34,973 bases of DNA, from positions 1 to 34,973 of the forward strand of contig JACRAM010000079.1 in the NCBI GenBank assembly GCA_016213405.1, in the 5' to 3' direction. Positions 1 through 34,973 of this stretch are shown here, piece after piece (the stretch's first letter is position 1; each line of letters opens with the position of its first letter). The notes below the pieces were generated by a model, which had not been told where the DNA came from, did not search any database, and saw only the letters and a program-made list of their open reading frames with translations. Made by a program: the position numbers and the translations under genes. This DNA comes from Bacteroidota bacterium (GTDB lineage: Bacteria; Bacteroidota; Bacteroidia; Palsa-948).

Positions 1-40
1 ACCTATCTCAATTCCTCTGCGGTTCTCTGCGTAAATCTCC

Positions 41-91
41 GCGCTCTCTGCGGTTACTGTATTTTTTAACAGCCTTTACCGCAGAGTTCGC
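41..91. repeat. Intergenic inverted repeat (CTCTGCGGTTA type)
   Basis: Arm GCGCTCTCTGCGGTTA (41-56) is nearly the reverse complement of TACCGCAGAGTTCGC (77-91), with a T-rich loop. Related CTGCGG/CCGCAG words recur from 16 to 112, so bases 1-121 look like a dispersed palindromic repeat rather than a gene. The T-run in the loop does not follow the stem, so this is not an obvious terminator. Confidence 0.6.
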
Positions 92-212
92 AAAGAAACA
101 GCCCGCAGAGAACGCTGAGAAGTGCAAAATGTCGTACACCCATTTTTATCCCTCCACCTGCCTGCATTTTGTAAAGTGAACTTTACGCAACTGTGTTTTA
201 CCTTGCACTCAA

Positions 213-479
213 ATGAGCAGGGTGTTAAACAAAAGAGCAAAAGCGTACACTGCGTTTTTAAATGAACGGGTGCGGATGTGGGTCATAAAATCAGAAACAG
301 GAAACAGCGAACTGGCAAAAGCCATTGGGGTTTCGCGCCCATGTATTATTAATTTCAAAAAGGCGCAAAACGATTTAGACCATCCGCATTTGCTTGCGCT
401 GGGATTTGCACTGGGAAAAACCTATTACCAGATTACTTTTATCAGCGAAGAAGATAAAAAACAATTAGACAATAAATGA
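213..479 (+). CDS. Small helix-turn-helix protein
   Basis: An 88-residue soluble protein. Residues about 30-55 (SELAKAIGVSRPCIINFKKA) read as a helix-turn-helix: a helix with ELAKAIG, the turn VSR, then a recognition helix. This suggests a small DNA-binding regulator of the XRE-like kind, although it is too short and divergent to assign to a family. It has no signal peptide or membrane segment. The ATG at 213 follows an A/T-rich leader without a clear ribosome binding site. Its stop codon overlaps the ATG at 476 of the repeat-encoding frame (ATGA), so the two could be translationally coupled. A role in controlling the locus downstream is inference only. Confidence 0.6.
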   Translation: MSRVLNKRAKAYTAFLNERVRMWVIKSETGNSELAKAIGVSRPCIINFKKAQNDLDHPHLLALGFALGKTYYQITFISEEDKKQLDNK

Positions 480-757
480 CGAATAACAATCCAAGCATGA
501 ACTGGCAAGGAACGAGGGACGAAAGACAAGGGACAAGGGACAACTTAAACAACCGAAGCATCAACTGTAACAACCGAAGCATCAACTGTAGCAACCGAAG
601 CATCATCCGTAACAACCGAAGCATCATCTGTAACAACCGAAGCATCATCTGTAACAACCGAAGCATCATCTGCGATAACCGAAGCATCATCCGTAACAAC
701 CGAAGCATCAACTGTAGCAACCGAAGCATCATCCGTAGCATCCCATCCATAAACTGA
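476..757 (+). CDS. Possible heptapeptide-repeat protein encoded by a 21-bp array
   Basis: A 93-residue open frame whose ATG overlaps the stop of the upstream helix-turn-helix gene (ATGA). Residues about 24-87 are nine tandem heptapeptides of the form [NS]NRSI[IN][CR]. The first 23 residues, rich in N, Q and R, come partly from 7-bp repeats at 512-539. The heptad pattern N-R-S-I resembles N-W-S-V at 7987-8202, which lies in the same relative place before another unusual protein. The complementary strand is also open over this stretch, as expected when the repeat unit is a multiple of three, so coding is not proven. Treat as a candidate only. Confidence 0.3.
   Translation: MTNNNPSMNWQGTRDERQGTRDNLNNRSINCNNRSINCSNRSIIRNNRSIICNNRSIICNNRSIICDNRSIIRNNRSINCSNRSIIRSIPSIN
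512..539. repeat. 7-bp tandem repeat (ACGAGGG/ACAAGGG), 4 units
   Basis: Four in-phase heptamers: ACGAGGG, ACGAAAG, ACAAGGG, ACAAGGG. The consensus is the reverse complement of the CCCTCGT heptamer repeated at 3235-3269, so the same heptamer family occurs twice in this window in opposite orientation. Confidence 0.8.
548..736. repeat. 21-bp tandem repeat array, 9 units
   Basis: Nine consecutive 21-base units without indels. The core ACCGAAGCATCA is constant; variation falls mainly in the last six bases (ACTGT, TCTGT, TCCGT) and the first two. A degenerate tenth unit follows. Units touch each other without spacers, which rules out CRISPR. The length is a multiple of three and of seven. Confidence 0.95.
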
Positions 758-786
758 AGCGAATCATCAAAAAAAACAAAAAAATA

Positions 787-828
787 AACCTTCAACCTTC
801 AACCTGTAACCTATAACCTCTAACCTTT
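787..828. repeat. 7-bp tandem repeat (AACCTNT), 6 units
   Basis: Six in-phase heptamers, all beginning AACCT: AACCTTC twice, then AACCTGT, AACCTAT, AACCTCT and AACCTTT. The array ends seven bases before the start codon at 835, so it forms the whole immediate leader of the next gene. Confidence 0.9.
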
Positions 829-834
829 ATTATT

Positions 835-1530
835 ATGCCAACAGCAAAAGTAAACAAGACCATTTTTATCGAATTACCCGTTCAGGCAAAAATCATCTAT
901 GCAAGAGACCGCGTGGTGAACATGACGGGCAACGCAAACTTTGTAACGCCTGTTCCCTCGCTGGCAACCGTTACCACCGTAACCAACACGCTTGAAACAG
1001 CCGAACTGGCTGCCGAAGGCGGAGGTCCTGCCCAAACAGTAGCCCGCGATGCGGCATTATTGGTGTGGGACAATACCATGCGCTCGCTCGCTAATTATGT
1101 AGACAGCATTGCGCTGGGCGATACGGTGAAAATCACCAGCGCGGGTTTCACTCCTACTGATACAGCGCGCACGGCACACCTTGCGCCTGCCAAACCAACA
1201 GGTCAAAAATTTATTCACACGGATGAAAGCGGTGCGGTTATCTTTACCTGCAACGCGGTGCCCGATGCCGAAAGTTATGTGGCGGTGCTCTCCACCGACC
1301 CTGCTATTCCGGTAACTACTGTTGGCACCCAGCTTATTATCGGGGGCAGCGCATCGGGTCCCGGTCCCATTCCCATCGGTTCGCCCTTCATTGTGATTGA
1401 TGCGAGCAAGGATCGCAAAAAAACCATTCGCGGGCTGCCCAGCGGAAATCGCATTTATGCGAAAATGTATTGCTTCAACGCTGCCGGCAGAGGGTTGGAC
1501 AGTGATGTGATTTTTGTTATGGTGGGATAG
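835..1530 (+). CDS. Helical plus fibronectin-III-like domain protein
   Basis: A 231-residue protein without signal peptide or membrane helix. Residues 1-115 look mostly helical and contain the phrase MTGNANFVTPVPSLATVTT, a pattern I recognise from hypothetical fibronectin type III proteins of Bacteroidota and Planctomycetes. Residues about 120-231 look like a beta-sandwich (AVPDAESYVAVLSTDP, then GLPSGNRIYAKMYCFNAAGRG, typical of the last strands of an FnIII domain). Cellular role unknown; a structural or adhesive function is inference. ATG 835 is preceded by a 7-bp repeat rather than a recognisable ribosome binding site. Base composition is noticeably more GC-rich than in flanking intergenic DNA. 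The arrangement 21-bp array then unusual protein recurs at 7940-9244. Confidence 0.75.
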   Translation: MPTAKVNKTIFIELPVQAKIIYARDRVVNMTGNANFVTPVPSLATVTTVTNTLETAELAAEGGGPAQTVARDAALLVWDNTMRSLANYVDSIALGDTVKITSAGFTPTDTARTAHLAPAKPTGQKFIHTDESGAVIFTCNAVPDAESYVAVLSTDPAIPVTTVGTQLIIGGSASGPGPIPIGSPFIVIDASKDRKKTIRGLPSGNRIYAKMYCFNAAGRGLDSDVIFVMVG

Positions 1531-1538
1531 AATGCAGA

Positions 1539-1650
1539 AGTTCCAAATTCCAAATTCCAAGTCCCAAGAAATACAACATTGGCTGTTCCTTGGAATTTGG
1601 TGCTTGGTACTTGGGACTTCAACTTGGAGTTTGAAACTTGTGACTTGGGG
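1539..1650. repeat. Heptamer inverted-array element, copy 1
   Basis: Can be parsed into sixteen consecutive heptamers. The left arm repeats AATTCCA (1539-1566); the right arm repeats CTTGGxx (1588-1650), the complementary word, giving a hairpin around a short centre. The first 30 bases are almost identical to copy 2 at 2833-2927 on the other side of prfB. It fills the whole gap between the preceding gene and prfB, and no separate terminator is visible. Confidence 0.85.
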
Positions 1651-1657
1651 CTTTCCC

Positions 1658-2750
1658 TTAATTCTTCCCCCCAAACTCCATCAGATATTTTTTAATGAAC
1701 TCATCCAGATTCCCGTCCAGAACTCCCTGCGCGTTGGATGTTTCGTAATCCGTGCGCAAATCCTTCACCAGTTTGTACGGATGCAAAACATAGTTGCGGA
1801 TTTGCGAGCCCCACTCAATTTTTTTCTTGTTGGCTTCCACCGCATCCGATTTTTCCCTGCGCTTGCGCAGCTCCACTTCATAGAGTTGGCTCTTCAGCAT
1901 CTTCAGCGCGCGTTCACGGTTTGCCAGTTGCGAGCGCTCCACCTGGCACACCACCACAATTCCTGACGGAACGTGTTTCATCTGCACTTTCGTTTCCACT
2001 TTATTTACATTCTGCCCGCCAGCGCCTCCCGAGCGCGAGGTTTGAATTTCCAGGTCAGATTCTTTCACTTCAATTTCAATCGAGTCATCCACCAGCGGAT
2101 ACACATATACCGAAGCAAACGAAGTGTGCCTGCGTGCGTTTGAATCAAACGGAGAAATCCTCACCAGGCGGTGAACTCCATTCTCTCCTTTCAGATATCC
2201 GTAAGAAAAATCTCCGTCAAACTGAAGCGTAACCGATTTCACTCCCGCAATATCGCCTGTCTGCCTGTCTTGTTCCGTAACTTTGTATCCGTTCTTTTCT
2301 CCCCACATCATATACATGCGCATGAGCATGCCCGCCCAGTCGCAGCTTTCTGTTCCGCCCGCGCCCGAATTTATCTGAAGCACCGCGCTGAGCGCGTCTT
2401 CTTTTTCCCCCAGCATGTTTTTGAATTCAAGTTCTTCCACCGATTTAAGCGTGAACGTAAATTGCTTGTCCACATCTTTTTCAGTTGCTTCGTTCTGCTT
2501 GTAGAAATCAAAAAGCACTTCCACATCATCAACGTGCCTGCACACCTGAGAAAAAGAATGAGTCCAGAACTTCTTCTGCTTTATCTCACGCAGAATCTCT
2601 TCGGCTTTTTTCGGATGGTTCCAGAAATCGGGGTTGTGCGTCTTTGACTCCAGTTCAGCAATCTCCATGGAAAGTTTCTCCACGTCAAAGATGCCTCCTT
2701 AACGCTTCCCTGCGGTCTTTCAAATCTCTGAGTTGTTCAGTGGTGATCAT
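1658..2750 (-). CDS. prfB: Peptide chain release factor 2 (programmed +1 frameshift)
   Basis: Release factor 2 recognises UGA and UAA stop codons in the ribosomal A site and triggers peptide release. The protein comes from two frames: 21 codons from ATG 2750 ending ...ALRRHL, then an in-frame UGA, then after a +1 shift [13 protein letters not shown] and onward, about 363 residues in all, normal for RF2. The codon-recognition motif SPF is present ([14 protein letters not shown]) and the peptidyl-transferase motif is intact ([14 protein letters not shown]). The frameshift site CTTTGAC with an upstream AGGAGG is canonical, so expression is expected to be autoregulated by RF2 level. A perfect -7 element lies 22 bases upstream. 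Single-gene unit bounded by two heptamer elements. Confidence 0.97.
2684..2700 (-). promoter_or_regulatory. RF2 programmed frameshift site
   Basis: On the minus strand the sequence reads AAGGAGGCAT then CTT TGA C. The AGGAGG is the internal Shine-Dalgarno-like stimulator, CTT is the slippery codon and TGA the in-frame stop; shifting +1 gives CTT-(T)-GAC. This matches the conserved prfB recoding signal. Confidence 0.95.
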
Positions 2751-2771
2751 ATAGAAGGTTAAAAAGGTAAG

Positions 2772-2779
2772 CAAAGATA
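2772..2779 (-). promoter_or_regulatory. Bacteroidota -7 promoter element of prfB
   Basis: Minus-strand TATCTTTG matches TAnnTTTG exactly and ends about 21 bases before the prfB ATG. No convincing TTG was found at the -33 position. Confidence 0.6.
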
Positions 2780-2832
2780 ATCTTTCCCCCTTGATGATGG
2801 GGCGACACAAAGTGCGGGGGATAGAATACAGA

Positions 2833-2927
2833 AGTTCCAAATTCCAAATTCCAAGGGAACAGCCGATGCCGGCTGCTTCTTGGGACTTGAGACTTGGAGC
2901 TTGAAACTTGAGACTTGTGACTTGGGC
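2833..2927. repeat. Heptamer inverted-array element, copy 2
   Basis: Left arm: three heptamers of the AATTCCA type (2833-2853). Right arm: seven heptamers all starting CTTG (2879-2927: CTTGGGA, CTTGAGA, CTTGGAG and so on). The arms are partly complementary around a GC-rich centre (GCCGATGCCGGC). The start, GATAGAATACAGAAG at about 2819, matches copy 1 with one difference. Confidence 0.85.
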
Positions 2928-2961
2928 GTTCCCTCGATGACTCGGGCGGGCTAGGAGTTTA

Positions 2962-2981
2962 TCCCGCCACTTTGGGCGGGA
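2962..2981. repeat. GC-rich hairpin in intergenic region
   Basis: TCCCGCC pairs with GGCGGGA across a six-base loop. It is not followed by a T-run, so it reads as part of a dispersed palindromic element rather than a terminator. The sequence from about 3001, TCATTCTGAGTGAAACGAAG, looks like another common intergenic repeat. No gene is visible in 2751-3092. Confidence 0.5.
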
Positions 2982-3069
2982 CTGCAATCTTTGGTGTTTG
3001 TCATTCTGAGTGAAACGAAGAATCTATTTCGCCAAAGGATTTCCGCTGCTATCCCTAACGCAAAAAAAT

Positions 3070-3077
3070 TACATTTG
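3070..3077 (+). promoter_or_regulatory. -7 promoter element of the TPR/SpoIIE gene
   Basis: TACATTTG is an exact TAnnTTTG match, 15 bases before ATG 3093. It supports ATG 3093 as the ancestral start codon of the gene whose reading frame is now interrupted. Confidence 0.55.
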
Positions 3078-3134
3078 TGTTCCGCTATCCCCATGAAAAA
3101 TCTTTTTCAAATATTCTTTTTCTTTTTTTCTTAA

Positions 3135-3190
3135 TTCGATTGTTCGTTATTTGATGTTCCTTATTCCCCTATACCTTATACCTTATACCT
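3135..3190. repeat. 7-bp tandem repeat in the signal-peptide region
   Basis: The last three units are perfect TATACCT copies (3170-3190). Five degenerate heptamers precede them in phase (TTCGATT, GTTCGTT, ATTTGAT, GTTCCTT, ATTCCCC). The tract lies between the probable original start at 3093 and the mature N-terminus LAQQNKID. Confidence 0.8.
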
Positions 3191-3193
3191 CTC

Positions 3194-5272
3194 TTGCTCA
3201 GCAAAACAAAATCGACTCTCTCACAAAAGTTATCTCGTCCCTCGTCTCTCGTCTCTCGTCCCTCGTCCCTTGCTGTTGATACCTCCCGCGTAAACACCCT
3301 CAACTCCCTCGCATGGCTTCTTCAGCACAGCGAGCCCGGCAAAGGAATTGATTATGCGGAACAGGCATTGAAACTTGCAACGCAACTTAATTTCAAATCC
3401 GGAATTGCAAATGCCTTTCATGCGCTCGGTTCGATAAAAGCGAATGTGGGCGACTATGACAAAGCGCTCGATTATTTTGCAAAAGATTTATCCATCTCAA
3501 CAGAGCTTGGCGATAAACAAGGAATGGGAACTTCGCTGAACAGCATCGGCAACATTCACGCACAGCGTGGTGATTATGACAAGGCGCTTGATTTTTATTT
3601 CAGGTCAGTGGCGATAAAAGAAGAACTCGGAGATAAGAAAGGGCTGGCTTCCGCCTATGGAAACGTGGGCAACATCCATTTTCTCAAAGGAGATAACGAC
3701 AAGGCGCTGGAGTTTTATCTGAAGGACTTAAAGCTGTTTCAGGAACTCGGAAGTAAAAAAGGAATGGCAGATTCTTACAATAACATGGGTCTCGTTTACG
3801 CGCAGAAGCGTGATTTTTCCAAAGCGCTCGAATATTATTTTAAGGATTTGGAAATCACAAAAGAGCTTGGCGATAAACAGGGCGAAGCCGATTCTTACGG
3901 GAACATTGGAATTATATCAGTGGAACAAGGCGATTTCAATAAAGCGCTGGTGTATTACCTGAAGTCGTTTGACATTCGAAAAGAACTAGGAGACAAACAG
4001 GGAATGTCTGATTCATACAACAGCATTGGGAGTTTGTACCTGAAACAAAATCGTTTGAAGGATGCAAAAGAATATCAGCTGAAGTCGCTTGGCTTAGCAA
4101 AAGAGATAAACGCCAAGCCCGCCATGATGAGCGCGTATATTGCTCTTTCTGTCTGCGATTCCGCTATGGAAAACTTCAAAGAAGCATACCAGTATCACAA
4201 ATTGTATTCTCAGATAAAAGACAGTGTGTTCAACGAAGAAAGCAATTTGCAGATGACCGAAATGCAAACGAGGTATGAAACAGAGAAAAAACAAAAAGAA
4301 ATCGAACTTCTTAATAAAGAAAAAGAAAACCAGGAAGCGCTCACTGCTTCAGAAAGCAAACGGCAAAAAATAATTTTATTGTTTGTGTTTTGCGGATTAG
4401 TTGTTTCGCTTGTCTTTGCATTCATTCTTTTCAGGGGATATAAGCAAAAACAAAAAATCAATATCGCGCTGGAAGAAAAAAATAAAATCATTGAAGAAAA
4501 AAACAAAGACATAACCGCCAGCATTAACTATGCACGAAGAATCCAGACGGCTATGCTGGTTGACAGGGAGGAAATTGCCACACAGCTTAATGATTTTTTC
4601 ATTCTTTACAAACCCAAAGATATTGTGAGCGGAGATTTTTATTATTACGCGGAAGCAAAGAATAAAATCATCATCGGGGCGGTGGATTGCACCGGGCATG
4701 GAGTGCCCGGAGCTTTCATGAGCATGATAGGAAATGACGCGCTCAATGAAATTATTAAGGGAAAAGAAATATCTACCCCTTCAGAAATCCTGCGCAAACT
4801 TCACGACAGTGTGCGGACTGCTCTTAAGCAGGATTCTTCATCTAAAACCGATACGAAAGACGGAATGGACTTAGCTCTTTGCGCACTTGATTTGCAAACC
4901 AACACACTTGAATTTGCCGGAGCATTCAGGAATCTGTTTATTACAAGAAGTGCAACCAAAACCATGGAAGAAATAAAAGCCGATAAGCAATCCATTGGCG
5001 GAGAAAAGTCAGACGAGCAGAAGACTTTCACTAATCATACCATCCAATTAAATAAAGGTGATGCCTTTTATATTTTTACAGACGGCTATACCGACCAGTT
5101 CGGTGGCGACCATGGTAAAAAATTCATGGTGAAGCGAATGATGGATTTGATCCTTTCTGTTCAGGATAAAAATATGCGCGAGCAGGAAATGATTTTTGAC
5201 TGTACCCTTGAAGAATGGAAAAACAAACGTGAACAGGTAGACGATATTCTGCTCATTGGTGTTCGTGTATAA
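3194..5272 (+). CDS. TPR sensor with SpoIIE/PP2C phosphatase domain, N-terminus out of frame
   Basis: About seven tetratricopeptide repeats (residues 45-330, recurring GDYDKAL-type helices) precede a coiled coil, one transmembrane helix (about 393-415), a second coiled coil and a SpoIIE/PP2C serine phosphatase domain (466-692) with IVSGDFYYY and GAVDCTGHGVPGAFMSM. This is a common Bacteroidota architecture: an exported TPR sensor signalling to a cytoplasmic phosphatase, probably in a partner-switching pathway. The frame has only TTG 3194 near its start. The natural signal peptide is in other frames: MKNLFQIFFFFF from ATG 3093, and IPYTSLAQQNKIDSLTK from ATG 3154, reaching a stop just after the 3235-3269 repeats. 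Removing one 7-bp unit would join it to this frame. Either pseudogenised, phase-variable or a sequencing error. Confidence 0.85.
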   Translation: MLSKTKSTLSQKLSRPSSLVSRPSSLAVDTSRVNTLNSLAWLLQHSEPGKGIDYAEQALKLATQLNFKSGIANAFHALGSIKANVGDYDKALDYFAKDLSISTELGDKQGMGTSLNSIGNIHAQRGDYDKALDFYFRSVAIKEELGDKKGLASAYGNVGNIHFLKGDNDKALEFYLKDLKLFQELGSKKGMADSYNNMGLVYAQKRDFSKALEYYFKDLEITKELGDKQGEADSYGNIGIISVEQGDFNKALVYYLKSFDIRKELGDKQGMSDSYNSIGSLYLKQNRLKDAKEYQLKSLGLAKEINAKPAMMSAYIALSVCDSAMENFKEAYQYHKLYSQIKDSVFNEESNLQMTEMQTRYETEKKQKEIELLNKEKENQEALTASESKRQKIILLFVFCGLVVSLVFAFILFRGYKQKQKINIALEEKNKIIEEKNKDITASINYARRIQTAMLVDREEIATQLNDFFILYKPKDIVSGDFYYYAEAKNKIIIGAVDCTGHGVPGAFMSMIGNDALNEIIKGKEISTPSEILRKLHDSVRTALKQDSSSKTDTKDGMDLALCALDLQTNTLEFAGAFRNLFITRSATKTMEEIKADKQSIGGEKSDEQKTFTNHTIQLNKGDAFYIFTDGYTDQFGGDHGKKFMVKRMMDLILSVQDKNMREQEMIFDCTLEEWKNKREQVDDILLIGVRV
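3235..3269. repeat. 7-bp tandem repeat inside coding sequence (TCGTCCC), 5 units
   Basis: Five heptamers: TCGTCCC, TCGTCTC, TCGTCTC, TCGTCCC, TCGTCCC. Because seven is not a multiple of three, each gain or loss of a unit changes the reading frame. With four units the exported N-terminus (LAQQNKIDSLTK) is continuous with the TPR frame; with the five seen here it is not. Confidence 0.9.
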
Positions 5273-5275
5273 ATA

Positions 5276-5308
5276 AAAACCCCCTTTGAGTTTTTCAAAA
5301 GGGGTTTC
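5276..5308. terminator. Bidirectional terminator between convergent genes
   Basis: AAACCCCCTTTGA pairs with TCAAAAGGGGTTT around a short T-rich loop. It lies three bases after the phosphatase stop codon and 18 bases beyond the end of the opposing PepSY-like gene, so it can serve both. Tracts of A and T on either side are short. Confidence 0.8.
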
Positions 5309-5325
5309 TGAGTAAAAGATATTAT

Positions 5326-5787
5326 TTATTTCTTCTCATCCTTTTCGTCATCATCATCTTTCTGCTCAACTACTTTCTTCATGAAGGTTCCGTTTGCATC
5401 AAAGATCAAATCGCCAGCTTTTACTTCTGCTTCGTAAGTAGTTGTATTTTCTGAGTCAACAATTTTTGATGCCTCTTTGATTTTTTCTCCTGCATAATTT
5501 TTTGAAACATAGTCAGAAACTCCTTTTGGCAGAGCCGAAATATCAATTTCAGTTTCTGTCTCCAACAGGTTTCCGCTTGCGTCAAACAAGCAGGAAGTTT
5601 CTACTTTGTTCACATCGAATTCTGCTTCGTAGTTGGCATCTTCTTTTCCCCATTTCACTTTTGTTACGTTGGGATAAAGTTTGGCAAAACTTGCTTTTAC
5701 TGCAGCGGGAGCATCATCACCGCTAAAAGCAAATGCAGATACTGAGAAGATTCCGAGTAGAATTGCTGCTAAGATTAGTTTTTTCAT
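5326..5787 (-). CDS. Periplasmic PepSY-like protein
   Basis: A 153-residue protein starting MKKLILAAILLGIFSVSAFA, a clear signal peptide cleaved near residue 20. The mature part holds two PepSY-like repeats: VKASFAKLYPNVTKVKWGKEDANYEAEF, followed by conversion of a FDASGNLLETETEI hairpin, and later VSKNYAGEKIKEASKI with TTYEAEVKAGDLIFDANG. This is the PepSY-like (DUF2874) family of Bacteroidota periplasmic proteins. The tail is strongly acidic and basic (QKDDDDEKDEKK). ATG 5787 was preferred over an upstream ATG at 5829 because the signal peptide begins there. It lies 84 bases downstream of a two-component system in the same direction, with its own -7-like element; PepSY-like proteins are often targets of such systems, but that is inference. 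Confidence 0.88.
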   Translation of the reverse strand: MKKLILAAILLGIFSVSAFAFSGDDAPAAVKASFAKLYPNVTKVKWGKEDANYEAEFDVNKVETSCLFDASGNLLETETEIDISALPKGVSDYVSKNYAGEKIKEASKIVDSENTTTYEAEVKAGDLIFDANGTFMKKVVEQKDDDDEKDEKK

Positions 5788-5833
5788 TGTGATTTTGTTT
5801 TTTAGTGTTTGTGTTAGTTTGTTTTTCATAATA

Positions 5834-5841
5834 CAAAGGTG
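5834..5841 (-). promoter_or_regulatory. -7-like promoter element of the PepSY-like gene
   Basis: Minus-strand CACCTTTG followed by TA; one mismatch to TAnnTTTG. The same ten bases (CACCTTTGTA) occur upstream of ssb at 34320. Confidence 0.45.
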
Positions 5842-5871
5842 CGGTATGATTCTGAAGACATTTTGGATTTT

Positions 5872-7131
5872 TCAGAAAGAAACAGAAACAGTATGCATTC
5901 CCGCTGCATAGGAATAGTTTATTTTATAATGATACGTGTCGCAGATTTGTTTTACGATAGAAAGCCCAAGTCCGACAGATTCTGATGATGAAGTTCCCTT
6001 TTGAAATCGTTCAAACAGTTTTTCGCCCGGAATGTCAAGCGGGTTTCCTGAATTGGAAACAGTGAGCGTATTACTTTTTAGGTCAATGATTGTTTTTCCT
6101 CCATGGATGTTGTGCTTGATGGCATTTCCGATAATGTTTGAAATCAAAATGTCAGCTAACTGAGCGTTCATCTTAAGTGCAACTCCCTTTCTTTCGGATA
6201 GGGCAGGGAAGAGGTGAAGATGCTTGAACGCAATCATGTCTTCAAACTGCTCCAGTTTTTTCTCTATAATATTTTTCAAATCAATTTGCTGTTCTTCCTG
6301 GAACTGGCGGTTCTCAATTTTTGCAAGGAGCAGAAGTGATTGATTAAGTTTAGACAATCGGTTGGTGCTTTCGTATACATCCTGAATCATCTTCATTTGT
6401 TCCTGAGGGATGTTTTCTGACTGTATCATCAGTTCGAGTTTAGCTCGGATGATGGCAAGCGGTGTTTGAATTTCGTGAGAAGCATTTTCGGTGAACTCCT
6501 TCAGATTCCGGTAGTCGCTTTGCATTTTTTCTGTCATCTTTTTTATTTCTTCGTTCAGCATTTTGAATTCTGAAATGGTGGTTGGCGAAAAGTTCAGCGT
6601 TTCCTTTTTTCCCAGATCAAATTTTCTCAGTCCGTCAAGTGTTTTGTAAAATGGTTTCCACATTTCTTTTGAAAGCCACCAGTTGAGCAGGAATAAAACA
6701 ATCAGCAGTATCCCCGCTACGATGCCTAATGAGTTTGCCACGCTTTCAATCAGGTCGTCCGATTCAACAATGGGTTTTCCTGCTATGGCGGTGAAGAGTC
6801 CTTCATTCGTTTTTACAGAAAATATAAGTTCGCGGTAGGGTAATTCTTCTTCTTCGTATGAACTGTAAAAAAATGTATCTCTTAGTTCATCTTTCACCGT
6901 AATATCTGCCGGGGTGAAGAGGAGCAACTCGCTTCCGACAGAAGGTTGGGCAGGCAGCACTCCGTTTTTTCTTACATAGTCAAGCACTTGTTGCTGCGTT
7001 TGTTCCAGATTTTCAGAAATATTTTCATCAATGATAGTGCGAAGAGAGAAATAAAATATGATTCCGCCAATGGTAAAGAGGAGCAATGTCATAGAGAGAT
7101 AGAGGATGGTTGTTTTGGTGAGCAACTTCAT
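5872..7131 (-). CDS. Membrane sensor histidine kinase
   Basis: A 419-residue kinase. Transmembrane helices lie at about 8-30 and 133-153, enclosing a periplasmic sensor region of roughly 100 residues. A linker resembling HAMP follows, then HisKA with the phosphorylated histidine in FTENASHEIQTPLA (about residue 220) and an HATPase_c domain with the N box NIIGNAIKHN, a shortened G1 region (VSNSGNPLDI) and G2 GLGLSIVKQ. It should phosphorylate the response regulator encoded just upstream, with which it overlaps by four bases (ATGA), so the pair is co-translated. The acidic YSSYEEEELPY stretch in the sensor region could bind cations, though this is inference. Confidence 0.95.
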   Translation of the reverse strand: MKLLTKTTILYLSMTLLLFTIGGIIFYFSLRTIIDENISENLEQTQQQVLDYVRKNGVLPAQPSVGSELLLFTPADITVKDELRDTFFYSSYEEEELPYRELIFSVKTNEGLFTAIAGKPIVESDDLIESVANSLGIVAGILLIVLFLLNWWLSKEMWKPFYKTLDGLRKFDLGKKETLNFSPTTISEFKMLNEEIKKMTEKMQSDYRNLKEFTENASHEIQTPLAIIRAKLELMIQSENIPQEQMKMIQDVYESTNRLSKLNQSLLLLAKIENRQFQEEQQIDLKNIIEKKLEQFEDMIAFKHLHLFPALSERKGVALKMNAQLADILISNIIGNAIKHNIHGGKTIIDLKSNTLTVSNSGNPLDIPGEKLFERFQKGTSSSESVGLGLSIVKQICDTYHYKINYSYAAGMHTVSVSF

Positions 7132-7805
7132 TGCGCGGAAAATTTGTATCCCATTCCGTAAACTGATTTAATGTAATCATCTCCTCCGGCATCTGTTATT
7201 TTTTTGCGGAGGTTTTTTATGTGCGAGTAAATGAAGTCAAATGAATCTGCCATGTCCATTTCGTCTCCCCAGATGTGTTCGGCAATGGATTCTTTGGTCA
7301 CTACTCTGTTTTTGTTGGAGAGGAAGAACAAAAGCAGGTCAAATTCTTTTTTGGTGAGTGTTGTTATTTTTCCATTCACAAAAACTTCCTGCTTATCGGG
7401 AATGATTTTCAGTTTTTCAAAAACTATTTCATTGCTTCCTTCAAAGTTTCTCCTTCGGAGAACGGAATTGAGGCGGGAGTTGAGTTCTGCCAGATGAAAG
7501 GGTTTGGTGATATAGTCATCTGCGCCTAAATCCAACCCGACAATTTTATCATCAAGAGAGTTTTTAGCCGAGATGATGATGATACCTGTTTTGGAATTGT
7601 TCTTCTTTAAGGTTTTCACAATGTCAAGTCCGCTTCCGCCCGGCAGACCGATGTCAATGAGTGCGCAATCGTATTTATACAGGGAGACTTTTTCATCGCC
7701 TGAGGAGAAATTTTTCACCCATTCGCAAACGTGCCCTTCCTTTTTCAGAAAAGCAAGAACCGATTCGCCAAGTGCGGTTTCGTCTTCTACCAATAATATC
7801 TTCAC
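7128..7805 (-). CDS. OmpR/PhoB-family response regulator
   Basis: A 225-residue regulator. The receiver domain starts VKILLVEDETALGES and carries the acidic pair ED, the phospho-acceptor aspartate in CALIDIGLPG (about residue 50), a conserved Ser in IIIISAK and the Lys in YITKPF. A winged-helix effector follows (EFDLLLFFLSNKNRVVTKESIAEHIWG, then the wing VYGMGYKF). GTG 7805 is chosen because the receiver begins exactly there; the open frame runs further upstream through unconserved sequence. A -7-like TATCTTTA lies only four bases before it. It is the partner of the overlapping kinase and a likely regulator of the PepSY-like gene downstream. Confidence 0.95.
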   Translation of the reverse strand: MKILLVEDETALGESVLAFLKKEGHVCEWVKNFSSGDEKVSLYKYDCALIDIGLPGGSGLDIVKTLKKNNSKTGIIIISAKNSLDDKIVGLDLGADDYITKPFHLAELNSRLNSVLRRRNFEGSNEIVFEKLKIIPDKQEVFVNGKITTLTKKEFDLLLFFLSNKNRVVTKESIAEHIWGDEMDMADSFDFIYSHIKNLRKKITDAGGDDYIKSVYGMGYKFSAQ

Positions 7806-7939
7806 GCAGTAAAGATAAAGAAATGATTCTGGAGGGATTTTGGAGGTTATTTTGTTTGGGATGGGTTGCCCCTTTTTTCCCCTCTCCCTTTGTTGAGCTA
7901 CGCTCACAACCTACGGTTGTCCCAAAGTGGAGGGAATGT

Positions 7940-8191
7940 TTTCGAAATAGAATATTTATGTTTCGATTGAAAGTATTGATGTTTTGATGGAAGATATTAT
8001 GTTTTCGATAGAGAATATTGGCTTTGAGATTGTGAATTGGAGCGTTCAGATTAGGAATTGGAGCGTTCAGATTAGGAATTGGAGCGTTCAGATTGGGAAT
8101 TGGAGCGTTGGGATTGTAAATTGGAGCGTTGGGATTGTGAATATTGCCTTTCCGATTACGAATATTGGCTTTCCGATCACCGTTTGGCGCG
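7940..8191. repeat. 21-bp repeat array, 12 units
   Basis: Twelve consecutive 21-base units with no net indel. The central units are nearly identical (TTCAGATTAGGAATTGGAGCG at 8045 and 8066); the outer ones are degenerate but keep the GATT...AATATTGG pattern. Such a gradient, freshest in the middle, is typical of arrays growing by internal duplication. The unit has little in common with the 21-bp unit at 548-736. Confidence 0.92.
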
Positions 8192-8202
8192 GTGTTTGTT
8201 AA
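7987..8202 (+). CDS. Possible heptapeptide-repeat protein encoded by a 21-bp array
   Basis: A 71-residue open frame from ATG 7987 made of heptapeptides such as NWSVQIR, NWSVGIV, NIGFPIT. Residues 2, 4 and 6 of each heptad are hydrophobic (I/W, V/F, I), an alternating pattern expected of beta strands, for example in a solenoid. The frame is free of stops from 7951. It ends 31 bases before the next gene. No homologue is recognised and there is no signal peptide. The alternation of hydrophobic residues argues for coding, but this could also be an accident of the repeat. Confidence 0.35.
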   Translation: MEDIMFSIENIGFEIVNWSVQIRNWSVQIRNWSVQIGNWSVGIVNWSVGIVNIAFPITNIGFPITVWRGVC

Positions 8203-8233
8203 TGTTCTATCCTAATCAAAAAAACTATTGAAC

Positions 8234-9244
8234 ATGGCACTTACAGAACCTCGTCCGAAACCGGAATATAGCTGCACGCAGCAGGAACTTTATCAGATTT
8301 GTTTGCTGATATGGTTTTCTTATCTTGAAAATGTGGCTGACTTTGCAGCTGAGAACACGAATTATGATGTGGCTTTTGGGAATGCGAACATCGCTGCTGT
8401 GAAGGCGGCAAAGGCGATGCCTGATTTTCAACAGCGGGATGAGGCGAGTGAAACGCTCGGGGTTGAGTTGAAGGAGGGGGCTGATGAGTGCCTTATCAAA
8501 TGGCAGAGTTTGGAGGGGTATATTAAAAAGGGTTTTAAGGAAAAACTTTGGAAGACGAAATTGGAGGGCGCGGGCAGTACGCATTATGAGAAGGCGGGTG
8601 AGAATAATTGGGAGGAAGTAAGTGCGCTGATGGAGGCGGGGAAAAAATTTATTGCAGATAATGGGGCTACGTTGACGAGCCCGGGTGGAATGCCTTCGGG
8701 ATTTGCGGGGGCAACGGGTTTGTTTGAAACAGCGAGGACTACTTTTGATGGTTTGTTTGAGCAGTTTAAGGATGCGCAGCAGGATAATGAGGAGCAGGGG
8801 GATGCGAAGGTGAAGGCGAACAATGCTTTGGATAAGGCGGTGGCTTTGCTGGATGAGGATGGTCAGAAAATTTATAGGAAGAATGGGGCGAAGCGTGAGC
8901 GTTTTACTTTTTCGAGTGTGAAGGAATTGGTGAGTGGTGCGGGTGCGAGTACGAAGACGGTTGTGATTGCTGCGGGGACGAGTGAAACGGTGACGGGCGT
9001 GAGGGCTAATTCTCCGATTACGAATATTTCTGAAACTGCGGTGCGTGTGTGTTCGGGGAGCAGTCCTTGTGCTGTGCCTCCACCTGTACCTCCTTTGCCT
9101 GCTACGCGTGCTACGAATGTGGTTTTGAATCCGGATGATGTGATTGCGAATACGTTTGGTTCAACGATTACGTTTACGAATGGGGATGGGGTGAATGGGG
9201 ATGGGGTGAATGGGGCGGAGGTGACGGTGCGGGTGACGAGTTAG
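8234..9244 (+). CDS. Helical plus beta-sandwich protein of unknown function
   Basis: A 336-residue protein with no signal peptide. Residues 1-230 are largely helical and charged (KEGADECLIKWQSLEGYIKK; DAKVKANNALDKAVALLDED). Residues about 240-336 look like a beta-rich domain (TKTVVIAAGTSETVTGV, then STITFTNGDGVNG), separated by a proline-rich linker PPPVPPLPA. The family is not recognised. Start ATG 8234 is chosen over a TTG two codons upstream. Codon use is unusual: most third positions are G (GCG, GTG, ACG, GGG), and the coding strand is strongly G-rich, unlike the neighbours. A 15-bp repeat near the end encodes NGDGV twice. It follows a 21-bp array, as does the gene at 835. Confidence 0.75.
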   Translation: MALTEPRPKPEYSCTQQELYQICLLIWFSYLENVADFAAENTNYDVAFGNANIAAVKAAKAMPDFQQRDEASETLGVELKEGADECLIKWQSLEGYIKKGFKEKLWKTKLEGAGSTHYEKAGENNWEEVSALMEAGKKFIADNGATLTSPGGMPSGFAGATGLFETARTTFDGLFEQFKDAQQDNEEQGDAKVKANNALDKAVALLDEDGQKIYRKNGAKRERFTFSSVKELVSGAGASTKTVVIAAGTSETVTGVRANSPITNISETAVRVCSGSSPCAVPPPVPPLPATRATNVVLNPDDVIANTFGSTITFTNGDGVNGDGVNGAEVTVRVTS

Positions 9245-9265
9245 GAAGCCAAAGCCCATCCTAAA

Positions 9266-9284
9266 TCCTTCCCGAAGGGAAGGA
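9266..9284. repeat. Palindromic intergenic element (CCTTCCCGAAGGGAAGG)
   Basis: TCCTTCCC-GAA-GGGAAGGA, a perfect 8-bp stem with a three-base loop, without a following T-run. The layout resembles the CCCCCGAAGGGGG hairpins at 32597 and 34792, and it is probably a member of the same class of dispersed palindromes. Confidence 0.7.
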
Positions 9285-9303
9285 CTTGTTGGACTAAAAA
9301 ATT

Positions 9304-9335
9304 AAAAGGCGTTCTGGATTTTCGGAACGCCTTTT
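9304..9335. terminator. Bidirectional rho-independent terminator
   Basis: AAAAGGCGTTC (9304-9314) pairs perfectly with GAACGCCTTTT (9325-9335) around a ten-base loop. It has T-runs on both strands and lies between two convergent genes (ending at 9244 and 9360). Confidence 0.9.
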
Positions 9336-9359
9336 TGTTTTGCCCGCTTACTGTTATAA

Positions 9360-11306
9360 TTACTGAATGATAATTTTTTCAGTAAATAGATTTTCTTTGC
9401 TTATTATTTTTATGAAGTAGATACCTTTTGATTTATCGGATAAATCAATTGTTAATTGTTGATTGACTATTGATGATTGATATACTTTTTCTCCGAGGGG
9501 GTTGTAGATTTCTAAATGGTAGTTAACATCTCCTAATTCATCTTGCTCTGGGATTTGAATGGTGAATTTGCCGTTAGATGGATTTGGGGCAATTGATGCG
9601 TTAATAATTCGTGTTGAATCAATAATATTATCATTCTCGTATTCATCTTCATACTCATATTCTGTCTCTCCATCCATTGTTCTCATAGGAGTACAAGGGG
9701 TTGGGGGCGGTATAGAAACAACAGCATTAGGTTCAATACTGAATATTGAATTAGGCGTAACAGCGACAATATCACCTGCCTGAAAAGTGAAATCAGCACC
9801 TGATTTTACAACTAAACCAGGGCATGTTGGACTGCTGAGTGTAATAATTGTTGAAGACCTTAACACTATTGAATTATTTGGTTGATAATTGCCTGCTGGC
9901 CAATAGTCTCCACATAAATCAGTAAGAGAAAAATAACAATATACTTCTCCACCGGGAATTCCTATGGTCGCTCCACTAACAGGATTTAAGGTCTGTCTGA
10001 CGCTTTGTTTTGCAAGCCAGAAATTTCTAAACTTACCATAGAAATCAGGTCCGGTAATAGTGCATCCAGAAGATCCACCTGATAATGCACCAATTACTCT
10101 CTGGTTAAAATTATAAAATGGTGAACCAGAAGATCCCTTCTCAGTTACACCATTTGTCCAAAAAACTCTATAGCGTGTAGCAAAATTACCTACGGTCAGG
10201 AAATTTGCACGGGATATTTTTTTGTCATCACCTTTCGGATGATGAATACCATAATATTGGGCTTGAAAAGGTATTTGAACTGACGTAGACCAGCCGGAAT
10301 AATAAACATTAAAGTGAGGTGGTGGTTTTGCATTCATCTTCAACAATGCTTGATCCAATACATAACTATCAGCAATAAATTGAGCACCTTGTACAGGATG
10401 TTCATAATGATAACAAATGGAAGGGGGAGCACTACAATTGGGACGAGAGTAGTTAAAAAAGAAAGTAAGAGAAGTTAAATCCATTAAAGCACCACCTCCA
10501 GTACTACCTTCATGTATGCAATGATTAGCTGTATAAAAAACAGGGTCAAGGAAATTTTTATTAGAATGTGTTTGATTTAACAATGTACCCGTACATTGAC
10601 CTTCTTCCCCAATCATCATGAATACTGATCTTACAAGTTTATCCTGCACGCCAGAAGGAACAGAATATGGAATACAATAAACTTCATCATTGCATGATAA
10701 TGCATCATTTCCAAAAAAACATCCAAATCCTTGAGGATTTGTAGGTTCAATTGTCTTTATATTTTCCATAGGGTTAATAAATCCATATGTAATGCTTTCA
10801 ATTAAAAGAATAGATAAGTTATTAATTGAATCTGGTTGAAAGTAAACTAATGTAATAAAATCAGAGGGCAATAAGCTCCAAAAATATTTACCATGTTGCT
10901 GATTATTATATTCTGTTAATGGATTGTCTATTAAATCATGTTGTTCATTGTAAGCATATAAAACCGCACCATTTATTAAAGAAAAATTTTTAAACTTCAC
11001 ACCAATAGTATTTGCTCCAGAAGATTTTATTTTCAAACAAAATAATTTTCCATTGTTTGGTACATTAAAAAAAGTAGCAACATTGAAAAAATTAATTTCA
11101 ATCGGTATTTTGACGCCATATCTATAGGTTTTATAATTTTTTATAGAATCAAAATCAATGTTAGGGGCAGGAACAGTAATGGTATTAATAGTGTTCCAAT
11201 TACTATCCAATGTATTATATATTTCAGAATTAATTGTTGGTTGTCCGTATAAGTGAATTATAAAGCAATTAATTATACTAAAAAATGAGATGATTTTCTT
11301 TTTCAT
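9360..11306 (-). CDS. Secreted trypsin-like serine endopeptidase with T9SS sorting domain
   Basis: A 648-residue exported protease. A signal peptide (1-21, ending LYG-Q) precedes a propeptide-like region (22-200) and a lysyl-endopeptidase-type S1 domain (about 205-440). The catalytic triad is visible: His262 in YTANHCIHEG, Asp318 in SYVLDQALLKM, and Ser393 in TEKGSSGSPF. Numerous cysteines suggest disulfides. A linker with an acidic run (YEYEDEYEND) leads to a type A T9SS sorting domain (572-648: SIAPNPSNGKFTIQI ... GIYFIKI). It should cleave proteins on the cell surface or outside. Last of four tightly spaced genes, 12 bases after the preceding one. The AT-rich composition is shared with the two genes upstream. 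Confidence 0.93.
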   Translation of the reverse strand: MKKKIISFFSIINCFIIHLYGQPTINSEIYNTLDSNWNTINTITVPAPNIDFDSIKNYKTYRYGVKIPIEINFFNVATFFNVPNNGKLFCLKIKSSGANTIGVKFKNFSLINGAVLYAYNEQHDLIDNPLTEYNNQQHGKYFWSLLPSDFITLVYFQPDSINNLSILLIESITYGFINPMENIKTIEPTNPQGFGCFFGNDALSCNDEVYCIPYSVPSGVQDKLVRSVFMMIGEEGQCTGTLLNQTHSNKNFLDPVFYTANHCIHEGSTGGGALMDLTSLTFFFNYSRPNCSAPPSICYHYEHPVQGAQFIADSYVLDQALLKMNAKPPPHFNVYYSGWSTSVQIPFQAQYYGIHHPKGDDKKISRANFLTVGNFATRYRVFWTNGVTEKGSSGSPFYNFNQRVIGALSGGSSGCTITGPDFYGKFRNFWLAKQSVRQTLNPVSGATIGIPGGEVYCYFSLTDLCGDYWPAGNYQPNNSIVLRSSTIITLSSPTCPGLVVKSGADFTFQAGDIVAVTPNSIFSIEPNAVVSIPPPTPCTPMRTMDGETEYEYEDEYENDNIIDSTRIINASIAPNPSNGKFTIQIPEQDELGDVNYHLEIYNPLGEKVYQSSIVNQQLTIDLSDKSKGIYFIKIISKENLFTEKIIIQ

Positions 11307-11318
11307 TTTTAAAAATAT

Positions 11319-11819
11319 TTAAAATGAGTAACCAATACTTATACCTCCCCATATATAAAACAGACCCAACAAATATGCTCTTCCATTATCTACTTCAATA
11401 AGGGGTGTATAATTCATTCGAAACAAAAAATGATTTTTTATGTATTTATAACCAATTTGACCAGAAATAAATGGATTTATAATAAATTCATCGTACAGTG
11501 AATAATCTGAATTTAATGTAGTGCCAATACCAAGTTCCATGTGATGAATTTTGTTTTTCGATAAGCTTCTATTGTAATTAAATAATATGGGTAAAGTAAA
11601 TTCAGTTTTCGGGTCTTTATATAAAGCAAAACCTATGCGCATAGAAAAATTATTTTTATAAGAATCCCATATATTTCTTTCATAGTTTAAAGAATAACTT
11701 AATCCGTTACCTCCCAATTCAAGAAATACATTATTTTTTTTTAATAATGAATCGCTACTATTTCTCGCAGAAGACATTATGGTAAATGAGATAAGTATAA
11801 TCAAAAACAAATATTTCAT
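11319..11819 (-). CDS. Putative small outer-membrane beta-barrel protein
   Basis: A 166-residue protein with an N-terminal signal peptide (MKYLFLIILISFTIMSSA). The mature part shows alternating polar and hydrophobic strands (FLELGGNGLSYSLNYERNI, MELGIGTTL, GQIGYKYIKNHFLFRMNYTP) and ends with aromatic GGISIGYSF, as do eight-stranded barrels of Bacteroidota. The family is not recognised. It directly abuts the lipoprotein gene upstream (no gap) and precedes the protease by 12 bases, so the genes are surely cotranscribed. AT-rich relative to most of the window. Function unknown. Confidence 0.7.
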   Translation of the reverse strand: MKYLFLIILISFTIMSSARNSSDSLLKKNNVFLELGGNGLSYSLNYERNIWDSYKNNFSMRIGFALYKDPKTEFTLPILFNYNRSLSKNKIHHMELGIGTTLNSDYSLYDEFIINPFISGQIGYKYIKNHFLFRMNYTPLIEVDNGRAYLLGLFYIWGGISIGYSF

Positions 11820-12323
11820 TTAAATACTCTTAACAATAAATTTTACAGTATATCCTTGCGGCAGTTTTGGGACTAATACCCAATTCCAACTCATTTGTAG
11901 TTTCTTACAAATACCACATTCATTTACACCTATTGTATATATATACATTTTTTCGTCATCATTTTTTTGCACTTCCCGAATAAACTGAACATCACATCCC
12001 CCCTCTGTATACTTGCCTAGTAATGTATATGTGTTAAAATCAATTGGAGTAACAACCTCACTACTGCATTGTGGGTTATAGAATAAATCGGATGTGTCAA
12101 TCCATGATTTGTAAACGCTGTCGTTATCAATTACAAATTCATCAACCATTGGATATGATAAGGATTGCCCTAACTTGAAACAATTACTACTAATACGAAA
12201 TTCTGATGCTATGATACCTAAGTGTTCATCTTCATTACTACTTCTTAGACATGGTTTCACGCAGCCAGTAAAATGAAAATACAAGCATAGCGAAAAAAAT
12301 ATCAAGCAAAGAAGTTTCATCAT
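11820..12323 (-). CDS. Putative lipoprotein of unknown function
   Basis: A 167-residue protein. The N-terminus MMKLLCLIFFSLCLYFHFTGC is hydrophobic and ends in a lipobox-like FTGC, so lipidation at Cys21 is likely. Seven further cysteines (including CGIC near residue 138) suggest disulfides or metal binding. No family recognised. Two adjacent ATG codons (12323 and 12320) are possible starts. It lies nine bases after the fibre-like gene and abuts the next gene. The AT-rich composition is shared with the two genes downstream. Confidence 0.65.
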   Translation of the reverse strand: MMKLLCLIFFSLCLYFHFTGCVKPCLRSSNEDEHLGIIASEFRISSNCFKLGQSLSYPMVDEFVIDNDSVYKSWIDTSDLFYNPQCSSEVVTPIDFNTYTLLGKYTEGGCDVQFIREVQKNDDEKMYIYTIGVNECGICKKLQMSWNWVLVPKLPQGYTVKFIVKSI

Positions 12324-12332
12324 TTATATTAT

Positions 12333-14402
12333 TTATTGTTCCTTTTCTAGTTTTTCTATTCTTTTAGAAAATAATTTTAATTGTTCTTTCAAAATAATAT
12401 TCTCATCCTGTAATTTTTGATTTGATTTATGTAAATCAATTACGTCAAGCCATAGTTCCTCAACATTCATTGTAATGCCCTTCATGGTTTCGGGAACATC
12501 AAGCCCGTTGGTAATAATATCATTTCCAGATTTTAAACCATCTAAATGCTTATTTTTTCTAAGTGATTTTTCTCTTTCTTCGTATGTTTTTCTTTTGTGA
12601 TCTTTTTCAAGTACATAATCAGCCCAGTCAGCTAGTTTTGTAACATAAAATTCCTGAGAAACAAATTTGCCTCCAACAGAAAGCATCGCATTAGAATGGG
12701 CACCTGTTGGTTTTTGAGTGCCAATGCGAACTTGTCCGTTGGCACCAATAACCATCAGAGTTGTATTGCCGTTTCCATTCTTAAAATTAAAAGCAGATGG
12801 GGACTGGAAAGAATGAATATAAAAATTTACATCACCATTAGGGTCATTATCTACAGAAATACCTCTCCTTGTAGGAACAGCGTTATTACCAAGTATCTCA
12901 AATGAATTTAATACTTGATAATTATTATTAGCGTCATAATTTACAAGAGAAACATCGCCTTGTACAGTTAATTTCTTGTAAGGAGAAGAATTTCCTATTC
13001 CAACCTTGCCGTCATTTGTGATTACCACCGCATCAATCCAGTTTATCTGTCCGTTAGTATGCACCGGAAGAACTCCTGATGTTTGAAAAATCATCTTTCC
13101 ACCAGAAATTGGATCGCTGGGATCACTGTTGAAACGAATCGCATTTGCATATCCATTGATAAGTGTTACATCGTTTGTTCCATCAAAATATGCATTGTGA
13201 AAAATGGCTTCGGTTCCACCGTCATGAAAAGCAAATGCATTTCCTATTTGTAATTTTTCTTTGGGGGTATTATTTGGAGTTGAAAGACCTATTCCGGCAT
13301 TGCCTGTTATCCCATCAATTGTCATCAGAGTTTTAGCGGGAGAAAAATATCCATTTTTGAAATTAAATGCAGAGGGACCCTGATTAGAATTTATATAAAA
13401 GTTGAACGAACCATTTGGGTCAGGGTCTAAACCTATACCTCTTCTTGTCGGTTGCTGATCCATGCCGAGTATTTCCAGTCCACTAAAACCATCGCCTGGA
13501 TTTCCACCACCACTTGTGTTGTAATTTGCAAGTGAAACATCTCCATTGACAGTTAACATTTTATAAGGGGTGGTTGTTCCAATTCCAACATTACCAATCG
13601 AGGTAATACGCATTTTCTCAGCAGTAGTTGGATTAGCAGTTACATCTGTTTTGAAAATCAAATCAGCAGTATTAAGTGTGCCAATAAAATCATTCGGTGC
13701 AATGGTGTTGCCCTGCACTTCCCAAGATGCTGCTAATGGCACAAAAGAAGAGATTTTTAAATTTCCGCTCGCATCAGCAGCAAGAATTCTGTCTCCTGTT
13801 CCGGTTAAATTACTTACTGCAACAGAAGAAAATGTTGCGCTTGAATTTTGCTGAACTCCTGCGGTTGTTTGCACCGTGCCATCAGGAAATTTAAAACCTC
13901 CTAATGTGCTTTGAATTGTTCCTTCTACTGTAAGTTTTTCAGAAGGAGAGAAAGTTCCTATTCCGACTTTGCCGATGTTACCGGCATTAATAATTGTGTT
14001 ATTATCATTTGGAGAAAATATTACAGTGCTGCTATCACAAATCATACTACCACCACCTTGTTGACCGCTAGTAGGAGGAATGATAATGCATGTAACTTGA
14101 GTGACCGTATCTGCTGTTTGAATGCGCAATTCTCCGTCATCACGCATAGCGCCTTTTTCGGTAACGACCAGTGAATTCTTACCTACTTTCAGCAGTTGAA
14201 CGCTATCGCGGGTGGCTGTGGTTTGAAATGTTCCGTCAGGAAATAATAAAGTGTCTGTTTTGGTAATTCCTTTTACTTCTAATTGCGTTGTTGGAGTGGT
14301 TGTTCCAATGCCTGCATTACCGCTTGAAGGAAATGTATTTTGTGCGTTAAGGAAATTTGCACCACAAAGGAGCAAAATAACCGGAAGTAATAATTTTTTC
14401 AT
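12333..14402 (-). CDS. Secreted fibre-like repeat protein with C-terminal coiled coil
   Basis: A 689-residue exported protein; signal peptide MKKLLLPVILLLCGANFLNA. At least six copies of a G-x-[AV]-G-I-G-x-x-x-P motif (GNAGIGTTTP, GKVGIGTFSP, GNVGIGTTTP) each precede a short beta-strand unit such as KLTVEGTI or LTVNGDVS. These repeats are common in Bacteroidota surface proteins and resemble phage tail-fibre shafts. The C-terminus has a conserved-looking stretch FYVTKLADWADYVLEKDHKR, a helical YEEREKSLRKNKHL and a long coiled coil (ELWLDVIDLHKSNQKLQDEN onward) ending KLEKEQ, likely to trimerise. ATG 14402 fits the signal peptide and a strong promoter; an upstream ATG exists at 14471. First of a four-gene run. 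Confidence 0.85.
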   Translation of the reverse strand: MKKLLLPVILLLCGANFLNAQNTFPSSGNAGIGTTTPTTQLEVKGITKTDTLLFPDGTFQTTATRDSVQLLKVGKNSLVVTEKGAMRDDGELRIQTADTVTQVTCIIIPPTSGQQGGGSMICDSSTVIFSPNDNNTIINAGNIGKVGIGTFSPSEKLTVEGTIQSTLGGFKFPDGTVQTTAGVQQNSSATFSSVAVSNLTGTGDRILAADASGNLKISSFVPLAASWEVQGNTIAPNDFIGTLNTADLIFKTDVTANPTTAEKMRITSIGNVGIGTTTPYKMLTVNGDVSLANYNTSGGGNPGDGFSGLEILGMDQQPTRRGIGLDPDPNGSFNFYINSNQGPSAFNFKNGYFSPAKTLMTIDGITGNAGIGLSTPNNTPKEKLQIGNAFAFHDGGTEAIFHNAYFDGTNDVTLINGYANAIRFNSDPSDPISGGKMIFQTSGVLPVHTNGQINWIDAVVITNDGKVGIGNSSPYKKLTVQGDVSLVNYDANNNYQVLNSFEILGNNAVPTRRGISVDNDPNGDVNFYIHSFQSPSAFNFKNGNGNTTLMVIGANGQVRIGTQKPTGAHSNAMLSVGGKFVSQEFYVTKLADWADYVLEKDHKRKTYEEREKSLRKNKHLDGLKSGNDIITNGLDVPETMKGITMNVEELWLDVIDLHKSNQKLQDENIILKEQLKLFSKRIEKLEKEQ

Positions 14403-14441
14403 ATTTGATTTTTTTTGTGAGTGAGCGGACAAATTCAAGAA

Positions 14442-14471
14442 CAAATGTATGCTCGAAATAGAATTTGTCAA
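14442..14471 (-). promoter_or_regulatory. Promoter of the four-gene exported-protein operon
   Basis: Minus-strand TTGACAAA (from 14471) and TACATTTG (14449-14442) match the Bacteroidota -33 TTG and -7 TAnnTTTG elements with 19 bases between them. The start codon is 40 bases further on. This is the best complete promoter seen in the window. Confidence 0.7.
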
Positions 14472-14582
14472 GAGAAAAAACCAACTATTTAGACGAAGGG
14501 CAGGATTTCTTAGACGAAATGAAAGAACATTGATGAAGCGGGGGCTGTTTGCCCCGTTGGATATTTATCCTACGGGGTTTGC

Positions 14583-14815
14583 GCGAGGGATAGAAGCGGA
14601 AATCCTCTCCGCACATAAATTAATTTGCAATATGCTTTGTGAGATTGCTTCGGTCGAAACGACTCCCGAAGGGATGGATTCCCACTCGCAATGAGGGTTT
14701 GCTTTATGTGCGGGGATTGCAGCGGATAGCCCGACTTGAGCAAAGCGAGAGGCGCGCCCACCTTTCGATGAGCGTTTGTATTATGAGATTTCTCGCTTTG
14801 CTCGGAATGACTTCG
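14583..14815. repeat. Dispersed palindromic repeat cluster between atpA and the fibre operon
   Basis: CCGCACATAAA (14609-14619) and its exact complement TTTATGTGCGG (14703-14713) bracket a region with further small palindromes (GGTCGAAACGACT; CCCGAAGGGAT). Flanking words GGGATAGAAGCGGAAATCC and GGGATTGCAGCGGATAGCC are variants of each other. I recognise these as repetitive intergenic sequence of Bacteroidota assemblies. No gene is visible between 14472 and 14815. Confidence 0.7.
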
Positions 14816-16396
14816 TCACTTTTTGTATTTGGCGGCAACTTCTTTTGCCAGGGCTTCGAGTGTGTCGGTGATTTCGCCTGTGAGTTTGCCTGCGCGCAGA
14901 TCATCCAGCACGTTTTTGTGTTTGGCTTCTATCAGGGTGAGAAAATCTACTTCAAACTCTTTCACCTTGTTCAATGGCACATCGCGTAAGAGTCCTTTTG
15001 TTCCGCAGTAAATGATGGCGGTTTGTTTTTCCACCGACATGGGAGAATATTGCAGCTGTTTGAGAATTTCCACGTTACGCGCGCCTTTTTCCAAAATAGC
15101 TTTTGTGGAGGCATCGAGGTCGGAACCGAATTTGGAGAATGCTTCCAGTTCGCGGTATTGCGCCTGATCGAGTTTCAACGTTCCCGCCACTTTCTTCATG
15201 GATTTTATCTGCGCGTTTCCGCCAACACGCGATACGGAGATACCTACGTTGATGGCTGGGCGGATGCCTGCGTTGAAAAGATTGGCTTCGAGAAATATTT
15301 GTCCGTCAGTGATGGAGATCACGTTGGTGGGAATGTATGCCGATACGTCACCTGCCTGTGTTTCAATAATAGGAAGTGCCGTTAATGAACCGCCTCCTTT
15401 CACAATTGATTTCAATGAAGGAGGAAGGTCGTTCATGTTTTTTGCAATGTCATCTGAGTTGATGATTTTTGCAGCGCGTTCCAGTAAGCGTGAGTGGAGA
15501 TAAAACACATCGCCCGGATAGGCTTCGCGCCCGGGAGGTCTGCGGAGCAGAAGAGAAACTTCGCGGTACGCCACTGCCTGCTTTGACAAATCATCATAGA
15601 TAATCAGTGCCGGTCTTCCTGTATCGCGGAAATATTCTCCGATTGCCGCGCCCGCCATGGGAGCGAAGAACTGCATGGGTGCGGGGTCGGAAGCGGTGGC
15701 GACCACAATTACCGTATACGCCATGGCTCCGCTTTCTTCCAGCACGCGCTGTATGTTCGCCACGGTTGAACCTTTCTGGCTGATGGCAACATAAATGCAA
15801 AATACGGGCTGACCTTTATCGTAAAATTCTTTTTGGTTGATGATGGTGTCAATGGCAACGGCAGTTTTTCCTGTCTGACGGTCACCGATAATTAATTCAC
15901 GCTGTCCTCTGCCGATAGGAATCATTGAGTCAATCGGTTTGATGCCTGTCTGCAACGGTTCGTTCACAGGCTGGCGGAAAATTACGCCAGGCGCTTTGCG
16001 TTCAATGGGCATTTCGTAAAAGGGTCCTTCCAGTGGTCCTTTTCCGTCAACGGGATTTCCGAGCGCATCCACCACCCTGCCAAGCATTTTTTCTGTTACG
16101 TTGATGCTTGCAATCTTGCGTGTGCGTTTTACCACATCGCCTTCTTTAATATCGTGTGAAGAGCCGAGGAGCACTGCGCCCACATTGTCTTCTTCCAGAT
16201 TGAGCACGACTCCTTTGAGCCCGTTCTCAAATTCAATCAACTCGCCTGACTGAACTTTGGTGAGTCCGTAGATGCGCGCGATGCCATCGCCTACCTGCAA
16301 TACGGTTCCTACTTCTTCGAGTTCGTTTTCGGATTTGAATCCCGCTAACTGTTGTCTCAGGATGTTTGATACTTCTGCCGGTTTTACTTCTGCCAT
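14816..16396 (-). CDS. atpA: F1Fo ATP synthase subunit alpha
   Basis: A 526-residue F1 alpha subunit of normal length. It holds the Walker A motif [13 protein letters not shown], the adjacent IGRGQREL, the [11 protein letters not shown] segment, the catalytic-interface Arg in [14 protein letters not shown] and a helical C-terminal domain. It forms the non-catalytic nucleotide sites of the F1 head and contributes the arginine finger. Start ATG 16396 gives [17 protein letters not shown]. It follows atpH after 104 bases. atpG, expected next in most Bacteroidota clusters, is not present downstream. Confidence 0.98.
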
Positions 16397-16500
16397 ATTA
16401 TCTACTAAATTACCAATCAGTACTAATGTACTAATCAGGGTTTGTTTTTGTTGTTGCTTTTACTTTTCGTATTTTTCGTACAGTTTCGTTTTTCGATGAT

Positions 16501-17058
16501 TTAATATTCTTTTATATACGGATTCTCACTGAACTCTATAGAAAGTTTTCTTATTTGTTTCGCGATGCTTGCATCCACTCTTTTATCACCTACCTGCAAC
16601 GTGAAACCGCCAATGAGTTTGTCGTTTGTTTTTTCTATGAGTTCCACTTCTGATTGTCCGCCATCTTTAATTACATCGAGCACTTTTTTTCTTAAATCCT
16701 CATCAAGACCAAAAGCGGTGGTGACCACAGCGGAAAGAATCTTTTTATGTTCCTTGTATTGTTTTAAAAATTCCTCAGCAATGGCATCCAGAAACGATTC
16801 TCTTTTTTTTGTAGCAAGCAGTTGAACAAACAATTCCGATAGCTTGGAAATTTTTCCTTTAAACACTTCTCTCAGTATGGATTGTTTTTTGTCGGTTTTA
16901 ATTATCGGGCTTTTCAACAGGACAGCAAACTCGTGATTGCTTGCGCATACCGTGTGAATTAATTTCATGTCGTCACACACTTTTTCCAAAACGCCTTGTT
17001 CAAGCGCCAGTTCTTTGAGTGCTTTTGCGAAACGTACTGCTGAGCGTGTGCTTTTCAT
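16501..17058 (-). CDS. atpH: F1Fo ATP synthase subunit delta
   Basis: A 185-residue F1 delta (OSCP) subunit linking F1 to the peripheral stalk. It begins with the helical RSAVRFAKALKELALEQG and ends with the conserved C-terminal hairpin DDKLIGGFTLQVGDKRVDASIA (shortened here: NDKLIGGFTLQ then VDASIAKQIRKLS). Length and position, directly after atpF with one base between stop and start, are typical. Confidence 0.96.
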   Translation of the reverse strand: MKSTRSAVRFAKALKELALEQGVLEKVCDDMKLIHTVCASNHEFAVLLKSPIIKTDKKQSILREVFKGKISKLSELFVQLLATKKRESFLDAIAEEFLKQYKEHKKILSAVVTTAFGLDEDLRKKVLDVIKDGGQSEVELIEKTNDKLIGGFTLQVGDKRVDASIAKQIRKLSIEFSENPYIKEY

Positions 17059-17059
17059 A

Positions 17060-17575
17060 TCAATTCATCTTCACTTCTTCGAGCAGATTCTTAATAATTG
17101 TTTTCTGCTTGTCTTTTTCAGAAAGTTCCTGCTTCAGAATTTTTTCAGCAATTTCAATCGAGAGATGCGCCACCTGGTTTTTCAGTTCTGTTATCGCTGC
17201 CATTTTTTCGTTATTGATATTTTCGCGGGCAATGGCGACTATTTTTTCTGCTTCCTTGCTGGCTTGGCTTTTTGCTTCATGAATCATATTTTCTTTTATC
17301 TCTCTGGCTTCTTTCAGAATAACATCACGGTCATTTCTGGCTTTTATGATAATTTTTTCGTGGTCTGATTTCAGCGAAGCCATTTCTTCGCGCGCTTTTC
17401 TGGCGGCATCCAGCGCACTCTGAATGGATTCTTCTCTTTCCTGAAGTGATTTCAGGATGGGCTTCCATGCTAACTTCTTGAGAATATATAGCACGATGAG
17501 AAACGCAAGCAATGTCCAGATGATCAATCCGTAAGAAGGACTGAGGAGTGGATTTAATAATAGTATTCCTAACAT
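17060..17575 (-). CDS. atpF: F1Fo ATP synthase subunit b
   Basis: A 171-residue b subunit of the peripheral stalk. One transmembrane helix near the N-terminus (LIIWTLLAFLIVLYILKKL, about residues 17-36) is followed by a long charged helix (EREESIQSALDAARKAREEM onward) that dimerises. It lies between atpE and atpH; the gap to atpE is filled with a 7-bp repeat element. Confidence 0.96.
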   Translation of the reverse strand: MLGILLLNPLLSPSYGLIIWTLLAFLIVLYILKKLAWKPILKSLQEREESIQSALDAARKAREEMASLKSDHEKIIIKARNDRDVILKEAREIKENMIHEAKSQASKEAEKIVAIARENINNEKMAAITELKNQVAHLSIEIAEKILKQELSEKDKQKTIIKNLLEEVKMN

Positions 17576-17584
17576 ATTATTTAT

Positions 17585-17661
17585 GATTAGGTAATCGGTA
17601 TTCGGTGAATGGTAATCGGTGAACAGCCACCGATTACTGATTACAGATAGCCGATTACGGC
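17585..17661. repeat. Heptamer inverted-array element between atpE and atpF
   Basis: Eleven consecutive heptamers. The first five centre on TAATCGG (17592, 17613), the last ones on its complement (CCACCGA TTACTGA ... TAGCCGA TTACGGC). TAATCGGTG pairs with CACCGATTA around five bases. The element occupies nearly the whole gap inside the operon and touches the last codons of atpE at 17665. Confidence 0.9.
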
Positions 17662-17664
17662 TGT

Positions 17665-17904
17665 TTATAATCCGATGAGCATACCGATAACAATTGCAAA
17701 CAGAGCCGGACCTTCAATGAAGGCAATGGCAAGAATCATGTTTGCGCGGATGTCTCCGAGTGATTCGGGCTGGCGTGCAATTGCACTAAGTGCACCGTTG
17801 CCGATTAAACCGATTCCGATTCCGGCTCCTGCCGCTGCTGCGCCTGAGCCGATTGCCGCAAGACCTTGTCCTGATGTGATTTCAAGTAATGTTGTGAGTA
17901 ACAT
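17665..17904 (-). CDS. atpE: F1Fo ATP synthase subunit c
   Basis: A 79-residue c subunit forming the rotor ring. Two transmembrane helices: a glycine-rich first helix (GSGAAAAGAGIGIGLIGNGA), a polar loop with ARQPE, and a second helix carrying the ion-binding glutamate in AIAFIEGPALFAIVIG. The E-G pair without the Gln/Ser set of sodium-binding rings suggests proton coupling, as an inference. Confidence 0.96.
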   Translation of the reverse strand: MLLTTLLEITSGQGLAAIGSGAAAAGAGIGIGLIGNGALSAIARQPESLGDIRANMILAIAFIEGPALFAIVIGMLIGL

Positions 17905-17914
17905 AATTGTATTT

Positions 17915-17949
17915 GAGTTTATGGTTTATAGTTTATTGTTCAAAGTTTT
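17915..17949. repeat. 7-bp tandem repeat (GGTTTAT type), 5 units
   Basis: In-phase heptamers GAGTTTA, TGGTTTA, TAGTTTA, TTGTTCA, AAGTTTT occupy the gap between atpB and atpE, ending just beyond the atpB stop codon at 17952. Confidence 0.75.
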
Positions 17950-17951
17950 TA

Positions 17952-19055
17952 TTAATGGTGTTCTTCTGCGTGATGGGGTTCTTCCAGACAAGAGCCGATA
18001 TACATCGCGGTCAGTAGCGTGAATACAAATGCCTGCAGGAATGCTACCAGCAATTCCATCGCATTCATGAAAAGCGCGAATGCCATTGACACAGGAGAAA
18101 ATCCCCAGCCGCCTGCATCGCTTTTTGTACTGAAAACAAAAATCAAACAGATGAAAGATAAAATCACAATGTGTCCTGCTGCAATGTTTGCAAAAATTCG
18201 AATCATTAAAACGAACGGGCGCTGAAACACGCCAATGATTTCAATCGGTGTGAGCAAAAATATTTTCACCCATGCCGGAACTCCGGGCATCCACAAGATG
18301 TGCTGCCAGTAATGTTTGTTGCCGATGAATAAAGTGATGATGAGAACGATTGCCGCGAGCGTGAATGTAACAGAAATATTCCCCATGATTCCGGGAAAAC
18401 TTGGAATCAGCCCGATGAAATTACTTATCCAGATAAAAAAGAAAAACGTGAGCAGGAGCGGAAGGAATTTTCTGTAATGTTTTTCTCCTATGGATTGTTT
18501 AGCAATGTCGTCACGCACGAAAATAATCAGCGGTTCGATGAGTGATTGGAATCCTTTTGGCGCTTGCCCTTCTCTGCGTGAATATGATTTTGCAACAAAA
18601 ATAAAAATCAGCAGTGTAAGAAAAGAAGCGATCAAAACTCCCATCACCGCTTTTGTAATGGAAAAATCATAGGGTAAAGGACTATCATCCGTTGTTTCAA
18701 TGTGTCCTTCGTGATTGAGTGTGTAGCCGTGATAAGATTCACCGCCTTCAAACTTGCTGGAAAGAAAAATATCCAGACCTTTTTCTTTTGAATAAAGAAT
18801 AACAGGAAGCGGAATGGAAATTCCGCCTTCATGCGGACCCGCAATGTGCCACTCATACTTATCCGTAACGTGATCAATGATAAACTTACCAGGGTTGAAA
18901 TCTTCTTGTTTCTCTGTAAACTGCTCAAACTCCTGCGCTTCGGTATCTTTCTCTTTTACGAATAAATAATCTGTAAAAAATGTGATGTAAGCAAGGAAGC
19001 CACCCCCAACGATAATCAAAATAATCAGAAATGTTTTATTGATTTTTCTTGGCAT
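17952..19055 (-). CDS. atpB: F1Fo ATP synthase subunit a
   Basis: A 367-residue a subunit, longer than the roughly 270-residue enterobacterial form because of an N-terminal extension. TM1 lies near residues 8-28, followed by a hydrophilic region of about 100 residues (usual in Bacteroidota), then five more helices. The essential arginine is in VLMIRIFANIAAGHIVILS. It forms the proton half-channels facing the c ring. The C-terminus is histidine-rich (PHHAEEHH). It lies 47 bases upstream of atpE. Confidence 0.96.
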   Translation of the reverse strand: MPRKINKTFLIILIIVGGGFLAYITFFTDYLFVKEKDTEAQEFEQFTEKQEDFNPGKFIIDHVTDKYEWHIAGPHEGGISIPLPVILYSKEKGLDIFLSSKFEGGESYHGYTLNHEGHIETTDDSPLPYDFSITKAVMGVLIASFLTLLIFIFVAKSYSRREGQAPKGFQSLIEPLIIFVRDDIAKQSIGEKHYRKFLPLLLTFFFFIWISNFIGLIPSFPGIMGNISVTFTLAAIVLIITLFIGNKHYWQHILWMPGVPAWVKIFLLTPIEIIGVFQRPFVLMIRIFANIAAGHIVILSFICLIFVFSTKSDAGGWGFSPVSMAFALFMNAMELLVAFLQAFVFTLLTAMYIGSCLEEPHHAEEHH

Positions 19056-19199
19056 TTTTTTCTCTATATAGAATTCAATTTTTCTTTTTAAAGCGGTGCA
19101 AAACTATACATTTCATCTAATTAGCAAAATGATTTTTCTCAGACAATTAACAACACGAATCATACGGATAAAACAGGAAGAGGCGGAAGAAATTCTTCA

Positions 19200-19568
19200 T
19201 TACTTTTTCAGTTCTTTCAGAAGGACGGGCACTTCAAACACGGTGAAGAAAAAATAATGCGCCATAAACCCTATGGCGAAAGGAATCAGCGTGGGTTTGT
19301 CATAAAATCTGTACGCCAGAATTACCATTATATATAGAAAGAAGCGAAGTGCAGTTGAGCCCATATAGAAACGGATGAAACCCTGCGGCTTGCCTTTTGA
19401 GGCGTTGAGTGAAAGAAAATGGAAGGCGATAGTCACTGCAATAAAAAATGCGAACATCATCCACACGTGAGGAATATGTTTTTCAATCGGCATGAAACGA
19501 ATCCAGCAGAAATCAATGATGGCAATGGTAATAGAGAAAACAAGAAGTTTGGCGAGAAAGTTTTTCAT
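19200..19568 (-). CDS. Four-helix membrane protein in atpI position
   Basis: A 122-residue protein with four predicted membrane helices (about 7-24, 35-53, 68-88, 93-113). The sequence GKPQGFIRFYMGSTALRFFLY between helices 2 and 3 resembles AtpI-type ATP synthase assembly proteins. It is encoded 144 bases upstream of atpB in the same direction, where atpI normally lies. Identification rests mainly on position and topology, so no symbol is given. The gap 19056-19199 holds nothing recognisable. Confidence 0.65.
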   Translation of the reverse strand: MKNFLAKLLVFSITIAIIDFCWIRFMPIEKHIPHVWMMFAFFIAVTIAFHFLSLNASKGKPQGFIRFYMGSTALRFFLYIMVILAYRFYDKPTLIPFAIGFMAHYFFFTVFEVPVLLKELKK

Positions 19569-19605
19569 AAACAGTTTGCTAAAATAGACATTCTTGCTTT
19601 ATTCC

Positions 19606-19613
19606 TACTTTTG
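19606..19613 (+). promoter_or_regulatory. -7 promoter element of the large sensor kinase
   Basis: TACTTTTG matches TAnnTTTG exactly and ends only four bases before ATG 19618. If used, the transcript would start at or very near the start codon. No clear -33 element. Confidence 0.45.
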
Positions 19614-19617
19614 CTCA

Positions 19618-22600
19618 ATGCGGAAATCCTCCCAGATAAATAATTTTCTCCGAAGCCGTTTTGTTTTGCTTTTGTCCGCAGTGGTTTGTTTTTCCATTTC
19701 TTTTTTTATCCGTCAGCTGTCGGAAGGGAATTCAGATTTCAGTTCAACGGCAATACAGTTTGAAAATGTTCTGGATAAAAAAGAAGAGCATGCAAAAAAG
19801 GAGCTTGCAGAACTTGCCGAGAAAACAAAAAAGTGGACTTATAAAGAACTCATCAGCGAAAAACCCGGTTATTACGAAAGTTTATTTGAGCGCGAAGGAC
19901 TTGTGTTTCTGATTTTTGAAAATGATTCGCTCCGATTCTGGACGGACAATACGGTGGCGGTAAGCAATTATCTTTCACAAAATTATTTCAACGACAAAAT
20001 AGTGAAACTCCCGAACGGGTGGTTTGGTATCGAAAAACTTTCAAAAGGGGAAAAACAAATTTTAGCACTCATCCTGCTTAAGCGCGAATATCCTTATCAG
20101 AATAAATATCTGACGAATGAATTTCAAAGTGACTTCGGCATAAATGCAGATGTAGAATTAAGAGTTGATGCAGATAAGACCGGACAAAAGAACAGCGTAG
20201 AAAAATCTTCAGGCGGAGATGTATATGAAAAGGAAGGCGAGTATTTATGCACGCTTGTTTTTCCTTCATCGAGTACAGGAAGTTCTTTTAATTTTTTTCT
20301 CGCGGTTCTTCTTAACCTGTTGGGATTTATTTTTTCTGTTTGGTTTCTGCAATCAGAAGTTGATTCGCTGAAGGACAAAATCGGCAGAGGATGGTCTGCA
20401 TTACTACTCGCAGTTACGATTATCATTCTCCGCTACCTCACCATTGAAATTGATTTCCCTAAAATCTTTTATGAAATAAAACTTTTCAACCCTGAGTTAT
20501 ATGGCGATGCCTCTTATTCATGGCTCGGTTCGCTGGGCGATTTGATGATCAATGCTGTTCTGTTTTTCTATCTCGCGTTCTATGCTTTCAGAAATATACC
20601 TGTGGAAGAAACTAAAAAAGATTTTTTTGAGCACGAGAGAAGTGCGATTTATAAATGGATTTTTCCTTTCCTGATACTTACTCTATTATTTCTTTTTTCA
20701 GGAATCATCAATTATGTTTTTTCCGGAATCATCAGCAACTCAAATATTCCGTTCACGCTCAATGATATTTTCAGCCAGAATTTTTTCACTTACATGGCTC
20801 TTTCCGTCATCGGTTTGTTTTTCATTTCTTATTTCCTGTTACTGGATAAAATAATTGATATCATCCGCATGATGAAGTTGAAAAGAAAAGAAATCGTAAC
20901 CGTTACGATTTCATCCACAGTTGTTTTTACTGTCATTTCCCATCTGCTCGGAACCGTTGACCTCATTCTTGTTTTCTGGCCTGTATTTCTTTTTTCTTTT
21001 GTAGTGTGGGCAAAGGAAAAACAATTCCGTTATTCTTTTTCGGTGATTGTAATTTTGCTTTTCATCATTTCATTTTTCTCCGCGCATGTGGTATTGAAAT
21101 TTTCTGATAGGAAAGAGCAAGAGAGCAGAAAAATCTTTGCGCAGAAACTTTCTGCCGAACAGGACCCGCTTGCTGAGCATCTTTTCACAGAAGTGGAAAT
21201 TCCTATCAGCACGGATACTGCGCTCATCAATCTTCTCGCACATCCGTATCATAAGGATAAATCACCCATCAATCTTCCTTCCGACAAAAAAGAAAATTTC
21301 ACACGCCAGCTCATTGCAAAATATTTCAGCGGTTACTGGGAAAAATATGAAATTAAAGTTTCGGTATTTGATACGACTTGTCTCCCCATCGTGCAGGGCT
21401 CATCACCTGACCGCGATAACCTTAATTATTTTGAAGAAACAATTTCTTCCGAAGGAATTCCAACCGAGAGCAACAGTTTTTATTATCTCACAAATTCCGA
21501 AGGGAGAATTTCTTACCTCGCTCGCATTCCTTTGATTCAGACAAATATTTTTTCTTATCGCATAGGCGACCTCTTCATCGAGTTTGATTCAAGAATTGTT
21601 TCGGAGGAAATGGGATTTCCGGAACTCATGCTTGACAGAAAATTTGGAATCACTCCTGATTTACTGGATTATTCCTATGCAAAATACAAAGATGGAAAAC
21701 TGATTACTTATCACGGGAAATTTCCTTACAGCTTGTCGGCAGAAAGTTTTTTACCTGATAGTTCTTCCGGAAAAGATTTTCCAAGAAGTTCTTTTTCTGA
21801 AATAGATAATTACAGCCATCTCTCATTCATGACGGATGATAATTCATTGGTGGTCATCAGCAAGAAGGAAGATGGGAGAATCGCAATGGTCACCACCTTT
21901 TCTTTTCTGTTTGCGTTTTTCAGTTTGATGCTTTTGATTCTTCTTTTTCTTCGTTTCATCATTTTTGAGAGAACCATCCGCGTTGATTCGTTCCGAAGCA
22001 GAATTCAGTATGTGCTGGTTTCAATGGTTTTGTTCTCGCTTTTATTTTTTGGTGCGGGAACGGTTTACTACATTAAACAGCAATACGAACGGCAGACACA
22101 GCAAAGGGTGCGCGATAAAATGCTTTCATCACTTGTGGAAGGAATGCAGGAACTTGGCGGTGAAACAGAATTAAAGCAAACCAAATCGGATTATTTTTCC
22201 TATGTGCTGAAACGAATGTCAAATATTTTTCTCACCGACATAAGTTTGTATGACAAGGAAGGCAACCTTGCCGGTTCATCGCAGATGAAACTATTTGACG
22301 AAGGATTGCTCTCGAGAAAGATGTGCCCGGAATCCTATTTTCGTTTAGCATTGAAACAAAATATAGAATTCATCCACGATGAAAAAATAGGGAACCTGGA
22401 ATATCTTTCTGCGTACTGTTCGTTCAGAAACAATGAAGGTAATTTGCTCGGTTATCTGAACATTCCGTATTTCGCACGGCAGAGCGAACTGGAAAAAGAA
22501 ATTTCTGCCATACTTTCTGCTATCATTAATATATATGTATTGTTGTTTGTGATATCGGTGATTCTCGCGCTCGCCATCTCGGAATATTTTACAAAGCCAC

Positions 22601-23436
22601 TCAAACTGATTCAAGGGAAACTCAGTAAGATAAAACTCGGCATGGCGAACGAGCCCATTGAATGGAAATCGCAGGATGAAATCGGAAGTTTGGTGAACGA
22701 ATACAACCGAATGATTGACCAGCTTCAGAAGAGTGCAGAACTCCTTGCTAAATCAGAAAGAGAAACAGCGTGGAGAGAAATGGCAAAGCAAGTGGCACAT
22801 GAAATAAAAAATCCGCTTACACCGATGAAACTCAGCATCCAGCATCTTCAGCGCACATGGAAGAATAAGGAGGATGATATGGATAAAAAAATTGAACGCA
22901 TCACCGCCACGATGATTGAACAGATTGAAACACTTTCAACTATCGCCAGCGAATTTTCAAGTTTCGCTAAAATGCCGACTACCGTAAGTGAAAAAGTGGA
23001 TGTAAAGAACGCGCTTGAGAACTGCATTTCTCTTTTCAAAGATTCCACCGACACGGAATTTACTTTTGATTCTTCGCTCGATGAAGCATTTGTTTACGCA
23101 GACAAAGAACAAATGCTCCGCGTGTGTAACAATCTTCTGAAGAACGCACTGCAGGCAATTCCTGAAAACATGCAGGGAAAAATTGATGTATCTCTCTTGC
23201 GAAAAGATAATTCGCTCATCATCAAAATAAAAGATAACGGAACAGGAATCGCAGAAGACAGAATGAATAAAATTTTCCTGCCGAACTTCACTACTAAGAC
23301 AGGTGGAATGGGTCTTGGTCTTGCTATGGTGAAAAGTATTGTTGAAACTTTCAATGGAAAAATCTGGTTTGAAACTTCGCGTGGTTCAGGAAGTACTTTT
23401 TTTGTTTCGCTTCCTGAGTACGCCATCAGCGAATAA
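19618..23436 (+). CDS. Very large NtrY-like membrane sensor histidine kinase
   Basis: A 1272-residue protein, nearly twice the usual NtrY length. Order: TM1 (15-33); first external region (34-220); about seven membrane helices (220-500); second external region (500-755); two helices (about 758-780 and 800-825); third external region (825-960); a helix (962-985); HAMP (985-1035); HisKA with AKQVAHEIKNPLTPMKLSIQ (His about 1061); HATPase_c with DNGTGIAEDR, NFTTKTGGMGLGLAMVK. The HisKA sequence is typical of NtrY/AtoS-type kinases that act with sigma54 activators, but no response regulator is adjacent. ATG 19618 is chosen over an upstream TTG because of the hydrophobic N-terminus and the promoter. 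Divergent from the atp genes. Confidence 0.9.
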   Translation: MRKSSQINNFLRSRFVLLLSAVVCFSISFFIRQLSEGNSDFSSTAIQFENVLDKKEEHAKKELAELAEKTKKWTYKELISEKPGYYESLFEREGLVFLIFENDSLRFWTDNTVAVSNYLSQNYFNDKIVKLPNGWFGIEKLSKGEKQILALILLKREYPYQNKYLTNEFQSDFGINADVELRVDADKTGQKNSVEKSSGGDVYEKEGEYLCTLVFPSSSTGSSFNFFLAVLLNLLGFIFSVWFLQSEVDSLKDKIGRGWSALLLAVTIIILRYLTIEIDFPKIFYEIKLFNPELYGDASYSWLGSLGDLMINAVLFFYLAFYAFRNIPVEETKKDFFEHERSAIYKWIFPFLILTLLFLFSGIINYVFSGIISNSNIPFTLNDIFSQNFFTYMALSVIGLFFISYFLLLDKIIDIIRMMKLKRKEIVTVTISSTVVFTVISHLLGTVDLILVFWPVFLFSFVVWAKEKQFRYSFSVIVILLFIISFFSAHVVLKFSDRKEQESRKIFAQKLSAEQDPLAEHLFTEVEIPISTDTALINLLAHPYHKDKSPINLPSDKKENFTRQLIAKYFSGYWEKYEIKVSVFDTTCLPIVQGSSPDRDNLNYFEETISSEGIPTESNSFYYLTNSEGRISYLARIPLIQTNIFSYRIGDLFIEFDSRIVSEEMGFPELMLDRKFGITPDLLDYSYAKYKDGKLITYHGKFPYSLSAESFLPDSSSGKDFPRSSFSEIDNYSHLSFMTDDNSLVVISKKEDGRIAMVTTFSFLFAFFSLMLLILLFLRFIIFERTIRVDSFRSRIQYVLVSMVLFSLLFFGAGTVYYIKQQYERQTQQRVRDKMLSSLVEGMQELGGETELKQTKSDYFSYVLKRMSNIFLTDISLYDKEGNLAGSSQMKLFDEGLLSRKMCPESYFRLALKQNIEFIHDEKIGNLEYLSAYCSFRNNEGNLLGYLNIPYFARQSELEKEISAILSAIINIYVLLFVISVILALAISEYFTKPLKLIQGKLSKIKLGMANEPIEWKSQDEIGSLVNEYNRMIDQLQKSAELLAKSERETAWREMAKQVAHEIKNPLTPMKLSIQHLQRTWKNKEDDMDKKIERITATMIEQIETLSTIASEFSSFAKMPTTVSEKVDVKNALENCISLFKDSTDTEFTFDSSLDEAFVYADKEQMLRVCNNLLKNALQAIPENMQGKIDVSLLRKDNSLIIKIKDNGTGIAEDRMNKIFLPNFTTKTGGMGLGLAMVKSIVETFNGKIWFETSRGSGSTFFVSLPEYAISE

Positions 23437-23445
23437 CGAATCTCT

Positions 23446-23501
23446 ACGAATATACGAATCAATTTTTCGCAATGTGAATTACGTTCCATTCGTATATTCG
23501 T
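23446..23501. repeat. Perfect 14-bp inverted repeat
   Basis: ACGAATATACGAAT (23446-23459) and ATTCGTATATTCGT (23488-23501) are exact complements. Outer, less perfect copies of the ACGAAT word (23435-23441) and of ATTCGT (23508-23520) extend the pairing. It fills the gap before the next gene and could act as a transcription barrier, but there is no T-run. Confidence 0.8.
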
Positions 23502-23522
23502 ATCTCAATTCGTAATTCGTTA

Positions 23523-23927
23523 ATGAGACCAATCAGAGTTTTAGTTGCAAAAGTCGGACTTGACGGCCACGACCGCGGTGCGAAAGTGATTGCTTCGTTT
23601 CTGCGCGATGCGGGAATGGAAGTAATTTACACAGGTCTTCGCCAAACTCCCGATATGGTGGTGAACTCCGCGTTGCAGGAAGATGTGGATGTGATCGGAA
23701 TAAGCATTCTTTCCGGTGCGCACAATACCGTTTTTCCGAAAGTGATGAACCTTATGAAAGAAAGAGGGTTGAACGATGTTTTACTCACAGGCGGAGGAAT
23801 CATTCCTGACAAGGACATGAAAAAATTAAATGAACTTGGCGTAGGAAAACTTTTTCCTCCAGGAACGGATACAAAAGAGATTGTGGAGTATATAACGGAG
23901 TGGGTGAAATCAAATAGAAAATTCTAA
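23523..23927 (+). CDS. Stand-alone cobalamin-binding domain (methylmalonyl-CoA mutase C-terminal type)
   Basis: A 134-residue single-domain protein. It carries the B12-binding signature: DGHDRGAK (the D-x-H-x-x-G motif whose His ligates cobalt), then SILSG and the GGG loop LTGGGIIP. In methylmalonyl-CoA mutase this domain is fused to the catalytic subunit; stand-alone versions pair with a separate large subunit (as in mutases with split subunits). No large subunit lies in the window. Its neighbours (an MCE lipoprotein and, further on, crotonases) fit acyl-CoA metabolism loosely. The ATG at 23523 directly follows TTA of the inverted-repeat region. Confidence 0.9.
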
Positions 23928-23940
23928 AAACAAAACAACA

Positions 23941-24432
23941 ATGAAAAACATCATCAATAAATTTACTGTGATTAGCAGCATTTTACTTTTTACAATTGCT
24001 TTTCAGTTTTTTTCCTGCAAAAAACCTTGTGAGAACAAAATCATTGCCGTATTTGAAAGTGCGGGAAGATTGGAAGAAGGGAATAAAGTTCAGTCAAAAG
24101 GGATTGAGATAGGCGAAGTCACCCGCATTGACCTGAGCGGAAAAGGAAAAGTAATTGTGGAGTTGTGTATTAATCCTAAATATAAGATCCCCAAAAATTC
24201 TACATGCAGTGTTTCTATGGTTAGTTTATTCGGAGACAAAATAGTTGAAGTCATTTATTCAGAAGATCCGACATTTTGCGCTAACAACGATACCATTCAG
24301 GGAAGCAACCTGTCCACGCTCGGAAATGTATTCAAATCAATTATTGATGAAGTGAAAGATTCTTTAACATTCACTGATAGCTTGGGGAATAAAGTCAACA
24401 TAATAGATTCCATTCAAAAGAACGCGAAATAA
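23941..24432 (+). CDS. MCE/MlaD-domain lipoprotein
   Basis: A 163-residue protein with a lipoprotein signal (hydrophobic segment to FQFFSCKKP; lipidated Cys about 26). Residues about 36-115 form an MCE/MlaD domain: FESAGRLEEGNKVQSKGIEIGEVTRI is characteristic, followed by SVSMVSLFGDKIVEV. MCE proteins bind phospholipids and form hexameric rings or tubes in lipid transport between membranes. No permease or ATPase gene (mlaE, mlaF) is adjacent, so this is an orphan. It starts 13 bases after the B12-binding gene, probably cotranscribed. Confidence 0.85.
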   Translation: MKNIINKFTVISSILLFTIAFQFFSCKKPCENKIIAVFESAGRLEEGNKVQSKGIEIGEVTRIDLSGKGKVIVELCINPKYKIPKNSTCSVSMVSLFGDKIVEVIYSEDPTFCANNDTIQGSNLSTLGNVFKSIIDEVKDSLTFTDSLGNKVNIIDSIQKNAK

Positions 24433-24438
24433 TTCCTC

Positions 24439-24650
24439 ATGAACTTTTCAGAAATAGTGCAACTCAGTGTGCAACAAAGGATTATTTTGGTGGACGCGAT
24501 ATGGGAAAGCATTACTGCAGACCGAAAAAAAATCCGCTAGACGAAGAACAAATTGAAGAAGCGCAACAAAGAATAATTGCCGCTCAAAAGAAACCTTCTT
24601 ATCTGAATCATTGGGAGAAAATGAAATCACATGAGAAGAAGAAGAAATAA
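24439..24650 (+). pseudogene. Addiction-module antitoxin (Unstab_antitox type), frame interrupted at A8 tract
   Basis: From ATG 24439 the frame reads NFSEIVQLSVQQRIILVDAI and ends at TAG 24538-24540 after 33 residues. The next frame continues with NPLDEEQIEEAQQRI and PSYLNHWEKMK to TAA 24650. Joined, the product is 70 residues, the size and pattern of the putative addiction-module component family: an N-terminal helix with the LVDAIWESI motif and a C-terminal tail with WE. The break is at a run of eight adenines (24525-24532). In frame, this is A AAA AAA A, a classic -1 slippery sequence, and a -1 shift restores exactly the full protein. Either a point deletion, a sequencing error or recoding. 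No RelE-type toxin is adjacent. Confidence 0.7.
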
Positions 24651-25208
24651 ATGAGTAAGCATATTGCCATATCCGATGAAATGGTGGTAAATAAGATTTA
24701 CCATATAAGAGGACAAAGGATAATGCTTGACAGGGACCTTGCGGAACTATATGGAGTAGATGTAAAGCAACTCAAAAGACAAGTAAGGCGAAATATCAGT
24801 CGTTTCCCGGACGATTTTATGTTTGAATTAACCAAAGCAGAGTTTGAAAATTGGAGGAGCCAATTTGGCACCTCCAATTTTTCTGATAAGATGGGATTGC
24901 GTTACAACCCTTTTGCATTTACTGAATACGGAGTACTGATGTTATCCAGCGTTTTGAAAAGTGCCAGAGCCATACAAGTGAACATACAGATAATGCGTGT
25001 TTACACAAAAATGAAACAGTTACTGCTTACGCATAAAGATATACTGGCAAAGATAGAACAGTTAGAGAAGAAATTAATGAAACAGGGGAGAAAGAATAAA
25101 AAATACGATGAGCAGATGCAGTTGCTTTTTGCATATCTTGAAGAGTTATTGCCAAGGAAGAATGAACCGATGAAGAAGATCGGATATAAAAGAAAAGATG
25201 AAGAGTAA
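24651..25208 (+). CDS. ORF6N-domain protein
   Basis: A 185-residue protein. Residues about 12-95 are an ORF6N domain (IYHIRGQRIMLDRDLAELYG, VKQLKRQVRRNISRFPDDFMF, and NPFAFTEYGVLMLSSVLKS), a KilA-N-related DNA-binding module carried by phages and mobile islands and widespread in Bacteroidota. A coiled-coil region (LLTHKDILAKIEQLEKKL) and a basic tail follow. Its ATG directly abuts the stop of the interrupted antitoxin, and its own stop overlaps a small frame coding a second copy of the antitoxin tail. It may be a regulatory or toxin-like component; function uncertain. Confidence 0.88.
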   Translation: MSKHIAISDEMVVNKIYHIRGQRIMLDRDLAELYGVDVKQLKRQVRRNISRFPDDFMFELTKAEFENWRSQFGTSNFSDKMGLRYNPFAFTEYGVLMLSSVLKSARAIQVNIQIMRVYTKMKQLLLTHKDILAKIEQLEKKLMKQGRKNKKYDEQMQLLFAYLEELLPRKNEPMKKIGYKRKDEE

Positions 25209-25281
25209 TATCTGTAAAAAGAAACCATCCTATTTGAGCCACTGGGAGAAAATTAAAAACATACAGGCAAAGAAGAAATAG
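25198..25281 (+). pseudogene. Second copy of the antitoxin C-terminal tail
   Basis: A 27-residue frame from ATG 25198, overlapping the stop of the ORF6N gene. It contains KKKPSYLSHWEKIK and ends AKKK, matching QKKPSYLNHWEKMK and the lysine-rich end at 24579-24650. The nucleotide sequences differ at several synonymous sites (CCTTCTTATCTG versus CCATCCTATTTG), so the duplication is old or the two are homologues rather than a recent repeat. The rest of the antitoxin is missing. The gap 25282-25438 shows only a palindrome (GAACTTTCAAAGTTC, 25288-25302). Confidence 0.6.
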
Positions 25282-25438
25282 TACGTTGAACTTTCAAAGT
25301 TCACCATCAAAAATCTGCAACCCTCTGATAATAGCAGCGACTCAGTAATGAACAACTCCCCGTTAATTGTTAAGTTTTTCTCATCGAACGGGAATAAAAT
25401 CAATTGTTACATTCGTTGAATTATTTTGGCTGAAGAGT

Positions 25439-26077
25439 ATGACTTTCGAAAACCTACTCACAAAAATTGATGACGGTGTATTTACTATTACCATTAACCG
25501 CCCCGATAAACTTAACGCATTGAACAAACTCACGGTGCAGGAACTCGGAAGGGCAATACAGCACGCTAAAGAAAATACGGATGTAAAAGCCATCATCATA
25601 ACAGGTGCCGGCACGAAAGGTTTTGTGGCGGGAGCAGATATTGCTGAATTTATCGGACTCTCTCCTTCAGAGGCAAAATCAATGGCAACAGAAGGACAGC
25701 GTGTTTTCAAATCCATAGAAGATTGTCACAAGCCGGTGGTTGCCGGAGTGAATGGTTTTGCGCTTGGTGGTGGTTGCGAACTTGCCATGGCATGTCATCT
25801 GCGTGTGGCGAGCGACAACGCAAAGTTCGGGCAGCCGGAAGTGAACCTCGGTTTAATTGCGGGCTATGGCGGGACCCAACGACTCATACAGTATATCGGC
25901 AAAACAAAAGCTATGGAACTTCATCTTACGGGCGATATGATTACAGCAGATCAAGCACTTGAACTCGGACTGGTGAATTATGTTACCACGCAGGAGCAGC
26001 TTATTTCAAGGTGCATTGAAATTATTAATACAAAAGAAATGGTTCATCCAAATTACAGAAATATATATGGAAATTAA
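25439..26077 (+). CDS. Enoyl-CoA hydratase/crotonase, C-terminally truncated
   Basis: A 212-residue crotonase close in sequence to the 259-residue paralogue at 26638. The oxyanion-hole motif (AGADIAEF) and both catalytic glutamates (GGGCELAMACH and FGQPEVNLGLIAGYGGTQ) are present, so the hydratase chemistry of 2-enoyl-CoA could be retained. The paralogue continues through KSPKAVGGAIVAMNAFF and a C-terminal helical region; this one diverges after SRCIEIINTKE and ends with unrelated HPNYRNIYGN. The last helices help trimer formation and cover a neighbouring active site, so function is doubtful. ATG 25439 aligns with the paralogue start. It overlaps the MaoC gene by 11 bases. Confidence 0.88.
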   Translation: MTFENLLTKIDDGVFTITINRPDKLNALNKLTVQELGRAIQHAKENTDVKAIIITGAGTKGFVAGADIAEFIGLSPSEAKSMATEGQRVFKSIEDCHKPVVAGVNGFALGGGCELAMACHLRVASDNAKFGQPEVNLGLIAGYGGTQRLIQYIGKTKAMELHLTGDMITADQALELGLVNYVTTQEQLISRCIEIINTKEMVHPNYRNIYGN

Positions 26078-26480
26078 AATAGAAAACGGGTTTCAATACA
26101 AATATGAATTCAGCTTTTTCAACGATGATATTATCGGGTTTGCTAAAGTTTCTGGTGATAATAATCCCATTCATCTGGATGAGGAATATGCAAGCAAAAC
26201 AATCTTCAAGAGGCGCATCATACATGGATTTTTAGGAGGCAGTGTGTTTTCAAAAGTGTTCGGAACCATAATTCCGGGAGAAGGAACCATTTATCTTTCT
26301 CAGTCGCTGAAATTTATGGGACCCATGTATATCGGTGAACCTTATACCGCAGTGTTTGATTTTTTGGAGGTAGATGTGGCAAAGCATCGTGCAAAAGTTC
26401 AGACAAAAATTGTTGACTGCAATAATAACGTTGTTATTTCAGGCGAAGCATTGGTGCTGAATCATAATAAGATTGTATGA
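26067..26480 (+). CDS. MaoC-type (R)-specific enoyl-CoA hydratase
   Basis: A 137-residue hot-dog-fold hydratase. The hydratase-2 motif SGDNNPIHLDEEYA holds the catalytic Asp and His, followed by RRIIHGFLGGSVFSKV, as in PhaJ-type enzymes that hydrate trans-2-enoyl-CoA to (R)-3-hydroxyacyl-CoA. ATG 26067 gives the natural N-terminus MEIKIENGFQYKYEF; the open frame upstream lies within the crotonase gene. It overlaps the truncated crotonase by 11 bases and precedes its full-length paralogue, so this cluster holds both (S)- and (R)-type hydratases. Confidence 0.92.
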   Translation: MEIKIENGFQYKYEFSFFNDDIIGFAKVSGDNNPIHLDEEYASKTIFKRRIIHGFLGGSVFSKVFGTIIPGEGTIYLSQSLKFMGPMYIGEPYTAVFDFLEVDVAKHRAKVQTKIVDCNNNVVISGEALVLNHNKIV

Positions 26481-26491
26481 CAGAAGAAACT

Positions 26492-26620
26492 TTATACCAA
26501 AGGTAAACGGAAATCCGAAAATGATTACACCGATTTTATTTTGATTACACAGATGAAACAACAGAAAAGCAATCGGTGTAATCATGTATTTTTTCGGAAA
26601 TCTGTGTAATCTCGGTATAA
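26492..26620. repeat. Nested inverted repeat between maoC-like and crotonase genes
   Basis: ATGATTACACCGATT (26521-26535) and AATCGGTGTAATCAT (26571-26585) are perfect complements; outer TTATACC (26492-26498) pairs with GGTATAA (26614-26620). GATTACACAGAT (26543) and ATCTGTGTAATC (26600) form another pair. The same GATTACACAGATT word recurs upstream of gatE at 33599-33657. Confidence 0.85.
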
Positions 26621-26637
26621 TTAAACAAAAAGTTTTT

Positions 26638-27417
26638 ATGACTTTCAAGAAATTGCTCACTAAAATAGAAAATGGAATTCTTACCATCACCATTAACCGA
26701 CCTGCGAAACTGAATGCATTGAACAAAGGCATGGTTCTGGAAATCGGACAGGCGATAAAATGGGCAATCGAAAATCCGGATGTAAGAGGCATCATCATCA
26801 CCGGTGCGGGTAATGAAAGTTTTGTTTCGGGTGCAGATATTACTGAATTTACAGGAAAAACTCCTGAGGAAGGAAGGGCGATGGCGCAGTTGGGGCAAGC
26901 CACTTTCAAATCAATAGAAAATTCTCCCAAACCGGTTATTGCAGCAGTGAACGGATATGCTCTTGGCGGTGGATGCGAACTGGCAATGTCATGCCACTTG
27001 CGTGTGGCAAGTGAAAATGCAACGTTCGGTCAGCCGGAAGTTAGCATTGGTGTGATTGCAGGTTATGGAGGAACTCAGAATCTCATCCAGTGCATCGGCA
27101 AAACAAAAGCAATGGAACTGCATCTCACAGGCGATTGGATTTCTGCAGAGCAGGCGTTGAAATTCGGTCTGGTAAATTATGTTACCACGCAGCAACAACT
27201 CATTCCAAAGTGCGTGGAGATACTTGAAAAAATAAAAACCAAGTCTCCCAAAGCGGTGGGCGGTGCCATTGTAGCCATGAACGCCTTTTTTAAGGACGGA
27301 GTGGATGGATTTCAGGTAGAAGTGAACGAGTTTGGAAAATGTTTTTCCTATGAAGATGTAAAAGAAGGCACTGCAGCGTTTATTGAAAAAAGAAAACCTA
27401 ATTTTACGGGGAAATAA
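26638..27417 (+). CDS. Enoyl-CoA hydratase/crotonase
   Basis: A full-length 259-residue crotonase. The oxyanion-hole region SGADITEF and catalytic glutamates in GGGCELAMSCH and FGQPEVSIGVIAGYGGTQ are present, and the C-terminal helices (VGGAIVAMNAFFKDG, KEGTAAFIEKRKPNF) are intact. It should hydrate short-chain 2-enoyl-CoA esters to (S)-3-hydroxyacyl-CoA in beta-oxidation or butyrate-type metabolism. ATG 26638 fits the family start MTFKKLLTKIENGILTI; the frame extends upstream only through the inverted repeat. A paralogue truncated at its C-terminus lies upstream across the MaoC gene. Confidence 0.95.
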   Translation: MTFKKLLTKIENGILTITINRPAKLNALNKGMVLEIGQAIKWAIENPDVRGIIITGAGNESFVSGADITEFTGKTPEEGRAMAQLGQATFKSIENSPKPVIAAVNGYALGGGCELAMSCHLRVASENATFGQPEVSIGVIAGYGGTQNLIQCIGKTKAMELHLTGDWISAEQALKFGLVNYVTTQQQLIPKCVEILEKIKTKSPKAVGGAIVAMNAFFKDGVDGFQVEVNEFGKCFSYEDVKEGTAAFIEKRKPNFTGK

Positions 27418-27513
27418 TATTGACTTTTTTGTTCCTTTTGCATTGGGATTAAGCAGAGAAAATTTTATGTAACTTCCAGTCGTCAAAACCGTCTTAAGTC
27501 AAATCCCGATTAC

Positions 27514-29748
27514 ATGAAAAGATATCTTCTCTTTTTATTCTTAATTCTAAATTCTTCATTCTTAATTTTTTCCCAGGATTTCTACGCCATTGACACTATT
27601 CAGAAAATTGAAATCTCTTTCTCCCAGCCCAATTGGGATTATATTCTTGATACTGCAAAACAGGGGAGTGACAGCTATACAATGGCACAATGGGTAAAAA
27701 TAAACGGAGTTCAGTTTGACAGCGCGGGAGTAAAATACAAAGGCAACAGTTCCTACAATCCTAACAATCTGAAAAACCCTCTGCACATTGAACTCGACCA
27801 TTTCATAAGTCAGGATTATCTCGGATACAAAGACATCAAACTCAGCAATGGATATCATGAACCTTCTTTTGTGCGCGAAGTGATGCTCTATTCTATTTTT
27901 CAGAATTATGCCGAAGCATCCCGCGCCAATTTTGCTCAGGTATATATCAACGGTCAGTATTGGGGAGTATATTCAAATGTTGAAGCCGTAACGAATACTT
28001 TTCTTGATGATCGTTTGTTTTCAAACAATGGCACTTTTATCTTTGCAGATAATGGTGGCTGCGATTTAAGATACAAGGGAAATGACAGTACAATGTATTA
28101 TACTCCTTACACGATGAAGTCAACGTATGGATGGGCTGAGCTTATGCATTTATGCGACTCACTCATAAATAATATCAGCGGGATTGAAAATATTCTGGAT
28201 GTAGATCGCACACTCTGGCTTCATTCATACACAAACGCAACCGTTACGCTCGACAGTTATCTCGGAAATTCTAAACACAACTATTATATTTACGAAGACC
28301 ACAATGGCAGATTCAATCCAATCATCTGGGATTTGAACGGTGGATTAGGCGTATTCAATAAACTTGATTTTGGTCCGGGGCTTACTACGGCACAAATGCA
28401 GAACCTGACTCCACTTGCCCACGCCAATGATTCCATGTGGCCGCTGGTAAAAAACCTGCTGGCTGTACCTATATACAAGCGAATGTATATTGCGCACATG
28501 AAAACCATCATGAGTGAAAATATTTCCAACAATTATTATTACACGTTCGCGCAGCAGTTGCAGTCGATTGTTGATACTGCTGTTGCTTCTGACCCAAAAA
28601 AGTTTGATACTTACGCAAATTTCCTGAGCAACCTGAATAACACGGTGATACAGGGACCCAAGACCATTCCGGGAATTACTGAACTGATGATAGCGCGGAA
28701 TACTTTTTTGAATTCCACGGCTGAGTTTCAGCAGGTGGCTCCGGTGATTTCCGGTATCACTCCATCAAATTCTTTTCCGCTTATCAATTCAAATGTATTT
28801 ATTACTGCAACGGTTTCCAACGCAACAGCAGTTTATCTCGGCATGAGATATTCTGTGATGGAAAGATTCACGCGAATAGTAATGTACGATGACGGTCTGC
28901 ACGGGGATGGAACTTCGGGCGATGGCGTGTATGGTGTTTCTGTTTCTGTTTCTCAACCCGAAATTCAATATTACATTTATGCGGATAACAACAATGCAGG
29001 AATTTTTTCTCCTGCCCGCGCGGAGCATGAATATTATACGCTGGATGCTAATTACGCTGCGTTAAGCGCAGGGCAAGTAGTGATAAACGAAATCATGGCA
29101 GTGAACAACACAACCATTCAAAACGCAAACGGAGTTTATGGCGACTGGATTGAACTTTACAACACAACCTCCAATACCGTTTCGATGGATTACCTGAATT
29201 TATCGGATAATATTTCCAATTCCACCAAGTGGCAGTTCCCGAACGGCAAAACTATTTCGCCAAACGGATTTTTGATTGTGTGGGCGGATAACGATACTTC
29301 CTCCACCGAAATTCATTGCGACTTTGGATTTTCAGGAAACGGAGAGCAGGCGATTATTTCTTATTCCAACGGAACCATTCTTGACAGCGTAAGTTTCCCC
29401 GTTCAAACTGCCGATATCACTTGGGGAAGATATCCCAATGGAACCGGACCATTTATGTTTTTAACACCCACTTTCAACGCAGTAAATTCAATTGCGGGAG
29501 TGGGGGAGGAGATGAATGAGAATGATATTTCTATTTATCCGAATCCTTGCAACAGCCAGTTTACAGTTTACGGTCTGCGGTCTATGGTTGAGTTATCAGT
29601 TGTTGATGTACTTGGAAATAAATTGTTGTCCGCAACTGTAAACAAGAAACAGGAAACCGTAAACCTGAGTGTAGCGAGCGGAATTTATCTTCTCCACATT
29701 CAAAACGAAAATTACTCTCTGACGAGAAAAATTGTTGTGAATCATTGA
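27514..29748 (+). CDS. Secreted CotH-kinase-like protein with lamin-tail domain and T9SS signal
   Basis: A 744-residue exported protein. Signal peptide (1-20, MKRYLLFLFLILNSSFLIFS) is followed by a CotH-type domain (about 25-400) with VKYKGNSS, DIKLSNGYHEPSFVREVMLY, the YINGQYWGVYSNVE segment and the FNPIIWDLNGGLG motif that corresponds to the metal-binding region of CotH kinases. Then a Bacteroidota beta domain (DDGLHGDGTSGDGVYG, a likely calcium-binding loop), a lamin-tail domain (about 520-640: VVINEIMAVNN ... GDWIELYNTT) and a T9SS type A sorting domain (ISIYPNPCNSQFTVYG ... GIYLLHI). Expected on the cell surface; substrate unknown. CotH of Bacillus phosphorylates coat proteins, so extracellular protein phosphorylation is possible but inferred. 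Confidence 0.92.
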   Translation: MKRYLLFLFLILNSSFLIFSQDFYAIDTIQKIEISFSQPNWDYILDTAKQGSDSYTMAQWVKINGVQFDSAGVKYKGNSSYNPNNLKNPLHIELDHFISQDYLGYKDIKLSNGYHEPSFVREVMLYSIFQNYAEASRANFAQVYINGQYWGVYSNVEAVTNTFLDDRLFSNNGTFIFADNGGCDLRYKGNDSTMYYTPYTMKSTYGWAELMHLCDSLINNISGIENILDVDRTLWLHSYTNATVTLDSYLGNSKHNYYIYEDHNGRFNPIIWDLNGGLGVFNKLDFGPGLTTAQMQNLTPLAHANDSMWPLVKNLLAVPIYKRMYIAHMKTIMSENISNNYYYTFAQQLQSIVDTAVASDPKKFDTYANFLSNLNNTVIQGPKTIPGITELMIARNTFLNSTAEFQQVAPVISGITPSNSFPLINSNVFITATVSNATAVYLGMRYSVMERFTRIVMYDDGLHGDGTSGDGVYGVSVSVSQPEIQYYIYADNNNAGIFSPARAEHEYYTLDANYAALSAGQVVINEIMAVNNTTIQNANGVYGDWIELYNTTSNTVSMDYLNLSDNISNSTKWQFPNGKTISPNGFLIVWADNDTSSTEIHCDFGFSGNGEQAIISYSNGTILDSVSFPVQTADITWGRYPNGTGPFMFLTPTFNAVNSIAGVGEEMNENDISIYPNPCNSQFTVYGLRSMVELSVVDVLGNKLLSATVNKKQETVNLSVASGIYLLHIQNENYSLTRKIVVNH

Positions 29749-29763
29749 TAGGAAATGCGGTTC

Positions 29764-31149
29764 TTACTTATGCACCTTCCTGATAAACTCCTCCACTTCC
29801 GGCACACCGCCTTGCAAAACTAAATAGCCGTTGTAAGGTTCGCGCTCGGTAATATCTGAACAGATTGGATTCAGCATCATCTTTTTTACTTCCGCAGGGT
29901 CTTCAGTTTGCCCGAGCACCCATCCTAATTTTATGTAAGCGGTTTCAGGTAACATGTTTCCCAGCGGCACCACTCCTTTTGCCATCATATCGCGCCCGGT
30001 ATCGTAAACAAACATGTGCACATATCCCCAGATAGTCTGCACCACCATAAAAACAGAAACGCCTTCTTCTTTTGCTTTTACAATTGCCGGATAAAGTTCT
30101 TTGTTCACATGCCCTAATCCAGTGCCCACGATAACAATTCCTTTATATCCCGCATCAATCATGGCAAACATCACATCGGGTTTCATGCCGGGATAATAAT
30201 ACAACATCGTTGCTTTTTCGCTGAAGAAAGGATAGAGTTCAACATTTTTATCTTTTCTGCGATGATGATATTCATTCTTTATTGGGATAATATTTTTTCG
30301 CGTAACTCTTGCCACAGGCGTATCGCCAATGGTTCTGAACGTGGAACGATAGGAAGAATGCATTTTACGTACACGTGTTCCTCTGTGAAGCAATCCGTAT
30401 TCATCCGAAGTGGGACCAAACATGCACACCAGAACTTCCGCGATATCAGACGTGCCCGCGGTGAACATGGCGTGCATGAGATTCAGCGCAGCGTCAGAAC
30501 TCGGACGGTCGGATGAACGTTGAGAGCCAACTAAAATAATAGGCACGGGAGAATTTTGCACCATGTACGTAAGCACTGCAGCAGTGTGTTGTAAGGTATC
30601 GGTGCCGTGACCGATCACTATTCCGTCAATTCCGTTTCTGATTTCTTTTACGATGGCGTGAGCAAGCGCTACATATTGTTTCGGTCCCATGTTTTCGCTG
30701 AACACGGCAAAAATCTTTTCTGTATCAAGATTGCAGATGTCGGCAAGTTCAGGAACTGCACCGTACAATTCTCCGGGAGAAAATGCGGGAATGACCGCGC
30801 CCGTTCTGTAATCAAGCCGCGAAGCAATAGTTCCTCCCGTTCCGAAAAGTTTTACGTGAGGCAATCCTTTGGTAACCGGAAATTGTTTTTCCGGAATCTG
30901 GTAGTTTGCTTTTTTATATCCTGTTTCGCGAATGTCCGTAATCGTGTTTATATCTACACCGATGTTGTATCCCGTAATAATTTTCAGAACGATATGTTCA
31001 TCATCTGTATTCTCCGCTCGCGGAAGAATGGTTCCCTGAAAAAGTCCGCGTGTGGAATCAACATCCACTGCCGCCCAAACCCGTGCATTGTATTTCTTCA
31101 ACACTTCTAATGCCTGTCCTTTATATCCCTGAAAAATAGTTGAACTCAT
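29764..31149 (-). CDS. gatD: Glutamyl-tRNA(Gln) amidotransferase subunit D (archaeal type)
   Basis: A 461-residue GatD. Residues 15-80 are the small N-terminal barrel found in GatD but not in plain asparaginases (NARVWAAVDVDSTRGLFQGT). The asparaginase-like domain follows with the catalytic set: Thr107 in FGTGGTIASRLDY, Thr183 and Asp184 in GHGTDTLQHTAAVL, and Lys261 in RVRKMHSS. GatD releases ammonia from glutamine or asparagine and passes it to GatE, which converts Glu-tRNA(Gln) to Gln-tRNA(Gln). Its partner gene gatE lies upstream in the same direction, separated by a four-helix-bundle gene. GatDE is regarded as an archaeal enzyme, so its presence beside Bacteroidota genes is notable. Confidence 0.92.
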   Translation of the reverse strand: MSSTIFQGYKGQALEVLKKYNARVWAAVDVDSTRGLFQGTILPRAENTDDEHIVLKIITGYNIGVDINTITDIRETGYKKANYQIPEKQFPVTKGLPHVKLFGTGGTIASRLDYRTGAVIPAFSPGELYGAVPELADICNLDTEKIFAVFSENMGPKQYVALAHAIVKEIRNGIDGIVIGHGTDTLQHTAAVLTYMVQNSPVPIILVGSQRSSDRPSSDAALNLMHAMFTAGTSDIAEVLVCMFGPTSDEYGLLHRGTRVRKMHSSYRSTFRTIGDTPVARVTRKNIIPIKNEYHHRRKDKNVELYPFFSEKATMLYYYPGMKPDVMFAMIDAGYKGIVIVGTGLGHVNKELYPAIVKAKEEGVSVFMVVQTIWGYVHMFVYDTGRDMMAKGVVPLGNMLPETAYIKLGWVLGQTEDPAEVKKMMLNPICSDITEREPYNGYLVLQGGVPEVEEFIRKVHK

Positions 31150-31153
31150 AAGT

Positions 31154-31188
31154 CGGTTATCGGTTATCGGTAAGTGGTAATCGGTTAC
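31154..31188. repeat. 7-bp tandem repeat (CGGTTAT), 5 units
   Basis: CGGTTAT twice, then CGGTAAG, TGGTAAT and CGGTTAC. It covers the last ten codons of the four-helix-bundle gene (NRLPLTDNR) and the gap to gatD. The opposite side of that gene is bordered by heptamers of complementary sense (GATTACC; 31586-31634). Confidence 0.9.
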
Positions 31189-31555
31189 AAAAAGTATCTG
31201 CTTTATTAATCATAGCGTTTAGCATTTTTCCCACAGAAGAGCAGTGACTTAACAGGTCTTTTGCAGCTTCCATGGAAATATAGGAACAATCTAATGCTGT
31301 TTCAATCCAGTGTTGTGTTTCCAATTGTTCTCCATCAGCATCGGTTAACTTACTTACAAAATGTTTTTCATATTTTCTTTTCGCCCATGCCTCAGCAATT
31401 TGCGCTCCAACTGACCGTGATGACCTTCTTATTTGGTCTGTAAGAGAATACATTTCTTCTTTGGGAAACTTTTTTGAAACCTCAAAGATTTCTCCGGACA
31501 ATTGTCTCGATAGTTTATATACTTCTAACTCTCTAAAACTTTTTACATATTCCAT
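31157..31555 (-). CDS. Four-helix-bundle protein (S23/IVP family)
   Basis: A 132-residue protein of the four-helix-bundle family named after proteins encoded in 23S rRNA intervening sequences. The conserved words are FRELEVYKLSRQLSGEIF, YSLTDQIRRSSRSVGAQIAEAW and LETQHWIETALD. Such genes are very common in Bacteroidota, often as isolated insertions; function unknown. Here it sits between gatE and gatD in the same direction. Its last nine residues are encoded by a 7-bp repeat. A start ATG at 31555 fits the family (MEYVKSFRELEVY). Confidence 0.92.
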   Translation of the reverse strand: MEYVKSFRELEVYKLSRQLSGEIFEVSKKFPKEEMYSLTDQIRRSSRSVGAQIAEAWAKRKYEKHFVSKLTDADGEQLETQHWIETALDCSYISMEAAKDLLSHCSSVGKMLNAMINKADTFCNRLPLTDNR

Positions 31556-31585
31556 GTTATACTTTTTTTAATTGTTATCATTTAT

Positions 31586-31634
31586 GTTTACCGTTTACCT
31601 GTTACCGTTTACTGATTACCGATTACTGATACAT
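31586..31634. repeat. 7-bp tandem repeat (GTTTACC/GATTACC), 7 units
   Basis: In-phase heptamers GTTTACC, GTTTACC, TGTTACC, GTTTACT, GATTACC, GATTACT, GATACAT. The array begins in the gap after gatE and runs into its last eight codons, so that the C-terminal VSVIGNQ of GatE is repeat-encoded. Confidence 0.9.
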
Positions 31635-33582
31635 TCAGTTCAGCGAGATTCATATTTCCTAAAGCGGTTTTACTTATCTGTCCCATAATCCAGCTTGAAT
31701 CCACATCTGTTTTCTTTGACAGTTTGATTTTTTTAAACTTTTCTTTCAGGAAAGGAATAGTTTCGGTTAGTTCTTTTTTAGAGCAATGCTTGTAGTGAAT
31801 GTTCGTGAGAACAGAATCAAAATCCAGTTTCGGGTGCTGATAATATTCAACCAGCATTTTTCCGGCAATGTTTAATTCCATTTTTTTATCCTTCAGAAAT
31901 TTAAACAGGTCGAATATTTTTTCATAGCTGAATTCGTCTGTGCTGTCATAATTATTTTCTACAAATTTCATCGTATGCCCTAAGAAAGTTCCGGTAAAGC
32001 GCGGACTTATTTTCAGTTCATCATTTATTTTTTCGATAAGAGGCATAAGATTTTTCTTCAGGATAAATGTAAAAACACCCTGCGGAACTTTCCATGCATT
32101 CAACTGCTGAATGCGGTCAAAAATATCAATCGGAATTTGTTTGCGGATGGCTTCAATGTTTTCATCTTTCAAAGGAATGGGAGCGGAATCGGTATCGGGA
32201 TACATGCGGTCGGCACCGGGCAGCACGCGCTCAAAAATGGTTGTTCCTCCATCCGTCAACGCTTTTCTTGTTTCGTTAGGAATACAATTAAAAGCCATGC
32301 GGCATCTTTCTTCCACCGTCTCAATAGCCGTGGGAATATCTTCTTTGGGTCCCCATAAAACAATCCACGCATCTTCATTTTTACAGGAAAGAAGTTTTGA
32401 AATCTTTTCCGCTTCCTCATCCGAAATATTTTTTTGCAACTCTTCCGAATGAATCATGTTGGGCTTTTCAATGCACGCAATTACTTTCAGCCGCGTTGAA
32501 ATTTCATCGGCAAATAGTTGCTTCGGTTGCGTGAAGTGAGAAAGTATTCCTTTGAATCCCGGCAAATGAATGGCAATTAGCAGCCCCCCTTTGTCCCCCC
32601 GAAGGGGGGAAATTTGCGCGTGTGGGAATTCATCCGCGTTTAACTTCACCGAATTCATTTTCCATTTCTTCTCATCCCCGACTTTCTCCTTTAATAATTT
32701 AATGATATGAACCAGCGCCCATTGTCTGAAACATTCATTGTGGGTGAGCTCAGGCATCCATTTCGTATGCGCAACACCTTTTATTTCCACACGAGTGCCG
32801 CCTTTGCAACTCACGTTTACATCCGCTCTGGTTGAACCAATTCCGGTTCTCACTTTCGCTGTGCTGCGGTTAAGAAAACGAATATAATCAGCCGCTTCTT
32901 TTACCTCATCCGGATTTTTGAATTCGGCTTGAGTTACGGTTTCAATGAGTGGCATTCCCAATCTATCGGTTTTGTAAATCCGCGAATGCCCCACATCAGA
33001 AATCTCACGGCAGGAATCTTCTTCAATACTTAGCTGTATAAGATTGATTATTTTATTTTTCAGCTGAATCTTTCCGCCCACGCCAATGATAGCGGTGCGC
33101 TGAAACCCCGCGGGAATGCTGCCGTCAAGATATTGCTTGCGTGTGATGTGCACTTCGCCTACCACATTCATTTTATTTAGAATTGAAATCTCCAGAGCAA
33201 TATCAAGCGCAACGGGGTCTATCGGAAACGGGGGAGTGTCATCCACTTCATAGGTACAGGCAGTTTCATTTTTAATCCGGTAAGTAATATTTTTCCGGGT
33301 TTTAAATTCCATCAACGCAGTGCCGTCATACTCGCCCAGTTCGCTCAGCGTTGGGCGCATGTGCCTCACTATTTCAGCGTCAAAATCATTGTGTGAATTA
33401 AATTTGCCTGCGGGGCAGCGGCAAAAAAGTTTTCGGGCTGTCAATAACTGCTGGTGAACTTCCAGTCCCGACATAAATCCTATGCGGTCGTAGTCCGCCT
33501 GAGTGGCTTCTTTTCGGGATACATATCCAATTGCCTTTTTGCTCTGCTCGTAATTCTGCTCAGGGTCAAATGACTGGCTCAT
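31609..33582 (-). CDS. gatE: Glutamyl-tRNA(Gln) amidotransferase subunit E (archaeal type)
   Basis: A 657-residue GatE, a little longer than usual archaeal proteins. The N-terminal catalytic cradle shared with GatB has GFMSGLEVHQQLLT, the zinc-binding-like LFCRCP, AGFQRTAIIG and VSCKGGTRVEIKGVAH. An AspRS-like GAD insertion follows (about 290-410), which distinguishes GatE from GatB, containing the conserved LPGFKGIL; then GADRMYPDTDSAPI and a helical/YqeY-like tail (SSWIMGQISKTALGN). It phosphorylates and amidates Glu-tRNA(Gln) with ammonia supplied by GatD. Two oddities: residues 324-335 (ISPLRGDKGGLL) are encoded by an intergenic palindromic element, and the last residues by 7-bp repeats. 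Confidence 0.93.
   Translation of the reverse strand: MSQSFDPEQNYEQSKKAIGYVSRKEATQADYDRIGFMSGLEVHQQLLTARKLFCRCPAGKFNSHNDFDAEIVRHMRPTLSELGEYDGTALMEFKTRKNITYRIKNETACTYEVDDTPPFPIDPVALDIALEISILNKMNVVGEVHITRKQYLDGSIPAGFQRTAIIGVGGKIQLKNKIINLIQLSIEEDSCREISDVGHSRIYKTDRLGMPLIETVTQAEFKNPDEVKEAADYIRFLNRSTAKVRTGIGSTRADVNVSCKGGTRVEIKGVAHTKWMPELTHNECFRQWALVHIIKLLKEKVGDEKKWKMNSVKLNADEFPHAQISPLRGDKGGLLIAIHLPGFKGILSHFTQPKQLFADEISTRLKVIACIEKPNMIHSEELQKNISDEEAEKISKLLSCKNEDAWIVLWGPKEDIPTAIETVEERCRMAFNCIPNETRKALTDGGTTIFERVLPGADRMYPDTDSAPIPLKDENIEAIRKQIPIDIFDRIQQLNAWKVPQGVFTFILKKNLMPLIEKINDELKISPRFTGTFLGHTMKFVENNYDSTDEFSYEKIFDLFKFLKDKKMELNIAGKMLVEYYQHPKLDFDSVLTNIHYKHCSKKELTETIPFLKEKFKKIKLSKKTDVDSSWIMGQISKTALGNMNLAELNVSVIGNQ
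32582..32614. repeat. Palindromic element embedded in gatE
   Basis: AGCCCCCCTTTGT followed by CCCCCC-GAA-GGGGGG-AAATT, with a 6-bp perfect stem. Almost the same sequence follows ssb at 34779-34809. Read on the minus strand it encodes ISPLRGDKGGLL within GatE without disturbing the frame. Confidence 0.9.
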
Positions 33583-33598
33583 CTTGTTTTTATTTTGA

Positions 33599-33657
33599 GA
33601 TTACACAGATTGAAGAATGATTACACAGATTGTTTTTTGTATTTAATCTGTGCAATC
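33599..33657. repeat. GATTACACAGATT repeat upstream of gatE
   Basis: Two direct copies of GATTACACAGATT (33599-33611, 33619-33631) and one inverted, slightly changed copy AATCTGTGCAATC (33645-33657). Related to the element at 26492-26620. The remaining gap 33658-33829 is AT-rich and shows no gene or clear site. Confidence 0.85.
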
Positions 33658-33829
33658 TGTTTTTTCTTTTTCGGTATGGTGTAATCTTTTTAATAAAGAG
33701 GTCAAACGTACAAGATTTTTTTAAAAACCACGCAATCAAACAGCACATATTCAATAATAAAAATGAAAAAATTATTGCACAGAGATAAGCATTTTAAAAT
33801 TTTTCCCGAAGGGGCTCCTTCAGAGCAGA

Positions 33830-34213
33830 TCAGCCAATAGGCTCATTTGTCTTTTTTTCCGCATCCCACTTCACCAGAAAGAAATAATCTTTTTCCAGAG
33901 GGAGATATCCGTACTCATAGCAGAAATAATAGGTATCGCCTTTTTTGGTTTTGTATGTGTGTGTAATATGTTTAAAGCTGAATCCTTTTTCGTGCAGCTT
34001 TTCTTTATGCACATTGGCCTTTCCTTTTCCCTGTTCCACTTTTTCTAAAAGTATTCTTCGGTTCTTCCGCAAAATAGTATTCACCGAGCGCATGTAGTTG
34101 GTGGTATCGCTGTTCTGTTTGTTGTTGTATGCATTCCGGCACAAATCAGAACAGAATTTTTTGTCTATCCGGCCTTTAATCGGCTCTCCGCACTCCAAAC
34201 ATTCTTTTGCCAT
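33830..34213 (-). CDS. Small zinc-finger protein of unknown function
   Basis: A 127-residue protein. The N-terminus MAKECLECGEPIKGRIDKKFCSDLCRNAYNN contains four cysteines spaced C-x2-C-x12-C-x3-C, a treble-clef-like zinc site shared by many short Bacteroidota proteins. The middle is basic and helical (ILRKNRRILLEKVEQGKGKA); the C-terminus has aromatic strands (DTYYFCYEYGYLPLEKDYFFLVKW). It is probably nucleic-acid binding, by inference. Divergent from ssb. Confidence 0.75.
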   Translation of the reverse strand: MAKECLECGEPIKGRIDKKFCSDLCRNAYNNKQNSDTTNYMRSVNTILRKNRRILLEKVEQGKGKANVHKEKLHEKGFSFKHITHTYKTKKGDTYYFCYEYGYLPLEKDYFFLVKWDAEKKTNEPIG

Positions 34214-34319
34214 TCGTAGAAATTTCCACGAAATTAAACTTTATCCGATTACAAACGCTTACAAACGCTTAGTTCCGTATACAAATGTTTAATAACCGAA
34301 TCAGGTCGCCAACCCAGTG

Positions 34320-34327
34320 CACCTTTG
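34320..34327 (+). promoter_or_regulatory. -7-like promoter element of ssb
   Basis: CACCTTTG followed by TA, one mismatch to TAnnTTTG and identical over ten bases to the element before the PepSY-like gene. It implies a leader of about 100 bases. The rest of 34214-34435 holds only a 10-bp direct repeat (TTACAAACGC, 34249-34268). Confidence 0.45.
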
Positions 34328-34435
34328 TATCAAATAAAAACCAGATGCAAACAGATGACAACAGCCGATTCAAACAGATAACACATCCGTATGAATCCGT
34401 TCATTCATCCGTCTGCATCACAAATTAAAAACAAC

Positions 34436-34777
34436 ATGAACACATTAAGAAACAAAGTTCAGCTCATCGGAAACTTAGGACAAAATCCTGAAGTGAAAGA
34501 ACTCAATGGCGGAAAAAAAGTAGCGAAGTTCTCGCTTGCCACCAACGAAACGTACCGCAACAAAGCGGGCGAAAAGGTAACCGACACACAATGGCACAAC
34601 CTCGTTGCATGGGGCAAAACCGCTGAAATCATTGAGAAGTATCTCAAGAAAGGAAGCGAAATTGCCGTTGAAGGAAAACTCCTCAACCGCAATTACACCG
34701 ACAAAGAAGGCGTGAAGCGCTATGTAACCGAGATACAAGTGAGCGAACTGCTCATGCTCGGAGGAGGAAAAAACTAA
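34436..34777 (+). CDS. ssb: Single-stranded DNA-binding protein without acidic tail
   Basis: A 113-residue OB-fold protein. The SSB signatures are clear: NKVQLIGNLGQNPEVKEL, KKVAKFSLATNETYRNKAGE, DTQWHNLVAWGKTAEIIEKY and LKKGSEIAVEGKLLNRNYTD. The protein ends at ELLMLGGGKN directly after the OB fold, so it lacks the disordered linker and the acidic DDDIPF-like tail used to recruit repair and replication partners. It is probably an accessory SSB; the main copy may be elsewhere. ATG 34436 is chosen over an upstream ATG at 34391 because the fold starts there. Confidence 0.93.
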   Translation: MNTLRNKVQLIGNLGQNPEVKELNGGKKVAKFSLATNETYRNKAGEKVTDTQWHNLVAWGKTAEIIEKYLKKGSEIAVEGKLLNRNYTDKEGVKRYVTEIQVSELLMLGGGKN

Positions 34778-34778
34778 A

Positions 34779-34809
34779 AGCCCCCTTTTATCCCCCGAAG
34801 GGGGAAATT
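34779..34809. repeat. Palindromic element after ssb
   Basis: AGCCCCCTTTTAT, then CCCCC-GAA-GGGGG, then AAATT. It begins in the last base region after the ssb stop codon (34775-34777). Same family as the element inside gatE at 32582-32614. Confidence 0.9.
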
Positions 34810-34811
34810 AG

Positions 34812-34846
34812 AAAAGCTCTGTTCGAAAGAACGGGGCTTTTTTATT
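34812..34846 (+). terminator. Rho-independent terminator of ssb
   Basis: AAAAGCTCTGTTC (34812-34824) pairs with GAACGGGGCTTTT (34829-34841) around a GAAA tetraloop; 13 pairs including two G-U. A T-run TTTTTTATT follows. The group II intron begins immediately after it. Confidence 0.92.
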
Positions 34847-34973
34847 GTGCGCCATCCATGTTCTTTTACTATAGGGTGCAAGTCCCGAACACACGTTGAT
34901 AACGCGAAGTGTTAGCTGAAAGCAAGTGCAATGTTGCGAGGCATTGTGCGGAGGAAGCCGAAGGCAAAAGCAA
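34847..34973 (+). mobile_element. Group II intron, 5' end (class IIC type), partial
   Basis: The sequence starts GTGCGCC, the conserved 5' end of bacterial group II introns. Within domain I, ACTATAGGGTGCAAGTCCCG, then the CGAAGTGTTAGC segment and GGAGGAAGCCGAAGGCAA follow, matching in order the domain I pattern of IIC introns such as that of Oceanobacillus iheyensis (from memory). Its position directly downstream of a terminator hairpin is the known target preference of class IIC introns. The ribozyme core, the reverse transcriptase gene and the 3' end lie outside the window. Confidence 0.88.

What the first reader, a model, noticed from the sequence alone, without database searches (positions are those of the whole stretch)
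9360..14402. Four-gene envelope operon: fibre-like protein, lipoprotein, barrel, T9SS protease
The four genes are separated by only 9, 0 and 12 bases, follow one good promoter (TTGACA, 19 bp, TACATTTG) and all have export signals. A fibre with GIG..P repeats and a trimerising coiled coil, a Cys-rich lipoprotein, a small barrel-like protein and a lysyl-endopeptidase-like protease look like a surface assembly with its own maturation enzyme. I know of no such described module.
Basis: partly seen in the sequence, partly recalled or inferred. Interest (0 to 1): 0.6.

Follow-up and report, generated by a model that had tools for sequence, protein, structure and literature searches.

The report
Mosaic surface-fibre and secreted-protease operon
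This stretch of a Bacteroidota-type genome holds an operon that pairs a phage-tail-like surface fibre with an enzyme exported by the type 9 secretion system, and the same pairing, with swapped fibres and swapped secreted proteins, recurs in many related bacteria, which points to an undescribed modular surface system.

Summary
Four minus-strand genes (fibre, lipoprotein, small barrel, Lys-C-type protease with a T9SS C-terminal domain, CTD) lie 9, 0 and 12 bases apart behind one Bacteroidota-type promoter. The grouping recurs. Of 83 fibre genes sharing the conserved C-terminal domain (own genome plus relatives), 57 have a CTD protein among the next four same-strand genes, against 26 of 207 other exported genes (Fisher 1.5e-20). 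The window's core order, fibre, lipoprotein, T9SS serine protease, is kept in 6 of 19 lipoprotein-family loci from four families. Barrel homologues lie behind fibres in 10 of 36 cases (about 0.04 expected). 'Fibre with its own maturation enzyme' is not supported as a general reading: at most 11 of 57 partners carry a recognised peptidase domain. The fibre's shaft resembles Bdellovibrio MAT fibres (8ond, E 1.1e-10), and paralogous fibre genes share 90-97% identical DNA blocks that usually stop before the cargo. Best reading: a modular fibre-plus-exoprotein surface cassette. How the fibre crosses and attaches to the outer membrane is unknown.

The parts
14442..14471 (-). Bacteroidota-type promoter TTGACA-16-TACATTTG (TTG-19-TAnnTTTG)
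   Evidence: consensus type recalled, not tested
12333..14402 (-). fibre gene, 689 aa: signal peptide, seven GIG..P-like motifs, repeated tail-fibre-like modules, C-terminal coiled coil; no T9SS CTD, no S74 motif
13882..14348 (-). 467-bp block of the fibre gene 95.3% identical to the fibre gene of the paralogous cassette on contig C71; identity ends sharply (mosaic)
12336..12647 (-). conserved C-terminal domain of the fibre (WxDYVF...HLP...EE) plus long C-terminal helix; AlphaFold pLDDT 94.7
11820..12323 (-). lipoprotein gene, 167 aa, seven Cys in the mature part (counted by eye); family beside T9SS serine proteases in part of its members
11319..11819 (-). small (166 aa) outer-membrane-barrel-like protein ending in GYSF
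9360..11306 (-). T9SS-exported Lys-C-type serine protease gene, 648 aa
10011..10697 (-). S1 lysyl-endopeptidase-like catalytic domain (aa 204-432; TANHC 259, LDQALL 317, GSSGSP 391)
9363..9593 (-). T9SS type A C-terminal sorting domain
9304..9335 (.). stem-loop terminator shared with the convergent gene (T-rich on both sides by eye; the scan lists it on +)

Best explanation
The locus is one copy of a modular surface cassette. The first gene makes a phage-tail-like trimeric fibre related in its shaft to the MAT adhesins of Bdellovibrio. The last gene makes a large exoprotein exported by the T9SS. Zero to three small exported proteins lie between. The fibre probably supplies binding to a target (cell, glycan or surface) and the T9SS protein the activity at that target; here that is a Lys-specific protease, and the lipoprotein is probably the protease's dedicated partner (envelope-side inhibitor, chaperone or anchor). 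Cassettes diversify by exchange of fibre blocks and replacement of the cargo. Shown: operon layout, conserved synteny, catalytic residues, sorting domain, mosaic fibre DNA. Inferred: trimer, surface display, physical or functional coupling, role of lipoprotein and barrel.
For: 57 of 83 fibre genes are followed by a CTD protein against 26 of 207 other exported genes and 47 of 455 any genes; 2 of 52 on the upstream side. 24 of 28 genomes holding these fibres have at least one such operon. Second, named sample: 28 of 153 against 7 of 270. Six of 19 lipoprotein-family loci keep fibre, lipoprotein, T9SS serine protease in four families. 10 of 36 barrel homologues lie behind fibres. Median gap from fibre to next gene 16.5 bases. 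Fibre shaft matches 8ond. Mosaic blocks in most genomes with two or more fibres. PorV family, five copies over cut-off in the own genome; PorY-family kinase in the window.
Against: In the wider phylum sample only 26 of 88 fibre operons have a CTD protein; 28 stand alone, and many others are tandem fibre arrays followed by giant ORFs. Of 19 lipoprotein-family loci, 11 have neither a fibre nor a T9SS serine protease adjacent, and 26 of 36 barrel homologues are not behind a fibre. No binding, export or complex was measured. No PDB fold match at E 0.001 or better for the fibre's C-terminal domain or the lipoprotein.
Confidence: 0.55

Rival explanations
1. The protease is the fibre's own maturation enzyme, cutting it at Lys during surface assembly.
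For: Lys-C-type protease with the aligned catalytic residues in the same operon; Lys-C-type T9SS proteases recur behind fibres in L068, L274, L275 and L279.
Against: The T9SS partner changes freely: at most 11 of 57 carry a recognised peptidase domain, the rest other or no known domains. The five partners of other fibres of the same genome that were scanned singly have no Pfam peptidase hit, though the C58 partner is a distant homologue of the window protease. No special Lys pattern in the fibre.
Confidence: 0.1
2. The lipoprotein works with the protease and not with the fibre: an envelope-bound inhibitor or immunity protein against its cognate T9SS serine protease.
For: In all 6 fibre-lipoprotein-T9SS loci the exoprotein is a serine protease (five S1 Lys-C-like, one S8), and two further members lie within two genes of a T9SS S8 protease without a fibre (L069, L272).
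Against: 11 of 19 family members have no T9SS serine protease adjacent; no fold match to a known inhibitor. The few weak ecotin rows (E about 1 or above, probability 0.05 or less) are noise.
Confidence: 0.35
3. The T9SS protein is the carrier: the fibre, which has no sorting domain, crosses the outer membrane through the T9SS pore bound to its CTD-bearing partner.
For: The fibre has an export signal but no CTD; a CTD protein follows it in most operons of the window's relatives whatever its enzymatic domain; in RHS versions a small YD-motif+CTD protein stands beside a giant without a recognised CTD.
Against: 28 of 88 operons of the named sample have no same-strand partner and many others no CTD gene; no physical evidence.
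Confidence: 0.2
4. Mere co-transcription of unrelated surface genes from a strong surface promoter.
For: The genome is CTD-rich (150 matches with the scoring cap reached); barrel and lipoprotein families occur elsewhere too.
Against: Enrichment is directional and far above other exported genes; three-family synteny across four families although the lipoproteins are only about 20-40% identical.
Confidence: 0.2

Closest known systems
MAT (mosaic adhesive trimer) fibres of Bdellovibrio bacteriovorus (PMC10769870)
   Same: Beta-helical shaft sequence (8ond, E 1.1e-10), capping-loop-like G..P motifs, several copies per genome, members that share one part and have exchanged another.
   Different: Here the kept part is a C-terminal domain with a coiled coil, and the operon carries a T9SS exoprotein and small envelope proteins. 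The main text of the MAT paper holds neither 'operon' nor 'lipoprotein'.
T9SS type A cargo proteins
   Same: Signal peptide plus C-terminal sorting domain over cut-off.
   Different: Here the cargo gene is coupled in an operon to a fibre that has no sorting domain.
Lysyl endopeptidase / Achromobacter protease I (S1)
   Same: Residues 204-432 align at E 2.5e-23 with His, Asp, Ser and the Lys-selecting Asp in place (residue roles recalled).
   Different: Fused to a T9SS tail; the His of the enzyme's GQLHGG segment is Ser here (alignment).
Phage tail fibres and S74 fibres
   Same: PHROG tail-fibre hits.
   Different: No S74 SDxxxK motif, no S74 Pfam hit.

Membership tests
MAT superfamily | beta-helical shaft with capping loops, homologous to solved MAT fibres | tested here: met
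   8ond E 1.1e-10, 8ol4 and 8oml weaker; GIG..P motifs
MAT superfamily | conserved ~130-aa beta-rich domain right after the signal peptide (PMC10769870 section 10) | tested here: inconclusive
   first GIG motif already at residue 30, but no MAT N-terminal sequence was at hand to compare
MAT superfamily | mosaic: one part shared, the rest exchanged between paralogues | tested here: met
   467 bp at 95.3% then no match, and similar blocks in other genomes
MAT superfamily | trimer displayed on the cell surface | not testable with these tools
   needs experiment
S74 fibres | C-terminal S74 domain with SDxxxK | tested here: not met
   no motif, no PF13884 hit
T9SS type A cargo | C-terminal sorting domain over curated cut-off | tested here: met
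   TIGR04183 49.0 bits against 23
T9SS type A cargo | T9SS present in the genome | tested here: met
   PorV family 442 bits, five copies over cut-off; SprA and GldM searches were blank in the controls too and say nothing
S1 lysyl endopeptidase | His/Asp/Ser triad and Lys-selecting Asp | tested here: met
   alignment to 4nsy; motif positions; residue roles recalled
S1 lysyl endopeptidase | cleaves after Lys | not testable with these tools
   needs an enzyme assay
Trimeric autotransporter (YadA type) | C-terminal YadA anchor barrel | tested here: not met
   no such Pfam hit; the C-terminus is a long helix
PorP/SprF T9SS partner barrels | PorP/SprF family match of the barrel gene | tested here: not met
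   166 aa, no such hit in Pfam or NCBIfam

The most novel reading that the evidence does not exclude
Bacteroidota possess a modular, MAT-like fibre system assembled through the T9SS: the CTD-bearing partner (enzyme, adhesin, or in RHS versions a small YD-motif adaptor) carries or co-assembles with the CTD-less fibre, so that fibre and effector reach the surface as one swappable unit.
Probability: 0.2. Interest if true: 0.85.

Novelty: new variant of a known kind. Interest (0 to 1): 0.55.

Why it matters
T9SS cargo is usually treated gene by gene. A recurrent fibre-first operon would give a rule for predicting which secreted proteins act together, would extend mosaic fibres of the kind known from a bacterial predator to a large phylum, and raises a testable question about how a fibre without a sorting domain reaches the surface.

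Tried and rejected
Rejected: S74 fibre, YadA autotransporter, PorP/SprF barrel. Lipoprotein fold: AlphaFold pLDDT 79.7 from an alignment of 10 rows, two of which (L128, L115) are probably not homologous; no Foldseek match at E 0.001 or better and a best Z of 3.4 among a few Bacteroides lipoproteins, some NigD-like; nothing concluded. Fibre C-terminal domain: pLDDT 94.7, no PDB match at E 0.001 or better; the weak first row is a Bdellovibrio fibre over 37 columns; PDB profile search gave only weak, scattered rows. SprA and GldM searches were blank with blank controls.

Papers: searches found no description of a fibre-T9SS operon. Seen: PMC10769870 abstract, sections 10, 12, 16 and passages; PMC10994853 passages; PMC9478572 passages (reference list only); the rest as search listings. 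The library lacks most subscription papers, so absence is weak evidence.

Limits of the counts: genes were called by a simple ATG longest-ORF script; 86 of the 97 C-terminal-domain matches were read (7 own, 3, 76), 11 weak or fragmentary ones were not fetched, and 3 loci read (L182, L184, L185) gave no recognised fibre ORF. In one search the same 57 were counted of 77 after leaving out 6 loci cut short by a contig end. Relatives are not independent; no tree correction was made. Of the 19 lipoprotein-family loci all were read; in L274 the ORF caller missed the lipoprotein and the protease frame is broken, so it was read frame by frame. The A4 scan held 33 of the 43 non-CTD downstream proteins.
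Full report
What is there. The window is contig C79 of a 3.65-Mb, 127-contig genome. On the minus strand four genes run from 14402 to 9360 with gaps of 9, 0 and 12 bases, behind TTGACA-16-TACATTTG, a promoter of the Bacteroidota form (consensus recalled) found once where 0.05 is expected, and ahead of a stem-loop terminator. The gene before the promoter is atpA-like (Pfam ATP-synt_ab); behind the operon lies a convergent gene of unknown family.

The proteins. Gene 1 (689 aa) has seven GIG..P-like motifs, tail-fibre PHROG matches, and a stretch matching Bd2133 (PDB 8ond, E 1.1e-10), with weaker matches to further Bdellovibrio fibres. These are MAT fibres according to PMC10769870 (sections 10, 12, 16 read). 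Its last ~105 residues are a domain without a Pfam or NCBIfam model, modelled at pLDDT 94.7 with a 53-residue C-terminal helix and without a PDB match at E 0.001. Gene 2 (167 aa) is a lipoprotein of a small family; gene 3 (166 aa) is barrel-like by its family. Gene 4 is an S1 protease of lysyl-endopeptidase type (4nsy, E 2.5e-23) with a T9SS type A sorting domain. The genome has PorV-family proteins and at least 150 sorting-domain matches, the scoring cap.

Conserved synteny. The own genome holds seven genes with the fibre's C-terminal domain. Six are followed by a CTD protein; the seventh (C119) runs into the contig end after a barrel-family gene. The domain occurs in 30 of 60 genomes searched. 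Of 83 fibre genes read, 57 have a CTD protein among the next four same-strand genes (first 24 times, second 21, third 8, fourth 4), against 26 of 207 other exported genes and 47 of 455 other genes in the same loci (Fisher 1.5e-20 and 3.1e-28), and 2 of 52 on the upstream side. 24 of 28 genomes have at least one such operon. Upstream of the fibre, 37 of 83 have an opposite-strand gene or a gap over 250 bases, 31 end at the contig edge, and 15 have a same-strand gene close by.

A second sample of 80 named loci (Flavobacterium, Tenacibaculum, Chitinophaga, Pedobacter, Chryseobacterium and others, chosen by a closer version of the domain) gives a weaker picture. 28 of 153 fibres against 7 of 270 exported genes have a CTD protein downstream (4e-8); at operon level it is 26 of 88, with 28 fibre operons alone and 26 of 89 operons being tandem fibre arrays. 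So the coupling is strong around the window's lineage and partial in the phylum.

The window's own combination. Barrel homologues: 10 of 36 matches in the 60 genomes lie within 5 kb behind a fibre, about 0.04 expected from a rough estimate. Lipoprotein family: 19 matches in 16 of 395 class genomes. Six, the window included, have the order fibre, lipoprotein, T9SS serine protease: the window, L067 (S8), L068 (S1), L275 (S1), L279 (S1, with one small gene between), and L274 (S1, protease frame broken), from four families. The protease of L279 matches the window's at 6e-76, L068 at 6e-49, L274 at 1e-32, L275 at 1e-30. Two more (L069, L272) lie within two genes of a T9SS S8 protease without a fibre. 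The remaining 11 do not (L074 has a large T9SS protein with PKD repeats on the other strand). I read this as a fibre-lipoprotein-protease core that has been kept while the lipoprotein drifted to about 20-40% identity.

Cargo and mosaicism. Of 57 T9SS partners, 53 match Por_Secre_tail; peptidase domains (trypsin-like, M4, S8, C10, M43, M12, M23) account for at most 11, the rest being PKD, BNR and other or unknown domains. So a maturation role for the cargo cannot be general. Fibre genes of one genome share DNA blocks: C79 and C71 467 bp at 95.3%, C123 and C58 366 bp at 95.4%, C58 and C119 280 bp at 93.9%, and similar blocks in most other genomes with several fibres; they usually lie within the fibre gene and do not extend into the next genes, with exceptions such as L169/L171, L119/L129 and L173/L176. 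The MAT paper describes the same kind of exchange between Bd2133 and Bd1334.

Interpretation. The best-supported account is a modular surface cassette in which a tail-like fibre provides binding and a T9SS-exported protein provides an activity. In this copy the activity is predicted Lys-specific proteolysis, and the lipoprotein is most likely the protease's partner. How the fibre reaches and holds the surface is open. A carrier role of the CTD protein is the boldest reading left standing. The RHS versions (a YD-motif+CTD protein of 139-194 aa beside a giant without a recognised CTD) are a hint in that direction, not proof. I found no description of this module, with the limits of that library.

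Noticed in passing
L124, L142, L145, L169, L172, L212, L228 (relatives): In RHS-type fibre cassettes a 139-194 aa protein made of a signal peptide, one YD/RHS motif (YDxxGN) and a T9SS CTD sits next to an RHS-like giant ORF (in L228 a 512-aa ORF that was not tested). The complete giants of L169 and L172 have no T9SS tail by Pfam. It looks like a trans-acting sorting adaptor for RHS proteins.
   Followed up: partly
window 5872-7907: A PorY-family histidine kinase (NF052314, 480.9 against 350 bits) lies directly beside an OmpR-type response regulator, followed by a PepSY-like protein gene at 5326-5829.
   Followed up: no
window 8027-8142 and 8228-9244; L061 5563-6510: A 338-aa protein of unknown family beside 21-bp tandem repeats has a homologue (6.8e-40) on contig C24, also beside a repeat and next to barrel-family genes.
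   Followed up: no
window 548-737: Nine copies of a 21-bp tandem repeat at 89% match.
   Followed up: no
window 25438-26022 and 26637-27221: A 586-bp segment repeated at 74% identity, probably duplicated coding sequence.
   Followed up: no
own genome contigs C126, C123, C58, C119, C24: Several fibre or barrel cassettes are whole short contigs of 4-7 kb, as expected if near-identical fibre blocks break the assembly; paralogue numbers may be underestimated.
   Followed up: partly
L115, L128, L157, L162, L186 and contig C95 (603-1013): A second lipoprotein type (start like CKKYPDGP) recurs in fibre cassettes.
   Followed up: no

Follow-up and report, generated by a model that had tools for sequence, protein, structure and literature searches.

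The 34,973-nucleotide stretch of DNA analysed here (hereafter, the window), which is one entire contig of a 3.65-Mb Bacteroidota assembly (95% complete), carries the genes gatE and gatD, which, judging from their sequences, probably encode the 2 subunits of a functional Glu-tRNAGln amidotransferase, a heterodimer that belongs to a distinct bacterial clade, acts alongside GlnRS, and is fed by a relaxed GluRS. The GatDE enzyme family itself is known; what is new is a bacterial branch found together with GlnRS and U1-A72 tRNAGln. According to a 2022 review, GatDE is restricted to archaea, and the failure of archaea to acquire GlnRS is put down to the co-adaptation of GatDE and archaeal tRNAGln (PMC9499178). 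A full-text literature search, with subscription papers mostly beyond its reach, returned no account of bacterial GatDE. Genes of this kind will already be named as such by automatic annotation.

Both genes lie on the minus strand, in the order gatE, a gene for a 132-aa protein, and gatD (Table 1). The sequence-only reading had described an archaeal-type GatDE in a Bacteroidota genome, and this description holds on curated cut-offs and conserved catalytic residues. GatD scored 492 bits with PRK04183 (cut-off 310) and 489 bits with TIGR02153 (324), whereas GatE scored 385 bits with TIGR00134 (320) and 459.5 bits with PRK04028 (456), the cut-offs being those of the curated NCBI GatD and GatE models, families that NCBI names archaeal. 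GatD comprises the GatD_N domain (PF18195) and both asparaginase domains (PF00710 and PF17763). In the Protein Data Bank, the 2 proteins best matched their counterparts from Pyrococcus abyssi and Methanothermobacter. A plain asparaginase and GatB were both rejected as identities: GatB models and other asparaginase models scored much lower on these proteins than the GatE and GatD models did, and the better matches to ordinary asparaginase or GatB that would have undone the initial identification were not seen. As expected, the score of GatD is also above the cut-off of the broad model for type I asparaginases, enzymes with which it shares the catalytic core; unlike type I L-asparaginases, it has the GatD N-terminal domain, far exceeds the GatD cut-offs, and is paired with gatE.

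Table 1. Genes of the gatE-gatD locus in the window.
Feature	Coordinates	Strand	Description
gatE	31609-33582	-	657 aa; GatB/GatE catalytic cradle, GAD-type insertion, helical tRNA-binding tail
23S rRNA intervening-sequence-type (IVP-type) four-helix protein gene	31157-31555	-	132 aa; PF05635, 112 bits
gatD	29764-31149	-	461 aa; GatD N-terminal domain and type I asparaginase-like glutaminase domain

The architecture proposed for GatE, a GatB-like cradle with a GAD insertion, is likewise upheld by the 2 family models and by a full-length profile match. As a single sequence, GatE matches only up to residue 568; a profile of 10 GatE members aligns residues 30-653 with residues 2-615 of Methanothermobacter GatE (2d6f), that is, end to end and with the tail included, suggesting that the tail is present though diverged. 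The GAD-type insertion has no Pfam match of its own, and it is assigned from the full-length matches to GatE. AlphaFold modelled GatE poorly overall (mean pLDDT 51.8), with a mostly confident prediction only in the tail after approximately residue 490, and the fold matches of the model (top: 1zq1 and 2d6f) were left out of the evidence owing to this low confidence. The catalytic residues T107, T183, D184, and K262 of GatD are invariant in 36 GatD sequences; the first 3 had been assigned correctly from the sequence, but the lysine had been placed at position 261. In GatE, the cradle residues E41, H43, E187, and E214 (Mth 13, 15, 157, and 184), which we take to have a metal or active-site role, are invariant in bacterial GatE, archaeal GatE, and GatB. 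The dN/dS ratios in comparisons with congeners, which are approximate, synonymous sites being near saturation in several pairs, were 0.04-0.06 for GatE and 0.01-0.05 for GatD, ranges matching the value of 0.04 obtained for GlnRS. Thus, purifying selection acts strongly on both subunits, to much the same degree as on GlnRS.

Within an even draw of 395 genomes across the phylum, GatE exceeded the cut-off in 30, namely the window genome and 29 of the 394 others, all 29 of which are outside its class. The GatE-positive genomes span several families and include finished single-contig genomes. In nearly all carriers, gatD comes after gatE, and this unit is kept while the surrounding genes vary across the phylum; the gene neighbors of GatDE (PhoH, aldehyde dehydrogenase, transposase, acyl-CoA dehydrogenase, and the like) offered no functional hint. 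The exception to the pairing is contig L026 (positions 5001-8574), where gatE is followed by a phosphoglucose isomerase gene, with no gatD downstream. GatDE is also encoded by L030, a record labelled Aminicenantes.

In the GatE tree, rooted with GatB, the bacterial sequences form one clade (98% UFBoot) apart from 3 archaeal sequences, and in the GatD tree bacterial sequences form one clade (100% UFBoot) apart from 2 archaeal ones; an archaeal sample of 2 or 3 sequences is too small to speak for or against descent of the bacterial clade from archaea. Bacterial GatD and GatE are not nested inside a single archaeal genus, as contamination had been expected to show, and of the 2 origins that the sequence-only reading had considered, the one favored by these clades and by the many families they cover is a little-noticed bacterial lineage. 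The bacterial branch to which the window GatDE is assigned is thus both old and widespread. A genome from a different class, L073 (G192), falls in the Bacteroidia-type branch, suggesting that the unit probably moved within the phylum. No archaeal GatE turned up among viral contigs, and a plasmid scan recovered a single damaged haloarchaeal GatE: a GatE-like stretch split over 2 frames on the Natrinema thermotolerans megaplasmid CP031304.1 (L139, positions 2781-4862), with no annotated gene, probably a pseudogene of gatE.

The question of which other routes to Gln-tRNA coexist with GatDE, raised by the sequence-only reading, was answered by a search of the window genome (G000). GatB and amidase-family proteins, and hence GatA, were not found there, the GatCAB-bearing controls being positive, and GatDE is thus its only amidotransferase. 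GlnRS is intact (747 bits over the full model), as are AsnRS (610 bits) and a single GluRS, and AspRS is present; the absence of GlnRS, a trait of archaeal hosts rather than of the enzyme, does not extend to this genome. A PF00152 search of the same genome recovered only AspRS and AsnRS; no class II LysRS, apparently present in congeners, was found, probably because of an assembly gap. Across 38 GatE-positive genomes, with GatB as the marker for GatCAB, we found GlnRS, GatB, and GatDE together in 19, GlnRS and GatDE in 14, GatB and GatDE in 4, and GatDE alone in 1 (G433), so that 33 of the 38 encode GlnRS and 37 encode GlnRS and/or GatCAB, bearing in mind that absences in draft assemblies, notably G286 and G430, may be gaps. 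G433, the unusually large (10.4 Mb) genome of the Aminicenantes-labelled record L030, has a divergent GluRS and no tRNAGln among the tRNAs retrieved, and GatDE is the sole route to Gln-tRNA found in it. The genus of the window genome uses 3 routes, namely GatCAB without GlnRS (G003 and G006), GlnRS alone (G001), and GlnRS with GatDE (G000, G004, and G005), and constitutes a natural experiment on the joint evolution of amidotransferase and GluRS specificity. Surveys that count just GatCAB and GlnRS misjudge the Gln-tRNA routes in parts of the Bacteroidota.

An intact GlnRS under constraint makes GatDE dispensable for Gln-tRNAGln formation, which counts against the explanation we prefer. The operon might accordingly be a selfish or idle passenger, or might have been recruited to a task other than tRNA amidation (e.g., asparaginase activity), with little role in translation. 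GlnRS would suffice, with GatCAB as well in half of the 38 genomes, G001 lives without GatDE, and the cassette sits in unrelated gene neighborhoods and has apparently moved within the phylum. We nevertheless regard this as unlikely, given the strong purifying selection on both GatE and GatD, the retention of all tRNA-amidating residues and of the tRNA-binding tail, and the maintenance of gatE and gatD as a pair.

The sequence-only reading had also asked whether the organism has a non-discriminating GluRS, and the GluRS of the window genome does carry a residue of the relaxed type. In Thermus GluRS, Arg358 helps to exclude tRNAGln; mutating this residue relaxed the Thermus enzyme and was without effect in Helicobacter pylori GluRS1 (PMC3927822). 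The equivalent position is Lys in the 3 congeners with GlnRS and GatDE (G000, G004, and G005) and in the 2 with GatCAB only (G003 and G006), and Arg in all 10 GlnRS-only genomes examined, including G001. Class-wide, 9 of 20 genomes that have an amidotransferase carry Lys here, compared with 0 of 10 that lack one (p = 0.013, the related genomes not being independent). Counting against the GluRS link, most GatDE-positive genomes outside the lineage and class of the window genome keep Arg at this position. In GluRS, GlnRS, and AsnRS comparisons, G001 pairs with the GatDE-positive G005, although support is weak for the order in which G000, G004, and the G001/G005 pair branch. The GluRS anticodon-binding domain carries 37 G001-specific and 9 G005-specific changes, compared with 11 and 12, respectively, in the catalytic domain (p = 0.011), a contrast that represents a single event; within residues 323-360, the counts are 17 and 0. 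Thus, the GluRS of G001 changed fast only in its anticodon-binding domain. The simplest reading is that loss of GatDE would have closed the outlet for Glu-tRNAGln, resulting in selection for a stricter GluRS in G001. Taken together, the Lys at the Arg358 position and the G001 contrast suggest a non-discriminating GluRS supplying Glu-tRNAGln.

The tRNA itself differs from that of the archaeal system. Archaeal GatDE has been described as reading the A1-U72 pair of tRNAGln (PMC9499178), whereas all tRNAGln recovered from GatDE-positive genomes have U1-A72 and none has A1-U72, including the one tRNAGln(UUG) recovered from the window genome. The A1-U72 pair is a trait of the host tRNA and not of the enzyme, and its replacement in every recovered tRNAGln implies that bacterial GatE would either read U1-A72 or be independent of that pair. 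At 5 cradle positions (T116, Y151, P157, D196, and V216), the residue of GatB is shared by all or nearly all bacterial GatE but not by archaeal GatE; no position displays the reverse pattern, with archaeal GatE resembling GatB and bacterial GatE not. These GatB-like residues fit a shift to the tRNA type read by GatB, although they may be retained ancestral states. The bacterial enzyme otherwise resembles archaeal GatDE (Methanothermobacter 2D6F and P. abyssi 1ZQ1) in its 2 subunits, domain order, catalytic residues, and full-length match with the tail, and departs from it in being only 31%-33% identical in GatE, in forming its own clade, in coexisting with GlnRS, and in the tRNA and cradle features just described. 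With bacterial GatCAB it shares the predicted reaction, the cradle and tail common to GatB and GatE, and the availability of U1-A72 tRNA; unlike in GatCAB, the ammonia producer is the asparaginase-like GatD rather than an amidase-like GatA.

In the mechanism we propose, a GluRS with relaxed anticodon discrimination would supply mischarged Glu-tRNAGln, GatD would free ammonia from an amide donor, and GatE would activate the glutamyl group of the misacylated tRNA, leading to its amidation to Gln-tRNAGln; beside GlnRS in one cell, GatDE could provide either a second route to Gln-tRNAGln or repair of Glu-tRNAGln, its tRNA reading having presumably shifted from the archaeal A1-U72 to the bacterial U1-A72. 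The most specific version, in which an ancient bacterial GatDE reads U1-A72 and repairs the Glu-tRNAGln made by a relaxed GluRS beside GlnRS, with gain and loss of GatDE driving change in the GluRS anticodon-binding domain, is one that we advance tentatively, as somewhat short of an even chance. If true, cooperation between GatDE and GlnRS contradicts the view that the 2 are mutually exclusive. A constrained bacterial GatDE found with GlnRS and U1-A72 tRNAGln already contradicts, as general rules, the statements that GatDE is an archaeal hallmark and that it excludes GlnRS, and it alters the presence/absence data underlying models of the entry of glutamine into the code.

A different substrate, less probable still than a passenger operon, would be Asp-tRNAAsn, with GatDE making asparagine on the tRNA, a role ascribed to GatCAB in some bacteria with both GlnRS and AsnRS. 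Gln-tRNAGln is already covered by GlnRS, the tRNAAsn of the window genome also has U1-A72, the pair read by bacterial GatCAB, and bacteria of the Bdellovibrio type retain GatCAB together with the 2 synthetases, probably to make asparagine (PMC4206432). However, GatDE has been described as a Glu-tRNAGln enzyme (PMC9499178), AsnRS is present in the window genome and lacking in only 3 of 42 genomes examined, and the covariation was found with GluRS, the synthetase in which it was sought.

Finally, an origin of the locus by archaeal contamination or chimeric assembly, a concern prompted by an archaeal-type enzyme in a fragmented metagenome assembly and voiced in the sequence-only reading, is hardly credible, considering that the estimated contamination of the genome is 0.09%, gatD and gatE are in line with the remainder of the window in GC and third-position GC content, the same operon is found in independently assembled relatives, namely the congeneric species G004 and G005 (2 MAGs) with GatE 83%-86% identical and other named Bacteroidota records with GatE 61%-80% identical, some of these Bacteroidota contigs placing it next to T9SS genes, and single-contig genomes of the phylum carry it as well. 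The locus is not contamination, and its composition is native.

The IVP-type gene between gatE and gatD (Table 1) had been overlooked in the initial inspection. It is absent from the same position in L024, L027, and L031, and in the window (positions 31154-31610) it lies between short, oppositely oriented repeats (GGTAA/CGGTAAACGGTAA and TTACCGATAACCGATAACCG) that are rich in GGTAA/TTACC. Flanked by repeats and absent in the relatives checked, it looks like a recent mobile insertion and is probably no part of the GatDE enzyme. The last residues of GatE (VIGNQ) are apparently read from the repeat. A second case of insertion in the operon is seen in L157, where an ankyrin-repeat gene (positions 9483-10355) separates gatE from gatD.
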